Positions 1-64,000 of a stretch of DNA of 64,000 bases are shown here, in pieces. The DNA lies in NCBI GenBank assembly GCA_014529675.2, contig CP076040.1:2685894-2749893 (forward strand), read 5' to 3'. The notes below the pieces were generated by a model, which was given only the letters and a program-made list of their open reading frames with translations, had not been told where the DNA came from and searched no databases. The stretch is from Opitutia bacterium ISCC 52. Its GTDB lineage: Bacteria; Verrucomicrobiota; Verrucomicrobiia; Opitutales; UBA2995. Within the stretch, counting starts at the first letter, position 1; each line of letters starts with the position of its first letter. Position numbers and translations under genes: made by a program.

Positions 1-694
1 CCTTAGCTTTCAATTGCCCATGCATGTCGGCCAGCACTTCCAGGCGATCGATATAAGTATTTGCAACTTCTTCGAGCCAGACCGTGGCCCAGATGCCGGA
101 AGAAGGCGTATACCATATCCCGCTATTGTTGCGCTTCTGTTTACCACGCAGTTGGTAAAGGTCCGGATCGTCCGTGCCGTCGACGACTCGAAGCTCAATA
201 GAGTTCTTTCCTCTCTTGGCTGCATCGGTGATATCAAAACCAAATGGCAAGTTCCCTCCAATGTGATCACCAACCATCTCGCCATTGACCCACACCATAC
301 ATTTGTAATCGACCCCTTCAAAGTTAAGCAACAATCTGTCTTTTGGAGCTGCCTTCAGATTGAACTCATGATGGTACCAAATGACTTCGCTGGGCTCCAA
401 GCGTCGGCCCACACCTGAAAGCGGGGTTTCCAAAGCGAACGGCACTAAAATCTCACTTTCCCACTCAGAAGGTCGAGCCGCGGTATTCTTAGTCACGGCA
501 AACTTCCACAGCCCATTCAGATTCGTCCAATTCTCTCGAACCATCTGAGGTCTGGGGTAATCACGCCACGCATTATCTGGAGTAACTTTTTCACCCCAGG
601 GTGTTAGCATCGTGTTTTCTGCTGGTTTCCAGTCGCTGGCAAAAGATGACAAAGAAGCACATGCCAGTATCAACAATAAGAATCGTAGTTTCAT
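1..694 (-). CDS. Glycoside hydrolase family 2 protein, N-terminal part (cut by window edge)
   Basis: The reading frame is open from an ATG at 694 to the left edge, giving about 231 residues; the catalytic part lies outside. It starts with a signal peptide (MKLRFLLLILACASLSSFA). It continues into a typical GH2 sugar-binding jelly roll with an ENWTNLNGLWKF block near residue 53, a VIWYHHEF block, a YKCMVWVNGEMVGDHIGG strand and a GIWYTPSSGIWATVWLE segment. These are standard landmarks of beta-galactosidase/beta-glucuronidase-like enzymes. The protein is probably secreted and acts on a polysaccharide or oligosaccharide; the substrate cannot be told from this half. It is divergent from the PSD1/DUF1501 genes. 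Family call firm, specificity unknown. Confidence 0.85.
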   Translation of the reverse strand, partial: MKLRFLLLILACASLSSFASDWKPAENTMLTPWGEKVTPDNAWRDYPRPQMVRENWTNLNGLWKFAVTKNTAARPSEWESEILVPFALETPLSGVGRRLEPSEVIWYHHEFNLKAAPKDRLLLNFEGVDYKCMVWVNGEMVGDHIGGNLPFGFDITDAAKRGKNSIELRVVDGTDDPDLYQLRGKQKRNNSGIWYTPSSGIWATVWLEEVANTYIDRLEVLADMHGQLKAK

Positions 695-852
695 AGGTAA
701 GATCAGTGAAATGAAAGGGTGCACAAATTGGTATTGAGCATCAATCCAGTACTTTCTTGACCGTCACACCCCCTATTATCCAGCCAACCGATTTGAGTTG
801 AAGATCAGGCGAACAAGATTTACAACTCCACAAGCGTTTCTTTCTGGAAAGT

Positions 853-1005
853 TGCGTTAAAGAAAAGCCCTATCACTTCCGAGACATTCACAACACGATC
901 TTACATCAGCTGGGTATTGATCAAAACCAGTTGACCTACCCGCACCTGGGAAGAGATGAGCGACTCACCTTTCTCGAAGGTGGATTGATCGAAGATATTA
1001 TTTAA
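853..1005 (+). pseudogene. Remnant of a DUF1501 protein C-terminus
   Basis: Within the 425-base gap between the GH2 gene and the PSD1 gene, one plus-strand frame ending in TAA at 1003-1005 encodes about 47 residues matching the extreme C-terminus of DUF1501 proteins. Landmarks are EKPYHFRDIHNTILHQLG, then LTYPHLGRDERLT and a final GGLIEDII. The intact DUF1501 protein encoded at 4224-5651 ends with the same pattern ([38 protein letters not shown]). Upstream of about 850 the frame no longer resembles the family and no start is visible. I read it as the tail of a lost gene copy, left just upstream of the surviving PSD1-DUF1501 pair. The rest of the gap (695-852, 1006-1119) shows nothing I can identify. 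Confidence 0.75.
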
Positions 1006-1119
1006 TTCTCTTAGGAAAATGTTACGGTCGAACCGTCCTATCTTTACAAGCACTGAAGCTTCTTTAAATAGGAGGTCTAAGAATACCTCTGCCAATCAGG
1101 TTGAGCATCTACCCATACA

Positions 1120-4100
1120 ATGAACCGTAGTTTCCCATTAGTCCTCCTTGGCCTTATACCCTACCTACTCTATTCGAAGACAGAATCTATTGATTACAGC
1201 CGCGATATTCTTCCCATTTTGTCGCAAAACTGTTTCGAATGTCACGGCCCAGACGAGGGGACCAGAGAAGCCGACCTCCGCCTCGATACGCCGGATGGTG
1301 CTTATGCAGATATATTTGGAGCCGTTGCGGTTAAACCAGGCTACCCTGAGGACAGTGAACTGATATATCGAATCGAGGTGAAGGATAAGGATGACATGAT
1401 GCCACCACCCGATTCCAAAAAAACTCTCTCCACTGAAGAAAAAGAGCTGCTTCACACCTGGATAAAGGAAGGTGGTCAATACGACTCTCACTGGGCCTTT
1501 CAAATTCCCAAGAAAGCAGATATCCCAAATGGAGCAAAACACCCGGTAGATTTCTGGGTTCGTGCGCGACTTAGCGAGGAAAGTCTCGATCCCTCAAACC
1601 CTGCAAATCCAAACACTTTAATCCGGCGAATCTCTCTCGACCTGACTGGACTTCCACCGAGCCCTCAAGAAATAGAGGCCTACCTCAGAGCCTATAAGAA
1701 GAACTCAAAAAGAGCCACCGAAGCTTTGATAGATGACTTGATGGCGCGCCCCACTTTTGGTGAAAAATGGGCCAGGCACTGGTTAGACATAGCACGATAT
1801 TCAGATACCAACGGATTCGAAAAAGATAAACCCCGCGACCAATGGGCTTACCGGGATTGGGTAATCAATGCCATCAACGATGATTTGCCCTATGACCAAT
1901 TCCTGATTGAGCAACTTGCGGGTGATCTAATTCCCAATCGTACTCAGGACCAACTCATCGCAAGCGGTTTTATGCGCAATGGCATGGTTAATGAGGAAGG
2001 AGCTATCGTCCCAGAGCAATTTAGACTGGAAGGTATCTTTGATCGAATGGATACTTTTGGGAAAGCCACCATTGGATTGACACTTCAATGTGCACAATGC
2101 CACACCCATAAATTTGATCCTATCACCCATGACGAATACTTTCAATTGTTTGCTTTTTTTAACGAAACTCACGAGGCCAAATCCTGGATTTATAGCGATA
2201 AACAATTGTCCAAAATCCAGAATATAAAAAGCGAGATTGTTAATCTTGAAAACCAAATCCGCAAACAAAGGCCACTATGGGCTGAAGAGTTAGCGCAATG
2301 GAAGAAAGAGCAGATTCAAACGGATTCTATTTGGGAAGTCTGGGACACTCATGTTCAAGATTGGAAAGGCGGCCTCAACCATCCCGAAGAATTGGATGAT
2401 CACAGTATACTCACCTTGGGCCATCCAACTGTAACGGGGTATTCCATTATTGAAGGCGAAATCAAATTGCCCACAATTACGGGTATCCGCTTGGAAGCCC
2501 TCCTTCACGGAGACCAACCTTTTAATGGACCAGGAAGAAGCTATTGGGGCACGTTTGCCATCAGTGAAATGGAAGTTTACCGCAAATCTCCAGGAGAGGA
2601 AGAATGGACAAAGGTAGAGTTGAAAAACGCATCCGCTGATTTTGAAACTAAAAGAGTTCCTTTGAAGAAGTACTTCCGACACAAAGTAAAAGATCCGAAT
2701 AACGAGCGACTTGTTGGCCCAGTTGAGTTCATGATTGATGGAGACGAAACGACAGCTTGGGCCCCAGACCGTGGTCCGGTATTGCGACATACTGAATCAG
2801 TGGCCGTCATTCAATTTGACGGCAGCCTAAGTTTACCGGAGGGAAGTCAGTTAAAAATCCACCTCATTCAAAATCATGGTGGCGATGGAAATGACCGGGA
2901 AAATCAACAACTGGGGCGATATCGTTTTTCGTTAAGCACAGCAGCAGCCCCTCAAGCTCCTACTTACGACCATGCAGTAACCCTCGCATTGCAAAAAATT
3001 CAATCTGGCTTGTCGGACACTGAGGAGAAAACACTATTTCGAGCATGGCGACAAAGTGTAGACGAACTGGAATTGGAAAATAAGGAAATCGCCGAGCTTG
3101 AGGCCAACTATCCAGAGGCAAGAACGAGTGTGCTTCATTCCAAGGATACAACTGAAGAATTAGCCAGAGTAACCCGCCTATTAGATCGTGGCACATGGGA
3201 CAGCCCTAAACACGAAATCAAAAGAAACACTCCAGCTGTCCTTAACCCGATGCTGGAGAAAGATCCTACACGCCTCGACCTGGCAAATTGGGTAACAAGC
3301 GACGAAGCTCCACTCACAGCTAGAGTTCAAGTAAACCGAGTATGGCAGGCATTTTTTGGTACCGGGCTAGTAACCACATCTGAAGATTTTGGAACCCGAG
3401 CGCCAAAACCAGAATACCTAGAAATTCTCGACTGGCTAGCGGTTGATTTCATGGAAAACAACTGGAGCCTGAAAACGCTCATAAAAACAATTCTCGTTAG
3501 TGAAACCTACCAACAAAGCTCACAATTATCCGAGGAGTTGAATAAACGTGATCCGCGTAATGTGCTGCTGGCGCGTGGCCCCCGATTTAGAGCAGAGGCG
3601 GAGGTGGTTCGCGATATAGCATTAGCAGCCTCCGGCTTACTCACCCATAAGTTGGGAGGACCAAGCATTTATCCTCCTGTGCCTCAATCGGTCTTGGACT
3701 ATAATTACGTAAAGCCCGATTACTGGGATCCAGCAACCGATGATAACCGCTATCGTCGTTCATTGTATCTATTTCGAAAACGATCTATGCCCGATCCGGT
3801 GTTGTCATCATTTGATGCCCCGAATGCTGATGTTTCATGCGCACGTCGCGTTCGGTCAAATACCCCTCTTTCCGCACTGACCTCACTCAATGAAACTATT
3901 TTCGTAGAAGCATCCCAGGGCCTTGCACTCAGAATATTGAGAGAAGGCGGCACCAATGATTCAGATCGCGTCAACTACGGTTATCTTCTGACGACCGGCA
4001 GACCAGCATCACGTTACGAAACCAAGGAAATTCTAAACCTAATTAATTCACAAAAAGATCGCCTTGCAGAAGGATGGTTGGACATTCGTAAAATCGCTTT

Positions 4101-4218
4101 TCGGACCCCCGACACCCCTCAGGAATTACCGAAAGGAATCAGCCCACTCGATGTCGCCTCATGGACCATCGCCTCACGCGTGCTATTGAATCTCGATGAA
4201 ACGCTGACTAAAAACTAA
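1120..4218 (+). CDS. PSD1 and planctomycete cytochrome C domain protein (DUF1549/DUF1553)
   Basis: This 1032-residue secreted protein belongs to the PVC-type cytochrome family. A short hydrophobic N-terminus precedes a haem-binding CxxCH at residues 38-42 (CFECH, planctomycete cytochrome C domain). A DUF1549 block follows at roughly 145-345, containing [17 protein letters not shown] and a second [11 protein letters not shown] motif. A less conserved middle with a carbohydrate-binding-like region comes next, then DUF1553 from about 720 to 980 ([30 protein letters not shown]). The DUF1501 gene starts 6 bases after its stop, the usual pairing in Verrucomicrobiota and Planctomycetota. The biochemical role of the pair is not established; export and involvement in polysaccharide or sulfate-ester metabolism are inferred from family context. 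Confidence 0.9.
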
Positions 4219-4223
4219 GCGTC

Positions 4224-5651
4224 ATGGAAAAAGAAATACAAAAGGAATTCGCAACTTTTCAAACACGCCGTTGGTTTCTTAAGAACTGCGGAGTCGGCAT
4301 GGCTGGTCTGGCGCTTAATTCAATGTTAGCGCGTGACGGAACCGGAGCATATTCGCCAAATCCGCTAGCCCCAAAAGCATCTCATTTTACGCCTACGGCG
4401 AAAAGGGTAATCTATATTTTCCAGGCAGGTGGACCGAGCCACATTGACCTTTTTGATCCTAAGCCCGAATTAGTAAAACGTAACGGGCAACTGCCACCTG
4501 CAGAGTTGCTAAAAGATTATCGTGCCGCTTTTATTAAGCCAAACTCCGCCCTATACGGCTCCGAGTTTAAATTTAGCCACCAAGGCCAAAGTGGATTTGA
4601 AATTAGCGAATTATTACCCCACATAGGAAAACATGTAGACGACATATGCTTTATTCGCTCGATGCATACTGATGCAGTAAACCATGCTCCTGCTCAAATA
4701 TTTATGAGCACAGGCCATCAACAGTTTGGCCGACCGAGCCTTGGGGCTTGGAGCCTCTACGGACTGGGAAGCGAAACAGAAGAACTTCCCGGATACGTCG
4801 TTTTAACCAGTGCCAAAGGAACCAGCGGCGGGGCAAGTAACTATGGATGCGGATTCCTGCCGACCATCTATAACGGTGTTCCTTTTCGTGGAACTGGAGA
4901 TCCCATACTTTACTTGTCTAACCCTATAGGCTACGACCGACAGGCCCAGCGCGCTTCTCTCGACACCCTAAAGAGGCTCAATCAACAAACATTGGATACC
5001 ACAGCGGATCCAGAAACAGCAGCGCGAATTCAAGCCTACGAAACAGCCTATCGTTTGCAGACGAGTGCACCCGAGCTTATGGACCTGAGGCAAGAGTCTC
5101 AGACGACACTTGATTCGTATATGATCAAAGATGTCAAAGAGTCGAATTTTGCGCGCAATTGCCTACTCGCCCGACGACTTCTAGAACGAGACGTTCGTTT
5201 TGTTCAGCTCTTTCACGAAGCCTGGGATCAGCACGGCAACCTGGTGGATGGACATACCAAAAACTGTAAAGATACCGACCAACCTGTGGCAGCGCTTCTA
5301 CAGGACCTCAAGGACCGCGATATGTTGAAGGACACACTGGTCGTATGGGGTGGTGAATTCGGACGGACTCCGATGACCCAAAGCCAGGGAGACAAAGATG
5401 GCCGAGACCACCATAATAAGGCATTCACCATGTGGCTGGCAGGTGGAGGAGTAAAGGGTGGCCATGTTCATGGAGCTACGGATGAGTTCGGATTTAATAT
5501 AACTGAAAAACCGGTACATGTTCATGACCTTAACGCTACCCTTCTCCATATACTCGGCTTCGATCACGAACGATTGACCTACCGCTTTCAAGGAAGAGAC
5601 TTCCGACTTACCGATGTTGATGGGCACGTGGTTCATGATATCTTAGCTTAA
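4224..5651 (+). CDS. DUF1501 family protein, Tat-exported
   Basis: This 475-residue protein has an alkaline-phosphatase/sulfatase-like fold. The N-terminus carries a near-perfect twin-arginine signal (TRRWFLK at residues 14-20, followed by GVGMAGLAL), so export in folded form is likely. Family landmarks include [43 protein letters not shown], and the C-terminal [12 protein letters not shown] with [13 protein letters not shown]. It follows the PSD1 gene by 6 bases and precedes the esterase gene by 5, so the three are almost certainly one operon. The family is usually encoded next to PSD1 proteins; its enzymatic activity is not settled. A second, decayed copy of its C-terminus lies at 853-1005. 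Confidence 0.9.
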
Positions 5652-5656
5652 ACTTT

Positions 5657-6538
5657 ATGAGATCTACCCTACTACTATTTATCGCTCTCCTCGGAGCTCC
5701 ATTGACAACGCAAGCAGCCGACCCGGATGTATTTGATCTTTGGCCAGGCGAAGCCCCCGGAGAAATAAAAGACCTACCTCCAGAAGGCGATACAACTGGA
5801 GAAGACGGTAGAAAGGTTGCCGGAAAAAGTGTCATTCGTTTAGGCAATGTTTCCACGCCTCAAATCGCTGTCTATAAACCTGCAGCAGGAAAAAATAGTG
5901 AAACAGCTGTCATCGTTGCGCCAGGAGGTGGCTACAACATTCTCGCTTACGATTTAGAAGGGACCGAAGTTGTCCAATGGCTCAACTCAGTAGGGGTAAC
6001 AGCAATTCTTCTAAAATACCGCGTTCCCAGACGGCACCCTGAACAACACATGAAGTGGAAGGCTGGCGTACAAGATGCTCAACGAGCTGTAAGCGTAGTC
6101 CGCAGTCGCGCCAAAGATTTGGGCATTGATCCAAATAAAATTGGTCTCATGGGATTCTCCGCAGGTGCCCATGCATCTGGAATGGCAACACTACTAAATA
6201 CCCGTCAATACCCCTGGGTTGACGGACATGACCAGTTTTCCTACAAACCCAATTTCACGGGACTCATCTATCTTGGTTATAACCTACACGACGAACCCGG
6301 CGTAGAGTTCTCCCCAGATTTACCACCTTTCTTCATGGCCGTATCACAGGACGACAGTGATCGGGGCATTTTGTGCGCCCAATTATTTGTCGAACTTAAG
6401 AAGGTCGATGTACCCTCTGAACTGCACATCTATGAAAATGGAGGCCATGGCTATGGGCTGCGTCCAACTGGTAAACCAGTCACCGGTTGGAATCACGATA
6501 TGGCAGCGTGGATGAAACAGATTGGAATGGTGAAGTAA
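5657..6538 (+). CDS. Secreted alpha/beta hydrolase (esterase/lipase, BD-FAE-like)
   Basis: The 293-residue protein has a cleavable signal peptide (residues 1-20, ending TQA). The fold shows an oxyanion-type loop PGGGY at 89-93, the nucleophile elbow GFSAGAH with Ser168, and a C-terminal GGHGYG region supplying the likely catalytic His. It resembles the acetyl-xylan or feruloyl esterase-like hydrolases often found with sulfatases and glycosidases in PVC bacteria. It is the third gene of the PSD1-DUF1501 operon (5-base spacing), so removal of ester decorations from a polysaccharide is plausible. The exact substrate is unknown. Confidence 0.85.
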   Translation: MRSTLLLFIALLGAPLTTQAADPDVFDLWPGEAPGEIKDLPPEGDTTGEDGRKVAGKSVIRLGNVSTPQIAVYKPAAGKNSETAVIVAPGGGYNILAYDLEGTEVVQWLNSVGVTAILLKYRVPRRHPEQHMKWKAGVQDAQRAVSVVRSRAKDLGIDPNKIGLMGFSAGAHASGMATLLNTRQYPWVDGHDQFSYKPNFTGLIYLGYNLHDEPGVEFSPDLPPFFMAVSQDDSDRGILCAQLFVELKKVDVPSELHIYENGGHGYGLRPTGKPVTGWNHDMAAWMKQIGMVK

Positions 6539-6546
6539 TTATTAAT

Positions 6547-6578
6547 GGGGACGACGCCCTCGGCGAGGTCGCCGTACC
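6547..6578 (-). repeat. GC-rich intergenic repeat copy (GGTAGGGCGACC/CGCCGAG family)
   Basis: Read on the minus strand, this starts GGTACGGCGACCTCGCCGAG and continues GGGCGTC. It resembles elements at 18446-18476 (GGCAGGGCGACC...CGCCGAG), 18235-18262 and 35540-35568. All share a GG(T/C)A-GGG start and a CGCCGAG core flanked by complementary arms. It lies between the esterase stop and the haem-domain remnant. Family membership is judged by eye. Confidence 0.45.
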
Positions 6579-6591
6579 TTAAGATTCTCCA

Positions 6592-6786
6592 CTATTCAGA
6601 ATACACAGGATGTTCGTAGTGCCCACCTGCCATGATATAGGCAAGTAGGTCTAGGACCTCTTCTTCATTGAGAGGTGTAAGTAAACCAGGCGGCATACTG
6701 GACACAGCTAACGGAACGATCGACTCTATATCCGAGTTTGAAATGCGTTCGATCTGTGTAGGATTTAGGGCAACTGAAAACTCGAC
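6592..6786 (-). pseudogene. Remnant of a PVC-type haem-binding dehydrogenase C-terminus
   Basis: On the minus strand, the frame ending in TAG at 6592-6594 encodes about 64 residues matching the final segment of PVC-type membrane-bound dehydrogenases. Landmarks are VALNPTQIERISNSDIESI, then SSMPPGLLTPLNEEEVLDLL and AYIMAGGHY. The usual family ending is a polar SxMPxGLL-(5-7)-EEEVxDLxAYLxSGG pattern. Going upstream, in-frame TGA codons occur at once (6787-6789 and 6799-6801) and similarity stops. The LMW phosphatase gene begins at 6826 on the opposite strand. It is therefore the tail of a deleted gene, convergent with the esterase operon. A full-length relative is at 54295-57207. Confidence 0.75.
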
Positions 6787-6825
6787 TCAAGAACGCAATC
6801 ACGCCAAAACAAGCCCTTCTCAATT

Positions 6826-7299
6826 ATGGACCCTTACAAAGTGTTATTTGTCTGCTGGGGCAATATATGCCGCTCACCAGCAGCTCATTGTGTTTTCCAG
6901 AAGAAGATTTTCGAGCGAGGCCTCGAAGACCAAATCGCCTGCGATTCAGCTGGTACGATCAATGCCCATGCCGGAAATTCACCCGATTCCCGAATGCAAA
7001 AAGCAGGTGCACGCCGCTCAATTCCCTTTTTTGGTCATTCGAGAAAGTATCAAACCAGTGACTTCCATGAATTTGATCTCATTCTTGCTATGGATCACAG
7101 CAACCTTGCGGATCTCCAATCCGCCTGGCCATCCGATGATTGCCGAGCAGAACTGAAACTCTTCGGACATTTCGTAAATGCCAAATCGCCACCGGAAGTC
7201 CCTGACCCCTATTATGGAGGTAGCCAAGGGTTTGATATCGTACTGGATATGGTCGAGGAGGGTTGCGATCAACTGATCGAGCATATTTTGAACCGCTAG
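6826..7299 (+). CDS. Low molecular weight protein-tyrosine-phosphatase family protein
   Basis: The protein has 157 residues, the usual family length. The phosphate-binding loop CWGNICRS spans residues 10-17 (C-x5-R-S, nucleophile Cys10, Arg16), and the general acid is Asp127 in the DPYYGG motif. It should hydrolyse phosphotyrosine or phosphoarginine in the cytoplasm. It is followed 4 bases downstream by the fructosamine-kinase-like gene; this LMW-PTP/FN3K pairing is seen in many bacteria and in some species as a fusion. That suggests the two act in handling phosphorylated sugar-protein adducts, which is an inference. Confidence 0.92.
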   Translation: MDPYKVLFVCWGNICRSPAAHCVFQKKIFERGLEDQIACDSAGTINAHAGNSPDSRMQKAGARRSIPFFGHSRKYQTSDFHEFDLILAMDHSNLADLQSAWPSDDCRAELKLFGHFVNAKSPPEVPDPYYGGSQGFDIVLDMVEEGCDQLIEHILNR

Positions 7300-7303
7300 A
7301 GAC

Positions 7304-8176
7304 ATGTGGAATTCGATTTGCCAGAAATTGTCAGATCAACTCAACAAGCCAATCGCGTATAGGTCTCACCGATCCGTGTCAGGCGGATGCATTCACACTG
7401 CCAGTGCTTTAGAAACCAGCGACGGCTATTTCTTTATTAAAGCTAATCAGGCAGACAGGCTTACCATGTTTTCAGCAGAAGCACAGGGACTGGAAGCCAT
7501 CCGTGCGACTGATACCATCCGCTGCCCTGAAGTCTACTTTCATGACTTGATAGATGATCAAGCCGTTCTCGTCATGGAATATATTCCGATGGAAAGTGCT
7601 CAACCCGGAAGTATGCAAGAGCTCGGAGCACAACTTGCGACTATGCACCAAGCTGAAATGGAATATTTTGGCTGGTCAATCGACAACAACATCGGACTCA
7701 CTTCACAAAAAAACAGTCGCGAAACTGATTGGATAACATTTTTCAGGAAACACCGGCTCGAGTTCCAAATGAATCTGTGCGAGCTGAAAGGACTTTGCAT
7801 TCCAGGGAAAGAAACGCTCTTGAAACACCTGGGAGAATTCTTCGAGGACTATGCCCCACACCCCTCCCTCCTTCATGGGGACCTCTGGGGAGGAAATGTC
7901 GGTTTTGACGAGGATGGGCATCCAATACTTTTTGACCCGGGCTGCTATTTTGGAGACCGCGAAGCAGACCTGGCATTCACAGAGATGTTTGGAGGCTTTA
8001 GTGGGGAATTCTATAAAGCCTACGAGGAGTCATACCCCATCCACGAAGGGTACTCCCATCGGAAACGACTCTACAACATCTACCACGAGTTGAACCACTT
8101 CTACCTCTTTGGTGGTGGGTATGGGAACCAAGCCAAGGAAACCGTCAGTTTCCTCCTAAGTCTCTTAGATCATTGA
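7304..8176 (+). CDS. Fructosamine kinase family protein
   Basis: This 290-residue member of the aminoglycoside-phosphotransferase-like kinase fold would phosphorylate ketosamine (glycated lysine) adducts so that they decompose, a protein-repair function. Visible motifs: the nucleotide-binding N-lobe with YFFIKAN, the hinge VLVMEYIP, the catalytic loop LLHGDLWGGN near residue 190 and the metal-binding FDPGCYFGDREADLAF about 20 residues later. It starts 4 bases after the phosphatase gene and ends overlapping the convergent protease gene by 7 bases (8170-8176). Confidence 0.9.
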   Translation: MWNSICQKLSDQLNKPIAYRSHRSVSGGCIHTASALETSDGYFFIKANQADRLTMFSAEAQGLEAIRATDTIRCPEVYFHDLIDDQAVLVMEYIPMESAQPGSMQELGAQLATMHQAEMEYFGWSIDNNIGLTSQKNSRETDWITFFRKHRLEFQMNLCELKGLCIPGKETLLKHLGEFFEDYAPHPSLLHGDLWGGNVGFDEDGHPILFDPGCYFGDREADLAFTEMFGGFSGEFYKAYEESYPIHEGYSHRKRLYNIYHELNHFYLFGGGYGNQAKETVSFLLSLLDH

Positions 8177-11100
8177 ACTTCGAAAAACTCCAGCAAGGCC
8201 ACTCCTGGAACAGAATCTTCACTGGACACCTGAAAGGTGTATATCCCACTGGTTAAACGGTACAGTTCAGCGGCTTCTTTTTCATCGGGAGGAGGTAGAC
8301 CAAGGTCAATAATTCGGTCTGCCTGCGAGGAATCCATCCAGTCCTCCAATATCATTTCACCACCGTCAGCTGGAACCATTTTCAAGCCGGGATCTTGAAG
8401 CCGTGCCGAAATATCAGTTAAACTAGGGCCAAGAGCGCGCACATAAACTTCTTTCTCAGCGATTCCTGAAATGACCAGTCCACCAATCATAAGTGCCTCA
8501 CCCGAAGAGACCAAAGCACGAGTGGATAGGTTGGTGATCCGGCAGCTCGAACAATCTGTAGTTATATCATAGATCTCCACCATACCTACTGCTTGTGGTT
8601 CATTTTCACCCGCACTCAAAATCACCGTATAACCGCCAGGTGGCAACGTAGCCAATATAGCACTTTCACTACCATCCGTAGGCGGCAAGCCAGCATCCAA
8701 AATCTCCGCAGCATTGGATGCAACCATCCAGTCATCATTCACCAACTCAAACGGATTTGATTGCTGTGAGCGAACCAACCTTAGAGTCGGATTTAGAATC
8801 GTATTAGATATTCCACTACTCTGAAGACTCGGCCCAAGCCCTCGGATATACAAAGTCATGTCCGGGCCAGGTGGTATAGTAAAGCCTCCGATCATAACAT
8901 CAGCACCGCTACCCACTAATCCGCGAGTTGATAAATTTATAAAATTCGTAGCAGAAAGCGTCTTCACAGTCGTGACAGCAGAAACGTCCGTATTACCTTC
9001 GGCCAAGGTGCTTACCCTGTATTCATATTCGGTATCGGGCAGTAACCGCAGATCAATAAACCTGGTAGTGTTAGGTTCTAGGTCTATGACGAACTCCCAG
9101 CTATTTTCACTTAAGATCCGACGATCCACGCGGTACTGAGACTCACCAAAAGAATCATCCTCCCACAAAAGCGAAACTCCCCTACTCGTCGCAGTCGCAG
9201 CAACCAGATTGACCGGAGGATTAATTTTTAATTTTATATCAAGTGTGGCAATCGAGCTGGGGTAATCCTTTCCAGCCAGAGAAGTTATTAACTGATACTC
9301 TCCTGCTTCGCTCGTGGTCACAGAATTTATCACTAGGATCTCAGTATTCTCTCCGGGAATATCGACTCCGTCTTTCTGCCATTGAAAACTATAGGGGCCT
9401 GGATCGGAACTCACAAATTCAGCCATAAAAGTAACCGGATCTACTTCACCCACTGATTGATCATATGGCTCAAGGCGATAATCGAAATACTCAGGCAACA
9501 AGGCCTCCATCAAGTGGCCGTTGTCTCCAATCACTACCATTTTCCCCATAGCAGTGATTCCATGCCAAAGGCTTTGGCTTGTATCTGGATATCGATCCAC
9601 CCAGGTTACACCTCCGTCCTCAGAGGTAGAAAGCTTACCCCCAATACCTGTTGTAAGGAAATAACCATTACGGTAGCCAACCCCATACCAAGCTTCTTTA
9701 TCCTCTTCACGAACCTGAGTCCAAATTTCACCGTCGATCGAATAGTGAATTCTCCCCTGACGCCCGGCATTCACAAACCGCCCCGCGCCAAACTCAAAAT
9801 CTCCGGGTTCTCCGCCAAGGCCCACCGTCTCAATTTTCTCCCAGGCCAAGCCATCAGGACTCCGGTAAAAGTCTTCCCCCGCTAAGGCCAGGAAGATTCC
9901 GTTTCCAAACTCGATGTCTTCGAATCGATCATGCTGCTCATCGTAGGTCTTCGTCCAGCTACGTGCATCTTCCGACACCCAGACTTCGCCCTGGCTTGAA
10001 GATAGCGCACTAATTCCACCGACTCCAACGAACCGCCCATTTCCATATTGGACAGACATAAGACTTATAGAAGTAGGAAGCGTGACTATCTCCCAATCCT
10101 TTCCATTGTCCGATACAATGATTTCAGGACCATCACCAGACCCGACAAATAACCCTCTTCCATAGATCACCTGGAACAAACGGTTGATATTGGGGAATTC
10201 ATAAACTCCCACCTCTTCATAACCAGGAGTCCAATAAACTGCATTATCCAAGCCCACGCTAACAAATACTCCTTTGCCAAAAACAACCTCGCTGTAATTG
10301 ACTGAGCCTACTTCATCAATGGTGGTCCACATATCGAGTGGCTGATTAAGATCATTATCTTCGATAGTCACATGTAAGCTGCTTGGACCCTCCACATCTG
10401 CATCTACGACATTTAATGATAGTAGAAAAGATTCGGGCCCTTCACGAAGTTCATCCTCTAAAATACTTATTTCGATTTCCTTGATCCCCGATTCTCCTTC
10501 AGCCCAGAACAGAGAATTCAAGTCTCCATAGTCGCTAGATTGCTCTGCCATAAAATTAGCCGTTTCTATCGCCACGATAGCGCCAGCCGCTGCATCACCT
10601 AATCGTTCAACGCCTAGCGTTAGGGTGCCATCCCCTTCCCCAACAGTAACCGAAGCAGCCATGAAACGAAAACGAGGATCCGCCTCGTCAAACTGCGCGA
10701 CAACTGCCATGTCCACCATATCCGATAACTCTTGATCTGCAGCTCTAATCAGAGCATTCGACCCCACATAGACTCCCATCATGTACCAAGGCTCAGTTGC
10801 ACGGGCTCGGAATACAGTAGGGCCACCGCTATTACCTGCATAGCTATCTAATGGCTCCCCACCAAAGAAGAGACTATTCGCAAATGAGTAGCCGCCGTCG
10901 TAAACCGAAGAGGGAACCCCACTCAAAACAATCGGTTCGGTTTCCGTCGTTTTATGCATCACCCATTTGCGTGAATCTCCCCCCGAGTATTTGGCAGATG
11001 GATACCCGATTACTTCGTAGAAATTGCGATTGCCCAACAAGCCAGATTCCAACGCACGCGGATGCATGGCCATGTAGCCATAGGGCGTGGCTTCATCGTC

Positions 11101-11559
11101 ACTAAAGATCAGAAGAAGAGAATCCCTATTAAATGCTTCGAACGGAGATGTGCCATCATTCCGATTCTCATCGTATTCATGTAAGGCATCATCGTAACCG
11201 GCCAAGCTCACGACTGAGACTACATTGTCATAGCTTTCATCCGAGGAGGCACTTGCTTGAGGAACCCACTCTTGATACGCCAACCAGGGCGAAGCGCCAT
11301 CTGGTAATGACTCATCATCCATCCCCCAGGCTTCTGTCCAATACACATGCGCAGCAGTGAGCACCACTCCGGGACCCACAGCGGTTCCACTACCCGATTG
11401 CTTCGCTCCATTTTCAGAGCTTGAGGCAAACAAGCGGCCTACATATGCATAGGGAGCTTCACTCACATCCGAGGATTCGATGGGTTCTGACTCAGCAACC
11501 ACTTCCACCGCCATAAACAAACAGCAGAGCCAGGTTAATCTAATAAGAAGAATCCTCAT
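8170..11559 (-). CDS. Secreted trypsin-like protease with Calx-beta, Ig-like, FN3 and paired C-terminal repeats
   Basis: I choose the start at 11559 (1129 residues) because its ATG overlaps the stop of the upstream gene as ATGA; an in-frame ATG 15 bases upstream is less likely. After a signal peptide comes a chymotrypsin-fold protease: TAAHVYW (His71), DSLLLIF (Asp146) and AGNSGGP (Ser244). A Calx-beta-like domain follows at about 305-405, then about 270 residues of BNR/sialidase-like repeats (repeated FGNGIFLALA-type strands). Next are an Ig-like domain (YSFQWQKDG) and an FN3 domain. Two tandem copies of an Opitutia-type repeat close the protein, each with LSTRxLVxSGxxxMIGG and RxLGPSL. No C-terminal anchor is seen. 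It is likely an extracellular protease with adhesive modules. Confidence 0.85.
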   Translation of the reverse strand: MRILLIRLTWLCCLFMAVEVVAESEPIESSDVSEAPYAYVGRLFASSSENGAKQSGSGTAVGPGVVLTAAHVYWTEAWGMDDESLPDGASPWLAYQEWVPQASASSDESYDNVVSVVSLAGYDDALHEYDENRNDGTSPFEAFNRDSLLLIFSDDEATPYGYMAMHPRALESGLLGNRNFYEVIGYPSAKYSGGDSRKWVMHKTTETEPIVLSGVPSSVYDGGYSFANSLFFGGEPLDSYAGNSGGPTVFRARATEPWYMMGVYVGSNALIRAADQELSDMVDMAVVAQFDEADPRFRFMAASVTVGEGDGTLTLGVERLGDAAAGAIVAIETANFMAEQSSDYGDLNSLFWAEGESGIKEIEISILEDELREGPESFLLSLNVVDADVEGPSSLHVTIEDNDLNQPLDMWTTIDEVGSVNYSEVVFGKGVFVSVGLDNAVYWTPGYEEVGVYEFPNINRLFQVIYGRGLFVGSGDGPEIIVSDNGKDWEIVTLPTSISLMSVQYGNGRFVGVGGISALSSSQGEVWVSEDARSWTKTYDEQHDRFEDIEFGNGIFLALAGEDFYRSPDGLAWEKIETVGLGGEPGDFEFGAGRFVNAGRQGRIHYSIDGEIWTQVREEDKEAWYGVGYRNGYFLTTGIGGKLSTSEDGGVTWVDRYPDTSQSLWHGITAMGKMVVIGDNGHLMEALLPEYFDYRLEPYDQSVGEVDPVTFMAEFVSSDPGPYSFQWQKDGVDIPGENTEILVINSVTTSEAGEYQLITSLAGKDYPSSIATLDIKLKINPPVNLVAATATSRGVSLLWEDDSFGESQYRVDRRILSENSWEFVIDLEPNTTRFIDLRLLPDTEYEYRVSTLAEGNTDVSAVTTVKTLSATNFINLSTRGLVGSGADVMIGGFTIPPGPDMTLYIRGLGPSLQSSGISNTILNPTLRLVRSQQSNPFELVNDDWMVASNAAEILDAGLPPTDGSESAILATLPPGGYTVILSAGENEPQAVGMVEIYDITTDCSSCRITNLSTRALVSSGEALMIGGLVISGIAEKEVYVRALGPSLTDISARLQDPGLKMVPADGGEMILEDWMDSSQADRIIDLGLPPPDEKEAAELYRLTSGIYTFQVSSEDSVPGVALLEFFEVQ

Positions 11560-12740
11560 AGTTTTAGCTTCCACGCTTTGGCCAGACGATCCATGGCCTG
11601 ATAAATATCGTTTTGGTATTCTGGGTACCGATTTTCATTTGCCCATATAGACAATTGCCCAACAGCTGCTATGCTGGCTTCACGCATTTCAGAGCGTGTA
11701 GGAATCTTAGACTCATGAATCAAATTATAGGAAAAAGTAGAATTAAAGTTGGGAAACAGCTGAAAAAACGTCCGTTTCTCTTCATTCGAGAATGAGCTAT
11801 TCCCCAAATATGATTCAACCAAGGTTACTTCCTGCGTATCGGACGGATCAATACGCGCCATCAAAGAGGCCCGAAAGCCTTTGGCTTCATTTAAGAACTC
11901 TGGATGCGAGTTCACAAACTCTACTCCTGCGAGAGTTTGATTTTGAAATAAACGGTCTAGAGAAACAGTGGCCGCATGAGCCACGGCACGATCATCTTTA
12001 GAATCAAGTAACTCTCCCAAGCGCTGAATAGTAATTTCCCGTCCGTCATCTACCGTAGCATCGAAGGCATGAAGGAACGAAAAAGTCGGATCATCTAGCC
12101 ACGCTTCTTTATGCAGTAATTCCTGCACTTTACCCTGCAAAAATTCGAGATCCTCAGTGGAGCGAGCATTTCGGGAAACCATCCGCAAGGAGAGAGCCCA
12201 TTCATCCGCATTTTCCGATTCAGTCAGAATAGATTTCCCCATTTTCAGAGCTGCCACCGGATCCAATTTCTCCAACTGATCGAGCAAGGCAGTTCTATAA
12301 GAAGGACAGGCATTCAGAAAACCGTTTGGACCAGGAGCAAATCGTCCAAAAGCCAAGGCATCCTCTTTGGTATTGAGAACTTGGACGATCGCACGACTGG
12401 CATCACCGACAGTGTATTCATTCAAGGAGTCAAACATTTGAGAGATAATCTCCTGCCCCTCAGCAGCTCCATGCGCTTGCTTTAGCAGTTCAAGGGAGCC
12501 GTTTAATTCGGTAACAATCTGATCAACCGTGGCGGGAGTATTCGCCTCTTTGACTCTTGAATCAATAGAAGACTGGGACACTTCGCTCTTCTCAAACGTT
12601 TCAATCGATTCACCGACTTCACGATGGTTCTCCTCAGACCCGTTCCTCAACCAAAGCCACGCTGCCAGAGCCAGGATAACGGCTGGAAGCAGGGTCAATG
12701 TCCTCCTTTTGCTTAGCATGTGAAAGATAGGAAGCTTCAA
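11556..12740 (-). CDS. Membrane-anchored helical protein of unknown function, coupled to the secreted protease
   Basis: I do not recognise a family. The 394-residue product has a basic N-terminus and one hydrophobic segment (roughly residues 15-31, ALAAWLWL). An acidic Ser/Glu-rich linker and a long, mostly helical periplasmic part follow, with HEAT-like character (repeating LLDSKDDRAVAHAATVSLDR-type pairs). It is immediately upstream of the trypsin-like protein, and its TGA stop overlaps that gene's ATG, indicating translational coupling. A role in protecting, folding or exporting the protease is possible but unproven. Confidence 0.7.
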   Translation of the reverse strand: MKLPIFHMLSKRRTLTLLPAVILALAAWLWLRNGSEENHREVGESIETFEKSEVSQSSIDSRVKEANTPATVDQIVTELNGSLELLKQAHGAAEGQEIISQMFDSLNEYTVGDASRAIVQVLNTKEDALAFGRFAPGPNGFLNACPSYRTALLDQLEKLDPVAALKMGKSILTESENADEWALSLRMVSRNARSTEDLEFLQGKVQELLHKEAWLDDPTFSFLHAFDATVDDGREITIQRLGELLDSKDDRAVAHAATVSLDRLFQNQTLAGVEFVNSHPEFLNEAKGFRASLMARIDPSDTQEVTLVESYLGNSSFSNEEKRTFFQLFPNFNSTFSYNLIHESKIPTRSEMREASIAAVGQLSIWANENRYPEYQNDIYQAMDRLAKAWKLKL

Positions 12741-12766
12741 ACTTCGATTAATTCAATTTGCGCTCA

Positions 12767-14497
12767 TTAATTGACGACTTTTTTCCCAATCAGGAAAAGT
12801 AGTATCAAGGTGAGCAAAGGAAATAAGATGAAAAATGACCACAACGGAAAGCCTATACCCATGGACAAATAACCGGTCACCGCCGCCATAAGCATGACAG
12901 AAACAGCATAGACCACTTGCGTACTCACGTGATCAATATGATCACAGCCGGAGGCAATCGAGGAAAGTACGGTGGTGTCACTGATCGGACTACAATGATC
13001 ACCGAATATAGCACCGTCGAGAATAGCGGCAGAAGTTAGCCAGAAGTAGAGATTGGTCTCACCGTCATAAGCACCCAAGCTGTAGGCCAGCGGTAAAATC
13101 ACAGGAATGAGAATCCCCATGGTCCCAAAACTTGTTCCCGTGGCAAAAGCCATTCCGGAGGCAATGCAGAATGTGAGAAGCGGCAGTGTCCAAACCGGCA
13201 ACCGGTCACCCAATAAGGAGAAAAGGTATTTATCCGTATGGAGGCCCGTGGTACAAATCTCCTTCATTCCCCAGGCCATGATTAAAATGAAGGCCGCCAT
13301 CCATAAGGTCGGAAATGCTTGGAGGTAGGCTTTAAACGCTTTGCGCGGCTTGAGCACTTTACTCAAGGAAGCCAACAGAATGGCCCAAAACCCTCCGGTG
13401 AGGGCAGCAATTGCCAAGATCTTCATGGACCCCGATTCGCCATAGGCAGGATTAGTAGCGTAACCAAACGCCTCCCGCCAATCCTCCATCGATCCAAAGG
13501 AAAACGATACGCCCTCCCCCAGCATTCGGTAGCGGCCAATGAGCAATATGCCGGAGAAAATGGCCAATATCACCCAAATGATGGGCAGCGCTGCATTCCG
13601 GGCCAAGCGCCGCTGTCCTGATTCAGGCTCCAAGATTTCATTTTTTTCTGAAATTATCAGTTTTGCCCCATCTCGCAGCACCTTCCCGGTCTCGGCGGCT
13701 CGTTTTTCAGCCTCATACATAGGACCGTAATCGCGATCGCTGACGGAGGAGATAAACAGAAATATCAGCGTTCCCCAGCAATAGAAGCGATACGGGACAC
13801 TCTTCACAAATATGGCATAGCCTCCTTCTTCCAGTCCTATGGTCTGGGACATTTGGGAGAACAGGTAGACCTCAAAAGCAATCCAGGTGGACAATATCGC
13901 CAATCCTGCAATCGGGGCCGTCGTAGAATCCACCAGGTAAGCCAACTTCTCCCGCGAAATCTTCCACTTGTCTGTCAGCGCCCGCATGGTCGACCCCACC
14001 ACCACGGTATTGGAATAGTCGTCAAAGAAGATGATCATTCCGGCAAAAAAGGCGGCCAATTTGGTACTCCGCCGACCGCGAGCGAGGACGATGAGCTTTT
14101 CGGCCAGTCCGTGAATCCCACCACTCCGGTAGGTCACGTGAATCATGCCTACCAGCGCGAACAGAAACACAAATATGAAAATGTTAAATGCGTTCCTTAG
14201 GTTCTCGATGAGGAAGGTATCCACTCCCTTGGGGATGGCGACAAATGGATTGAAGCCATAACTGAGAAAGGTCCCGGCAAAAAAGGCCGCTAGCAGGGCA
14301 ATGACCAGGTTTCTAAAAAACAAGGCACAAGCGACCGCCATGATCGGAGGGAGAACACTGTACCACTGTCCATTTAATTCCTGCCCTTCAAAGGGCCGTT
14401 GGGGTAAAGAATAGAAAAAGAGGCAGGCCAGGCCCAAGGTAACGATAAATCCAATCTGACGCTTGGGTTGTCTAAGTAGCTTTAACGTTTCTTCCAT
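12767..14497 (-). CDS. Na+/H+ antiporter, NhaC family
   Basis: This 576-residue protein with many transmembrane helices matches the NhaC superfamily. Landmarks: PPIMAVACALFFRNLVIALL near the N-terminus, the IIFFDDYSNTVVVGSTMRALTD stretch with paired acidic residues, FATGTSFGTMGIL, and the C-terminal GDHCSPISDTTVLSSIAS. It would exchange Na+ for H+ (or a Na+/organic substrate, as some members do) across the inner membrane, fitting a marine organism. It lies upstream of the protease pair on the same strand with a 26-base gap, so joint transcription is possible, though the functions look unrelated. Confidence 0.88.
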   Translation of the reverse strand: MEETLKLLRQPKRQIGFIVTLGLACLFFYSLPQRPFEGQELNGQWYSVLPPIMAVACALFFRNLVIALLAAFFAGTFLSYGFNPFVAIPKGVDTFLIENLRNAFNIFIFVFLFALVGMIHVTYRSGGIHGLAEKLIVLARGRRSTKLAAFFAGMIIFFDDYSNTVVVGSTMRALTDKWKISREKLAYLVDSTTAPIAGLAILSTWIAFEVYLFSQMSQTIGLEEGGYAIFVKSVPYRFYCWGTLIFLFISSVSDRDYGPMYEAEKRAAETGKVLRDGAKLIISEKNEILEPESGQRRLARNAALPIIWVILAIFSGILLIGRYRMLGEGVSFSFGSMEDWREAFGYATNPAYGESGSMKILAIAALTGGFWAILLASLSKVLKPRKAFKAYLQAFPTLWMAAFILIMAWGMKEICTTGLHTDKYLFSLLGDRLPVWTLPLLTFCIASGMAFATGTSFGTMGILIPVILPLAYSLGAYDGETNLYFWLTSAAILDGAIFGDHCSPISDTTVLSSIASGCDHIDHVSTQVVYAVSVMLMAAVTGYLSMGIGFPLWSFFILFPLLTLILLFLIGKKVVN

Positions 14498-14625
14498 AGA
14501 TGAGCAGGACGGGACGAAGGATTCAACAAGAGAAAAGGCAGGTCCACTGAATATTTCAAGCTCTTCACGAAATAAGATCCGAGGTCATCCATCTTATTAC
14601 TATAGGTTACTTAAGCCGAGCTGTA

Positions 14626-14718
14626 AGGGGGTACCCGTGAGGAGGTTCGCCAAAAGCGTTCCGGGCACCCCCTATTTATAAATAAACTCACTTGCGACCC
14701 GGAACGACCGGGCTTTTT
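14626..14718 (+). ncRNA. Structured leader or small RNA candidate: long hairpin followed by terminator
   Basis: Bases 14626-14632 (AGGGGGT) pair exactly with 14667-14673 (ACCCCCT). After one mismatch, CCCG (14634-14637) pairs with CGGG (14662-14665), enclosing a GGTTCGCC apical region. An A/T-rich spacer follows, then a 5-bp CCCGG/CCGGG hairpin (14698-14712) with CTTTTT. No coding frame explains this. It lies between divergent genes and ends 46 bases before the SixA-like gene, so it could be a 5' leader with an attenuator or an independent small RNA. I could not match it to a riboswitch class. Confidence 0.4.
14698..14718 (+). terminator. Rho-independent terminator-like hairpin
   Basis: CCCGG (14698-14702), a 5-base loop and CCGGG (14708-14712) are followed by CTTTTT. 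No plus-strand gene lies directly upstream, so it would end the structured element at 14626 or act as an attenuator for the phosphatase gene at 14765. Confidence 0.55.
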
Positions 14719-14764
14719 ATAGCACTGTATCCTCCGTAAGAATACGTAAGTTCCAGAAAAGTCT

Positions 14765-15259
14765 ATGAAAACGGTTCACCTCATTCGCCACGCCAAATCC
14801 AGTTGGAACCACCCAGGATTATCCGATGTTGAACGACCTTTGAACAATCGAGGTCGCGAAGTCTGCGCGGTCATGGCAGCTCAAATCCTTGATGCAGGGT
14901 GCGACTTTGAAACCATCCACTGCAGCATTGCTATCCGGGCTCAAAATACCATCGAGGGTCTCGCAGCCGCCTTGCCGGATCGAAGCATCACCTGGTCAAC
15001 CGAACGCAAGCTCTACACCTTTAGCAGTCAAGACCTTTTTGACTACTGTCTGGACTTGGATAATGGAATAACATCGATCGTCCTGGTGGGCCACAATCCC
15101 GCGATGACCGGGTTCGCCAACGGCATGGGTGATCAATCGATCGACAACTTGCCCACCTGCGGATACGTGCAAATTGAGCTGCCCACCGAGTCTTGGAAGG
15201 AGATCACTCCTGAGACTGGAACGACTAAGGCCATTTTGACGCCCAAAATGTTTCGTTAG
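14765..15259 (+). CDS. Histidine phosphatase family protein, SixA-like
   Basis: This 164-residue member of the histidine phosphatase (phosphoglycerate-mutase-like) superfamily has the RHAK(S) motif at residues 8-11 with catalytic His9, and a second His in VLVGHNPAMTGF near residue 115. Short members of this type resemble E. coli SixA, which dephosphorylates phosphohistidine in phosphotransfer or PTS proteins. The substrate here is unknown. It stands alone on the plus strand, downstream of the structured element at 14626-14718. Confidence 0.85.
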   Translation: MKTVHLIRHAKSSWNHPGLSDVERPLNNRGREVCAVMAAQILDAGCDFETIHCSIAIRAQNTIEGLAAALPDRSITWSTERKLYTFSSQDLFDYCLDLDNGITSIVLVGHNPAMTGFANGMGDQSIDNLPTCGYVQIELPTESWKEITPETGTTKAILTPKMFR

Positions 15260-15406
15260 GCCACCGCATCCATTGCAAACTGGGTGTAAATAATCAAAAA
15301 TCTTTTGCATCCCGAGGTTTAGAAGTGCGGTTTCAAACGCTGTTCATCTAGACTCTTACTATCATGGCTTCAATGAACGCCTCCTCCTTCACAGGATACC
15401 TGGTGT

Positions 15407-16273
15407 CTAGAGCGGTATATTTTCAGAAACTGGTTCTGTGAAAGTAATGGAAGCTAAGATGGGCCTATGATCAGAGGCGACCTTTTCATCGATCACATCA
15501 TGTTCGATGGACGATTCTGGAAAACCGCGAAGGACGATAAAATCAATCTCTACCCTAGGATCGTCCGAAGGAAAGGTCTTTTCATCTCCTTTACCCAGGA
15601 TGGTCCATGGAGCCATTTGAAGGGGCTGCATGGATTGGTCTGACCTTTCACCATTGAAGTCACCTGCAAGAATAATCGGATGCTGTCGATCTTGGATCGC
15701 TGTGAGTAGCGCGTCAATTTGTTTGACCCGAATTGCTTCATTCGTCCAGTCGTTATGAATGCCGACGAACGAGAGGGGGGATCGCATACCATCGACCTGC
15801 ACCTCAACTTCCAAAGCGCAACGTGGTTCAGCTCCATCAGGCAGAGGGTGGCGATAGGACTCCTTGATTGGAAAACGTGATAGTACCGCCATTCCATACT
15901 CACCTCCCTGATAGTCCATGAATTTGCCGAAGCTGTGCTCCATGTTCAGCATTTCGCCAAGTTCTTTGGCAATGTCTCTCGACCCACTCCTCTCACAAAA
16001 CTTATCCACTTCCTGCAGGGCTAACAAATCTGGGTCCAGCTTCCGTATAACGTCAGCGATCCTGTTCAAATCAACCACACCATCCATCCCACGACCATGT
16101 TTGATGTTGTAGGAAACTACCCGAAGGGTGTGTTGTTCTTTTTGCCAGTAGTCCATGCTCGTTCTACAACCCCCAACAAGGATCATCACGAAGAGACTGA
16201 GAAGGCAGAGCCACACCTGCTTTGATCTTTCTAGGGTAAAGCGGCCAGATTGATTCTCAGCTTTAATTTTCAT
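15407..16273 (-). CDS. Endonuclease/exonuclease/phosphatase family lipoprotein
   Basis: The 288-residue protein begins with a lipoprotein signal (VGGC, Cys36), so it is probably tethered to a membrane outside the cytoplasm. The EEP-fold motifs are clear: RVVSYNIKHG, LLALQEVDKF (metal-binding Glu), a central SFVGIHNDW, LAGDFNGE (Asp-x-Asn) and the C-terminal ASDHRPILASI (Asp-His pair). Family members cleave phosphodiester or sphingomyelin-type substrates; the extracellular location suggests a nuclease or phospholipase-type role. Confidence 0.85.
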   Translation of the reverse strand: MKIKAENQSGRFTLERSKQVWLCLLSLFVMILVGGCRTSMDYWQKEQHTLRVVSYNIKHGRGMDGVVDLNRIADVIRKLDPDLLALQEVDKFCERSGSRDIAKELGEMLNMEHSFGKFMDYQGGEYGMAVLSRFPIKESYRHPLPDGAEPRCALEVEVQVDGMRSPLSFVGIHNDWTNEAIRVKQIDALLTAIQDRQHPIILAGDFNGERSDQSMQPLQMAPWTILGKGDEKTFPSDDPRVEIDFIVLRGFPESSIEHDVIDEKVASDHRPILASITFTEPVSENIPL

Positions 16274-16355
16274 TTCTATTCTAGAACGCCGACCTGTCCA
16301 ATAGAGAGGTGGCAGAAACTACTTCGAATTCAGCTAGGTATTGGTCATTAGATTT

Positions 16356-18155
16356 CTAGTTTGGATCCTTCGACCACCAAATAGCACCTTCAGCGAGAGG
16401 GCGAACAATCTGGGCGGCGATGCGCATGGGGCCGCGTGGAAGATCGATGGATGGCTTTTCCCAGGCGTCGGCCCGTTGCTTCATTTCGTCGGCTGGAATA
16501 TGGACAAACAAACTTTCAGCATCACCATTAAGTGTGATGCGATCTCCTTCTTCGATCAAGGCGATGGGTCCCCCGCTCCAGGCTTCGGGCTCCACGTGTA
16601 CGACCAAGGTCCCGCGTGACACTCCGGAAAGGCGTCCGTCCGTAACCACAGCGATTTCGGAATCGGTCCCCATGCCGCTCAATGCAGCGGTCAGGCGAAG
16701 CAGTTCAGGACATCCCACAGATACTCCCTGATAACGAAGTACGATGACATCTCCGGGAACGATGGTTCCACTGAGGACTGCCTCGACGGCTTTGCCTTCA
16801 TGATCAAACACCCGAGCCGTTCCATCGAACTGGCGAACGTTGGCATTGAGTTTAAAAACTGAACCCAGAGTTGCGATACTGGACTTGTCTTCCGTTGAGT
16901 TATCACCGGTCACCACACAGAGGGAAGACTTGGTTTTCAAAGGTGCTTCAAGTGAACGAATCACATCGGTTTGAGGATTCAAAAATTCCGGCAATGGCGT
17001 CTCGCTGAGTTCGGACGCCAGACTTGAACCTGTGATCGTTTGCGCTTCGCCGTCTAATAATCCTTGCTCGACCATGTACTTGGCCAGCGGGGCTATGCCG
17101 TCGGCCCTCTCGAATAAGTCAACCATCACATATCGGCCCGCTGGCAACAAGTTGAGGAGCACTGGGGTATCGGACGTCTCACGGATATTTTCTAATCCAA
17201 ACGGAATCCCAAACCCTTCGGCAATCGCTGGGAGATGAATAACCGCATTGGTGCTGCCCCCGACGGCGTGCAACATAACCGCTGCATTGCGAAAGGAACG
17301 TTCATCGACACAATCACCGACGGTTCGCCCCTCTTCCATCATCTTTACCAGGCAGTCGCCTGCTTCGCGAGCCTCCTCCAGTTTCTTTGGAAATACGGAC
17401 ACATGATCCGTATCCATGGCAGGGGTACTGGCACTATTAAAAATAGAAATCCCCAATGCGGAACCAATGCAGGCCATGGTATTGGAAGTAGCCATAATGC
17501 CACAACCGCCCGGTGATGGAAGCGAGCGAATAAGAATGTCGTCGTGTTCGGCCTGATCCACTTTGCCTGCAGCGAGCATACCGGCCACCTCATTGGCCGT
17601 TTCGATTTCAATACTGCGACCACTCAAGGAACAACCCGCACGAATGGTTCCACCATGAACCACCACAACCGGTAAGTCTTTTAACCAGGAAGCCGCTAGT
17701 AATCCTCCCGCCACCGTTTTGTCGCAGCCGGTGATAATGATCACGGCGTCCGCACAATTAATCTCCACCTGCTGCACGATGGAGGAAGCAAACATCTCCC
17801 GCGAGAATAGCGAATACCCCATGGCTCCAAGCCGAGGCTCGTCCTCGTAAGCATGACCCATAGAGATGGCATCCGTCACAGCAGCCACGGGCTCAACAGC
17901 AGCCATCTTATGGTGGATCTTCCATAAATGACCCGCAGCCTCCTCAGCCAGTTTCCGATGATGCAGATTACACAGATTCGTTTCACCGCCCCCATACATA
18001 ATCAGGATAGTGGGGCCCGTGTAGTCGGACGCGTATTCAGAGCCAGGTCCGTCACGGAAGTCAGCCTTGACCGCCTGCCGCATCCAGCCATGCCACATAG
18101 CTGCCGGACAGCCACCGATATCACGTAAGAAGTCGCTACGTTGTTTCTTTTTCAT
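16356..18155 (-). CDS. IlvD/Edd family dehydratase
   Basis: The 599-residue protein is an iron-sulfur dehydratase of the dihydroxy-acid/sugar-acid dehydratase family. Likely cluster ligands are Cys62 (TNLCNLH), Cys144 (TGCDKT) and Cys218 (GGCGIMATSNTM). The C-terminal domain has VVTDGRLSGVSRGTLVVHVEPEA. The cluster motifs deviate from classical IlvD (TPCN, GCGGMYTANTM). With no other branched-chain genes adjacent, a sugar-acid dehydratase (arabonate/gluconate-like) is as likely as branched-chain amino acid synthesis. Confidence 0.85.
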   Translation of the reverse strand: MKKKQRSDFLRDIGGCPAAMWHGWMRQAVKADFRDGPGSEYASDYTGPTILIMYGGGETNLCNLHHRKLAEEAAGHLWKIHHKMAAVEPVAAVTDAISMGHAYEDEPRLGAMGYSLFSREMFASSIVQQVEINCADAVIIITGCDKTVAGGLLAASWLKDLPVVVVHGGTIRAGCSLSGRSIEIETANEVAGMLAAGKVDQAEHDDILIRSLPSPGGCGIMATSNTMACIGSALGISIFNSASTPAMDTDHVSVFPKKLEEAREAGDCLVKMMEEGRTVGDCVDERSFRNAAVMLHAVGGSTNAVIHLPAIAEGFGIPFGLENIRETSDTPVLLNLLPAGRYVMVDLFERADGIAPLAKYMVEQGLLDGEAQTITGSSLASELSETPLPEFLNPQTDVIRSLEAPLKTKSSLCVVTGDNSTEDKSSIATLGSVFKLNANVRQFDGTARVFDHEGKAVEAVLSGTIVPGDVIVLRYQGVSVGCPELLRLTAALSGMGTDSEIAVVTDGRLSGVSRGTLVVHVEPEAWSGGPIALIEEGDRITLNGDAESLFVHIPADEMKQRADAWEKPSIDLPRGPMRIAAQIVRPLAEGAIWWSKDPN

Positions 18156-18190
18156 GTTGGGGAATAATTGGGATACTTGATCAGTTGAAA

Positions 18191-18262
18191 GCGGCAGAGC
18201 GAGGACGCTCTTGACCTATCTGTCATACAGAAATGTTAGAGCATCTCGCCGAGGGCGCCGAG
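18191..18262 (+). repeat. Intergenic repeat, family A copy 1
   Basis: The element begins GCGGCAGAGCGAG and contains an AGAGCG/CGCTCT hairpin. It continues CTCTTGACC...CATACAGAAATG and ends with a CGCCGAG core. A second copy starts at 18370. The shared 28-base block CTCTTGxCCTAxCTGxCATACAGAAATG (18208-18235 and 18418-18445) differs at only a few positions. This is part of the 603-base gene-free stretch 18156-18758. Confidence 0.6.
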
Positions 18263-18369
18263 AAAAAAGATTTTGATATAAAGACAGTTAGACGGAAAAG
18301 AAATTAAGCCACGCTATTTTTGCCCTCTTTTGTTTGCCAATTATATAAGTGATTTGAACAAACTGAAAA

Positions 18370-18480
18370 CGGCAGAGCGAGACCAACCGTCGCCTTCCGG
18401 CTATGGCAAGGCACGCGCTCTTGCCCTACCTGGCATACAGAAATGGCAGGGCGACCTTGCAAGACCGCCGAGCGCGCTGG
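18370..18480 (+). repeat. Intergenic repeat, family A copy 2 (with inserted hairpin)
   Basis: It has the same CGGCAGAGCGAG start as copy 1. About 36 extra bases follow, containing a GCCTT/AAGGC hairpin, before the block CTCTTGCCCTACCTGGCATA and the GGCAGGGCGACC...CGCCGAG tail. Longer and more GC-rich than copy 1. Confidence 0.6.
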
Positions 18481-18482
18481 AT

Positions 18483-18502
18483 TCGGCAGCAAGCTACCTC
18501 CT
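18483..18502 (+). repeat. 20-base repeat, family B, solo copy
   Basis: TCGGCAGCAAGCTACCTCCT occurs here and identically at 24735-24754, and as an inverted copy with one mismatch at 24784-24803. Here it is a single arm lying directly after family A copy 2. Confidence 0.7.
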
Positions 18503-18592
18503 GCAGAAAAGTCAGAGACCCGATGGTTTCGACGAGGCCCTCCAGCTTCTTCACGGATTCAAGATGTCAGATTTGAAGACCGAGAGACGAAG

Positions 18593-18637
18593 GAGCGCAC
18601 TGCTGTGCGTGACTGAGAAGGGAGGGATACTAAAATG
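18593..18637 (+). repeat. 45-base repeat, family C copy 1
   Basis: The block runs GAGCGCAC, a short loop, TGCGTGACTGA, then GGGAGGGATA-type sequence and TAAAA. A directly oriented copy with substitutions is at 19325-19369. The two bracket the DUF5069 gene. GCGCAC/GTGCG forms a small hairpin. The remaining bases to 18758 show nothing else recognisable. Confidence 0.6.
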
Positions 18638-18758
18638 GCATATTGGACCGAAGAGGGGCTCAATACACACGTCTGCGTAATTCGCATCTTCGACGATATC
18701 CAATAATATTCTAATCCAATTCCACATTGAGCACCTCTGGTGAAGGAGCTGGAGGGAG

Positions 18759-19193
18759 TTAGTCGATACGACCCTCATCGTACTCAATCATATCCGCAAA
18801 CGACCGAATATCCATTCGGTCGGACACCCCCATATGATCGCGAGATTTCTGCAAGGCAATCTGACCTTCCTCACTCATCCCCATCTGGACGACTTTACGA
18901 TTCCAGATGTGTCGCTGGGTGTCTTCAGGAAGTATGCCCTTCAGGCGCTCAGTCACTTCATCATCGTCCGCGGCGGTCTTAACCAATTCGATAACCGCTT
19001 TAGGTTCGATTCCTAAGTGCAAACAGAGAAAACCGTCAAAGCCCCGCGTGAAGTTGCGTTGGTATCCTTTTGGCAGTTCGTCTTTCAAGTGCAGCCGAAT
19101 CTTTGCGATGAAGCGCGGCAGGTGAAGCAACCCAAACGCAGGATGTGGATAATAAGGTGAAGGTAGGTCAGCGGTATCGTTAGGATCTCTCAT
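18759..19193 (-). CDS. DUF5069 domain-containing protein
   Basis: The 144-residue protein has no signal or membrane segment. It matches the DUF5069 pattern: FGLLHLPRFIAKIRLHLKDE near the N-terminus, FLCLHLGIEPKAVIELV in the middle, and a C-terminal RMDIRSFADMIEYDEGR. The family is widespread in Verrucomicrobiota; function unknown. The gene sits alone inside a repeat-rich stretch, flanked by the two family C repeats. Confidence 0.75.
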   Translation of the reverse strand: MRDPNDTADLPSPYYPHPAFGLLHLPRFIAKIRLHLKDELPKGYQRNFTRGFDGFLCLHLGIEPKAVIELVKTAADDDEVTERLKGILPEDTQRHIWNRKVVQMGMSEEGQIALQKSRDHMGVSDRMDIRSFADMIEYDEGRID

Positions 19194-19324
19194 TGGGATA
19201 AACCAAGCAGGTAGAAACTTTTTAATCTAAGGTTTTAACAGAGTTGCGATGTTGTATTTGACGACTGTTCCGATTCCTGGAGCAACGACAAGACCGGCTC
19301 GAAGAGAACCGGAACAGTGCGAAA

Positions 19325-19369
19325 GAGCGCACATAAGTGCGTGACTGAATAAAGAGGGAGGATAAAACG
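19325..19369 (+). repeat. 45-base repeat, family C copy 2
   Basis: Same orientation and layout as the copy at 18593-18637 (GAGCGCAC, loop, TGCGTGACTGAA, GAGGGAGGATAAAAC). It lies upstream of the DUF5069 gene, in the 294-base gap before the ABC permease gene; no coding frame in that gap looks real. Confidence 0.6.
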
Positions 19370-19487
19370 ACACGTCAGCCTGAGGATGGACTCGGTTCGT
19401 ATAGTAAGGAGGCTCGAAATCAAATAGCGGCATATTCTTCACTAACATTTCTAATTTCTACCGAGTCCGTCTGCTAAAATTCTTAGA

Positions 19488-20678
19488 TTATGAGCGAAAT
19501 AAGATGTTTTCTTTAGCAGCCAGCTTAGTGCAAGCCACAAATCCAATTCCAGCCAAGGCGATCAGCGAAACATAAACGACAGCCACGGGACCCCATTCCA
19601 CATTTCCTGAGAAAATGGCCTTACTCGCCAGCGAGATGTTGAGAATTGGAACTGCGGCGGTGACATAAGTGAGCTTCACCCAAGGCATCATTCCGAAAAT
19701 GAGGGGAATAAAGATCAAGGCCATTATAGGAGAAATGATGCTCTGCGCTTCTTTGAAACTTTTGGCAAAGAAGGAAAGCGTCATCAAAAAGGAGGCGAAG
19801 AAAATGGTGAGTGGAAACAGGAGCGAGAAAAACAAAAGTATATTCAAGGGCTGCAACATAGGCCCGATCTGCGAAGCAAATTCACCGATACGCGATCCCA
19901 TGGACATCATAGCCAGCCCCATACTGGTCATAGACAAACTGGCGGCGAACAAGCCTGAGCAAACAATGAGCGCCAGCTTTCCCAAGATGATCTGAATCAA
20001 CGGAGCGGACGAAGTAAGCAGCGTCTCCAAGGTTCCGCGTTCTTTCTCCCCTGCCCCCAGATCGATAGCCGGATACATGGCACCCGTGAAACAAAGGATG
20101 ATGAAGAGGTATGGAATAAACCCACCGATCGCTTCACCAATTTGTTCCTGCTGTGTAGCCGTATCCTGAAAGTCCACTTTAACGGGATTAATAAAATCGA
20201 GCGTATACCCCAGATCCTTGATCCGTGTCTCTCTAACTGAGGTTTGATAGTCGCGGATCACATCCATGATACGATTGCGCGATATGCCTCCATTGCCTGT
20301 GGATCGGTAGTGAAGCGATAACTCCCCTGCTCCGGTTCCCATCAACTCATCAGCAAAAGATGCGCTAAAAACAATCACGGCATCCAAGCCGTTATTATCG
20401 ACCTGATCCTCGGCATCGCTACCTGACGGCAATTCGCTTATTTCAAATCCCTCTTGGTCGGTCAGCGAATCAACAAGTGGACTTTCTGGTGCCTGCACCA
20501 ATCCAATCTTTAATACTTTCTCCTGGGCTTTCTTAACCTCCTTGATGGCAAAAAAACCAAGACCTCCGAAGATCACCGGGAAGATGACCATCGGGATGAC
20601 AATCATCGCGATGATGGCCCGGCGGTCACGCAAAGTGTCCAGTCCTTCTTTTTTGAATACAGCCCAGATAATCTTCAT
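19488..20678 (-). CDS. ABC-2 type transporter permease (NatB-like)
   Basis: The 396-residue protein starts with FKKEGLDTLRDRRAII, a hallmark of NatB/ABC-2 permeases, followed by one N-terminal transmembrane helix. A large extracytoplasmic loop (about residues 40-170) comes next, then five or more C-terminal helices including the conserved GAGEKERGTLETLLTSSAP segment. It partners the ATPase gene directly upstream (4-base overlap, 20675-20678). NatAB-type systems export sodium or other small solutes; the substrate here is not determined. Confidence 0.88.
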   Translation of the reverse strand: MKIIWAVFKKEGLDTLRDRRAIIAMIVIPMVIFPVIFGGLGFFAIKEVKKAQEKVLKIGLVQAPESPLVDSLTDQEGFEISELPSGSDAEDQVDNNGLDAVIVFSASFADELMGTGAGELSLHYRSTGNGGISRNRIMDVIRDYQTSVRETRIKDLGYTLDFINPVKVDFQDTATQQEQIGEAIGGFIPYLFIILCFTGAMYPAIDLGAGEKERGTLETLLTSSAPLIQIILGKLALIVCSGLFAASLSMTSMGLAMMSMGSRIGEFASQIGPMLQPLNILLFFSLLFPLTIFFASFLMTLSFFAKSFKEAQSIISPIMALIFIPLIFGMMPWVKLTYVTAAVPILNISLASKAIFSGNVEWGPVAVVYVSLIALAGIGFVACTKLAAKENILFRS

Positions 20679-21445
20679 GACGCGTCCTCCAGGATCGAGA
20701 TGAAGGCATCTTCCAATGAGTGCTGACCGAACTGACTCTTAAAATTCTCAAAGCTGTCGTCGTAACAAAGTTTGCCGTTGTGAATGATTCCAAGATCGTC
20801 ACTGAGCAAACTCACCTCACCCATGATGTGGGTTGAAAAGATCACCGTCTTCCCCGCTTGTTTGCACTCGCGGATCCATTCGATGATCGTACGGGAGGTA
20901 AGCACATCCAGACCGTTGGTTGGCTCATCAAAGATAATAACTTCTGGATCATGCATGAGCGTCCGTGCAATAGACACGCGTTGCTTTTGCCCCATCGACA
21001 ATTTTCCCACACGACGATCGGCAAACTCTCCGATGGCCAAGCGATCGATCAATTGCTCCATGCGTTCCTGAGTCACGCTGTCTTCGACTTGGTGCAGGGC
21101 CGCAAAGTACTTGAGCGTCTCCCGAGGCGTCAGCCGATCGTAAAGACCTGTCGACCCAGTAAGAAATCCCAGTTTGGCCCGGGCCGCCCGAGCGTCCTGG
21201 GTTACGTCTACGCCACAGATCTTTACCGTGCCAGTGGTGGGTTGGAGCATACTGGCGACAATCCGCAATGCGGTCGTCTTGCCCGCTCCATTGGGGCCAA
21301 GCAGCGTATAGATCCTACCCGGCTGGCAAGTGAAGGACACATTGTCTACTGCAGAGAAAGTGGTCTTCGGTGCAGTGCGGTAGACTTTTTGCTTATTCGT
21401 CTCAGCCTTTTTAAAGACTTTGGAAATACCTTCTACTTGGATCAT
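20675..21445 (-). CDS. ABC transporter ATP-binding protein (NatA-like)
   Basis: I place the start at the ATG at 21445 (MIQVEGISKVF, 256 residues) because the 15 residues upstream of it are atypical for the family; an in-frame start at 21490 is possible. Motifs: Walker A GPNGAGKTT, signature LSMGQKQRVSIARTL, Walker B VIIFDEPTNGLDV, and the switch His in FSTHIMGE. It supplies energy for the ABC-2 permease with which its 3' end overlaps by 4 bases. Confidence 0.9.
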   Translation of the reverse strand: MIQVEGISKVFKKAETNKQKVYRTAPKTTFSAVDNVSFTCQPGRIYTLLGPNGAGKTTALRIVASMLQPTTGTVKICGVDVTQDARAARAKLGFLTGSTGLYDRLTPRETLKYFAALHQVEDSVTQERMEQLIDRLAIGEFADRRVGKLSMGQKQRVSIARTLMHDPEVIIFDEPTNGLDVLTSRTIIEWIRECKQAGKTVIFSTHIMGEVSLLSDDLGIIHNGKLCYDDSFENFKSQFGQHSLEDAFISILEDAS

Positions 21446-21644
21446 TTGGGATGAAGGGAAAGAGGGTTGAGGTAACAAATCAAAATGCAATGAGGAAATT
21501 TACCCATGCTGGATGATAAAAAAGTTAAAGAAGCTTTTTACTGGATTAGAGCTCTGGCGCTTGTTTGGTGTGGTGACTTAGAAATTCCTTGAATAAATGC
21601 GAGAGCGCCGTTGGGCTTCTGGAGAGGCTGCTACTCGCATTAGG

Positions 21645-21792
21645 GCCTAACGGCCCAAATACTTTGTAGCAAACGCTGCCAGCCACCTTTCGCCGCCTCG
21701 CCCGGTGGGCCATGCGCTTTTTGTGTCAACCAGCGTTGACTCGTGTTGCAAGGGTCTACTGAGCCATTCAACACAACCCGCCTTGGTTAGGT
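21645..21792 (+). other. attC-like 148-base segment (GCCTAAC ... GTTAGGT)
   Basis: GCCTAAC (21645-21651) fits the RYYYAAC half-site of integron attC sites, and GTTAGGT (21786-21792) fits GTTRRRY. The pair is 148 bases apart with an internal AACGCTG/CAGCGTT pairing. The inner L-boxes do not pair convincingly and no cassette gene or integrase is adjacent, so this may be chance. It is the main structure in the 408-base gap 21446-21853 between the ABC exporter and oppA, which otherwise shows only a GGGCC/GGCCC hairpin at 21643-21655. Confidence 0.25.
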
Positions 21793-21853
21793 ACAAAAAT
21801 CGCTATGGCATTTATCTAAGTTATATCTAATTCTCCACACTTAATACCAAACC

Positions 21854-23515
21854 ATGAAGTTTACCCACTTATTCATAGCAAATCTGACTTTCCTTCTCGG
21901 CCTCCTTTTTATCAGCGGGTGTGGACCCAGAAAATCGGGAGTCGAACAGGCTGCTGAAGCAGGCATCCTGCTCTTGGGAAATCACGCCGAACCGCAATCC
22001 CTCGACCCACAGGTGGCCACTGGAGTGCCGGAAAACCATGTCATTACCTCGATCATGGAAGGCCTGATTGCCTACCACCCTTCCGATGATACTGCGATCG
22101 AGCCTGGCTTAGCAGAGCGTTTCGAGACGAACGAGGCCGGCGACGTCTACACTTTCTACCTGCAACCCAATGGTAAATGGTCCAACGGCGACCCCATCAC
22201 CGCCCAGGATTTCATCTATAGCTACCAGCGTATGCTCGACCCGAATCTGGCCGCGCAGTACGTAACGATGCTGTTCGTGGTGAAAAACGCCAAAGATTAT
22301 CACGAATCCCTAAGCGTTGAAGATCCCAATCACACACCGATGTCCTGGGATGAAGTGGGATTCAAGGCGATCGATGAGAAGACTCTTGAGATCAGTTTAA
22401 TAGCACCGATGCCTTATTTCCCTCTGATGCTGAAGCATTACTCCTGGTTTCCCGTTCATCCCCCCACAATCGAAGCGCATGGAGGGAAAACCAGCCGAAA
22501 TGGACGCTGGTTCCAACTCAATAACCATGTAGGCAATGGTCCTTTCCGCCTGAAAAGCTGGGTCACGAATCAAGTACTAGAGGTAGAAAGAAATCCCGAG
22601 TATTGGGACGCCGATACCGTCAAACTGAACGGTATCCGCTTTTTCCCAATCGAAAGCACGGATACAGAAAATCGCCTCTTCGTTTCAGACGGCCTGCACA
22701 AAACGCACGACATACAACTCTCTAAGATCCAGGACTACCAAAAAAACCTGCCGGAGAAAGTGAGAACCGATCCCTACCTAGGCTCCTATTTCTACCGAAT
22801 CAACGTATCGCGCGGGGATGCTCTCTCCGACAAACGAGTGCGGCGAGCCTTACTCCTTTCCATCGACCGTGAAAAGATCACCGAAAACGTTCTGCGAGGA
22901 GGCCAGATTCCCGCCTACCACTACGTGCCCATGGGCATCAGCGGCTACACCAGCAAACAGTATTTCCAATACGATCCCGAAGAAGCGAAGCGTCTACTCA
23001 CAGAGGCCGGGTATCCCAACGGTGAAGGATTCCCCGTGTTCGACATTCTCTACAACACCTTCGAACAACACAAAATCATCGCCGAAACCATTCAGCAGAT
23101 GTGGAAGACCTCACTCGGAATTGAAGTGGGCATTCACAATCAGGAGTGGAAGGTCTACCTCGATGCCCAATCGAATCTAGACTACGACATCAGCCGAGCA
23201 GGCTGGATCGGCGATTACGTAGACCCCTACACCTTCCTCGAAATGTTCACCAAGGGTAATGGGAATAATGATACAGGCTGGTCGAGCGCCCGATACGACG
23301 AATTAATCGCAACCGCACCCATGGCGGGAACCGACGAAAAACGCTATGCGATGCTCCGGGAAGCGGAGGACCTCCTTATGGACGAACTACCGATCTTGCC
23401 CATCTACATTTATACCCGTCCCTACCTGATTCACCCCACTCTGAAGAACTGGAATCCGAAACTACTGGATAATCGGAATATGAAATATATTTGGCTTGAG
23501 CCGAGCGGAGAGTAG
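21854..23515 (+). CDS. oppA: Peptide ABC transporter substrate-binding lipoprotein (OppA family)
   Basis: The 553-residue protein has a lipobox (ISGC, Cys23). The family 5 solute-binding pattern is clear: EPQSLDPQVATGVPENHVI, YTFYLQPNGKWSNGDPITAQDFIYSYQRML, VGNGPFRLKSW, a core with RRALLLSIDREKIT, and a C-terminal PILPIYIY segment. It would capture oligopeptides and deliver them to the permeases encoded next (58 bases to the oppB start). It is the first gene of the opp operon. Confidence 0.92.
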   Translation: MKFTHLFIANLTFLLGLLFISGCGPRKSGVEQAAEAGILLLGNHAEPQSLDPQVATGVPENHVITSIMEGLIAYHPSDDTAIEPGLAERFETNEAGDVYTFYLQPNGKWSNGDPITAQDFIYSYQRMLDPNLAAQYVTMLFVVKNAKDYHESLSVEDPNHTPMSWDEVGFKAIDEKTLEISLIAPMPYFPLMLKHYSWFPVHPPTIEAHGGKTSRNGRWFQLNNHVGNGPFRLKSWVTNQVLEVERNPEYWDADTVKLNGIRFFPIESTDTENRLFVSDGLHKTHDIQLSKIQDYQKNLPEKVRTDPYLGSYFYRINVSRGDALSDKRVRRALLLSIDREKITENVLRGGQIPAYHYVPMGISGYTSKQYFQYDPEEAKRLLTEAGYPNGEGFPVFDILYNTFEQHKIIAETIQQMWKTSLGIEVGIHNQEWKVYLDAQSNLDYDISRAGWIGDYVDPYTFLEMFTKGNGNNDTGWSSARYDELIATAPMAGTDEKRYAMLREAEDLLMDELPILPIYIYTRPYLIHPTLKNWNPKLLDNRNMKYIWLEPSGE

Positions 23516-23573
23516 ATAAAGCTAAACCTTGGTTCAGAAATCACGCCTGACCACCCACGCTGCTTATCCATCT

Positions 23574-24572
23574 ATGCTAAAGTTTACGCTCATACGATTG
23601 CTCCAGGCCATTCCGGTACTGATCGTAATCATTACGCTGACATTTTTCATGCTACGCCTGGCCCCCGGAGGACCGTTCAGCGCTGAACGTAAGATTCCCG
23701 AGCATATACTAGCAGCCCTGAATGAGCACTATGGGCTCAACGACCCGCTGCCTGTTCAGTATTGGAACTACATGGTCAAAATTTGCCCGAAGAAGCTGAA
23801 TATCCCGGCGCTGATGAAGTTTGACCTCAAAGAGGGGCTGGGAAGCGATCTGGGACCATCGACCCGCTATGAAGGCCGCACCGTGAACGAGCTGATTGCA
23901 GAATCATTTCCCGTATCCTTCCAATTGGGAATGTTTGCCATCCTGCTGGCCCTTCTGATCGGGATTCCCGCAGGCACCGTGGCCGCGCTGAATAAGAATA
24001 CCCTCTTAGATTATTTACCCATGTCGATGGCGATGGCCGGCATCTGCCTACCCTCCTTTGTCCTCGGGCCCATATTCGCCCTGGTATTTGGGCTGTGGCT
24101 GGAATGGTTTCCAGTAATCGGCTGGAGATCAATCGGCAGTTTCCACTGGATGGATGATATTCCTTACCGGGTATTACCCATCGTGACACTGGGACTATAC
24201 TACGCTGCTGGAATGGCTCGTCTCACCCGAGGAGGGATGCTCGAAGTCTTAAACCAAGATTACATTCGGACCGCACGAGCGAAAGGCTTGAGCACCTTCA
24301 TTGTGACAACCAAACACGCCCTACGCGCAGGACTGATGCCCGTGATTTCCTACCTGGGGCCGGTCATGGCAGGGGTTCTATCCGGATCTTTTATCATCGA
24401 AACTATCTTTCAGATTCCGGGCCTGGGACGTCATTTTATCAATGCGGCGTTGAATAGGGATTACACGCTGGTTCTCGGAACGGTGCTCTTCTACGCCGTG
24501 CTGATCATTATCCTCAATTTAATCGTGGATATCGTGATTGTGCTCATGAACCCGAAACTCAAATTCAATTGA
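23574..24572 (+). CDS. oppB: Oligopeptide ABC transporter permease OppB
   Basis: The start is chosen at the ATG at 23574 (MLKFTLIRLLQAIPVLIVII, 332 residues), which gives the canonical family N-terminus; a longer TTG-initiated frame adds 15 unlikely residues. Features: APGGPF near residue 37, GLNDPLPVQYW, six membrane helices, and the EAA loop DYIRTARAKGLSTFIVTTKHALR that contacts the ATPase. The loop between helices 1 and 2 is longer than in E. coli OppB. It follows oppA closely. Confidence 0.92.
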   Translation: MLKFTLIRLLQAIPVLIVIITLTFFMLRLAPGGPFSAERKIPEHILAALNEHYGLNDPLPVQYWNYMVKICPKKLNIPALMKFDLKEGLGSDLGPSTRYEGRTVNELIAESFPVSFQLGMFAILLALLIGIPAGTVAALNKNTLLDYLPMSMAMAGICLPSFVLGPIFALVFGLWLEWFPVIGWRSIGSFHWMDDIPYRVLPIVTLGLYYAAGMARLTRGGMLEVLNQDYIRTARAKGLSTFIVTTKHALRAGLMPVISYLGPVMAGVLSGSFIIETIFQIPGLGRHFINAALNRDYTLVLGTVLFYAVLIIILNLIVDIVIVLMNPKLKFN

Positions 24573-24589
24573 TTTGGAGATCGAAACGA

Positions 24590-24841
24590 ATGAGCACGGA
24601 AGATTTAAAAATGGGAATATGGATGGGAAGAATCTGGGGAGATGAACCTCGTGGGACTTATGACCGTGCTCATTCTCGGGCCTACAGGTTAGTGCGCGGC
24701 TCATATGTTGATGAATTTTCAGAAAGCAAACAAATCGGCAGCAAGCTACCTCCTACATTTCGATGTGTGAGTGTTAGGGTCGAAGGAGGTGGCTTGCTGC
24801 CGACCGGAATATCTTTTTTGGGCCAGCCCGAACTAACATGA
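24590..24841 (+). CDS. Uncertain small ORF between oppB and oppC
   Basis: An 83-residue frame starts with an ATG after a TGGAG-like site and ends with ATGA overlap on oppC. The product begins MSTED, like oppC's own MSTEI start, but then resembles nothing I know. Its second half is encoded by the palindromic repeat at 24735-24803. It may be the eroded original leader of oppC or pure noise. Confidence 0.2.
   Translation: MSTEDLKMGIWMGRIWGDEPRGTYDRAHSRAYRLVRGSYVDEFSESKQIGSKLPPTFRCVSVRVEGGGLLPTGISFLGQPELT
24735..24803 (+). repeat. Palindromic repeat element inside the opp operon
   Basis: TCGGCAGCAAGCTACCTCCT (24735-24754) is followed by a 29-base loop containing ACAT-TTCG-ATGT, then AGGAGGTGGCTTGCTGCCGA (24784-24803), the inverse with one mismatch. 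It would form a 20-bp stem in the oppB-oppC transcript. The left arm is identical to the solo copy at 18483-18502. This looks like a REP- or MITE-type element. Confidence 0.75.
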
Positions 24842-25740
24842 GTACCGAAATTACAGATACAGCAGCTATGCCGCTTGAGGAGGAAACCTATTCCTTGTGG
24901 GGGGATGCGTGGCATCGATTGAAAGAGAATCGTTTGGCGTTTTTCGGGATGCTGTTCTTTACGGTGGTGGGTTTGCTTTGTTTCCTGGCCCCGGTTATAT
25001 CGCTCATCACAGGTTTGCAATACGATGAGCAAAACCTGCAATTGGGCGCCAGCGCTCCCAGTTGGAGCCATTGGTTGGGCACAGATGATCTGGGACGGGA
25101 TTTATTTATCCGCATCCTGTATGGAGGTCGTGTATCCATTGGAGTAGGATTTGCGGCCACCTGTGTATCGATCGCCATTGGCGTCACCTACGGAGCCATC
25201 GCCGGATACCTGGGAAAGAAGACGGACATGGTCATGATGCGTATCGTGGACATCCTCTACTCACTGCCCTTTCTCATTTTTGTGATTCTGCTCACCGTCT
25301 ATTTTGGAAGGAACATTATCCTGCTCTTCGTAGCGATTGGTTGCGTCGAATGGTTGACCCTCTCCCGTATCGTTCGAGGCCAGGTGCTTCACCTCAAGGT
25401 CCAACAATTTGTCGAAGTAGCACTTACTTTAGGCTCCAAGAAATCGTCCATTATTAAAAAGCACCTCATTCCCAATGTGCTGGGTCCGGTGATCGTATAC
25501 TCCACCTTAACGGTGCCCAGCGTCATGCTGCTCGAATCGGCACTCAGTTTCCTTGGCATGGGTGTGCAACCTCCCATGAGCTCATGGGGTTCATTGATTA
25601 AGGATGGTGCAGAGCGTATGGAAATCTATCCCTGGCAGCTTATATTCCCCGCCCTTTTGTTTTCCATGACCTTATTCTCGCTCAATTTCTTTGGGGATGG
25701 ATTGCGTGATGCACTAGATCCCAAAGATAGCAGGCGCTAA
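24838..25740 (+). CDS. oppC: Oligopeptide ABC transporter permease OppC
   Basis: The 300-residue membrane protein has the OppC N-terminal pattern (WHRLKENRLAFFGMLFF), the HWLGTDDLGRDLFIRILYGGRVSI motif, and the EAA loop (FVEVALTLGSKKSSIIKKHLIPN). The C-terminus is LFSLNFFGDGLRDALDPK. It pairs with OppB to form the peptide channel. No ATPase genes (oppD/oppF) follow; the next gene is an unrelated small membrane protein, so the ATPases must be encoded elsewhere. The 265 bases between oppB and oppC hold the palindromic repeat. Confidence 0.92.
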   Translation: MSTEITDTAAMPLEEETYSLWGDAWHRLKENRLAFFGMLFFTVVGLLCFLAPVISLITGLQYDEQNLQLGASAPSWSHWLGTDDLGRDLFIRILYGGRVSIGVGFAATCVSIAIGVTYGAIAGYLGKKTDMVMMRIVDILYSLPFLIFVILLTVYFGRNIILLFVAIGCVEWLTLSRIVRGQVLHLKVQQFVEVALTLGSKKSSIIKKHLIPNVLGPVIVYSTLTVPSVMLLESALSFLGMGVQPPMSSWGSLIKDGAERMEIYPWQLIFPALLFSMTLFSLNFFGDGLRDALDPKDSRR

Positions 25741-25831
25741 ATCCAGGCAGACTACCGGATTGCCAGACGGACCCCTTTTAGCTAGGGTCTTGGTTTCTTA
25801 AAGAAGTAAATCTCAATCAGAAAGTAACCGA

Positions 25832-26089
25832 ATGGAACTAGAACAACTCTTTGTTACACTCCTCATTGGAGCCATTGCCGGCTGGCTCGCCGGTCAACTC
25901 ACCAAAGGCGGTGGATTCGGCATCATAAAGAACATCATCCTTGGAATCGTCGGAGCTGTAGTTGGCGGCTGCTTGTTTGGCCTGATTGGAATTAGCATCG
26001 GAGGGGAATGGATCGGACCCATTATCACTGCGAGCGTAGGTGCCTTGGTGTTGATTTTTGTGGTCGGCCTGGTCACGAAAAAGAAATAA
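25832..26089 (+). CDS. GlsB/YeaQ/YmgE family small membrane protein
   Basis: The 85-residue protein has three hydrophobic stretches with the family's glycine pattern: GAIAGWLAGQLTKGGGFG, NIILGIVGAVVGG and ASVGALVLIFVVGLV, ending in KKK. These transglycosylase-associated or stress-response proteins are inner-membrane proteins of unclear function. The DUF1330 gene follows 17 bases later. Confidence 0.85.
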   Translation: MELEQLFVTLLIGAIAGWLAGQLTKGGGFGIIKNIILGIVGAVVGGCLFGLIGISIGGEWIGPIITASVGALVLIFVVGLVTKKK

Positions 26090-26106
26090 CGCTTTTCCAG
26101 ACTATT

Positions 26107-26394
26107 ATGGCTGCATTTATTCTTGCTTACATCGAAGTCCAGAATCCGGAAGACTATCAGGAATATATTAAACAAGTACCAGCGCTTGTAGCAAAACATG
26201 GGGGTGTCTATAGAGCCCGCGGCGGAGAATGCACCGTCAGGGAAGGATCCTGGCAGCCCAAACGAACCGTTCTTCTAGAATTCCCCGACCGGGCATCTGC
26301 TGAAGCGTTTTACGACGACCCCGAGTATGCCCCTGTAATGGCCATTCGTCATAGAACATCGAATACCAACCTCATAATCTTCGACGGACTTTAG
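26107..26394 (+). CDS. DUF1330 domain-containing protein
   Basis: The start is taken at 26107 (MAAFILAYIEVQNPEDYQEY), giving 95 residues, the typical family length; an upstream in-frame start would overlap the previous gene. The pattern matches the dimeric alpha/beta-barrel DUF1330 family: YIEVQNPEDYQEYIKQVP, KHGGVYRARGG and VLLEFPDRASAEAFYDDPEY. The function is not known. Confidence 0.88.
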   Translation: MAAFILAYIEVQNPEDYQEYIKQVPALVAKHGGVYRARGGECTVREGSWQPKRTVLLEFPDRASAEAFYDDPEYAPVMAIRHRTSNTNLIIFDGL

Positions 26395-26485
26395 AACTGC
26401 AAAAAGAAGTGAAGGGTTTAGTCATTTATCGGCCTTTTACTAGGAATACTATTCAGGGGAGTAGTATGCACATTTTGGAGAGAGA

Positions 26486-27805
26486 ATGAGAAGGCTCACG
26501 ACGCAAAGAACGACAACATGGCTGATGGTTGGCCTAGGCGTATTGATTTTCTCAGAGTCATGGGCCAAGACTTCTGATTCTGAAAATACGCTGATGGACT
26601 TGGAGGATTTTATCATTTACGCCGAACCGGAAGTGATGGATGCCCTTCGCAATCGTCCGTATTCAAAAAAGAACGAGGTCGTTGAAGCCTTCTTCCATGC
26701 ACTTCCAAGCATCAATAATCAAATTTACGATGAGAACATCCACGCTATGCGGAGCTATCTGCAGAAAGCGAAGCGAGACAAGGACCGTAAGTTAAGCCGA
26801 CTCTCCGCACTGGCGGGACTCTCCTACACACCTGCTGGCTTGATTGACGGATACCAAGATCGATTGGATGTATTGGACACACTCTTGAAATGGATGGAAC
26901 GACAACAACCCATTCAGTTAAAACGCATCAACGTTTGGAAAGAGTCGGACCTAAGATACCGGCTTGCCAGAAAGCCGCTCGAGAATGTTCGCATAAATCC
27001 TGAGACCGACGAGGTTGAATCCCGCCTGTTTTTTAATTGGAATCTGATATTTCAAGATCGACCCAAGGCCCGAGATCTTCGGTTAGACTTCGAAATGGGA
27101 ATCCAACTTCAAGAGCAGACCGGATTCTACAACCCAAAGGGCTTTTTGCATCTGACTGAAATCGATAGACGAGATTTAAAGCCCTTCGAGGTCACCTACC
27201 CGGTCATCCTATCTGAAGAACTACAAAACAACCTGGATGCTGAACTCCCAGCTTACCTCAGTGCCTACCGCACCACGATGGATAGCTTCTATCATATCTT
27301 GCAGGAGTATTTTTTCTCTGACCTGGCCGATGTTCACGCACTCTATATATTGGCACGTGGGGAGATCTTTGCAGATGAATGGGGGCAATACCAATCCACA
27401 GCCCTGCAACGCGGACTAGCAGCCAATGTCGTCTTTCAAGCTTTCGAAGAATCACTGGGAAAAACAGCCGTGCGTGAGCTTCAAAAAAATGATTGGACGA
27501 CCTGGCACATTAGAAAGATCGGCTCTCGTTATAACCCTATTATTTGGGAGGAGGAATCAGCACCTGCAAATGGATTTGGGAATTATAAAGAATCCTTTAA
27601 TCTAAGAAACATATACTGGTCCACTCTATTGGTTCAATTTTTGGCTGATCGATACGGAGACCGTTTCGTCTTTAGCATGTGCGAAGAAATCAAAAAGAGC
27701 ACCGGCAAATCTCCCCCCAACGATGCTTTGATTTTCAAACGAGTGACGGGAGACGAACTGGAACCCACCCTCCAGGAATTCGTAGATCTGCATTCAAAGG
27801 GCTAA
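26486..27805 (+). CDS. Secreted protein of unknown function
   Basis: I do not recognise a family. The 439-residue protein has an N-terminal signal (hydrophobic run about residues 12-25, ending SWA) and then a soluble, largely helical domain. The C-terminal third (YWSTLLVQFLADRYGDRFVFSMCEEI, VTGDELEPTLQEFVDLH) is reminiscent of gluzincin-like peptidase MA proteins, but no HExxH motif is present, so catalytic activity is doubtful. It lies between the DUF1330 gene and glcB with its own upstream gap. Confidence 0.6.
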   Translation: MRRLTTQRTTTWLMVGLGVLIFSESWAKTSDSENTLMDLEDFIIYAEPEVMDALRNRPYSKKNEVVEAFFHALPSINNQIYDENIHAMRSYLQKAKRDKDRKLSRLSALAGLSYTPAGLIDGYQDRLDVLDTLLKWMERQQPIQLKRINVWKESDLRYRLARKPLENVRINPETDEVESRLFFNWNLIFQDRPKARDLRLDFEMGIQLQEQTGFYNPKGFLHLTEIDRRDLKPFEVTYPVILSEELQNNLDAELPAYLSAYRTTMDSFYHILQEYFFSDLADVHALYILARGEIFADEWGQYQSTALQRGLAANVVFQAFEESLGKTAVRELQKNDWTTWHIRKIGSRYNPIIWEEESAPANGFGNYKESFNLRNIYWSTLLVQFLADRYGDRFVFSMCEEIKKSTGKSPPNDALIFKRVTGDELEPTLQEFVDLHSKG

Positions 27806-27927
27806 AGCAATCTGTGTCAGGAGCAACAATCTGCTTTCCAAGGTCAACCCACTTCACATAGGGTTTAGTTGATCGTAACGGCTTGGGCATTTCCGAGCAT
27901 TGGGCCCTTTGAATACAAGAATACAGC

Positions 27928-30111
27928 ATGAGCAATAGAATCGAGATCGGTGGACTAAAAATTGGAAAAGAGCTGTACGAGCTTGTTGAAAATGAGATTG
28001 CTCCCGGAACCGGAGTCGAACCGGAAGCATTTTGGAAATCTTTGGATGACATCGTCCAGGACCTCCTCCCGATCAACCTTTCACTGCTGGAAAAACGAGA
28101 CGCCCTTCAAGCACAAATAGATCAGTGGCATGCAGATCATCCAGGCGCTACTTTCCCGAACGAGGAATACAAATCGTTCCTCACCTCGATTGGCTATCTA
28201 CTTCCAGAGGGAGATGACTTTCAGATCGAAACCACAAACGTGGACGCAGAGATTTCCATAGTACCCGGACCGCAACTGGTAGTTCCTGTAAACAATGCTC
28301 GCTATGCCTTAAATGCGACCAATGCACGTTGGGGAAGTTTGTATGACGCTCTTTACGGAACCAATGTGATTCCGCATAAGAATGGCTTGGAAACAAGCTC
28401 CGAATACAATCCCGCAAGAGGTTCAGCCGTCATTGAAGAAAGTTGCAAGCTACTCGACCAAAACTTCCCTTTGGCTGGGGGCATTTGGAATTCAGTTACC
28501 CATATAGCTCTTATCGAGGACGGCACAGGACAATCGCTCTCGCTTGAAACCAGTAGTGGAAACACCATGCTAGCCGACGCCGCACAATTTGCGGGCTTCA
28601 ACAGCGAGGGAGATCAGCTGACTGAGCTTTGCCTCAAGCACAACGGCTTACATGTCATCCTCCAAATAGATCGCGAGCACCCGATTGGAAAAGCCAGTTC
28701 GGCCGGAATCAAAGATGTCATTCTGGAATCAGCCATTACGACTATCCAAGACTTCGAAGACTCAGTAAGCGCCGTAGATACAGAGGATAAAGTTGAAGTT
28801 TACCGCAATTGGACCGGGCTGATGAAAGGCACTCTCAACGCAGAGTTTAGTAAGGGCGATAAAGTGGTTCAACGTGCCATGAAACCAGACCGTGAGTTTA
28901 CTACACCGTCAGGAGACTCATTGGTTCTGAAAGGTCGCAGCCTTCTTTTGGCCAGGAATGTGGGCATCCACATGTTTACCAACGCCGTGATGCTGGGCGA
29001 CGGTTCAGAAATCCCGGAAGGAATTCTGGACGCCATGGTTTCAAGCTTGGCGACGATACATGATATCAAGGGCCTGGGAAAACATGTTAACAGTCAGGAA
29101 GGTAGTTTTTATGTAGTTAAACCCAAACAACACGGCCCAGAAGAAGTCGCGTTTACAGCCACCCTCTTTAGCCGCGTTGAAGAGGCTCTGGGACTCGAAC
29201 GCAATTCGATCAAGATGGGCATCATGGACGAAGAGCGAAGCACCAGCATCAATTTGAAGGCCTGTATCCGTGAAGCCAAAGAGCGTATCGTTTTCATAAA
29301 CACAGGCTTTCTTGACCGAACTGGAGACGAGATCCACACGAGTATGAACGCAGGTCTCATGCTTCCTAAAATGGAGATCAAGAGTACTCCTTGGATATTA
29401 GCTTACGAAGACTGGAATGTAGACCTGGGCCTTGAGACGGGTCTTCAAGGAAAAGCGCAAATTGGTAAGGGCATGTGGACCGCACCCGACGATCTTAAAA
29501 CGATGATGGAGACCAAAGAGGCTCATCCTGAAGCGGGAGCCAATACCGCTTGGGTCCCCTCGCCCACGGCAGCCACGCTCCATGCATTACACTACCACTC
29601 GGTTAACGTTTTCGAAATTCAGGATAAATTAGCCTCTCGAGCACGAGCGAGCTTAGACGACTTATTGACCCCGCCTCTACTAGATCGCCAGCTGAGCCCA
29701 GAAGAGATCCAGAGTGATTTGGATAATAACGCACAAGGGATTCTGGGCTATGTCGTTCGCTGGATAGATCAGGGTGTCGGTTGCTCAAAAGTCCCAGATA
29801 TCCATAATGTGGGTCTGATGGAAGATCGAGCGACCTTACGCATATCCAGCCAACACATTGCTAATTGGCTTCACCACGGCTTGGTCAAAAAAGAGCAAGT
29901 GATGGAAACATTTCAGAGAATGGCCGGAGTCGTGGACGAGCAGAATGAAGGAGACTCCGCCTACATCTCCATGGCAGGAAACTTCGATAATAGCATCGCA
30001 TTCCAAGCAGCCTTGGATCTGGTGTTTAAAGGTGTAAGCGAGGCCAACGGTTATACCGAACCCGTGCTTCATCGTCGGCGTAAGGAGGCAAAAGCGTTAA
30101 ACAGACGCTAA
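27928..30111 (+). CDS. glcB: Malate synthase G
   Basis: The 727-residue protein matches malate synthase G in length and layout. It condenses glyoxylate with acetyl-CoA to malate (glyoxylate shunt or glycolate use). Visible blocks: [62 protein letters not shown], the active-site region [41 protein letters not shown] and [16 protein letters not shown]. No isocitrate lyase gene is adjacent, so it may serve glycolate metabolism or be partnered elsewhere. Confidence 0.95.
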
Positions 30112-30218
30112 AGATGACTTAAATGGCCTTCGAACTTTTGCGAAGTAGCTGCAAATCCTGCAATTTAAGGCTTTATTTTTAATGATTTGCCTAAAAGAAA
30201 ACTAGGAGCTTTTAACCA

Positions 30219-31043
30219 GTGAATTTAGAAACCCAAAAGCCAATTCAACCGAAGAAACCAACCAAGGAGGCTAACGACGCTTTGACTCCCGTTTGGCATT
30301 CAGTCCGAACAGAAGGATCGTTTTCGCCTCTCATCTTGGTCGCTCCGCACTTGGGTGGAGGCTGCTATTTTAGTGATCTTAAAGACATGCTGGATCCCGA
30401 CCAACCGATCTACATCGTCGAGCCAATTACAGATTCAAAGGAATGTAGGTATTCTTCCGTTGAAGAACTAACGGCCAAAATCGTGGATTTGGTGGATTCT
30501 CAATTGGGAGATTCGCCCGTTAGATTGTGCGGATTTTCATTTGGGGGAAATTTGGCCTGGGACCTTGCCAAAGAACTGAAAAGTAGAGGGAGGACAGTTG
30601 AATTCCTCATTCTTCTCGATTCATACGGTGAATCATTTTCTGACCAGGAAATTAAAAAAAAACCTTCTTCCCCAACGATTAGCCGTAAGTCTAACATCGA
30701 TTGTACGAAATATTCCTCCGACCGCCTGTCTAGACTTCCTTCAACTTATCAGAAGAATCGTGGTATGCTCAAACGACCATTCAACAAGGATCCTCAGATA
30801 GAAAACGAAATCCGACCACTTTTTAAAGAATACCAGTACGAGACTCTGGATGTAGATGTCTACGCATTCTGCCCATTAGATGGAAACGCAATTAACCAAA
30901 CCGGTGATCCTTGTGCAGGATGGGGTGGCCGAGTATCTGGAAAACTTTGTGTTATTCCTGCATTCGGAACTCATCATAATTTTGCAGACAAACCCGTTGG
31001 CCGGAATCTTGCACGGTCAATAAACTGCATTCTCAAGAACTAA
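30219..31043 (+). CDS. Thioesterase-domain alpha/beta hydrolase
   Basis: A GTG start is supported by an AGGAG 8-12 bases upstream; 274 residues. The sequence matches the thioesterase domains that end NRPS/PKS lines: PLILVAPHLGGGCYFSDL, the nucleophile elbow GFSFGG (Ser107), LDSYGES, and a C-terminal GTHHNF with the probable catalytic His. No synthetase genes are near, so it is an orphan; it may act on an acyl-CoA or acyl carrier protein. A 9-bp inverted repeat follows the stop codon. Confidence 0.75.
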   Translation: MNLETQKPIQPKKPTKEANDALTPVWHSVRTEGSFSPLILVAPHLGGGCYFSDLKDMLDPDQPIYIVEPITDSKECRYSSVEELTAKIVDLVDSQLGDSPVRLCGFSFGGNLAWDLAKELKSRGRTVEFLILLDSYGESFSDQEIKKKPSSPTISRKSNIDCTKYSSDRLSRLPSTYQKNRGMLKRPFNKDPQIENEIRPLFKEYQYETLDVDVYAFCPLDGNAINQTGDPCAGWGGRVSGKLCVIPAFGTHHNFADKPVGRNLARSINCILKN

Positions 31044-31057
31044 CTTGAGCGCAAAGA

Positions 31058-31081
31058 ATTCCAGCTGAAACAAGCTGGAAT
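31058..31081. terminator. Candidate bidirectional terminator between convergent genes
   Basis: ATTCCAGCT (31058-31066), loop GAAACA, then AGCTGGAAT (31073-31081): a perfect 9-bp stem between the convergent thioesterase and exbD genes. There is no strong T-run on either side, so factor-independent action is uncertain. Confidence 0.45.
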
Positions 31082-31083
31082 CG

Positions 31084-31482
31084 CTATCGAGACTGGAGCC
31101 GAATTTTATCGAGCCCCGACTTTCTGCAGGAATCCATGATATAAGTAAGATTCTTCAACAGTGTGTCTTCGTCAGCTCGGATGAGAACGGTAATATCATC
31201 CGCTACAGGTTTGAGTTGTCGCAGAGCTGGTTCCAATTGTTCCTTCTCCATGGATGTTCCGTTCACCAGGAAATGCCCATCCTGAGCAATCTCGATGATA
31301 ATGTTCTTATCGAACTTATTCTTACCGGCCGTTTCGATTTTCGGCATGGTCAGGTTCAAGGTCGTCACATTCTTAAACTGCATCGTCATCAGGAAAAAGA
31401 AGATCAATACAATCAATACATCAACCAAAGGGACGATGTTGATAACTACTTTGCGTGACTTCCTGGTGAGTGTAGTGGGCAT
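31084..31482 (-). CDS. exbD: Biopolymer transport protein ExbD/TolR family
   Basis: The 132-residue protein has one transmembrane helix. The conserved Asp21 in INIVPLVDVLIVLIFFFL is the proton-pathway aspartate of ExbD/TolR. A periplasmic domain follows, with a DGHFLVNG strand and a C-terminal PVADDITVLIRADEDTLLKNLTYIMD region. It works with the ExbB-like protein encoded upstream to convert proton-motive force into mechanical energy for outer-membrane transport or envelope integrity. No TonB gene is adjacent. The repeat at 31506-31556 lies between the two genes. Confidence 0.9.
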   Translation of the reverse strand: MPTTLTRKSRKVVINIVPLVDVLIVLIFFFLMTMQFKNVTTLNLTMPKIETAGKNKFDKNIIIEIAQDGHFLVNGTSMEKEQLEPALRQLKPVADDITVLIRADEDTLLKNLTYIMDSCRKSGLDKIRLQSR

Positions 31483-31505
31483 TGTAGACTAAAGAACCGT
31501 TTGGT

Positions 31506-31556
31506 CCATGCTCTCACGAGCATGGCTACATTGTAGCGACGGTCGTGAGACCGTTG
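31506..31556 (+). repeat. Twin hairpin repeat with complementary TCAC/GTGA loops
   Basis: CCATGCTC-TCAC-GAGCATGG (31506-31525, 8-bp stem) is followed by CTACATTGTAG spacing and ACGGTC-GTGA-GACCGT (31539-31554). The two tetraloops are complementary. It lies between exbB and exbD, within their presumed transcript. It looks like a dispersed intergenic element; no second copy is in the window. Confidence 0.55.
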
Positions 31557-31602
31557 ATTGCCTGATTAAAGGGTTTCCTGCCATTCGCTAAAAACTCGCG
31601 GA

Positions 31603-32178
31603 CTAGAGTTTGGAGTTGGGCTGACTTAGCGTATGCAAACGCTCGATCATCGCATCCAACTGCACGGTGTAAGTATCGATACGACGCTGGAAGATGTTGT
31701 AGGCCACCAAGCTGGGAATCGCCACACTGAGACCGATCATGGTTGTCGTAAGCGCAAGAGCCACACCGCCAATAAAGGCTGTTTGATCCGGAATTCCGGT
31801 TTCAAAGGACGTGTTGGCAAATACTTGAACCAAACCGGTAACCGTTCCAAGAAGTCCAAGCAGCGGAGCCGCACCCGTAACAATTTCCAGTATGACCAAT
31901 CCCCGTTCCATACGATTCACCTCGAGGTTCGTGAATGCTCTGATCTTATCCGGCTCCTGTGAGCGGTGGTTAAAGAAATCCAATATTCTACTTAGAACCG
32001 ATTCCTTTTCATGCGGATCATCAATTTGCCCGGCAATAACTTTGTCGACCAAAGCTTTTGGCAGTATGTTCTCGATGCGAAGGGTAATACCCCGCTCGAA
32101 AATCACAAAGATGCCAAGAATAGAACATAGACCGAGAGGATAAATAAAGACGCCGGAGCCTTCGATAATTTGAATCAT
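31603..32178 (-). CDS. exbB: MotA/TolQ/ExbB proton channel family protein
   Basis: The 191-residue protein has an N-terminal membrane helix (IYPLGLCSILGIFVIFERG), a cytoplasmic domain, then two helices. Helix 2 is GAAPLLGLLGTVTGLVQVF and helix 3 is GGVALALTTTMIGLSVAIPSLVAYN, the standard ExbB/TolQ signature. It forms the pentameric channel around ExbD. Gap to exbD is 120 bases, larger than usual, because of the inserted hairpin repeat. Confidence 0.92.
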   Translation of the reverse strand: MIQIIEGSGVFIYPLGLCSILGIFVIFERGITLRIENILPKALVDKVIAGQIDDPHEKESVLSRILDFFNHRSQEPDKIRAFTNLEVNRMERGLVILEIVTGAAPLLGLLGTVTGLVQVFANTSFETGIPDQTAFIGGVALALTTTMIGLSVAIPSLVAYNIFQRRIDTYTVQLDAMIERLHTLSQPNSKL

Positions 32179-32217
32179 AGGGTATAGGAAATAAGGAACT
32201 TGTTTATTAGATACTGC

Positions 32218-32814
32218 TTAAACGTAAGGAAGTTCCTTTGCGGTGGCATTAATTTGCTCATCGCCTTCAAGTAACTCAGCAATGGGATCCCACTTGCCTT
32301 CCACCAAACTTTCACGGGCAGACTCACGAATGAAGCAAGTGACCTCCTGATCGCCAAAGCGAATGCGTTGATTTTCAACATCGATGGTAACGACGGTGGT
32401 AGGATCTGCTTCCACAGCAGCAGCAATGGTTTGGATATCTTCTTTGGTAGCCACTGCAAGAGGTAACCCCAAAGTGGTGCTGTTACCAAAAAAGATCTCA
32501 GCGAACCCTTCTGCAATAACTCCAGAGAAGCCAGCCTTGGCAATCGCCTGAGGTGCATGCTCCCGTGAACTGCCACAACCAAAATTGTTTCCGCTCAACA
32601 GAATTGAAGCTCCGGCGAAGCGAGGATCATTTAACGGATGTTCCTTGTTCGATCCATCTTCGTTCTTCCGAACGTCGTAAAACATAAACTCACCCAGTCC
32701 ATCAAAGGTAATGCACTTCATGAACCGTGCAGGAATGATCCGGTCGGTATCGATATCGTTGCCAGGGACAGAAACAGCCGTCCCGGATACTTGAGTAATT
32801 TTTTCTAAAGGCAT
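32218..32814 (-). CDS. leuD: 3-isopropylmalate dehydratase small subunit
   Basis: The 198-residue swivel domain of isopropylmalate isomerase has DTDRIIPARFMK near the N-terminus and the phosphate/substrate loop NNFGCGSSREHAPQAI near residue 70. It lies 20 bases downstream of leuC in the same direction, and together they convert 2-isopropylmalate to 3-isopropylmalate in leucine synthesis. No leuA or leuB is nearby. Confidence 0.95.
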   Translation of the reverse strand: MPLEKITQVSGTAVSVPGNDIDTDRIIPARFMKCITFDGLGEFMFYDVRKNEDGSNKEHPLNDPRFAGASILLSGNNFGCGSSREHAPQAIAKAGFSGVIAEGFAEIFFGNSTTLGLPLAVATKEDIQTIAAAVEADPTTVVTIDVENQRIRFGDQEVTCFIRESARESLVEGKWDPIAELLEGDEQINATAKELPYV

Positions 32815-32834
32815 GGAAATAAAGTTTAAGTGGA

Positions 32835-34259
32835 TTACACAGATGCAGTTTCTGACACGCCGAACACTTCCCGAACATCGGAAACTTGCCCAGTAATGGC
32901 CGCCGCCGCAACCATGAGAGGACTCATCAGCAAAGTCCTGCCAGTGGGACTACCCTGGCGTCCTTTGAAGTTACGATTACTGGAGCTGGCACAAATCTGA
33001 TCGCCGACCAACTTGTCGGGATTCATGGCCAGACACATGGAACAACCTGCGGCTCGCCATTCGAATCCAGCAGAGATGAAAATCTTATCCAGACCTTTTT
33101 CCTCGGCAATGGAAGCGACGACTTGGGATCCAGGAACCACGATGGCCTGAACACCATCTGCGACCAGTCTGCCTTCAATGTGTTTGGCTACTTCCTCAAA
33201 ATCGCTCAGGCGACCGTTGGTGCAGGAACCGATGAATGCGACATCGATCTTGGTGCCTTTAATAGGCGACCCTCCTTCAAATTGCATAAACTCCAAGGCC
33301 TCTTCTATACCAGCTACCTGATCCTCTGGAACTGAATCAGGAGAAGGAATGTTCTCATCGATTGAGATCCCCTGCCCTGGATTGATCCCCCAAGTTACGG
33401 TGGGTGCGATGTCTGCAGCATTGATCTCAACGACGTCGTCGTAATCACAATCCGCATCGGACGCGTAGGACTTCCAAGTCTCTACTGCGGCATCCAAGGC
33501 TTCACCTTCAGGTGAATAAGGACGGCCTTTCAAATAGTCGAACGTGGTTTCGTCAGGATTGACGTATCCACAACGAGCGCCTCCTTCAATGGACATGTTA
33601 CACACAGTCATCCGTTCCTCCATAGTCATGGAGTCAAAGACTTCGCCGCCATATTCGTAGGCAAATCCGGTTCCACCATTCACACCCAGCATACGGATGA
33701 TATGCAGGGCTACGTCCTTTGCATAAACGCCAGGGCTCAATACGCCATTCACGTTGATACGACGCACTTTGAGTTTACTCATGGCCATGGTCTGCGTAGC
33801 TAAAATGTTACGCACTTGGCTGGTTCCAACTCCAAAAGCAATGGCTCCAAAAGCTCCATGCGTGGAGGTGTGAGAATCACCACAGGCAATCGTTGTGCCG
33901 GGCTGGGTAATCCCCTGCTCTGGACCCACGATGTGAACGACTCCTTGTTTTCCAGAATCTAAATCAAAAAATGTGATATCGCTCTCAGCACAATTCTTGC
34001 GGAGCTCTTTGATCATTGCATCGGCCAAAGCATCGGAGAATGGCTCAACAGTTTCGTTGGTCGGGACAATGTGATCCACCGTTGCAAATGTGCGATCTGG
34101 GAATTTCACACCGAGCCCCATTTCGCGAAGCATACCAAATGCTTGCGGACTGGTGACCTCGTGAATGAGGTGCGTTCCTATGAACAATTGGGTCTCTCCA
34201 CTGGACAATGTGCGAACGGTGTGAGCATCCCAAACTTTCTCAAATAGACTTTTAGCCAT
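32835..34259 (-). CDS. leuC: 3-isopropylmalate dehydratase large subunit
   Basis: The 474-residue aconitase-superfamily enzyme has family blocks [30 protein letters not shown], and the 4Fe-4S ligands in [12 protein letters not shown] and [10 protein letters not shown]. It forms the active heterodimer with LeuD encoded 20 bases downstream. Length is standard for the bacterial class. The 154-base region upstream is shared with the divergent aldo-keto reductase remnant. Confidence 0.95.
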
Positions 34260-34413
34260 GGGTCAAACGTGTGATTATTTTCGAAACCGGGAGATTAAGA
34301 GCAAAAGCATCTGACAGAGCAATCTATTTTAGAACCCCTTTGGAATTAAGCTACCCGTGAAAAAAATTGTGGATTTTTGATTGCATATGCGGCTCCAGAT
34401 TTAGACTTCAAGT

Positions 34414-35397
34414 ATGCACTATCGAACATTTGGAAGAGAACGAATCGAAATCTCTGAAGTAGGACTGGGATGCTGGCAGATTGGCGGCAATTGGGCAGAA
34501 GTCGAAGAATCGACCGCCCGTGAAATTCTTAGGACTTCACTCGACAGGGGAATTAACTTGTTAGACACAGCCGATGTGTACGGGGCCGGTCGCAGTGAGA
34601 CCATCATCGGCAGCTATCTGTGAGGGAAAACAGACGATCTTTTCATTGCGACCAAGGTGGGCCGAGGCGAAGGCATCTATCCGGATAACTATACAGCCGA
34701 TACGATTCGCCCTCGCATCGAGGATTCTCTGCGACGGCTAAGGGTCGAAGCTCTGGACCTCGTGCAAACTCATTGCATCCCGCTCGAGGCGATGGAGGAA
34801 GGGTCAGCTTATGAGGTCCTTCGTGATTTACAGAAGGAAGGTAAAATCCTTCGGTTTGGCGCGAGCGTGGAAACGATGGAGGAAGCCAACTGGGCCATAG
34901 ACAACATTCCTGACTTCTATTCCCTGCAAATAATATTCAACGTTTTTCGACAGAAACCCATATCCGATCTCTTCGACCAGGCCAAGGCCAAACAGGTTGG
35001 TATTCTAGCCCGTGTGCCACTCGCAAGTGGACTGCTGACCGGAAAGTTCACCCCTGAGTCAACATTTTGGGAAGGTGACCATCGGACATTCAATAAAGAT
35101 GGAGAAGCCTTCAATGTGGGTGAAACGTTTGCCGGCCTTCCATTCCTCAAAGGAGTCGAACTGGCAAACCAACTCAAAACGATGAAAGAGCCTTCCATAC
35201 CTATGGCTCAATGGGCGCTTCGTTGGATACTCGATTTTGAGGCTGTCTCCACCGTGATTCCTGGCGCATCCAAAGTCAGCCAGGTCGAAAACAATGCAGC
35301 CGCCTCTTCTCTGGATTCACTCAGCGAAGACACCCATCAGGAACTTCAGAAATTCTACGAACACTCGATCAAGGACCACATTCGCGGCCCCTATTAA
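34414..35397 (+). pseudogene. Aldo/keto reductase interrupted by one in-frame TGA
   Basis: The frame is open for 328 codons except a TGA at 34621-34623. Upstream is the family N-terminus: VGLGCWQIGG, then LLDTADVYGAGRSE with the catalytic Asp and Tyr. Downstream it resumes immediately with GKTDDLFIATKVGRG (catalytic Lys), followed by LDLVQTHCIP, RFGASVETMEEA, GILARVPLASGLLTGKF and IPGASKV. Nothing is missing at the break; the position corresponds to a surface residue often Arg or Lys, so a CGA-to-TGA change would explain it. It could be a fresh pseudogene, a sequence error or a recoded codon. A GTG at 34657 could start a truncated product lacking the first third of the barrel. Confidence 0.85.
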
Positions 35398-35434
35398 TCC
35401 TCAACTTCCTACGGCCGAACTAATCTGGAATAAA

Positions 35435-35568
35435 GGTAGGGCGAAACCGCAGGTCCCGTATGGTCGTAGCCGAGGGCAAAGCCTGAAGGCGCAGTTTTAT
35501 GTAGAAGAGAAAGAGAGCGAACCAGTCACCCAGAGTATAGGTAGGGTCAGATCGCCGAGCTGACCGAG
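35435..35568 (+). repeat. Two GC-rich intergenic repeat copies
   Basis: The first starts GGTAGGGCGAAACCGC at 35435. The second, GGTAGGGTCAGATCGCCGAG at 35540-35559 plus CTGACC, forms a GGTCAG/CTGACC stem with an ATCGCCGAG loop. Both start like the family seen at 6547, 18235 and 18446. They fill the 226-base gap between the broken reductase and glnS. Confidence 0.45.
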
Positions 35569-35623
35569 AACAGAGCAGCGGCACCATACCCTCTAATGAA
35601 TTTTAAGAGCAAGAGGCTTACTT

Positions 35624-37300
35624 CTACTTCTTCTTCTGTTGCTGCTTTTTACCCCAGGAGTCACGAAGGCCCACGGTACGATTGAATACCATCGTTTCCT
35701 CTGAGCTATCGGGATCGATACTGAAGTAGCCTTTACGCTCAAACTGAATGGGATCACCAAGTTGGGCGTTTTTGAGTTCAGGTTCACCGTAGGCAGTGAT
35801 CACCTGCAAGGAGTCAGGGTTTATGTTTTGGATAAAATCCCCACCTTCTTCAGGATCTTCGTTAAGGAACAGATGATCATACAAACGAACTTCTAAAGGC
35901 ACGTTCTCGGTAGCGCTCACAAAGTGAATCGTTCCTTTTACCTTACGCCCATCCTCGGTATTGGCACCACGAGATTCTGGATCGAATGTAGCAAGGATCT
36001 CGATAATATTACCCTCGTCATCTTTGATGATCTCAGTAGCGGTAATATAACAGGCATAGCGCAAGCGCACCTCGCGCCCCACCGTTAAGCGGAAATACTT
36101 TCGTGGCGCCTCTTCCATAAAGTCATCGCGCTCAATATATATCTCGCGAGTGAGGGGCACCTTTCGTTTTCCAAAAGATTCATCGCCTGGATGATTAGGT
36201 CCTTCATACCACTCAACTTCGCCCTCAGGAAAATTGGTGATGGTTACCTTCAAAGGATCGAGGACAGCCATTCGACGGGCTGCCTTAACTTCAAGGTCCT
36301 GACGCAGACAAAACTCCAAGAGTGAAATATCAATCAGTTGGCTTTGTTTAGTCACTCCAGCTCGGTTGGCGAACTCATGGATTGCCGCGGAGGTATACCC
36401 TCTTCTCCTGAAGCCACTCAAAGTAGGCATCCGTGGATCATCCCATCCATTCACAAATCCTTCATCTACCAATCGGAGCAACTTGCGTTTACTCATGACC
36501 GTATGAGTCAGATTGAGCCGGGAGAATTCGATCTGTCGTGGATGACTGGGTACGGGCAGGTTTTCGATAAACCAGTTGTACAGGGGGCGATGGTTTTCGA
36601 ACTCAAGCGAACAGAGGCTGTGAGTAATTCCTTCGATCGCATCCCCTTGACCATGTGCAAAGTCATACATCGGGTAAATGCACCACGCGTCACCGGTCCG
36701 GTAATGGTTATGATGCAGAATCCGGTAAAGAACAGGATCGCGCATGTTCAGATTCGGATGCGCCATATCGATTTTCGCACGGAGTACTTTCGCTCCATCC
36801 TCCAAGTCACCGCTCTTCATGAGTTCGAAGAGCTCAAGGTTTTCCTCAGCACTACGGTTCCGGTAAGAACTCTCTTTCCCAGGCTCAGTTAAATTGCCTC
36901 GGTACTCCTTCATCTCTTCCAAGCTCAAGTCGTCCACATAGGCTTTGCCGTCCTTGATGAGAACCACCGCCCAATCGTAGAGCTGCTGATAATAATCGGA
37001 GGCAAAGAACAAGTTTTCGCCCCACTCCACGCCCAACCACTTCAAGTCTGCGATGATCGCATCCACATAGGACATATCTTCCTTGCTCGGATTGGTATCG
37101 TCCATCCTCAGGTGAAAACGGCCCTGATAGTCCTGGGCGATCGAATAATTGGTCAGGATGGCCTTGGAATGGCCGATATGAAGATACCCATTGGGCTCAG
37201 GAGGAAAACGTGTGACAATCTTCTCGTGTTTGCCAGCAGCCAGTTCCTCGTCGATGATGTCTCGGATAAAGTTGGTAGGTTTGGATTCTTCCTCGCTCAT
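35624..37300 (-). CDS. glnS: Glutaminyl-tRNA synthetase
   Basis: The 558-residue class I synthetase has the HIGH motif at residues 41-44 (in [17 protein letters not shown]) and the KMSKS-type VMSKRKL. The anticodon-binding beta barrels follow, with a lysine-rich end (KKQQQKKK). GlnRS-specific blocks such as [23 protein letters not shown] separate it from GltX. With glnS present, direct Gln-tRNA charging is expected. Confidence 0.96.
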
Positions 37301-37424
37301 ATAAAAGGTTGGGATAGTGAGTCTTTATTTTGGCAGGTCAATGTTCAGAAATTTGTCAAACAGATGAAACAAAGCAGTTTTGGCTGTTGTTAATGTCTCA
37401 TACAATGCAAACCGCACTGATATT

Positions 37425-37979
37425 ATGAAGATGCTTATTCGCAATAGCCTGCTGTTCTTAGCCCCACTGTTTCTTGCATTTGGTTGCAAAACAACCTCTT
37501 CGATTCAAAGCGTGGCCCGAGACGGTGAAGATTTTTCTCAATTTTCCACCTATGCCTTCATCAATAAAAGCCGTGCCCGAACAGTTCCGGGTGTAAATCC
37601 GGCTGAACTGATGTGGATCCCACCGATCGTGAAGGAGAAGCTACAAGCCTTGGGTTACCGCGAAGTTCCGGAAGCAGAGGCAGATATGCTCATCTCCATC
37701 GAAACCGAAGTAACCGGTGGTCGTGAGAAAGGCGGTTTCTCGATTGGCATCGGAGGAGGCAGTTACAGTCGATCTGGCGGAAGCAGTGTCGGAGTCAGCT
37801 CTGGCCCCATCGGAGCTGGATACATTGAACAAAGCACACTTTCCATTCGAGTAACTGAGCCTGATAACGAAGAGCTTCTCTGGGTTGGTTGGATCGACAA
37901 ACTGGAAAACAACAAATTCAACCATGAAGAGTTTACCAGCAAAGTTCGCGAAATCATGGACCGGTTTCCGGCCCAATAG
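37425..37979 (+). CDS. DUF4136 family lipoprotein
   Basis: The start is taken at 37425, giving a clean lipoprotein signal (LAFGC, Cys21) and 184 residues. The mature part shows the DUF4136 pattern: FSQFSTYAFINK, an alternating domain with AEADMLISIETEV, a Gly/Ser-rich insert (residues about 105-130) and the C-terminal EPDNEELLWVGW segment. Envelope location likely; function unknown. It ends 3 bases before the convergent gltX stop. Confidence 0.8.
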   Translation: MKMLIRNSLLFLAPLFLAFGCKTTSSIQSVARDGEDFSQFSTYAFINKSRARTVPGVNPAELMWIPPIVKEKLQALGYREVPEAEADMLISIETEVTGGREKGGFSIGIGGGSYSRSGGSSVGVSSGPIGAGYIEQSTLSIRVTEPDNEELLWVGWIDKLENNKFNHEEFTSKVREIMDRFPAQ

Positions 37980-37982
37980 CCG

Positions 37983-39356
37983 CTAGGACTGATAGCGAGC
38001 AGGAAACGCTTCCATTCGCGACAAGACTAAGTCCTTACCCATGACCTCGAGCATCGGGATCAGGTCCGGGCCGCCGCTGGTTCCGGATACGGAGTATCGG
38101 GTAACCGGGAACCAAGCGAAGGGTTTTTCCTGACCTTGGCTGGCAGCCAGGTCTGTGAAGGCTTGGTTGAGGGAATCAACATCCCAGCTTTCCACAGCTG
38201 CTAATGCTGCTTGAACTTCCTTCAAACGCTCCAGAGGCTCGCCTTTTTTGAAAAGTCGGTCGCCTGCTTTTGGATCAAAGGTGAAGGCATCGTCAAAGAA
38301 GTAGGCAACAAAGCCCGGCAACTCTACCATCGACCGCGTCTTTTCCTGACACAGCTTAAGAACGGCATCGACATAGGAAGCATCCTCAGATGTGACCCCA
38401 GATTCCTGGAGTACCGGGATTGCCATTTCTCGAAATGAATCCATCGGCAAGCGACGAATTTGCTCGGTGTTGATATGAGCCAATTTCTTTTCGTCAAAGC
38501 GAGCGTTGCCTTTTTGAATACCTGAGAGATCGAATTTCTCAACCAGTTCATCCAATGAAAATAGTTCCTGATCGTCTTTGGCATTCCAACCGAGCAAGGC
38601 CAGGAAGTTGACCAGACCGTGCGGCAGGAAATGGCGTTTTTCGTAATCTTCGACATGTACCCCATCGCCCCGTTTACTCATTTTGCCAGGACCCGAACTA
38701 TTCAGGATCATCGGAATGTGCGCAAACTGCGGCAAGGGTGCACCAAACGCCTTAAACAACTCACAATGCTTGGTCGTATTGGAGAGGTGGTCTTCTCCAC
38801 GAATCACATGCGTGATTCCCATGGTGATATCATCGACTACGTTTACCAAATGGAAGACAGGCTCCCCATTGGAACGAACAATTACAAAATCGCGCTCTTC
38901 CGCTCGAACAACCTTCCCTCGGATGGCATCGTCGATCTCCTGAGGCGCAGTTCGGACTTTTTCAATCTCCGCCTTATGGTATTCGTCGTATTCTGTATAG
39001 CGCTCTCCTTCTAACTTAAAAAATACTGCGCCGTCTTTTTCGTAGGCTCGACCCGCATCAAAGAGTTTTTGGATGTACTCTTTGTAAAGCTCGCCACGCT
39101 GGCTTTGAAAATAAGGGCCAAAATCACCCCCGACTTCCGGGCCTTCATCCCAATCGAGACCCAACCACCGCATGCCTGACAAAAGTACTTCCAGTGCTTC
39201 CTGGGTATTGCGCTCATGGTCTGTGTCTTCCACCCGAAGCACAAATATTCCACCTGTGTGGCGCGCGTAGAGCCAATTGAATAAGGCGGTGCGGGCACTC
39301 CCTATGTGAAAAGTACCAGTGGGACTGGGTGCAAATCGAACTCGAACCTGAGACAT
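37983..39356 (-). CDS. gltX: Glutamyl-tRNA synthetase
   Basis: The ATG at 39356 is chosen because it gives the canonical [22 protein letters not shown] start (457 residues); 15 extra upstream codons are atypical. HIGS at 17-20 is the HIGH-type motif and KMSKRGDG the KMSKS-type motif. [17 protein letters not shown] and QFAHIPMIL are GluRS-specific. Charges tRNA-Glu for translation and possibly tetrapyrrole synthesis. Confidence 0.96.
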
Positions 39357-39479
39357 AACAAACAGTGGATTATTTGGCTTTGAAAAAGGCCAAGGAGTCA
39401 CTTGTGCCAGGGTTCCAAAGTCAACGCCTATCTGTAAAGGGATTTGAAATTCGCCGCCTGCCCGAAACCCTCACCAGCG

Positions 39480-40259
39480 ATGGCCTATACCGGAGAAACG
39501 ATAGATGTGGATGCAACTTTGCAGCGACTCAACAAGGCGGCAAGCGAGCGAGGCTTTGATTGTTTTCCACTGATCGAACAAGACGGCACCGTGCTCCCTT
39601 ATTTCACTCGAGCTGCAACATCTGCTTCAGCACCTCGGATCTATATTTCTACATGTATGCACGGTGATGAACCTGCGGGTCCGCTGGCCGTCCTCGATCT
39701 TTGAGAAAGTGACCTACTCTGCCTGGATATTGATTGGACGATTTTTCCAATGCTCAATCCGGCCGGCTTGAGAAGAAACAAGAGGGAGAATCACCAGGGC
39801 GTTGATCTCAATCGCGACTACAAAGAGCCTTCAACAAAAGAAGTTCAGGCCCATGTAGCAGTCATCGAGCAATCAGATCCGTGGGACCTGGCTTTGATCG
39901 TCCACGAAGATTGGGAATCCGAAGGCTACTACCTCTACGATCTCCCAACGGAATTAACCGATGCTTGGGCACCCAGGATAATTGAAGCAGTCAGTCGGGT
40001 TTGCCCCATTGATCTCAGCGAAACCATCGACGAAATGTCAGCCAAGGATGGAATTATTGCTCCACGACTCGAGGACATCGATACGGAGCCCAAACTCATG
40101 GGCCACTGTCCGGAAGCCATTTATATGCACCTGGAAGATAAGATCCGGGGTAATTACACCTTGGAGGCGCCTTCGAGTTTCGATCTCATTACCCGTGTTC
40201 AGGCACACAAAGCGGCCATATTGGCTTCCGTAGACCTGCTACTCGCTTCCGGAAGGTAA
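39480..40259 (+). pseudogene. Succinylglutamate desuccinylase/aspartoacylase-like (M14) gene with one in-frame TGA
   Basis: From ATG 39480 (MAYTGETIDVDATLQ) the frame runs 260 codons to 40259 with one TGA at 39702-39704. Before it lies the metal-binding CMHGDEPAGPLAVLDL (His and Glu of HxxE). After it, without loss, come ESDLLCLDIDWTIFPMLN, then NPAGLRRN and GVDLNRDYKEP, then VHEDWESEGYY and a C-terminal helical end. The family deacylates or cleaves amino-acid amide substrates. As in the aldo-keto reductase at 34414, the only lesion is a TGA followed by G. Error, recent nonsense mutation and recoding are all possible. The remaining 39357-39479 region shows no gene I trust. Confidence 0.8.
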
Positions 40260-40330
40260 TTTTTTCGATATTTTCGGGAAAATGACTGAAGCCAGAAACA
40301 AATGGCCGGTTTAGTGCGTTATATACTTAT

Positions 40331-40354
40331 AAAGAGAGAAAATCATCTCTCTTT
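40331..40354. promoter_or_regulatory. 9-bp perfect inverted repeat upstream of a lipoprotein gene
   Basis: AAAGAGAGA (40331-40339), loop AAATCA, TCTCTCTTT (40346-40354). It lies 72 bases after the deacylase gene and 63 before the lipoprotein start. It could be a weak terminator or an operator; there is no T-run beyond TTT. Confidence 0.3.
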
Positions 40355-40416
40355 GAACGTTCTTTGCGGTTTGGGACTCTAAACCCTTACCTGTAAGTTC
40401 AAACTCTAACATTCAC

Positions 40417-41031
40417 ATGAGAAACCTGATCGTCTCAGCCCTCCTTGGCGCCCTTCTATTTTGGGCGGGCTGTTCGACGACGCCCAGTGAACAAGCTTAC
40501 CAGAATCCGGAACCTCGACTGGTGCCTGGAGAAGAAGAGTCTGTGGAACGAAAAAGTCTGGTTTTTCCCAAGGCACTCGCAGGTATTCCCTTTCGCAATT
40601 TAGAAGTATACGAAGCTGAACATCCAGGTTACGGAGTCGGTTATTTGTATGAGAATGAAGATACACAACTGGATATCTCAGTCTACGACGGCGGCATAAA
40701 CGAGATTGTTGAAGGCATTTATTCTGAAAATGTTCATCTGCAGTATGAGGAAGCCAAAAAGCAAATCGTGGCTGTGGAACGACAAGGCTTCTATAAAATC
40801 ATCAGTGTAGTGACCGATGATTGGATCCAGGTAGGAGGACAACCTTTCCTATATTTCAACTATACCTTTGAAAACGGATTGGATACGAAATCGTCCTATC
40901 TCATGCTCACCGGTTACGATGGCAATTTTCTGAAAGTTCGCCTGACAACGGATGCCAAATTGAATACCCAGGTATTCGACGCGTTTATGGAAGACTTCAG
41001 CCGATTGATTTCCGGACTGGGTGCATCGTAG
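40417..41031 (+). CDS. Lipoprotein of unknown function
   Basis: The 204-residue protein has a lipoprotein signal (FWAGC, Cys19). The mature domain is mixed alpha/beta with alternating aromatic strands (FRNLEVYEAEHPGYGVGYLY, DISVYDGGINEIVEGIY, FLYFNYTFENGLDTKSSYLM) and a C-terminal FMEDFSRLISGL helix. I do not recognise a named family. It is monocistronic, preceded by the inverted repeat at 40331. Confidence 0.65.
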   Translation: MRNLIVSALLGALLFWAGCSTTPSEQAYQNPEPRLVPGEEESVERKSLVFPKALAGIPFRNLEVYEAEHPGYGVGYLYENEDTQLDISVYDGGINEIVEGIYSENVHLQYEEAKKQIVAVERQGFYKIISVVTDDWIQVGGQPFLYFNYTFENGLDTKSSYLMLTGYDGNFLKVRLTTDAKLNTQVFDAFMEDFSRLISGLGAS

Positions 41032-41050
41032 AGAAACGGGTCTTCCTCTC

Positions 41051-41068
41051 CCTCTTCCTCTTCCTCTT
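41051..41068 (+). repeat. CCTCTT hexamer microsatellite
   Basis: Three perfect CCTCTT units within a longer pyrimidine tract (41041-41073), located between the stop codons of the convergent lipoprotein and glgB genes. No coding effect is expected. Confidence 0.8.
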
Positions 41069-41193
41069 CCTCTGTGTTTCTCAACACCTCTCTGAGCTAT
41101 CAATTGTTCAGAAAAATGGATACCCTGGAAGCCGATTTGCAAGCAAATGGCCCTACCAGAAGCCAGCAAAACACGAGTAAGAGAATTCCTTCC

Positions 41194-43413
41194 CTACTCT
41201 TCGCCTTCCCACTTAAACCACAAGGTGGTCAAACCGGGAATAGTCAATTCAACCGAAGCAGGTTGATGGTGGAAGGGATGATCTTGCGTAAACACTTCTC
41301 CGAAGTTCCCGACACCGGTACCTCCATACTCGCCCGCATTGGAGTTGAGGACTTCCTTCCATTTTCCTTTGAAAGGCATACCCACTCGGTATTGAGATCG
41401 AGGAACGGGAGTAAAATGGCAAACTACCACCAAGGTGTCCGCTTTGTTATGACCTCGACGAATGAATGAAAGAATTCCGCTTTCTGTATCGTTACAGTCA
41501 ATCCATTGAAATCCTTCTGAAGAGTTATCCCTTTCGAAAAGCGCTTTGTTGTCTGTATAGAGATGGTTCAAGTCACCGACCATCTTGCGAATGCCTTCAT
41601 GATCCTTGTACTGACACAAATGCCAATCTAGAGATCCATCATAGCGCCACTCCGAAGATTGCCCAAACTCTGTTCCCATGAAGAGGCACTTCTTACCAGG
41701 GTAGGCCCACATGTATGCATAGAGTGAACGAAGAGTCTGAGATTTTTCAGTAATCGAAGCTCCTGCCATTTTTTGAATCATGGAGCCTTTACCATGGACC
41801 ACTTCATCGTGCGAAAAGACCGACACAAAATCCTCGGAGAACTGGTAAAGCATTCCAAAGGTCAGGTTGTCGTGATGCCACTTACGATAAAGCGCATCTT
41901 TGCCGAAGTAGAGCAAGGTGTCGTGCATCCAACCCATGTTCCATTTGAAGTCGAAGCCCAAGCCACCCTCTTCCGGTGCTTTGGTCACTCCGCCAAAGGA
42001 AGTGGATTCTTCAGCGATCATCAAACTTCCGGGAAATTCCTGGTGAACTACAGAATTTACTTTCCGCAAAAAGTGAATGGCCTCGATATTCTCGCGTCCA
42101 CCGTGTTCGTTGGGCACCCACTCTCCTTCTTCACGTGAGTAATCCAGGTAGAGCATGGAGGCTACGGCGTCTACCCGCAGACCATCGATGTGATAGCGCT
42201 CAAACCACAGCAAGGCACTCCCGAGCAAGAACTGCACGATCTCATTTCGACCGTAGTTAAAGATTAGAGTACCCCAATCCTTGTGATGTCCTTGTCGCGG
42301 ATCTGCATGTTCATACAGATGCGTGCCATCGAATTCAGCCAAGGCGAAAGCATCTTTGGGAAAGTGAGCTGGAACCCAGTCCATGATAACCCCGATTCCT
42401 TTTTCGTGCAGGACATCCACCAACTCACGAAACTCATCCGGGTGTCCGTAACGATGGGTGGGTGCAAAAAATCCAGTGACCTGGTAGCCCCAGGATCCTG
42501 TAAAGGGGTGTTCAGCCAAAGGCATAAACTCGATGTGAGTAAACCCCATCTCCTTGGCATAGTCACCCAGTTGTTCACCCATTTCGCGATAACTCAGTGG
42601 GCGTCCCCCATCCTCGATCACTTTCTTCCAAGAGCCTAAATGAACTTCATAAATCGAGATTGGCTCGACGGCCGCCCCTTCCGACTGTGCGCGCTTCTCA
42701 ATCCACGCATCATCCTTCCACTTATATTGGTACAGATCGTAAAGAACGGTGCTGTTGTGTGGTGGAGGTTCGAAATAGACACCGTAAGGGTCAGTCTTCA
42801 GAAGCAAATGTTCTTTCTGGGTAACAATCTCGTATTTGTATTTGGCCCCCGCTTCTAGGCCGGGAATGAAAATCTCCCAGACTCCAGAAGAGCCCATACT
42901 TCGCATGGAATGAAAACGACCATCCCAGTGATTGAAATCTCCTACCACAGAAACGCGTCGTGCATTGGGTGCCCAGACAGCAAAGCTGGCTCCCTTGACG
43001 CCATCAATCTCACGAAGGTGTCCCCCCATTTTATCGTGGATTTTGAGATCGTTGCCTTCAGAAAATAAATAAAGATCCTGGTCACCTAAAGTCGGCAGGA
43101 ACGAGTAAGGATCATAAAATTGCCGCACTTCGCCATTCGCATAAGTAACGCGCACACGATACTTGAATGGCTTCTTTAAGCTGGGAATAAATCCTTCAAA
43201 GAATCCCGCCCCATCAAGCTGTTTCAGGGGGAAGCGCTTTTCGGCGGTTTTTTGGATGCGCACCACTTCACAAGTCACGGCATCACGAACAAAGGTTCTG
43301 GCGACTAATCCGGTCTTACCATCCAGTTCACAGGGATGCAGTCCCAAGTAGGTATGAGGGTGGCTGTTACGGCCGGTCAATAAGGAGTCCAGCTCCTCTT
43401 TTGAAATGATCAC
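41194..43413 (-). CDS. glgB: 1,4-alpha-glucan branching enzyme
   Basis: The 739-residue glycogen branching enzyme (GH13) has an N-terminal CBM48 pair (LGLHPCELDGKTGLVARTF; FAVWAPNARRVSVVGDFNHWDG). The catalytic barrel shows PLAEHPFTGSWGYQVTGFFAPT, GLRVDAVASMLYLDYS (nucleophile Asp), MIAEESTSF (acid Glu) and VFSHDEVVHGKGS (His-Asp). The C-terminal domain ends in TIPGLTTLWFKWE. It introduces alpha-1,6 branches in glycogen. No other glg genes are adjacent. Confidence 0.96.
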   Translation of the reverse strand: MIISKEELDSLLTGRNSHPHTYLGLHPCELDGKTGLVARTFVRDAVTCEVVRIQKTAEKRFPLKQLDGAGFFEGFIPSLKKPFKYRVRVTYANGEVRQFYDPYSFLPTLGDQDLYLFSEGNDLKIHDKMGGHLREIDGVKGASFAVWAPNARRVSVVGDFNHWDGRFHSMRSMGSSGVWEIFIPGLEAGAKYKYEIVTQKEHLLLKTDPYGVYFEPPPHNSTVLYDLYQYKWKDDAWIEKRAQSEGAAVEPISIYEVHLGSWKKVIEDGGRPLSYREMGEQLGDYAKEMGFTHIEFMPLAEHPFTGSWGYQVTGFFAPTHRYGHPDEFRELVDVLHEKGIGVIMDWVPAHFPKDAFALAEFDGTHLYEHADPRQGHHKDWGTLIFNYGRNEIVQFLLGSALLWFERYHIDGLRVDAVASMLYLDYSREEGEWVPNEHGGRENIEAIHFLRKVNSVVHQEFPGSLMIAEESTSFGGVTKAPEEGGLGFDFKWNMGWMHDTLLYFGKDALYRKWHHDNLTFGMLYQFSEDFVSVFSHDEVVHGKGSMIQKMAGASITEKSQTLRSLYAYMWAYPGKKCLFMGTEFGQSSEWRYDGSLDWHLCQYKDHEGIRKMVGDLNHLYTDNKALFERDNSSEGFQWIDCNDTESGILSFIRRGHNKADTLVVVCHFTPVPRSQYRVGMPFKGKWKEVLNSNAGEYGGTGVGNFGEVFTQDHPFHHQPASVELTIPGLTTLWFKWEGEE

Positions 43414-43454
43414 GCTGGATTCCTTTTCAGAGAGTTAATTTACTAAAAGCGCAC

Positions 43455-43471
43455 CACCAAAAGATTTGGTG
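43455..43471 (-). promoter_or_regulatory. Palindrome upstream of glgB
   Basis: CACCAAA-AGA-TTTGGTG (7-bp arms) sits about 42-58 bases upstream of the glgB start on its coding side. Possible operator or 5' leader hairpin; no regulator identified. Confidence 0.3.
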
Positions 43472-43613
43472 CACATCTGTCGACTTAAATAAGAAGATAT
43501 TTTTCGACCGACACAAGTCAGGACAAGAAAGCAAAAGCAGTGCTTGAGGTCGGAGGCAGAGAGAAGGTGCTATTCATCGAAATATGTCTTGTGCCTAAAC
43601 CACCCAATCATAA

Positions 43614-45920
43614 ATGTCTCCCACCGTGCGTCTAAAATCCTTTTTCGCCCAAACTTTCTGTCTGCTACTGATCCCGGTTTTCCCACTCTTCGCGCAAGAG
43701 TTTCAACTGGAGTCGGATCAGCCAATTGAGTTCGACGAAGCCAACAAAAAGATGATCGCTACCGGTGAAGCCTCACTCACCTACGGCGACCTCATTTTGC
43801 GGGCGAATCGTATTGAGTACGATCAAGAGTCAGGTCTCGCCGACGCGATTGGAAATATCCGGATCAGTCAGGAGGGGTACCGCTTTTTAGCCGAACGCTT
43901 GAAGGTCAATATTCAGACTCAGCAAGTCGAAGCCTTTGATGTGCGCTTTGGATCTCCCCCGATCTATGCCGAAGCCTCAACTGCTACCGGATCAAACACC
44001 CGAATTGAGCTTCAAAACGCCAAAGTTTACTACCGGGAGCCCGATCAATTTACCCCCACCATGTCGATTGATAAATTTGTGGTCGAGAATGGTGAGATTG
44101 TGGACAGCGAGAAGGTGCTATTCGAAGTCCTTGGGCTACCTATCTGGTATCTGCCCAGCCTAAAAATCCCGACTGACGTAGAGCCCTTTCGCGTTAGAGC
44201 TAAACTCGGAACACGGGGTAACCTTGGCGTATTTGCCCAGACTCAAATCCTCTTTCCTTTAAATGAAACCTGGTTCGCGGGTGGCAATCTGGACGTCTAC
44301 ACCGATCGTGGAATCTTGATTGGTCCCGCATTTCGCTATTTGGCGGAAACGGAAGATAGTAACTCTGACTTTTTCACCTCTACCGGATGGATTCACGATA
44401 GCGGAGATAGAGGAGTCGATATATTTGGAGAGTCCGTCCCAAAAGATCGTTATTTTGTAGAAGGCTTTTTGCAGAACACCTGGGGCGGCAAACACCAATT
44501 TAATGGGGTCTATCACATCTACAGCGATCCTGAAATCCAACGAGATCTCCATTTCGATAATTTCAACCACAATCAACAACCAGACAACTTCCTGGAATAT
44601 CAATACCAGGAACAGGACTGGTCGTTGAGTGCATTCGTCCGAGCTGATCTGAATGACTTTTTCTCCAGCGATCACTTTCCTTTTGTAGATCAAACGTCTA
44701 CCCGCGCATTTGTGTTTGAGGAAAAACTCCCAGAGGTACGGTTTGATCTCCATCCTCAGCATCTTGGCGGAGGCTTCTATCACGAGTTCTCAGCCAGCGC
44801 AGCTCAGAATAGTCATAGCTTCTACCTTACCGACGACCATGAACAGGAAACCTTCACGAGCCTGGATGGATTTTATCGCATACAAAACACAAGTCGCTTT
44901 GGCGAAGGTGGAAGCTTCAATTTCTTTGCGGGGGTAAGAGCCCTCGAGCTCAACGATGTTCCCACCGCTGTGTTTAGTGCCGGAGAAGGTGGAACGTTTC
45001 GCATCCCCTACCCTCAGTATCACCCTGGCATGTATGCATCCTTGCCCATGACCTTGGTCGATGTCGAAGACAATGACTTCTCACAAGTGATCGGAGATTT
45101 CGGTTTCAACCTGGAAGGTGAATTTTTCAGAACCTGGGACAGGCAGAATAGCACGTGGAAGATCGACGGCCTGAAGCACGTCGTAAAAACTTATGTACAG
45201 GTCCGCCACAATCCCACGAATGAGAACAATGGTCCTGGGTCAGGATCAGACCACCTGTACGTGCTCGATACCAATCTGCCCAACTGGGACCTGGCAACGC
45301 GTCGAGATGCCGTGTTTGCGCAGGACCAAGCCCTGGCACGCATCGGCATTAAAAACGAACTCTACACGAAGCAAAAAGACTACGGCTCGCGCCAGTTACT
45401 CAGTTGGAATCTAGCAGGCGACTATTTCTTTGATGGGCCCTTTGAGGACGATCTCAGCTTCCTGTATTCCGATATCTCGGCGAACCCAGCGCACTGGCTT
45501 CAAGTTGGCATGTTCCAGAGATTCTCCCTCGAGCACTTCAAATTGTGGGAATGGAATTCACGCATCCGCATCACCGATGCCGACATTTGGTATGTAGAGT
45601 ACCGAAACTCACTTGCTAAACTAAACCAAGGGTTTGGTTATCTGGGATCTGCTGTATTCCCAAAATCGGGAGACCTCTTCCCTCTCCTCGACGTCGATCA
45701 ACACTCCTTGGAAATCGGAGCCCGCATCAACAACAATTTTCGTGGCCGCGTCATTTTACGCTATGACGTCGTCCTTAGAGAATTCACTGAACAACATTAC
45801 TCACTCTTTCAAAAATTTGGCCGATCGGTTGAATTAGAATATCGACTGACCCTTCGCGAGAGTGCAAGACGCGAGGACGATTGGGCCTTCCGTATCGGCA
45901 TGGAGCTCGTTTCCTTCTAA
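43614..45920 (+). CDS. lptD: LptD/OstA-like outer membrane LPS assembly protein
   Basis: The 768-residue protein has a signal peptide, then an OstA/LptA-like periplasmic domain: PIEFDEANKKMIATGEASLTYGDLILRANRI and GNIRISQEGYRFLAERLKVN. From about residue 190 onward a long beta-rich, aromatic-rich region (FAGGNLDVYTDRGILIGPAF, EYRNSLAKLNQGFGYLG) ends in Phe (GMELVSF), as expected for an outer-membrane barrel. It would insert lipopolysaccharide or a similar glycolipid into the outer leaflet. ScpA follows 2 bases later. Confidence 0.85.
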   Translation: MSPTVRLKSFFAQTFCLLLIPVFPLFAQEFQLESDQPIEFDEANKKMIATGEASLTYGDLILRANRIEYDQESGLADAIGNIRISQEGYRFLAERLKVNIQTQQVEAFDVRFGSPPIYAEASTATGSNTRIELQNAKVYYREPDQFTPTMSIDKFVVENGEIVDSEKVLFEVLGLPIWYLPSLKIPTDVEPFRVRAKLGTRGNLGVFAQTQILFPLNETWFAGGNLDVYTDRGILIGPAFRYLAETEDSNSDFFTSTGWIHDSGDRGVDIFGESVPKDRYFVEGFLQNTWGGKHQFNGVYHIYSDPEIQRDLHFDNFNHNQQPDNFLEYQYQEQDWSLSAFVRADLNDFFSSDHFPFVDQTSTRAFVFEEKLPEVRFDLHPQHLGGGFYHEFSASAAQNSHSFYLTDDHEQETFTSLDGFYRIQNTSRFGEGGSFNFFAGVRALELNDVPTAVFSAGEGGTFRIPYPQYHPGMYASLPMTLVDVEDNDFSQVIGDFGFNLEGEFFRTWDRQNSTWKIDGLKHVVKTYVQVRHNPTNENNGPGSGSDHLYVLDTNLPNWDLATRRDAVFAQDQALARIGIKNELYTKQKDYGSRQLLSWNLAGDYFFDGPFEDDLSFLYSDISANPAHWLQVGMFQRFSLEHFKLWEWNSRIRITDADIWYVEYRNSLAKLNQGFGYLGSAVFPKSGDLFPLLDVDQHSLEIGARINNNFRGRVILRYDVVLREFTEQHYSLFQKFGRSVELEYRLTLRESARREDDWAFRIGMELVSF

Positions 45921-45922
45921 TT

Positions 45923-46735
45923 ATGGCTATGGATGACACGCTGCTAAAAGGCTTGGATCACCCGATCAAACTTCAGGTGTTCGAGGGCCCGTTGGACCTT
46001 CTTCTATTTTTGATCCGCAAGCACGAGATAGACATTTACGATATTCCGGTCTCGCAAGTGACCAAACAATATCTGGCGGTGATTTACGAAATGGAGAAGC
46101 TCAACCTCGAACTGGCCGGAGAATTCTTTGTCATGGCGGCAACGCTGATGGAGATAAAAAGCCGTATGCTCCTGCCTAAGAGCGAGCAGCTTGCAGCAAC
46201 CGATGAGGAGGAAGAGGAGCTGGATCCACGTTGGGAATTGGTTCACCAGCTATTAGAATACAAAAAATTTAAGGAGGCAGCCAGCGACCTAGACTTCATG
46301 ATTAAGCACCAACAAAACCTGGTGCCACGCGAAGTAAATGGCAGACAGAGTGATTTAGGACCTCGCCCATTAAAGAAGTCCGACAAAATGCAGCTTTGGG
46401 GTGCTCTCAACCAAGTACTACGGCGATTATCTGACCGACTGGTGGTTGGAGAAATTGAGGATGAAAACATCACTGTTTCAGATCGGATGGAGTATATTCT
46501 GGATCTGACAGCCAAATCGGGGAAACACACCCTGAGCGGATTATTCAAAGGCAAAACCACCTTAACGCTGGTCGTGTATACCTTTCTTGCCTGCCTGGAA
46601 CTTACGCGTTTAAACCGCGTCAAAATATGGCAGGATGAGAGTTTCTCAGAGATCTTCTTTGAAGGCGTCCCGGAAAATGAGCTTGAATCCGAAGAAGAGT
46701 CCCTAATCGTATCACCTGTTGATGGAGAAGAATAA
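45923..46735 (+). CDS. scpA: Segregation and condensation protein A
   Basis: The start is placed at 45923, two bases after the lptD stop (270 residues; ATG 45929 also possible). The kleisin N-terminus LQVFEGPLDLLLFLIRKHEIDIYDIPVSQVTKQYL, the EFFVMAATLMEIKSRMLLP helix and the C-terminal winged helix (VVYTFLACLELTRLNRVKIWQDESFSEI) are all present. It bridges the SMC heads in chromosome condensation. No scpB is adjacent; instead two small unknown genes follow, the first overlapping by 17 bases. Confidence 0.95.
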   Translation: MAMDDTLLKGLDHPIKLQVFEGPLDLLLFLIRKHEIDIYDIPVSQVTKQYLAVIYEMEKLNLELAGEFFVMAATLMEIKSRMLLPKSEQLAATDEEEEELDPRWELVHQLLEYKKFKEAASDLDFMIKHQQNLVPREVNGRQSDLGPRPLKKSDKMQLWGALNQVLRRLSDRLVVGEIEDENITVSDRMEYILDLTAKSGKHTLSGLFKGKTTLTLVVYTFLACLELTRLNRVKIWQDESFSEIFFEGVPENELESEEESLIVSPVDGEE

Positions 46736-46967
46736 AAAGTCAAAAGACGCAATGTTGTTTGGTGTCGGCCTCGATAATGAGGACAGACACAAGCGCGTTA
46801 CATCCGCAGAGAAATTTGCCATTCTGGGAGGATCTCAGGAAACTCATGAGAAAATGACTGAGACCGTAATGAAAACCTTTGAGGACATGGACCGCAAAGG
46901 TAAGTCTCTCGAGTCTGTTGAACCGGATGAGTTAAAAGACCTTCTGAAAAAAAATACGCCCCAATAA
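46719..46967 (+). CDS. Small protein of unknown function downstream of scpA
   Basis: The 82-residue frame starts inside the scpA 3' end (17-base overlap, so likely translationally coupled). The product is hydrophilic and charged, with AEKFAILGGSQETHEKMTETV in the middle and a lysine-rich end. I do not recognise a family. Its position where scpB often lies is suggestive only; it is far too short to be ScpB. Confidence 0.6.
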   Translation: MMEKNKKSKDAMLFGVGLDNEDRHKRVTSAEKFAILGGSQETHEKMTETVMKTFEDMDRKGKSLESVEPDELKDLLKKNTPQ

Positions 46968-46976
46968 GCCGCCGTC

Positions 46977-47249
46977 ATGTGCGCCTCTGCTTCATCGGAT
47001 AAAGAACCCAGGGTATCAGGTCCCGATTCAGAGCACCGTATCCCTCCTCCTTCTGCAGGGAAAGCAGCCGTCCCACAACCGTCAGCTAACCGAAGCGGTG
47101 TTTCAGTGCCTGTCTACCCCAAGCTACCGGATCGTCCGATCGCACAATCTGCACGGTTTTCCAACAACACTCCCTACATCCTGCTGTTCGATGCATTTTT
47201 AGCATTAGTTTCAGTTGCCTTTTGCTTATTATACTATTCAGAGTTGTAA
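46977..47249 (+). CDS. Small single-pass membrane protein of unknown function
   Basis: The 90-residue frame has a Ser/Pro-rich disordered N-terminal two thirds (PPPSAGKAAVPQPSA) and one C-terminal hydrophobic helix (YILLFDAFLALVSVAFCLLYY), a tail-anchored layout. It begins 10 bases after the previous gene and ends 2 bases before trxA, fitting an operon. No family recognised. Confidence 0.55.
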   Translation: MCASASSDKEPRVSGPDSEHRIPPPSAGKAAVPQPSANRSGVSVPVYPKLPDRPIAQSARFSNNTPYILLFDAFLALVSVAFCLLYYSEL

Positions 47250-47251
47250 TC

Positions 47252-47566
47252 ATGTCCGATAAAATAACTGCACTATCTACTGATTCTTTTAACGACGCGA
47301 TCGCCGGAGCACCCACCGCACTCGTAGACTTCTGGGCACCCTGGTGTGGCCCTTGCCGAACGATGGGAGCCATTCTCGAGGAACTGGCCGAGGAGGTGGA
47401 TGATAACACCAAGATCTTTAAAGTAGACGTGGATGAGAATGGACCTCTTGCCGGTCAATACGGTGTGCGTTCCATACCGACGCTTTTAATTTTCAAAAAC
47501 GGCGAACTCGCTGAGACTATGGTGGGTATCACTCAGAAGGATGAGTTGAAAACAAAACTCGGCTAA
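47252..47566 (+). CDS. trxA: Thioredoxin
   Basis: The start at 47252 gives a 104-residue protein of normal length; the active site is WCGPC with Cys32 and Cys35 (FWAPWCGPCRTMG). KVDVDENGPLAGQYGVRSIPTLLIFKNGE includes the cis-proline loop. General disulfide reductase in the cytoplasm. It is last in the lptD-scpA run and is followed by a clear terminator. Confidence 0.96.
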   Translation: MSDKITALSTDSFNDAIAGAPTALVDFWAPWCGPCRTMGAILEELAEEVDDNTKIFKVDVDENGPLAGQYGVRSIPTLLIFKNGELAETMVGITQKDELKTKLG

Positions 47567-47593
47567 GCGAGCCACCAGCCCATTTCCAAGAAA

Positions 47594-47620
47594 GCGATTC
47601 CTTCGGGAGTCGCTTTTTTT
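47594..47620 (+). terminator. Rho-independent terminator after trxA
   Basis: GCGATTCC (47594-47601), TTCG-type loop, GGAGTCGC (47606-47613), then seven T (47614-47620). One G-T wobble in the stem. It ends the plus-strand run and overlaps the stop codon of the convergent menA. Confidence 0.85.
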
Positions 47621-48491
47621 ATACCACCAGTCCGATACTGAGAGTTACAGAATAGAGCGCGAGCATAAGAACTGTCTTTGCCAACAGAGCATTGAACTCC
47701 GGTCCCTTCTTTGCGCGGCAAAGACCTATCCAAAGAATAAATCCCAGTGGCAATGTAAGGAGCGGAAGTTGGACCCATGAATCGTTGAAGCGGAAAGCCA
47801 ACCAGACCACGACCACCTGCGACCACAACAACAGCAGTCGATATTCCCAGATGCTAAAGGTGGCACCCAGGCGAACAGCCAGCGTTCGTTTATTGGCCAA
47901 GCAGTCAGTATCCACATCACGAAGATTATTAACCACCAGCAGGTTGGTGCTCAACCCTCCCAAAGCAGTTGCACTAAGAAAGACTTCAAATGGAACAAAG
48001 CCTGCCTGTACGTAAAACGTACAACACACCGCCACGATCCCGAAGAACAACATCACAAACAGATCTCCCAACCCAACGTAAGCGAAAGGAATGGGACCAG
48101 CGGTATAAGCATAGCCACAAAGGATACTCGAAATTCCAACCGCCAATAACCACCAACCGCCATAGGGAATGAGACCTAGTCCTACACAAAATGCGATAAT
48201 GAAGGTGATGGCAGTCACACGCTTCATCGCTTCCGGCTTCACAAGCCCAGCGGCCACCGCTCGAGTAGGCCCCACCCGATCTTTTGTATCAGCTCCTTTT
48301 TTGAAGTCATAATAGTCATTCGCAAAATTCGTCCCGATCTGGATCAGCAACGCAAAGAGCAAACAAATCAAAGCGGGCTCCCACCGAAACACCTGAGCGT
48401 GGTGGGCAAGTGCCGTCCCTACCATAACGGGTGCAATCGCAGCCGGTAAGGTTTTCGGACGGGACGCCAGGATCCAGGGTTTCAAAGCCAT
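47619..48491 (-). CDS. menA: 1,4-dihydroxy-2-naphthoate polyprenyltransferase
   Basis: The 290-residue UbiA-family membrane enzyme has the prenyl-diphosphate-binding motif NFANDYYDFKKGAD near residue 58 and the second Asp-rich motif NNLRDVDTDCLANKRTLAVRLG. PRKTLPAAIAPVMVGTALA-type sequence marks the N-terminus as MenA-like. It prenylates 1,4-dihydroxy-2-naphthoate in menaquinone synthesis, implying menaquinone-based respiration. The next gene on the strand starts 2 bases upstream of it. Confidence 0.9.
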   Translation of the reverse strand: MALKPWILASRPKTLPAAIAPVMVGTALAHHAQVFRWEPALICLLFALLIQIGTNFANDYYDFKKGADTKDRVGPTRAVAAGLVKPEAMKRVTAITFIIAFCVGLGLIPYGGWWLLAVGISSILCGYAYTAGPIPFAYVGLGDLFVMLFFGIVAVCCTFYVQAGFVPFEVFLSATALGGLSTNLLVVNNLRDVDTDCLANKRTLAVRLGATFSIWEYRLLLLWSQVVVVWLAFRFNDSWVQLPLLTLPLGFILWIGLCRAKKGPEFNALLAKTVLMLALYSVTLSIGLVV

Positions 48492-48492
48492 G

Positions 48493-49134
48493 CTATTGGG
48501 AATGTGGAGGTTTCATTTCCTTTTCAAGGGACAATATCCAATCAGCTATTTCTTGAGGCCGTTCAGGATAGGCATCCCCTTCCAATCGCGGTTGCCAGGA
48601 CCTCAAAAAAGTAAGGGCCGCAAAACGCTTACCCGATTCTGTCAACAAACGTGCGTAACTCTTTCCCAACAAATACGGAAACCCTTCAATCGCGACACCC
48701 TCCCCTAAATAACCCAGAGCCAGCGATGGATCTTCAACGACCGTTTCTGCGATAAAGGCACCCGTTTGAAAGCACTCTGGATCATCTACAAAGTAAGGTC
48801 TCGAATTCTCAAAAAAATCTAGAGCATCCCGACCATAATCATTTCGCGAGCGATCAGCATTCCATACGGGTAGATCGAAAGCGATCGTCTGAGAGGCCAA
48901 TCGCCAGTAGGCTAAATTCGAAGGATTCAGTGCAGTTGCAAAGCGGTAACTGTCAATAAGCCGGGGTTCATCTTTGTTCAACCAAGCGCCGTAACCCTGC
49001 ACCCAGAACCAAGAACTCACTAAGCTAGCTCCCGTCGAACCTGGCCTCTGGTTCTCTAAATCCAATCGAGAACTAAACAGATTAAGAAAAACGATACCTA
49101 ACAACGTTAGTACTATGATGGTCCAATTTCTCAC
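48493..49134 (-). CDS. Membrane-anchored protein of unknown function, linked to an ABC exporter
   Basis: The 213-residue product has one N-terminal hydrophobic helix (IIVLTLLGIVFLNLF) followed by a helical region resembling TPR repeats (SYRFATALNPSNLAYWRLA, GAFIAETVVEDPSLALGYLG). Its start overlaps the permease gene upstream by 4 bases and its end is 1 base from the menA start, so it is in the ABC operon. An accessory subunit of the exporter is a reasonable guess. Confidence 0.6.
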   Translation of the reverse strand: MRNWTIIVLTLLGIVFLNLFSSRLDLENQRPGSTGASLVSSWFWVQGYGAWLNKDEPRLIDSYRFATALNPSNLAYWRLASQTIAFDLPVWNADRSRNDYGRDALDFFENSRPYFVDDPECFQTGAFIAETVVEDPSLALGYLGEGVAIEGFPYLLGKSYARLLTESGKRFAALTFLRSWQPRLEGDAYPERPQEIADWILSLEKEMKPPHSQ

Positions 49135-49946
49135 AGCTCTCTCCTCCTAAACACCCATGCGGAAGCCACGAAAAATAGAATCGCGTAAAGGATCTCGCCA
49201 CCCATGAAACTTATAAATTTACCAGCCGCCAACGCACCATCGTACCAAAAAATTCCCGGAACGATGGATAGGTCAAATCGCGGCAAGAGGTAGCGAAGTA
49301 CTTGGGAAAAAGCAGCCGCAATCCCCTTCGCACCTTCGTACATCCCTTCGGCAGCACTGGCAAATACCGACACAGACCACACCAACAGCGACAAAACGAT
49401 GGAGAACAGGAACGTCCTGGAAAGCACAGACAATAGAACGACCAACGCCCCCAACACTAACCATTGGAATAATATAAACAGGCACAATTGGACCCACACC
49501 CCAATGGTCGGCGTTAACGTATCGATTCCCTCAATTGCGAGACCTCCTGCGTTGTCCCAAACCAGCAGGTTCAAGACAACGATGGCAACACAGCCTGCGA
49601 ATGCCAAGGCCAACCAACTCCCAATCAGCTTACCGGCTAGATACTCGCTACGCTGAAGGCCGCGGACCAAGTGGGTGCAGAGAACACCTGATTCGAAATC
49701 AGCATATAGCTGAAGAGCGATCAGAATCACGAGAACGACCCCCAAACTCAGAAGGACGGTCCCAAGACCAAAATCATAGATCAACTTGGGTGCAGAAGCC
49801 CCTAAAGGAAGTTGGGCCAGCGATTGAACTCCAAGAATCAGAAAAACAAGTCCGAGCAAGCAGACCTGATACCACCGATTGTGCAACACGACTTCCAACA
49901 AGGTATCGGTCGCGACCAATCGTATACGCTTTAAGGTATCAAACAT
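49131..49946 (-). CDS. ABC-2 type transporter permease
   Basis: The 271-residue protein has about six transmembrane helices with an N-terminal LVATDTLLEVVLHNRWYQ segment and the FESGVLCTHLVRGLQRSEYLAGKLIGSW loop typical of ABC-2/NosY-like permeases. It overlaps the ATPase gene by 8 bases upstream and the anchored protein by 4 bases downstream, so the three form one unit. Substrate unknown. Confidence 0.8.
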   Translation of the reverse strand: MFDTLKRIRLVATDTLLEVVLHNRWYQVCLLGLVFLILGVQSLAQLPLGASAPKLIYDFGLGTVLLSLGVVLVILIALQLYADFESGVLCTHLVRGLQRSEYLAGKLIGSWLALAFAGCVAIVVLNLLVWDNAGGLAIEGIDTLTPTIGVWVQLCLFILFQWLVLGALVVLLSVLSRTFLFSIVLSLLVWSVSVFASAAEGMYEGAKGIAAAFSQVLRYLLPRFDLSIVPGIFWYDGALAAGKFISFMGGEILYAILFFVASAWVFRRREL

Positions 49947-50673
49947 CCTCCTGCTCCTTCCTCAATGATTCCAGGAACCACTGTTTTAAACTGGAATCAA
50001 ATCTGGGTGGTCCTTCAAAAATCGATTGGCCGCGATGAAGCACCACTATCTGCTCGAACAAGGAATCTGCCCCATCCAACAAATGCGTGGCTAGTAGCAC
50101 CGTCTTGCCTGCTTCGACCAACTCCCGCAACAGCTGCTCCGTTTTTTGGCGAGCTAATGGATCCAGACCATCCATCGGCTCGTCGGCCACAATGACCTGC
50201 GGTTCATGAATCAGTGCCTGAGCCAGGGCCAGACGTTGAATTCCCCCCTTGGAAAGCTGCCCGATTCGTCGAGTCGCTTGATCCGGAAGGGACGAAAGGG
50301 CCAAACAATCTTCCACGCGAGTGTCTAAGCGCTTGCCACTTAGACCGCCTAATTTCCCACAGAGATAGAGGAAGCTTCGTGGAGTGTGATGCGTTGGAAA
50401 CCTTGGCCGCTCCGGAATGTAAGCCACTTGGTTTTGCTGTGCCAGCTCCCTGGGCGTTTTTCCGAATAGTTTCACTCGGCCATCATAGTCGGGCAATAAC
50501 CCACAGAGAATCTTGAGTAGCGTGGTTTTACCGGACCCGTTGCCACCGATCACTCCCAGCAAGGTTCCCGATTTCACTTCCAAGTCAAGGTGATCCAAGG
50601 CCAGCCTGCCTTGTCGTCCCCACCCTTCAGAATACTCTTTCGACAATCCGTCGATGCTGATTACCGGATCCAT
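49939..50673 (-). CDS. ABC transporter ATP-binding protein
   Basis: This 244-residue ATPase has Walker A IGGNGSGKTTLLKIL, Q-loop AYIPERPRFP, signature LSKGGIQRLALAQAL, Walker B VIVADEPMDGLDPL and switch His LATHLLDGA. The layout resembles CcmA/NosF-type exporters. It energises the permease with which its 3' end overlaps by 8 bases. Acylphosphatase is 8 bases upstream. Confidence 0.92.
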   Translation of the reverse strand: MDPVISIDGLSKEYSEGWGRQGRLALDHLDLEVKSGTLLGVIGGNGSGKTTLLKILCGLLPDYDGRVKLFGKTPRELAQQNQVAYIPERPRFPTHHTPRSFLYLCGKLGGLSGKRLDTRVEDCLALSSLPDQATRRIGQLSKGGIQRLALAQALIHEPQVIVADEPMDGLDPLARQKTEQLLRELVEAGKTVLLATHLLDGADSLFEQIVVLHRGQSIFEGPPRFDSSLKQWFLESLRKEQEDV

Positions 50674-50681
50674 CTAACCCG

Positions 50682-50960
50682 TTATCGGATCGTAAAGGCC
50701 TTGTGTTGGCGGGTGCGCTCAACTTCAGATTGTGTCTTATCCCGGATGAAACTGGCCATCTCCTCGTTGAGAGCCTTGATAAAGGCCACGCATTCTTCCC
50801 GGTCTCCTTCCAGCTCTAACTGAACACGGGCATCAGCCAGATTTTTCACAAACCCAGTCACTTCGTATCCCTTGGCCAAATTAAATGTGGTAAAGCGAAA
50901 ACCCACGCCTTGGACGTGTCCTTCGAAGTAGACTTTGAAGTGAGATACGCTGTCTTCCAT
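50682..50960 (-). CDS. acyP: Acylphosphatase
   Basis: The 92-residue protein has the signature GHVQGVGFRF at residues 14-23 (catalytic Arg22) and GFVKNLADARVQLELEG with catalytic Asn40. It hydrolyses acyl phosphates in the cytoplasm. It is first on the minus-strand run leading to the ABC exporter and menA, divergent from the acidic protein gene at 51137. Confidence 0.93.
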   Translation of the reverse strand: MEDSVSHFKVYFEGHVQGVGFRFTTFNLAKGYEVTGFVKNLADARVQLELEGDREECVAFIKALNEEMASFIRDKTQSEVERTRQHKAFTIR

Positions 50961-51136
50961 AGTTAAATTATAAGAATCAATAGCTTAGACAACCATGTTA
51001 ACCATATGCAATCAAACCTGACTTTCAATAACTCTGCTCAATTTGCTAAGATTACGAAAAATGACTTGCTACTTTTAGATTAATGCTAAGGGTGGGTGAG
51101 ACTTAAGGTGCATCTGTTTGCCGCTAGGTATAACGA

Positions 51137-51844
51137 ATGAAAAACTTCGATCACGATCAATTTTCAGAGGGCGACTGGGAGGAAAAAGGCGAGCTAGCCT
51201 GGAACGAATTCGATTGGGAATTATTCCTCCAGAGACAAGACAAAGAAGCGAAACGCTTTATCCGCACCTACAATAGTCTGTCCCCTCAATCAAATCGGAT
51301 CGACGAAACTGCACGACTCATGGGCTGGGACTCCTCCGATTGGTCCATGAACGATTTGAATTTCGATGAACTTCTCGAAGAAAGCACCTGGAAGACCGAG
51401 GGCTTTGGAGAAGAAGATGATACGGACCTAGATCCATACACCCTCCACCGCCATCCGGTGTATGTTGCGGTGCACGGCCTGTTCGACTCCGTACTTCATC
51501 TCTGTGAATCTTTGCTTAATGAAACAACAAACGACAACTTGTCTCCCAAACTCTGCTTCGACCTCGTAAAGTCGATCAGCGAAGGGAAGCTAGAGTCACT
51601 ACTTGCACTACAATCACTGGACTTGGCAGATTATGCCCTTACCGTGAGTGAGCTGAAAAGAGCACTCAAATCATTGAACCAGAGTTTTAAAATTCTGGAA
51701 TCCATTCATTCCGCAAAAAATCCAAAGCTCTACGCCTTTGAGACGGAATCGATCAGTCGCCTGTTCGATATCCGCGAAATCTGGCTAAGAGTCATGAAAG
51801 ACTGCCGAGAAGAACTTGATCGTCGAATAAAAGACGGCGAGTAA
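51137..51844 (+). CDS. Acidic protein of unknown function, upstream of a sigma-like gene
   Basis: The 235-residue product is unusual: the first 110 residues are strongly acidic and rich in Trp and Asp (GDWEEKGELAWNEFDWELF, WDSSDWSMNDLNFDELLEES). The second half is helical (LCFDLVKSISEGKLESLLAL, SELKRALKSLNQSFKILESI). No signal or membrane helix is seen. I do not recognise a family. It precedes the sigma-like gene by 32 bases, and its acidity would suit a partner of a basic nucleic-acid-binding protein. Confidence 0.6.
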   Translation: MKNFDHDQFSEGDWEEKGELAWNEFDWELFLQRQDKEAKRFIRTYNSLSPQSNRIDETARLMGWDSSDWSMNDLNFDELLEESTWKTEGFGEEDDTDLDPYTLHRHPVYVAVHGLFDSVLHLCESLLNETTNDNLSPKLCFDLVKSISEGKLESLLALQSLDLADYALTVSELKRALKSLNQSFKILESIHSAKNPKLYAFETESISRLFDIREIWLRVMKDCREELDRRIKDGE

Positions 51845-51876
51845 CTCTCCACTCTTTCTACAAAACCAATCCCATC

Positions 51877-52692
51877 ATGGGCTGGCTATCTATCCGCACA
51901 TTCAATCACACTCAGGTCGCTTCGCGCGGCAAACTTCGTAAACAACTTCGCAAAGCCGCTAGGGGGAATACCCAAGCGTTTGAAGTCGTTACTGATCAGT
52001 ATCTGAACTTCATTACTGAGTTCCTGGTCATTTCCGGCTATCACGAAGAAGACCGAATTCAGGGCTATTGCCGCGAAGTACTGCACAATATTTGGCTTCG
52101 TAGTGCTTACATCCGTCGCGTCTCCGACTTCGAAAGGCAGCTGTTTATCTTCCTTAAACAGATTCCGATCAATGTAGCACCCTTCCAGAACCTGTTGACT
52201 CAGCGACTGGTAATGCTCAACTCGCTGCAGCGCTTCCTACTAGTTGGCCGTGATCTCGAATCCTGGAGCAGCAAAAACCTGTCTCTCGCCATGCGCGTCC
52301 CAAAATACGAATTGAGGAAACCCCTTTACGATGCCTGGAAGACATTGGTTGGCTTCAGACTTTCAGACCTCGATTTCAACACCAACGAGTGTATGGAAAA
52401 AGTGGTAGAAAACATGGAAGGCGCCTTGGATCATATCCAACAACGTCGACTGTGCAAGAAAGTGAAGGAAAACGCGATGGCCTCACAATTTAAGGCCGAC
52501 TGTTTGAACCTGCGCTGCGAGTTAGTCGAGCTTAGACAAAACGCTCGCTGGGAGCAAGAAGCCAGAAGTCAGTTTTTCAAGGACCTGAGAGAAGATATTG
52601 CTATGATCATGCAATGGAAGCCAGAGCTGGGCGAACGCCTGAAGAATCAGGTTTCATTTCAGTGCCTCCACTTGGAAACGAACGGAAGCTAG
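51877..52692 (+). CDS. Degenerate ECF sigma factor-like protein
   Basis: In this 271-residue protein, residues about 27-95 resemble sigma region 2 (AARGNTQAFEVVTDQYLNFI, then a helix ending RQLFIFLKQIP). Residues about 113-160 resemble region 4 with a helix-turn-helix (LNSLQRFLLVGRDLESWSSK, NLSLAMRVPKYELRKPLYDA). Core-binding and promoter-reading residues are poorly conserved, so function as a true sigma factor is uncertain. An extra basic, coiled C-terminus (170-271, including RRLCKKVKENAMASQFKADC) is not found in normal ECF factors. Call based on pattern only. Confidence 0.5.
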   Translation: MGWLSIRTFNHTQVASRGKLRKQLRKAARGNTQAFEVVTDQYLNFITEFLVISGYHEEDRIQGYCREVLHNIWLRSAYIRRVSDFERQLFIFLKQIPINVAPFQNLLTQRLVMLNSLQRFLLVGRDLESWSSKNLSLAMRVPKYELRKPLYDAWKTLVGFRLSDLDFNTNECMEKVVENMEGALDHIQQRRLCKKVKENAMASQFKADCLNLRCELVELRQNARWEQEARSQFFKDLREDIAMIMQWKPELGERLKNQVSFQCLHLETNGS

Positions 52693-52776
52693 TTCAGAGG
52701 CAGATTATCTTAGCAGACAGAAACGGGCCCTTTACGAGAGTCACTAGGGTGAGCCTAGGTTCTAGTAATTAAGATG

Positions 52777-52905
52777 TCAGGTGTCAGAAATTTGATCTCT
52801 TACTCCTACTTGCGTCGTGTAACGCCGCCTCGCCGTTTCAATGATCCAGATAATAGTAACAACACGAACTGACGTCAATTTTATAGCCTGACACCCGACA
52901 CCTGA
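52777..52905. repeat. Inverted-repeat bounded element (TCAGGTGTC ends)
   Basis: TCAGGTGTCAG (52777-52787) is mirrored by CTGACAC (52888-52894) and GACACCTGA (52897-52905), bounding about 100 bases without a coding frame. It resembles a small non-autonomous mobile element. It occupies most of the 224-base gap between the sigma-like gene and the PNPOx-like gene. Confidence 0.5.
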
Positions 52906-52916
52906 ACACTACTCCC

Positions 52917-53366
52917 TCAAATTTCGATTGGCACATCATAATATTCCAACGCCCACTCCTTCATGTAGCGCACATGATTCGGAACGATCTTATAAATGAT
53001 TAGATTCGGGTTATCGATCGAACCCAGGTAATTCCTAAGTAGCGGATTCGACTCCCAGATTTCAGTGAGTAATTCAGAATCATCTAGAATCTCAGCCATT
53101 CCCGTGATTCGCACTTGGTTATGATCTCCATCCAGGTAACACAACTCTACCTTGGGATTGGCTGCGATCTCACCCGTCTTGTGATACTGTTTCAGATTCG
53201 CCACATAGACGGTAAATCCATCAACCCTGACGGGCGACACCGGCCGAAGCCGTGGCTGGTCTGCATCCAGTGATGCAAGTTGCGGAAAACGGGCTGAGCG
53301 AATGGTTGCCTGAGCCAGGTCAATGAGAGCTTCTGGCTCAATGGGATCATGGGTCGGTTTGGACAT
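52917..53366 (-). CDS. Pyridoxamine 5'-phosphate oxidase family (flavin-binding split barrel) protein
   Basis: The 149-residue protein has the split-barrel pattern: IRSARFPQLASLDADQPRLRPVS at the N-terminus, DGFTVYVANLKQYHKTGEIAANPKVELCY, and NQVRITGMAEILDD. Such short members bind FMN or F420 and act as general oxidoreductases rather than true PdxH. It is convergent-independent, read toward the repeat element. Confidence 0.85.
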   Translation of the reverse strand: MSKPTHDPIEPEALIDLAQATIRSARFPQLASLDADQPRLRPVSPVRVDGFTVYVANLKQYHKTGEIAANPKVELCYLDGDHNQVRITGMAEILDDSELLTEIWESNPLLRNYLGSIDNPNLIIYKIVPNHVRYMKEWALEYYDVPIEI

Positions 53367-53447
53367 AGAAAAGAAAGATTACGCCAAGTCCTCCCCAAAT
53401 CAAAATCTGATTTAAATTTCTCAAAATTTTCTTGAAGCTAATCTCTC

Positions 53448-54074
53448 ATGCGATTGCTTTGGATATTCATCGGCCTGGGAGTGCTGTTCACCATTCCCTT
53501 TCTCCTATGGGGAGATGCCATGGAACTCGCATTTTCATCGGAGGCCGCCATCACCTGGTTACAAGGCTTTGAAAGCTGGGCTTGGGCAGCGGCTATTGGA
53601 CTTCTCTTCCTTGATTTTATACTCCCCGTTCCGGGAACTGCGGTCATGTCTGCCCTCGGCTACGTCTATGGCCCCATCACAGGAGGCCTGATCGCCAGCG
53701 GCGGATCTATAATGGCTGGCTGGTTCGCCTACGGACTCTGTCGTCTCCTTGGCCCCGGAGCCGCAGTTAAATTACTGGGACAAAAAGATTATCAAAGAGG
53801 AGTCACGCTGTTCTCCGAAGCTGGAGGTTGGATCGTGGCCATTTCCCGGTGGCTCCCACTCATTCCAGAGATCGTCGCCTGCATGGCCGGCCTGACAAGG
53901 ATGCCACCACTCAAATTTACCCTCGCCCTCGCCTGCGGCTCCATCTCCCTCGGATTCGTCTTCGCCTACATAGGCTCAACCGGCGAAAACAACCCGACAA
54001 TGGCTATATTACTGAGTGTAGGCATCCCACCTGCGCTATGGTTTTTTGCACAGAGGATGATCCGATCAGATTAA
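53448..54074 (+). CDS. VTT domain membrane protein (DedA/TVP38 superfamily)
   Basis: The 208-residue polytopic protein has the VTT motif region: LFLDFILPVPGTAVMSALGYVYG, GSIMAGWFAYGLCRLLG, and ISRWLPLIPEIVACMAGLTRMP, followed by a last helix pair. Members are lipid scramblases or transport-related proteins. The stop is followed by the tRNA-Ala gene on the opposite strand. Confidence 0.85.
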   Translation: MRLLWIFIGLGVLFTIPFLLWGDAMELAFSSEAAITWLQGFESWAWAAAIGLLFLDFILPVPGTAVMSALGYVYGPITGGLIASGGSIMAGWFAYGLCRLLGPGAAVKLLGQKDYQRGVTLFSEAGGWIVAISRWLPLIPEIVACMAGLTRMPPLKFTLALACGSISLGFVFAYIGSTGENNPTMAILLSVGIPPALWFFAQRMIRSD

Positions 54075-54077
54075 ATC

Positions 54078-54104
54078 AAAAAAGTCTCCGCGATTGACGG
54101 AGGC
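54078..54104 (-). terminator. Terminator of the tRNA-Ala transcript
   Basis: On the minus strand GCCTCCG, a 7-base loop and CGGAGAC (6 of 7 pairs) are followed by six T (54083-54078). It begins 7 bases after the tRNA 3' end. Confidence 0.65.
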
Positions 54105-54111
54105 TTAGAAA

Positions 54112-54187
54112 TGGTGGAGCCAGACGGGATCGAACCGACGACCTCCTGAATGCCATCCAGGCGCTCTTCCAACTGAGCTATGGCCCC
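54112..54187 (-). tRNA. tRNA-Ala (anticodon GGC)
   Basis: 76 bases including an encoded CCA. The acceptor stem GGGGCCA pairs with TGGCTCC (one G-T), D-arm contains AGCTCAGTTGGAAGAGC, anticodon stem CCTGG/TCAGG encloses loop ATGGCAT (GGC), and the T-arm contains GGTTCGATCC. All standard for bacterial tRNA-Ala reading GCC/GCU. Confidence 0.96.
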
Positions 54188-54294
54188 CTAAACTAAGTGA
54201 AGGAAAGAAAGTTAGTATTTGTTTCAGGTCAACTGCATTTTATAGCGAAATCCCTCATGTCTTTCCATCAATACTTACTGGCTAATGCTACGAA

Positions 54295-57207
54295 TTACTG
54301 CACCTCTGTCAGGAAAGCTACCACATCGGCCAGATCCTGTGAGGCTAAGCCCAGTGATGGCCCAGCCGGCATGATTGATTGATCCATAGTTTGCTGAGAG
54401 CTGATGCTGCTTCGGGCGACTGAATGAATCTGACCGGCAATATCTTTAACGATGACAGTATCTCCATCGCCGACAATGAAACCAGAAAGCGTTTGACCTT
54501 CCTTCGTTTGCAAAAGAACTGATTCATAGCCGAATGCGATCGCGGCAGAAGGATTGATAATCGAATCGAGAAGCGCCGCACGATCGAAACGTTGACCGAC
54601 CGTAGTCAGGTTGGGGCCAATGTCCCTACCCACCTCGCCATATAGGTGACAGGTGAAGCATACACCTCGTCCGAAAAAGAGTTCTTTGCCCTTGGCCGAA
54701 TCTCCGTCGAGGTTGGCGATATCACCAATCGGTGGCAAAGCTTGCCCAGGTCCATCTGCCTTTGGAAAGAAGCGCGAGGCCAAGGTACGGACGGATATAT
54801 CCGAATTGCCATGAATATGTTCTACCATGATCGGATAAAAGAATTTCGGGAGTTCGTTTCTACCCGCCAAGTGAAGAATGATTGGACCCCCATCGGGTGA
54901 GAGCGCCATCTCCTTTGCCAACTGAGCAAGTTCTTCCGTCAGCTCAGTCGCACCCTTGAGCTTATTCCTACCGGCATTCATACGTTTGGCTTCAGCGTCG
55001 GCGGCTAGAGCAGCAGGATCGACTGGTAGTTGTTTAGCCAGGGCGAACTCTTTCCATTCATTACTATCACGGGCTTTCACCCACCAGGCGGCATAACTCC
55101 GGAGATCCTTAGGACCTTCTGTCGCTACGAGTAGCATCGCCAGTCCTGCACTTTTGGCTCCTATAAATGCCAAGGCATCGATGGCTTGCTTCCTCTTAGC
55201 ATAGTCTAACTTTTCAGACAGGGTTCGCTGAGCCAAAGCTTCCACAGCCGATTCCGGGTGAAGCCTCCAGGTAAGCGCTGCAAATGCGTCCGACCAATTA
55301 AGAGGATCCTTGATTGCCTTCGCTTTTAGATGCTTCCAAATGGCTGATTCCTCTCCTGCAGACGCATAACCCAATGCTTCAAGATACCAACGGTCGTAAC
55401 CGTCGAAGCCTTCAGCCAATTGCAAAAGGATGGCTAAGGATTCACTCAATGGAAAATTACGTAAGGATAACGCCACTTCTCGTCGCACCGCGGCCGAAGA
55501 ATCACTGGCCAACTGCGCAGCTTGAACGAGTAAACTATTCGGATTTTGTTTCCGAATCGCGCGGTATGCAGCAATCCGCACATCCTGGTCCTCGTGACCA
55601 AGCAATTGCTCAACCTGATCCCAGGCCATTTTCCCAATTGAACTAGCGGCCTTGGAAGGCGAACCGATCTCAGCCAAGGCATATAGGGCCCGAGCCACAA
55701 AACGCGGATTCTCGTCCTTACTCAGCTCAAGCAATGCTTCAACTCCCCTTCGGGTGGGTTCGTCGGTCAATCGTTTGAAACCGGTGTAGCGGACGGAGTG
55801 TGCAGGATTCTTGAGCGCGGAAAGCTGTCCCATCGCCAAATCGAAATTTAACTGAGGAGGCTGAGGATTATCTCCCGTGCGAGTGATTCGATAAATAGTG
55901 CCGTGACCGTCGGGCTCCAACATCCGGTGACCTCCAATAAAGGGATCATAAAAGTCAGCCACGTATACCGCACCGTCGGAACCGACGAGCACATCGGAGG
56001 GCCTGAACCATTTACGCGTATCTTCCTGGTCCAAGGGCAACGGTGTAGCATTCGGATTGGAGGTAGAAAACAAGGTGGATCGACGTAACTCGAAGCCAGC
56101 GCCTTTTGATTTTGGGAAGTAACTCCAAATGCTATTCCGCCCCGCCTCGCAGGAAAGAAGCATGTTTACATACTCAGGCCCGAGAGCTCCGTTTTCGTAA
56201 TACTCGATTCCCGTTGGCGATCCTGGGCCATAAATATCTCCCGCAGGAATAATCCCAGGGTCTTCTTGTCGCCAATGAGCTACCGGTGTGGGTTGTCCAG
56301 GACGTTGGCCAGCTCTCCAGGTTCGTTTTCCATCCGCGGAGGAGAACCCAAGGCTTCCGTATTCCATGACCCAGGTAGTTCTGCAGGAGATGGTATCGTC
56401 GTTGTCATTTTGAAATACGTTGCCAAACGAATCGAGGCAGAGCTCATAAGGATTCCGAAAGTTTTGTCCGATCACCCGCATACCCGAACCATCGTCCGAC
56501 ATACGAATGGCCAGTCCCCCCACATAAACTTGTCCATCATCTGAAACGAGCCCGGGAACATTCGTCTGGTTCGATGGTGAACCACCTCTATAACTACTTC
56601 CCGATCGAAGCGTCCAACCCGACTTGTCAGTTACCATGTGAGGTCCGGCATTACCTGTAGTAAAATAGAGGTCACCATCGGCTCCTGCCTTCACGGTGTG
56701 CAAGGAGTGATCATGGTCAAACCCGCCAAACCCGGTAAGAAGAATCTCTTTCTTATCAACCGCGCTATCAAATTTCGCGTCGCGATCCACATCCGTATAT
56801 ACAATCACATTGGGTGAGCAGGTCACAAAGATCCGATTGTCCAAAACAGAAATCCCCATGGGCGCCACGAGGTCTTTGTCCTGAACAAACACATGCGATG
56901 AGTCGGCCAGCCCATCTCCATTGGTATCTTCCAGGACCATCAAGCGATCGCCGCCTTCATGCCAGAGATTCACCTCTGTCTCATTCCGAAAGGAACGGTA
57001 GTTAACGGCTTCAGTCACCCAAATCCGTCCTTTCGCATCCGCGTCCATGTTAGAAGGATTATAAACCATGGGTGCTTGGGCCCAAACGGTGGCTTCGAGT
57101 CCATCCGCAATATAAAAGCGATCAACCGGGGTTGGATCGTTCGCACTCAAGATCGAGGGAAGGGACAAAACGGAGAATAACAGGATAGCCAGTCGAGAAT
57201 AATTCAT
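54295..57207 (-). CDS. PVC-type membrane-bound dehydrogenase with C-terminal haem domain
   Basis: The start at 57207 gives a signal peptide (RLAILLFSVLSLPSILS) and 970 residues. An N-terminal beta-propeller follows, similar to sorbosone/glucose dehydrogenases (GRIWVTEAVNYRSF, DGDLYFTTGN, YVADFYDPFIGGHRML), at about 30-450. HEAT-like repeats occupy about 480-690. A C-terminal cytochrome c domain has CFTCH and the trailing GRDIGPNLTTVGQRFDRAALLDSIINPSAAI. It likely oxidises a periplasmic sugar or alcohol and passes electrons to the respiratory chain. Divergent from the PQQ propeller gene. A decayed relative's tail is at 6592-6786. Confidence 0.9.
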   Translation of the reverse strand: MNYSRLAILLFSVLSLPSILSANDPTPVDRFYIADGLEATVWAQAPMVYNPSNMDADAKGRIWVTEAVNYRSFRNETEVNLWHEGGDRLMVLEDTNGDGLADSSHVFVQDKDLVAPMGISVLDNRIFVTCSPNVIVYTDVDRDAKFDSAVDKKEILLTGFGGFDHDHSLHTVKAGADGDLYFTTGNAGPHMVTDKSGWTLRSGSSYRGGSPSNQTNVPGLVSDDGQVYVGGLAIRMSDDGSGMRVIGQNFRNPYELCLDSFGNVFQNDNDDTISCRTTWVMEYGSLGFSSADGKRTWRAGQRPGQPTPVAHWRQEDPGIIPAGDIYGPGSPTGIEYYENGALGPEYVNMLLSCEAGRNSIWSYFPKSKGAGFELRRSTLFSTSNPNATPLPLDQEDTRKWFRPSDVLVGSDGAVYVADFYDPFIGGHRMLEPDGHGTIYRITRTGDNPQPPQLNFDLAMGQLSALKNPAHSVRYTGFKRLTDEPTRRGVEALLELSKDENPRFVARALYALAEIGSPSKAASSIGKMAWDQVEQLLGHEDQDVRIAAYRAIRKQNPNSLLVQAAQLASDSSAAVRREVALSLRNFPLSESLAILLQLAEGFDGYDRWYLEALGYASAGEESAIWKHLKAKAIKDPLNWSDAFAALTWRLHPESAVEALAQRTLSEKLDYAKRKQAIDALAFIGAKSAGLAMLLVATEGPKDLRSYAAWWVKARDSNEWKEFALAKQLPVDPAALAADAEAKRMNAGRNKLKGATELTEELAQLAKEMALSPDGGPIILHLAGRNELPKFFYPIMVEHIHGNSDISVRTLASRFFPKADGPGQALPPIGDIANLDGDSAKGKELFFGRGVCFTCHLYGEVGRDIGPNLTTVGQRFDRAALLDSIINPSAAIAFGYESVLLQTKEGQTLSGFIVGDGDTVIVKDIAGQIHSVARSSISSQQTMDQSIMPAGPSLGLASQDLADVVAFLTEVQ

Positions 57208-57361
57208 TGGGCAGCAAATTAGGGCCAGGGAATTGTGGATAGAAAACAAAGCAATGTGAGGAGACTCTATGAGGCAATGCCGTTTTTAGGGATACCCTAC
57301 TCGATTTCTACGACCGCGATGATCTTGCATTGATGCGACTCACAGTTTGATGTGAATCAAC

Positions 57362-58858
57362 ATGCAACTCACCTCTAAGACACTTTCGTTCCTCCTACTG
57401 TGTCTGGCCATTGGGAGCCAAGGTCTGCTTGCAAGCGCTTCGAACTGGCCTCAATTCCTGGGTCCGGAAGGTTTGGGCAACGCAGGCGATCAATCAATCC
57501 CCCTTGAGTTTAACGCAGACAAAAACCTTCTCTGGAAGGTGAAGGTCCCAAAGGGGAATGCATCTCCCATCATCTGGGGTGACCAAATCTTCCTGACCGC
57601 ATTTGAAGGGGAAAGCCGTATCATGATGGCCATTGATCGAAGAACCGGTTCAGTCCTCTGGAAAAAGACTGTTCAGGCCCAGGAGAAGGAAAGCTTCACA
57701 CACCGTCTCTCCGGCCCTGCGGAGTCGACACCTTGCACGGATGGGAAGCATGTGTATTTTTATTTTGGAAATTATGGCCTGGTGGCTTTGAACTTCGACG
57801 GGTCCTTGGCCTGGGAAAAGATCCTACCCAAACCACGAACCGGCATGGGCACAGGAACATCCCCCATTCTACACAAAGGACTTCTTATTCTAAACCGCGA
57901 CAGCACCAATGATCCGTGTATTCTAGCTCTGGATACCGAGAATGGCGAAGAAATTTGGAAGCATCCAAGAATAGGATATAATTCCAGCCATGCCTCCCCA
58001 TTCATTTGGAAAAACAAGCTGCGCACCGAGTTGGTAGTAGCAGGTACACGTTCTTTGGTCTCGCTGGAGCCAACAACTGGAAAGCTCATTTGGAAAGTCG
58101 AAGACACCAATGGATTCCCATGCACCTCACCGGTTGGAACACCCGACCGCTTATTCTTCGCATCCTGGTCGGCGGCCAATGCCAATAGTCGGGAAAAGCT
58201 GGAGGCGCATTTCGACGATGAATTGGAAATCACCGACGAAGAGATGAATGACCCTGAGTTGTTCTTCAATCGATTTGATAAGAATGGCGATGGAGCCCTT
58301 GTCCGCGATGAATTGCCCAAGAGCCGAGCCAAAGATGTATTCAAATGGTTGGACCAAGATGACAACGAGATCTGGGAGCAGGATGAATTTGAGATACTCA
58401 CCCGCCCCGCCGGTCGAGGCCGCAATATCATGGTGGCGGTCAATCCCGGCGGATCAGGCATCCTCAATGGAACAGATTACATCAGCTGGGAATCAAGCAA
58501 GCACCTGCCATACGTTGCCAGCCCATTAGTTAGCGAAAACCGAGTCTACCTCGTTAAGTCGATGGGATTGATCAGCTGCTTAAACACAGAAACAGGAACT
58601 TCTTTTTACTCAGGCCTGCGAACGGGTGAAAAATGTGAGTATTTTTCATCTCCCATCCTTGCTGATGGCAAACTAGTGATCTGCTCCAACTACGGCACCG
58701 TATTTATAATAAAGGACAGTGAAGCATTTGAAATCCTTGCCACGAACTCTCTAGAGGAAGAAATCATTTCCACTCCAGCAGTATCAGACAATACGCTCTA
58801 CATTCGATCTCTCCATTCACTCTGGGCTTTTAAGGAGCATAGAACAGGAGCGGATTAA
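57362..58858 (+). CDS. Secreted PQQ-like beta-propeller protein with EF-hands
   Basis: The 498-residue protein has a signal peptide (to about residue 26) and repeated propeller strands: VLWKKTVQAQ, LAWEKILPKP, EEIWKHPRIG and KLIWKVEDTNG. Two EF-hand calcium loops are inserted around residues 300-345 (DKNGDGALVRDE and DQDDNEIWEQDE), an arrangement frequent in PVC outer-membrane-associated proteins. True PQQ enzymes need more active-site residues than I can confirm, so this may be a scaffold or binding protein. Divergent from the dehydrogenase with a 154-base gap. Confidence 0.8.
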   Translation: MQLTSKTLSFLLLCLAIGSQGLLASASNWPQFLGPEGLGNAGDQSIPLEFNADKNLLWKVKVPKGNASPIIWGDQIFLTAFEGESRIMMAIDRRTGSVLWKKTVQAQEKESFTHRLSGPAESTPCTDGKHVYFYFGNYGLVALNFDGSLAWEKILPKPRTGMGTGTSPILHKGLLILNRDSTNDPCILALDTENGEEIWKHPRIGYNSSHASPFIWKNKLRTELVVAGTRSLVSLEPTTGKLIWKVEDTNGFPCTSPVGTPDRLFFASWSAANANSREKLEAHFDDELEITDEEMNDPELFFNRFDKNGDGALVRDELPKSRAKDVFKWLDQDDNEIWEQDEFEILTRPAGRGRNIMVAVNPGGSGILNGTDYISWESSKHLPYVASPLVSENRVYLVKSMGLISCLNTETGTSFYSGLRTGEKCEYFSSPILADGKLVICSNYGTVFIIKDSEAFEILATNSLEEEIISTPAVSDNTLYIRSLHSLWAFKEHRTGAD

Positions 58859-58910
58859 CATGGGTAGGAAGTTCAACTTGTATTGAGCTCACCTAATGAC
58901 GCTTGGTCTC

Positions 58911-60068
58911 TTATTTACTCAGATTCTTTCTTGAGCAAAACTGGTTAAGCACAGATTCATCGATCTCCAATCCGAGACCGGGTCCTGCAGGCAGCTCCAC
59001 AAATCCATCCTTTTGTTCGAAAGTCACGGACGCCAAATCGTTGCGAATCGGATTTGGCGTTTGATCGAACTCCATAACAGGCTCCTGTTCGTAGGGCCTC
59101 GGTGTTCGTGCATAAGGACAAGGTGGAAACGTTGAGGTCAGGCTAATACTGGCTGAAATCATGATCGCCGATCCCCACACATGCGGATTCACCTGAATCC
59201 CCATGGCATTGGCTGTAGTAGCCACATTGCGAAATTCAGATATACCACCCACAAACCGAACATCGGGCTGGGCGATATCCAGAGCTCTTTGTGACAGGAA
59301 ATCTCGGGCATCAAAACGATTGTACCAAACTTCACCGCCAGCTACGGTGATAGGCTGACCGGCTTTTACCTCAAGATAGCCATCCACATCGTTGGCCATT
59401 ACTGGTTCTTCAAACCAATGGATATCCAAATCAGCTAATTGATTTCCGGCATCAATGGCAGTTGAAACATTGTAGGCTTTGTTGGCATCGACCATCAAGT
59501 ATTGTTCGGGACCGATCGCTTCCCGAATGGCAGCCACTCGCTCTAGGTCTTCCTTCACACTGAGACCCCCCACTTTGGTTTTCATCCCAGCGTACCCAGC
59601 ATCTACATACGATTGCGCCTCGGCTTTCAATTTTTCGTAGTCAGGATCATCCTGATAGTAAAGCCCTGTTGCATACACCGGCACTTTTTCACGAACCGGC
59701 CCTCCTAAAAGCTCAGAAACACTCTTACCGGAAACTTTCCCAGCAATATCCCAAAGTGCTATGTCGACAGCGCTAAGCGCACCACCCCCGAAGCCACCGG
59801 CTAGATTGTCATTATGCAGGCTATGAAATAAACGATGCCAGTGTGCATTAATGGATCCTGGATCCTTACCTAAAAGCAAGGGAGCGAAGATATCGTGAAT
59901 AACTGATTGAGAAGGCAATCCTCCACCTTCCCCCCATCCTACAATTCCCTCATCTGTCGAAATTTTGCAGATAAGCGCAGTTCGTTTCTCAGCCCACCCT
60001 TGTGACCATCCAAACGGTTCATCAATGGGACTCTCCAGGTAGAAAGTTTCTATACAATCAATTTTCAC
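58911..60068 (-). CDS. Mandelate racemase/muconate lactonizing enzyme family protein
   Basis: The 385-residue enolase-superfamily enzyme has the catalytic KxK in GYAGMKTKVGG. Metal ligands follow in the Asp of VDANKAY, Glu of WFEEPV and Glu of VAGGEVWYN. The His of VNPHVWGSAI is the second base. This arrangement (KxK plus His) fits mandelate-racemase-type sugar-acid dehydratases or epimerases. Substrate unknown; sugar acids are plausible given the neighbouring sulfatases. It lies apart from other minus-strand genes. Confidence 0.88.
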   Translation of the reverse strand: MKIDCIETFYLESPIDEPFGWSQGWAEKRTALICKISTDEGIVGWGEGGGLPSQSVIHDIFAPLLLGKDPGSINAHWHRLFHSLHNDNLAGGFGGGALSAVDIALWDIAGKVSGKSVSELLGGPVREKVPVYATGLYYQDDPDYEKLKAEAQSYVDAGYAGMKTKVGGLSVKEDLERVAAIREAIGPEQYLMVDANKAYNVSTAIDAGNQLADLDIHWFEEPVMANDVDGYLEVKAGQPITVAGGEVWYNRFDARDFLSQRALDIAQPDVRFVGGISEFRNVATTANAMGIQVNPHVWGSAIMISASISLTSTFPPCPYARTPRPYEQEPVMEFDQTPNPIRNDLASVTFEQKDGFVELPAGPGLGLEIDESVLNQFCSRKNLSK

Positions 60069-60156
60069 GAAGCTACATACTTCTATAAAGAGAGAATGCT
60101 TTCAATGGGAATGTTTCCCTGAATTTACAGGCCAAACACCTAGACCGTTGACTTCG

Positions 60157-60654
60157 ATGTCAATGATCTCAAACATAAAAATTCTCATGAACCTCCGTAA
60201 AGCGCTCGAAAACGAAACCGTATCCCACGTTGGGTTTCCTGCGCCCGTCACCATCCAACAAGATCAGCCAGTTCGAAGGGCAGTCGAGCGCATGAAAAGG
60301 CGTCGCGTAGGCTGTATTCTAATACTGAGCGGAGAAAGCCTGGTGGGTATTTTTACCGAACGGGATCTGATTACCCGGGTACTAGGACAACGTGGAACAA
60401 TGGACCTGGCAGTTTCGGAATTGATGACACCGAAGCCTGAGGTCGCACGGACCGATGAGCCCATCAAAGTGGTGCTTTCTCGATTCATGCAAAAAGGCAT
60501 GCGCCACCTTCCTGTGCTCGATTCGGCCGACCGTCCTGTGGGTACCTTATCCGTTAGGCGTGCCGTACATTTCCTTTCCGATCACACATCAGATACCCTG
60601 TATAATCTTCCTCCTACTCACAACCAAGTGCCAACCGCCCGCGGAGGCGGCTGA
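60157..60654 (+). CDS. CBS domain pair protein
   Basis: The ATG at 60157 is used (165 residues); ATG codons at 60163 and 60187 are also possible and no ribosome binding site decides. Two CBS domains: VTIQQDQPVRRAVERMKRRR...GIFTERDLITRVLG and PEVARTDEPIKVVLSRFMQK...MRHLPVLDSADRPVGTLSV. Such pairs bind adenine nucleotides and sense energy state. The next gene is a second CBS protein 11 bases downstream. Confidence 0.85.
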   Translation: MSMISNIKILMNLRKALENETVSHVGFPAPVTIQQDQPVRRAVERMKRRRVGCILILSGESLVGIFTERDLITRVLGQRGTMDLAVSELMTPKPEVARTDEPIKVVLSRFMQKGMRHLPVLDSADRPVGTLSVRRAVHFLSDHTSDTLYNLPPTHNQVPTARGGG

Positions 60655-60665
60655 TTCACACTCCA

Positions 60666-61190
60666 ATGCTTTGTCCCTACTGTGGTTTCGAAAACATCGT
60701 TGGTGCTGACACCTGCGAAGGCTGCAGCCAAGATCTGACCAGCCTGGAAAACCACGGTCCACAGTCAGATATGGAGCAAAGTATCCTGGTCACTTCACTG
60801 GCCCATCTGGGACCGAAGATTCCAGTCATCGTCTCCCCAACTATCAGTGTTGAAAATGTAATTTCGATCCTTCAGGAAAACCACATCGGTTGCGTATTGG
60901 TAGGCAGCTCCGACCGGATAGTAGGTATTTTCAGTGAGCGAGATGCACTCAATAAAGTGGCAAGACGCTTCAAAGAAGTAGCTCCACAACCTATCTCGCG
61001 CTTCATGACATCCGATCCTGAAACGCTCGATGCGAACACTCCCATTGCATTTGCCATCAACGAAATGTCCGTCGGGCACTTTCGTCATTTGCCAGTTACC
61101 TACAAAGGAAAACTTGAGGGTGTCATCTCCATCAGAGACATGCTGCAATTCCTAAGCTCGAAATTCCCTGATCTCATTCACGCCTCTTAA
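60666..61190 (+). CDS. Zinc-ribbon CBS domain pair protein
   Basis: The 174-residue protein begins with a zinc ribbon, CPYC...CEGC (Cys3, 6, 17, 20). A CBS pair follows: VSPTISVENVISILQENHIGCVLV, GIFSERDALNKVARRF, then TLDANTPIAFAINEMSVGHFRHLPV and GVISIRDMLQFL. The zinc ribbon may bind nucleic acid or a partner. It is adjacent to and probably cotranscribed with the CBS gene upstream; the sulfatase follows 31 bases later. Confidence 0.85.
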   Translation: MLCPYCGFENIVGADTCEGCSQDLTSLENHGPQSDMEQSILVTSLAHLGPKIPVIVSPTISVENVISILQENHIGCVLVGSSDRIVGIFSERDALNKVARRFKEVAPQPISRFMTSDPETLDANTPIAFAINEMSVGHFRHLPVTYKGKLEGVISIRDMLQFLSSKFPDLIHAS

Positions 61191-61221
61191 CCCTCTCCTA
61201 CAAAAATTCCATTTTCTAGAG

Positions 61222-62724
61222 ATGAAGATTTACCCATCCAATTTACACTATATCCAGCATTTCATACTGTATTTTGCTGCATTCTACTTATTTGCAGCTA
61301 GCGGTATTGATGCCGCCGATACGAGCCAACCGAACATTATCGTCATCATGACCGATGACATGGGATACGCAGGACCGAGCATCGACCCCTACAGCAATCC
61401 GCATTACGAAACACCAGGCATGGACCAACTAGCACGGGAAGGTCTGTTGTTTACCGACTTCCACAGTTCGAGTCCCGTCTGCTCCCCTACCCGCACAGGC
61501 CTACTGACAGGGCGTTACCAACGACGGGCTGGTATTGAGGCCGTCATTCACCCCTACTCGGGTCATCCAGAACATCGGAAGGGATTGAAAAAAACAGAAA
61601 AAACCTTTGCGGAGCTGTTCGGAGCAGCCGGCTACAAAACAGGTATCGTGGGTAAGTGGCATATGGGATATCCGGAAAAGAATCCTGAATATCACCCAGA
61701 CAACCACGGCTTCGATTACTTTCGCGGTTACCACAGTGGAAATATTGATTACATCAATCATTGGGGAGACCACTACGAGCATGACTGGTGGCATGGTCGC
61801 ACCGAGACCGTAGAAGAAGGATACACGACTCATTTGATCAATAAGTACGCCTTGGAATTCATCGAAGATAACAAAGACCAGCCTTTCTGCCTCTATATCG
61901 CCCATGAGTCTCCCCATGCACCGATTCAGGGACCCAATGACCCCATTCAGCGTGGCCCCGGACTGGAAGAACGGGAAACACCCATGGAAGAAGCCATGAA
62001 ACAGATGATGCTGGAAATGGATATAGGTGTAACGCAGGTTCGCGAAAAGGTGGTGGAGCTGGGTTTGGAGAAGAACACATTGATTCTGTTCTTTTCTGAC
62101 AATGGGGATGCGCCCAACACAGCGAGCGGCAGTCCGCTTCTTCGTGCTCACAAAGGGTCGGTTTACGAAGGAGGCCACAGAGTTCCGGCTATCGCCTGGT
62201 GGCCCGGACGAATTGAAGCCGGCACACGCACAGACGCACAGGCTATCACCATTGATGTCATGCCGACGATACTGTCCATCGCCGGCATCGATACAGACAG
62301 TGATCGCCCCATGGACGGAATCGATATTTCACCTGTTCTATTTGAACATGGGCCGCTACCGGACCGACCACTCTTCTGGTCCTACCTATCCAACGGTGGT
62401 GCCCGTTCCGAGGCTATGCGCCATGGATCCTGGAAACTAGTTCTTCAACATCCCGGAGCGCCCGAAGGCACCTACCTCAATCAAGTAGCAGAACTCTACA
62501 ACTTGGAGAAAGATCTTGGTGAAACGACGAATCTACTAAGCAGACAACCTAAACAAGCTGCTCGTATGCTTCAGCAACTATACGCTTGGTTGAAGGAAAC
62601 AGAGGCAACTCAAACACCCCAAGAGGGTGACTGGGTTGAATCCGGCCTAACAGGTGCGGAAGCAAATGCGGCATTCAAGAAATTCCGCGATGAGACTCAA
62701 GCATCCTACTCTACAAAGCCCTGA
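61222..62724 (+). CDS. Secreted sulfatase (type I formylglycine-dependent)
   Basis: The 500-residue protein has a signal peptide (to about residue 32). The N-terminal metal-binding Asp pair is in IIVIMTDDMGYA, and the formylglycine site is CSPTR with Cys87 (SPVCSPTRTGLLTGRYQ). VGKWHMG, then FFSDNGDAPNTASG and KGSVYEGGHRVPAIAWW complete the fold. Cys-type maturation by an FGE or anaerobic enzyme encoded elsewhere is required. It removes sulfate esters, probably from algal polysaccharides. Its stop overlaps the convergent sulfatase by 14 bases. Confidence 0.93.
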   Translation: MKIYPSNLHYIQHFILYFAAFYLFAASGIDAADTSQPNIIVIMTDDMGYAGPSIDPYSNPHYETPGMDQLAREGLLFTDFHSSSPVCSPTRTGLLTGRYQRRAGIEAVIHPYSGHPEHRKGLKKTEKTFAELFGAAGYKTGIVGKWHMGYPEKNPEYHPDNHGFDYFRGYHSGNIDYINHWGDHYEHDWWHGRTETVEEGYTTHLINKYALEFIEDNKDQPFCLYIAHESPHAPIQGPNDPIQRGPGLEERETPMEEAMKQMMLEMDIGVTQVREKVVELGLEKNTLILFFSDNGDAPNTASGSPLLRAHKGSVYEGGHRVPAIAWWPGRIEAGTRTDAQAITIDVMPTILSIAGIDTDSDRPMDGIDISPVLFEHGPLPDRPLFWSYLSNGGARSEAMRHGSWKLVLQHPGAPEGTYLNQVAELYNLEKDLGETTNLLSRQPKQAARMLQQLYAWLKETEATQTPQEGDWVESGLTGAEANAAFKKFRDETQASYSTKP

Positions 62725-64000
62725 CTCTTGCAGATCGAATTTGAACGTCTGCCCCACCATTAAAGAGTATTCGAATGGGACCTTCACTAGCCGAGCTTTC
62801 TTCAACATAATCACTTACGTAGCGATTATTGATCCACAGTTGATGCCGTCCGTTGTGGACGCGAATGCGATAGCGGTTCCACTCACCATTTTGAAATTTG
62901 GACCAGGAGGCTTCGTCCGATCCTGCAACCGGTGTTGATATGCCATCTCCAGAACCACCTCGGTAAGCGATGCGAAAGGCGTTGTCTGAAGACGTTCGTA
63001 CACCGGCTTCAAACTCGAAGTGTTCGTAATCATCCATCGTTGCCAGTTCAAAACTAGCAGCCCCTGACAAACGAATTTCTCCACGACGCTGACTGTATTC
63101 ACCGATCCCTGACGGCATGGTCCACGTATTGAGCTGCTCAAGCGAGTTCCACCGTTCACCATCTCGAAGCTCGACTAATTGAGATTTGAGCGAGGCCTTG
63201 ATCACAGCATGCGCTGGATCGTGAGCCAAATTCTTCCATTCAAAGGGATCGTTAACGTGGTGGTAAAGTTCCTCCTCACCCGTGGAGGCCAATGAATAAC
63301 GCCAATCCTTACTGCGCACTGAAAAGTGCGGATATAGCGAGCCTTCGTAAACCTGATGGAGCATGTGGTTTTTACCCGGAATCGTTGTGATCGCCACATC
63401 GGGCCCACTCCAAGAACCGTTTTCCGGATTCTTGAGAAAGGGCATCAAACTGTGTCCCTCTAATTCGTATCCGTTGCCGTATGCATTGGGATGAGCGTTG
63501 AGACTGAGCAACTCATTGAAAGTGGGATAGATATCAATCAAGGATACAGGACGATCACACTCCACCCCTTGCGCCATTCCCGGAACACCCGCGACCACCA
63601 AAGGAATACGCGTTCCCGGCTCCCACAGACTTCCTTTGTATAAAAAGTTTTTTTCACCCACATGAAACCCATGATCACTGGTGAAGAATACGATTGTGTT
63701 ATCACGATGCGGACTCGCTTCAATCGCGTCCAGAATCGTTCCGACCTGATCATCCACGAAGGACACACAGGCCATGTAAGCCTGCAGCCATTTTCGAAAC
63801 AGATCTTTATCTTCATGACGGAACAGCATCTTGTACCTGCGAAACCCATATAGTTCTTCATTCCCCAAGGCAGAGGAAACATCATCCAAATCATTTGGAT
63901 CCACCTTTGGTAGTTCGATCGAGTCTAATGGAAAACGATCAAAATAGTCGTCCGGCGCGTAAAGAGGCGTGTGCGTACGAATCAACCCAGTAAACAAAGC
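62711..64000 (-). CDS. Sulfatase with C-terminal carbohydrate-binding-like domain (cut by window edge)
   Basis: The frame runs to the right edge, so the N-terminus with the formylglycine site is outside. Visible are the iduronate-sulfatase-like GLIRTHTPLYAPDDYFDRFP, then FFTSDHGFHVGEKNFLYKGSLWE (metal-binding Asp-His) and PLVVAGVPG, which form the second half of the catalytic domain. After a linker comes a jelly-roll of the LamG/DUF1080 type (EFEAGVRTSSDNAFRIAYRG, HNGRHQLWINNRYVSDY). The protein probably binds and desulfates a glycan. Confidence 0.88.
   Translation of the reverse strand, partial: ALFTGLIRTHTPLYAPDDYFDRFPLDSIELPKVDPNDLDDVSSALGNEELYGFRRYKMLFRHEDKDLFRKWLQAYMACVSFVDDQVGTILDAIEASPHRDNTIVFFTSDHGFHVGEKNFLYKGSLWEPGTRIPLVVAGVPGMAQGVECDRPVSLIDIYPTFNELLSLNAHPNAYGNGYELEGHSLMPFLKNPENGSWSGPDVAITTIPGKNHMLHQVYEGSLYPHFSVRSKDWRYSLASTGEEELYHHVNDPFEWKNLAHDPAHAVIKASLKSQLVELRDGERWNSLEQLNTWTMPSGIGEYSQRRGEIRLSGAASFELATMDDYEHFEFEAGVRTSSDNAFRIAYRGGSGDGISTPVAGSDEASWSKFQNGEWNRYRIRVHNGRHQLWINNRYVSDYVEESSASEGPIRILFNGGADVQIRSARVRAL

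Follow-up and report, generated by a model that had tools for sequence, protein, structure and literature searches.

What does a protein with the fold of a sigma factor do if it lacks the residues by which sigma factors read promoters, and what does it share with the strongly acidic protein encoded just before it? These questions are raised by two adjacent genes in a 64,000-nucleotide stretch of the Opitutia bacterium ISCC 52 genome (Verrucomicrobiota), which we refer to as the window. A preliminary description, made from the DNA alone, had placed an acidic, Trp-rich protein and a degenerate sigma-like protein in tandem here. The two are same-strand open reading frames at exactly 51137..51844 (+; 235 residues) and 51877..52692 (+; 271 residues), separated by 32 bp (51845..51876, +); across the 26 pairs found in the named collection this gap measures 16-92 bp. 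The upstream product is indeed both acidic and Trp-rich (pI 4.65, 49 Asp and Glu against 28 Lys and Arg, 7 Trp), and its family has a median pI of 4.5 and about 3% Trp. Comparison of the window with its nearest relative indicates purifying selection on both the acidic gene (dN/dS 0.011/0.183) and the sigma-like gene (0.040/0.631), which together with their breadth of occurrence rules out chance open reading frames. Upstream of the pair and divergent from it (49131-50960, minus strand) are genes for a membrane protein, an ABC-type ATPase and a small acylphosphatase-like protein, named by eye; the sole tRNA gene of the window, tRNA-Ala (ggc), lies at 54112-54187 (minus strand).

The sigma-like protein is a derivative of the ECF sigma factors by ancestry. 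A profile of 18 family members searched against 177,635 PDB sequences gave six matches up to E 10, all sigmas or a PhyR (AlgU twice at 8e-5, BldN, SigG1, a PhyR and SigW), and a 26-member profile returned the same six. Single-sequence scans of Pfam and NCBIfam gave sub-threshold matches only, with no sigma family above cut-off (for the window protein, HTH_16 at E 0.0085); of 18 members scanned, 7 match Sigma70_r4_2 of Pfam with an E-value no worse than 0.1, the best at 9e-4. Among genomes of the order the profile matches in 80, strongly in 57 and in the other 23 weakly and to ECF-like proteins only; the weak matches cover short stretches, and the 13 that were retrieved all carry Pfam sigma regions and are sigma factors. 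A further sigma-type protein (locus L151, 368-940, minus strand), at a position unrelated to the pair, has a clear Sigma70_r2 and no Sigma70_r4 match at E 0.001, its region 4 being worn.

An AlphaFold2 model of the sigma-like protein, computed from an alignment of 26 sequences, is confident (pLDDT 86, pTM 0.83) and contains both sigma domains, with five helices of sigma2 type (residues 17-94), four of sigma4 type (106-158) and five more (167-259). Model, fold matches and profile agree on a sigma2-like domain at residues 17-97 (51925..52167, +), which ends early, just past the start of sigma2.3/2.4, and these together with the alignment define a sigma4-like domain at residues 105-160 (52189..52356, +), in which the recognition Arg is replaced. 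The top Foldseek rows are SigW and CnrH, weak by E-value (0.006 to 0.06), and SigG1 (7qh5) and SigJ (5xe7) are also among the matches. A second structural comparison matches CnrH with Z 11.0 (rmsd 3.8, 146 residues) and SigW with Z 9.8-10.1 (rmsd 3.4-3.7, 144-147 residues), and finds a PhyR chain, 4qic_A, at Z 8.4 over 119 residues. In the structures that match best as rigid bodies, an anti-sigma holds the ECF (CnrH-CnrY and SigW-RsiW), and RNA polymerase-bound sigmaE aligns with both domains of the model only at about 28 Å rmsd. Sigma2 and sigma4 are thus predicted to adopt the closed arrangement of anti-sigma-bound ECFs; in the published account of CnrH-CnrY, the -10 surface of sigma2 has sigma4 buried against it, and the whole complex can be superimposed on PhyR-NepR (PMC4598750). 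The connection between the two domains is about 10 residues long, from which an open state would be hard to reach.

Compared with ECF controls, all 26 family members lack about 31-48 residues between sigma2 and sigma4. W73, the conserved Trp of sigma2, and L114, the first Leu of sigma4, stand 40-43 residues apart in all 26 members and 74-88 apart in 10 ECF controls (11 controls matched, and both columns aligned in 10), and the family profile has 9 residues where AlgU carries 47. The absent segment comprises the end of sigma2.4 and the sigma2-sigma4 linker, which in the solved ECF complexes described in PMC8103513 enters both the active site of the polymerase and its RNA exit channel. The DNA-reading residues are also gone. 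In an alignment of 48 family rows (47 distinct sequences, the window protein being counted twice), none has the -10-reading Trp, a pattern present by motif in 12 of 13 controls, and two have the sigma4 recognition Arg, with the recognition-helix motif present in 13 of 13 controls. A loose form of that motif occurs in 8 of the 48 rows, starting near residue 107, 192 or 237 and never in the recognition helix. At the columns where sigma2.2 contacts the polymerase clamp, Asp, Gln and Glu are found in 2, 7 and 7 of 48 rows; the Gln stands at column 66 in 7 rows and at the neighbouring column 67 in 20, so that the alignment of sigma2.2 is unsure by one position. By the two features tested, spacing and DNA-reading residues, the protein is not a standard ECF, and the sequence indicates that it is probably not a working sigma. 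The expectation of sigma2-like and sigma4-like parts poor in typical functional residues is in this way borne out by profile, fold matches and alignment.

Instead of the lost residues, the family has conserved features of its own, R81-x-S-D-F-E-x-x-L-xxx-L and W130. Conservation of sigma2 and sigma4 equals that of the remainder of the protein (about 2.1 bits per column). Beyond sigma4, the model and family scans delimit an extra helical domain without family match (residues 161-259; 52357..52653, +). Its best-conserved part (residues 205-220; 52489..52536, +) is a helix, K206...L210..R213....E218.R220, that is strongly conserved across the family, with the five named residues invariant in 26 sequences. 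An extra C-terminal domain had been proposed from the outset and exists, but it is not basic as had been thought: residues 164-271 have a pI of 5.4, and the basicity of the protein (pI 9.3 overall) resides in the sigma2-like (pI 10.0) and sigma4-like (pI 10.6) domains.

The acidic protein is modelled as a helical bundle that follows a partly disordered, Trp-rich N-terminal part of pI 4.2 (pLDDT 81, pTM 0.76), the predicted four-helix bundle occupying residues 107-234 (51455..51838, +). Across 38 sequences M1, E24, W27, W64, P107, N181 and R213 are invariant, and W22, K174, D211, R218, R224 and others are nearly so; the N-terminal part includes a W22-x-E24-x-x-W27 motif (51200..51217, +), of which W22 is present in at least 90%. 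Single-protein scans of Pfam and NCBIfam gave sub-threshold matches only, and no anti-sigma family matched any of the 38 members at E 0.01. A profile search of PDB sequences gave one match, 2p01, at E 0.096, which is probably due to chance. The fold search retrieved generic four-helix bundles (pectin methylesterase inhibitor, 2rld of the S23 family, and Avd) and no anti-sigma among the matches listed; the matches fall below the level at which the tool is trusted for bundles, and we therefore take no function from them.

By profile, 306 of the order's 372 genomes contain the acidic protein, as do 205 of the 231 of good quality, and a single-sequence search found it in 74 of 88 relatives. Named relatives are mostly Opitutales, Opitutaceae and Puniceicoccaceae, all Verrucomicrobiota. 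In a phylum-wide sample the profile matches in 65 of 288 genomes, 43 from the order and 22 from elsewhere; these 22 matches are mostly weak, and many lie within proteins of 380-420 residues. One protein of comparable size is encoded in the same genome, about 1.27 Mb from the pair (locus L149, 982-2169): the C-terminal half of this 395-residue protein is distantly related to the acidic protein (E 1.4e-5) and follows a separate N-terminal part of about 150 residues, an architecture that recurs in many genomes outside the order and has no Pfam or NCBIfam family. Several reduced genomes of 0.6-1.1 Mb (families f7, f25 and f27) retain the acidic protein, suggesting a basic cellular task; for families f26 and f28, with comparably small genomes, there is no acidic match among the matches listed. 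In family f2 (for example G008, G050 and G064) the matches cross one in-frame stop near the C-terminal end, and the proteins are probably shorter there.

The sigma-like gene is found by profile in 57 of the 372 genomes of the order. In all 57, spread over six family-level groups, it lies directly downstream of the acidic gene on the same strand (50 read as DNA and 7 from coordinates; upstream stands the acidic gene or, where the contig breaks off, its end, and in G004 only the last 25 residues of the acidic protein are present). At E 1e-6 the sigma-like gene was not found outside the order, the eight matching genomes of the 288 in the phylum sample all belonging to it, and out-of-order matches in a class sample of 236 are weak, at E 2e-5 or worse. 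The two genes do co-occur and the model has a sigma fold, so that neither observation named in the preliminary description as refuting its proposal was made. The pairing is one-sided: the sigma-like gene is never found without the acidic gene, whereas the acidic gene (306 of 372 genomes) mostly occurs without the sigma-like gene, and the original notion of paired genes holds in one direction only. In the named collection a sigma-like gene is present at 26 of 80 acidic loci, and 11 of the other 54 have less than 600 bases downstream, too few to tell.

In a phylogeny of 104 acidic proteins, of which 47 have a sigma-like gene, 52 have none and 5 are unknown, the presence of that gene changes six times, at least four of them on well-supported branches, compared with a mean of 33 after shuffling. 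So few changes fit one old gain followed by several losses; transfer of the pair between lineages may also have occurred. The sigma-like gene comes and goes at a single site: in some genera of family f10 it follows the acidic gene, and in another genus the acidic gene is directly followed by a gene that is PhoD-like, a name given by eye. The gene next downstream of the sigma-like gene varies among lineages. The neighbours of the pair give no transcription-related clue: there are ABC-transporter genes upstream and, in several families, a PhoD-like gene downstream. Of the 63 loci that could be placed, 39 have ABC-transporter ATPase genes near the acidic gene, mostly upstream on the opposite strand. 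A search for positions in the acidic protein that track the presence of the sigma-like gene gave no significant signal, with only 4-6 independent changes available.

With moderate confidence, we propose that the second gene encodes a sigma mimic that acts through protein binding, with the acidic protein as its main partner. Descended from an ECF, it would no longer read or open promoters, having lost the -10 Trp, the recognition Arg of sigma4, the greater part of the sigma2.4 helix and the sigma2-sigma4 linker; sigma2 and sigma4, joined by about 10 residues, would sit closed as in anti-sigma-wrapped ECFs; and it would have gained a helical C-terminal domain with a conserved helix of its own. 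With its promoter-reading parts lost, the mimic most likely binds protein rather than DNA, and a basic, closed sigma fold that lacks DNA-reading residues and is always encoded beside the acidic gene likewise suggests protein binding. The likeliest direct partner would be the acidic four-helix protein encoded just upstream, whose acidic N-terminal part (pI 4.2) could meet the basic sigma domains (pI about 10). Both the direct contact and the modulation are inferred, as would be any connection with RNA polymerase or a further sigma. The acidic protein may have an older and wider role, which the mimic would modulate, in the lineages that keep its gene, by sigma mimicry as PhyR acts on NepR. Because the acidic protein mostly occurs without the mimic, its main function does not require the mimic. 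A protein present in most of the order's genomes that lack the sigma-like gene cannot exist only to inhibit the sigma-like protein; it must do something else in those genomes, and the counts (306 against 57 of 372) rule out a dedicated anti-sigma. Of the two readings offered in the preliminary description, the reuse of a sigma fold for another role draws support from the ECF profile homology, the confident model and the loss of DNA-reading residues and linker. The other, an unusual module of sigma/anti-sigma type, is a conjecture: the acidic partner matches no known anti-sigma family and mostly occurs alone.

Other explanations of the pair start from the same observations. The sigma-like protein could be an active, non-canonical ECF that binds RNA polymerase at a special class of promoter, with a C-terminal regulatory extension like those of ECF41, ECF42 and ECF238 and the acidic protein as its regulator. 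Its clear ECF ancestry, the partly retained sigma2.2 Gln and the even conservation of sigma2 and sigma4 noted above would fit such a protein, and C-terminally extended ECFs are described as common (PMC8999054); but the linker and sigma2.4 end are absent from all 26 members, the -10 Trp is lost in 48 of 48 rows and the sigma4 Arg in 46, and it is the linker that in true ECFs enters the active site and RNA exit channel (PMC8103513), so that we hold this explanation to be quite unlikely. Less easily set aside, though still unlikely, is a PhyR-like circuit in which the acidic protein is the anti-sigma of another sigma of the order and the sigma-like protein a decoy that removes it. Such a circuit accords with the confinement of the mimic to lineages possessing the acidic protein, with weak sequence matches to PhyR and with a sigma fold predicted to be closed like those of PhyR-NepR and CnrH-CnrY (PMC4598750). 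Against it, a third component was not found, the acidic protein matches no anti-sigma family and the mimic has no receiver domain. NepR is, moreover, much smaller than the acidic protein.

The two genes might also be mere neighbours, the sigma-like gene having an unrelated role and staying in place through a shared promoter or inertia. Most genomes have the acidic gene without the sigma-like gene, and conservation extends to what surrounds the acidic gene, as the ABC-transporter ATPase genes at 39 of 63 loci attest. An arrangement that holds in 57 of 57 cases and six family-level groups, with differing genes next downstream, makes this account very improbable. A sigma mimic that binds the acidic protein remains our preferred reading. 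Its boldest extension, which we put forward tentatively and consider doubtful, is that the order evolved a sigma-mimicry switch independently of the Alphaproteobacteria, in which a permanently closed, DNA-blind ECF decoy binds a lineage-core four-helix factor that acts on RNA polymerase or sigma; the domain of this factor, which is wider in the phylum, would then represent an undescribed transcription regulator.

If the sigma-mimic reading is true, natural sigma mimicry would extend beyond the Alphaproteobacteria and to proteins without a receiver domain, and ECF sigmas could become pure protein-binding modules through the loss of one segment. An uncharacterised acidic protein that most of the order retains, including genomes of less than 1 Mb, would in addition become open to a first approach, the presence of the mimic in some genomes and its absence from others offering a natural comparison.

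A literature search, which did not extend to the full ECF classification tables, found no description of the pair. The closest known systems each share part of its architecture. ECF (group IV) sigmas such as AlgU, SigW, CnrH and BldN have the same sigma2 and sigma4 by profile and fold, whereas the sigma-like protein lacks the full sigma2.4 and linker, has its -10- and -35-reading residues replaced and carries an added helical C-terminal domain. ECF41, ECF42, ECF56 and ECF238 likewise follow sigma2 and sigma4 with an extra domain, and extended ECFs are described as sigmas with regulatory extensions, for example SnoaL-like or TPR (PMC8999054); here, by contrast, the extension is helical and without family match, and the sigma part looks inactive. 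PhyR is a sigma mimic that serves the stress response of Alphaproteobacteria; the protein shares with it a sigma2-sigma4 domain whose promoter-reading parts, and perhaps polymerase-contact parts, are degenerate and which is fused to another domain. It differs in its phylum, in having no NepR-like neighbour and in lacking a receiver domain (no receiver family was found by Pfam among 18 members, and the C-terminal part is all-helical in the model), and its profile is no nearer to PhyR than to ordinary ECFs. The sigma-like protein would thus be at most an analogue of PhyR, and not a PhyR itself.
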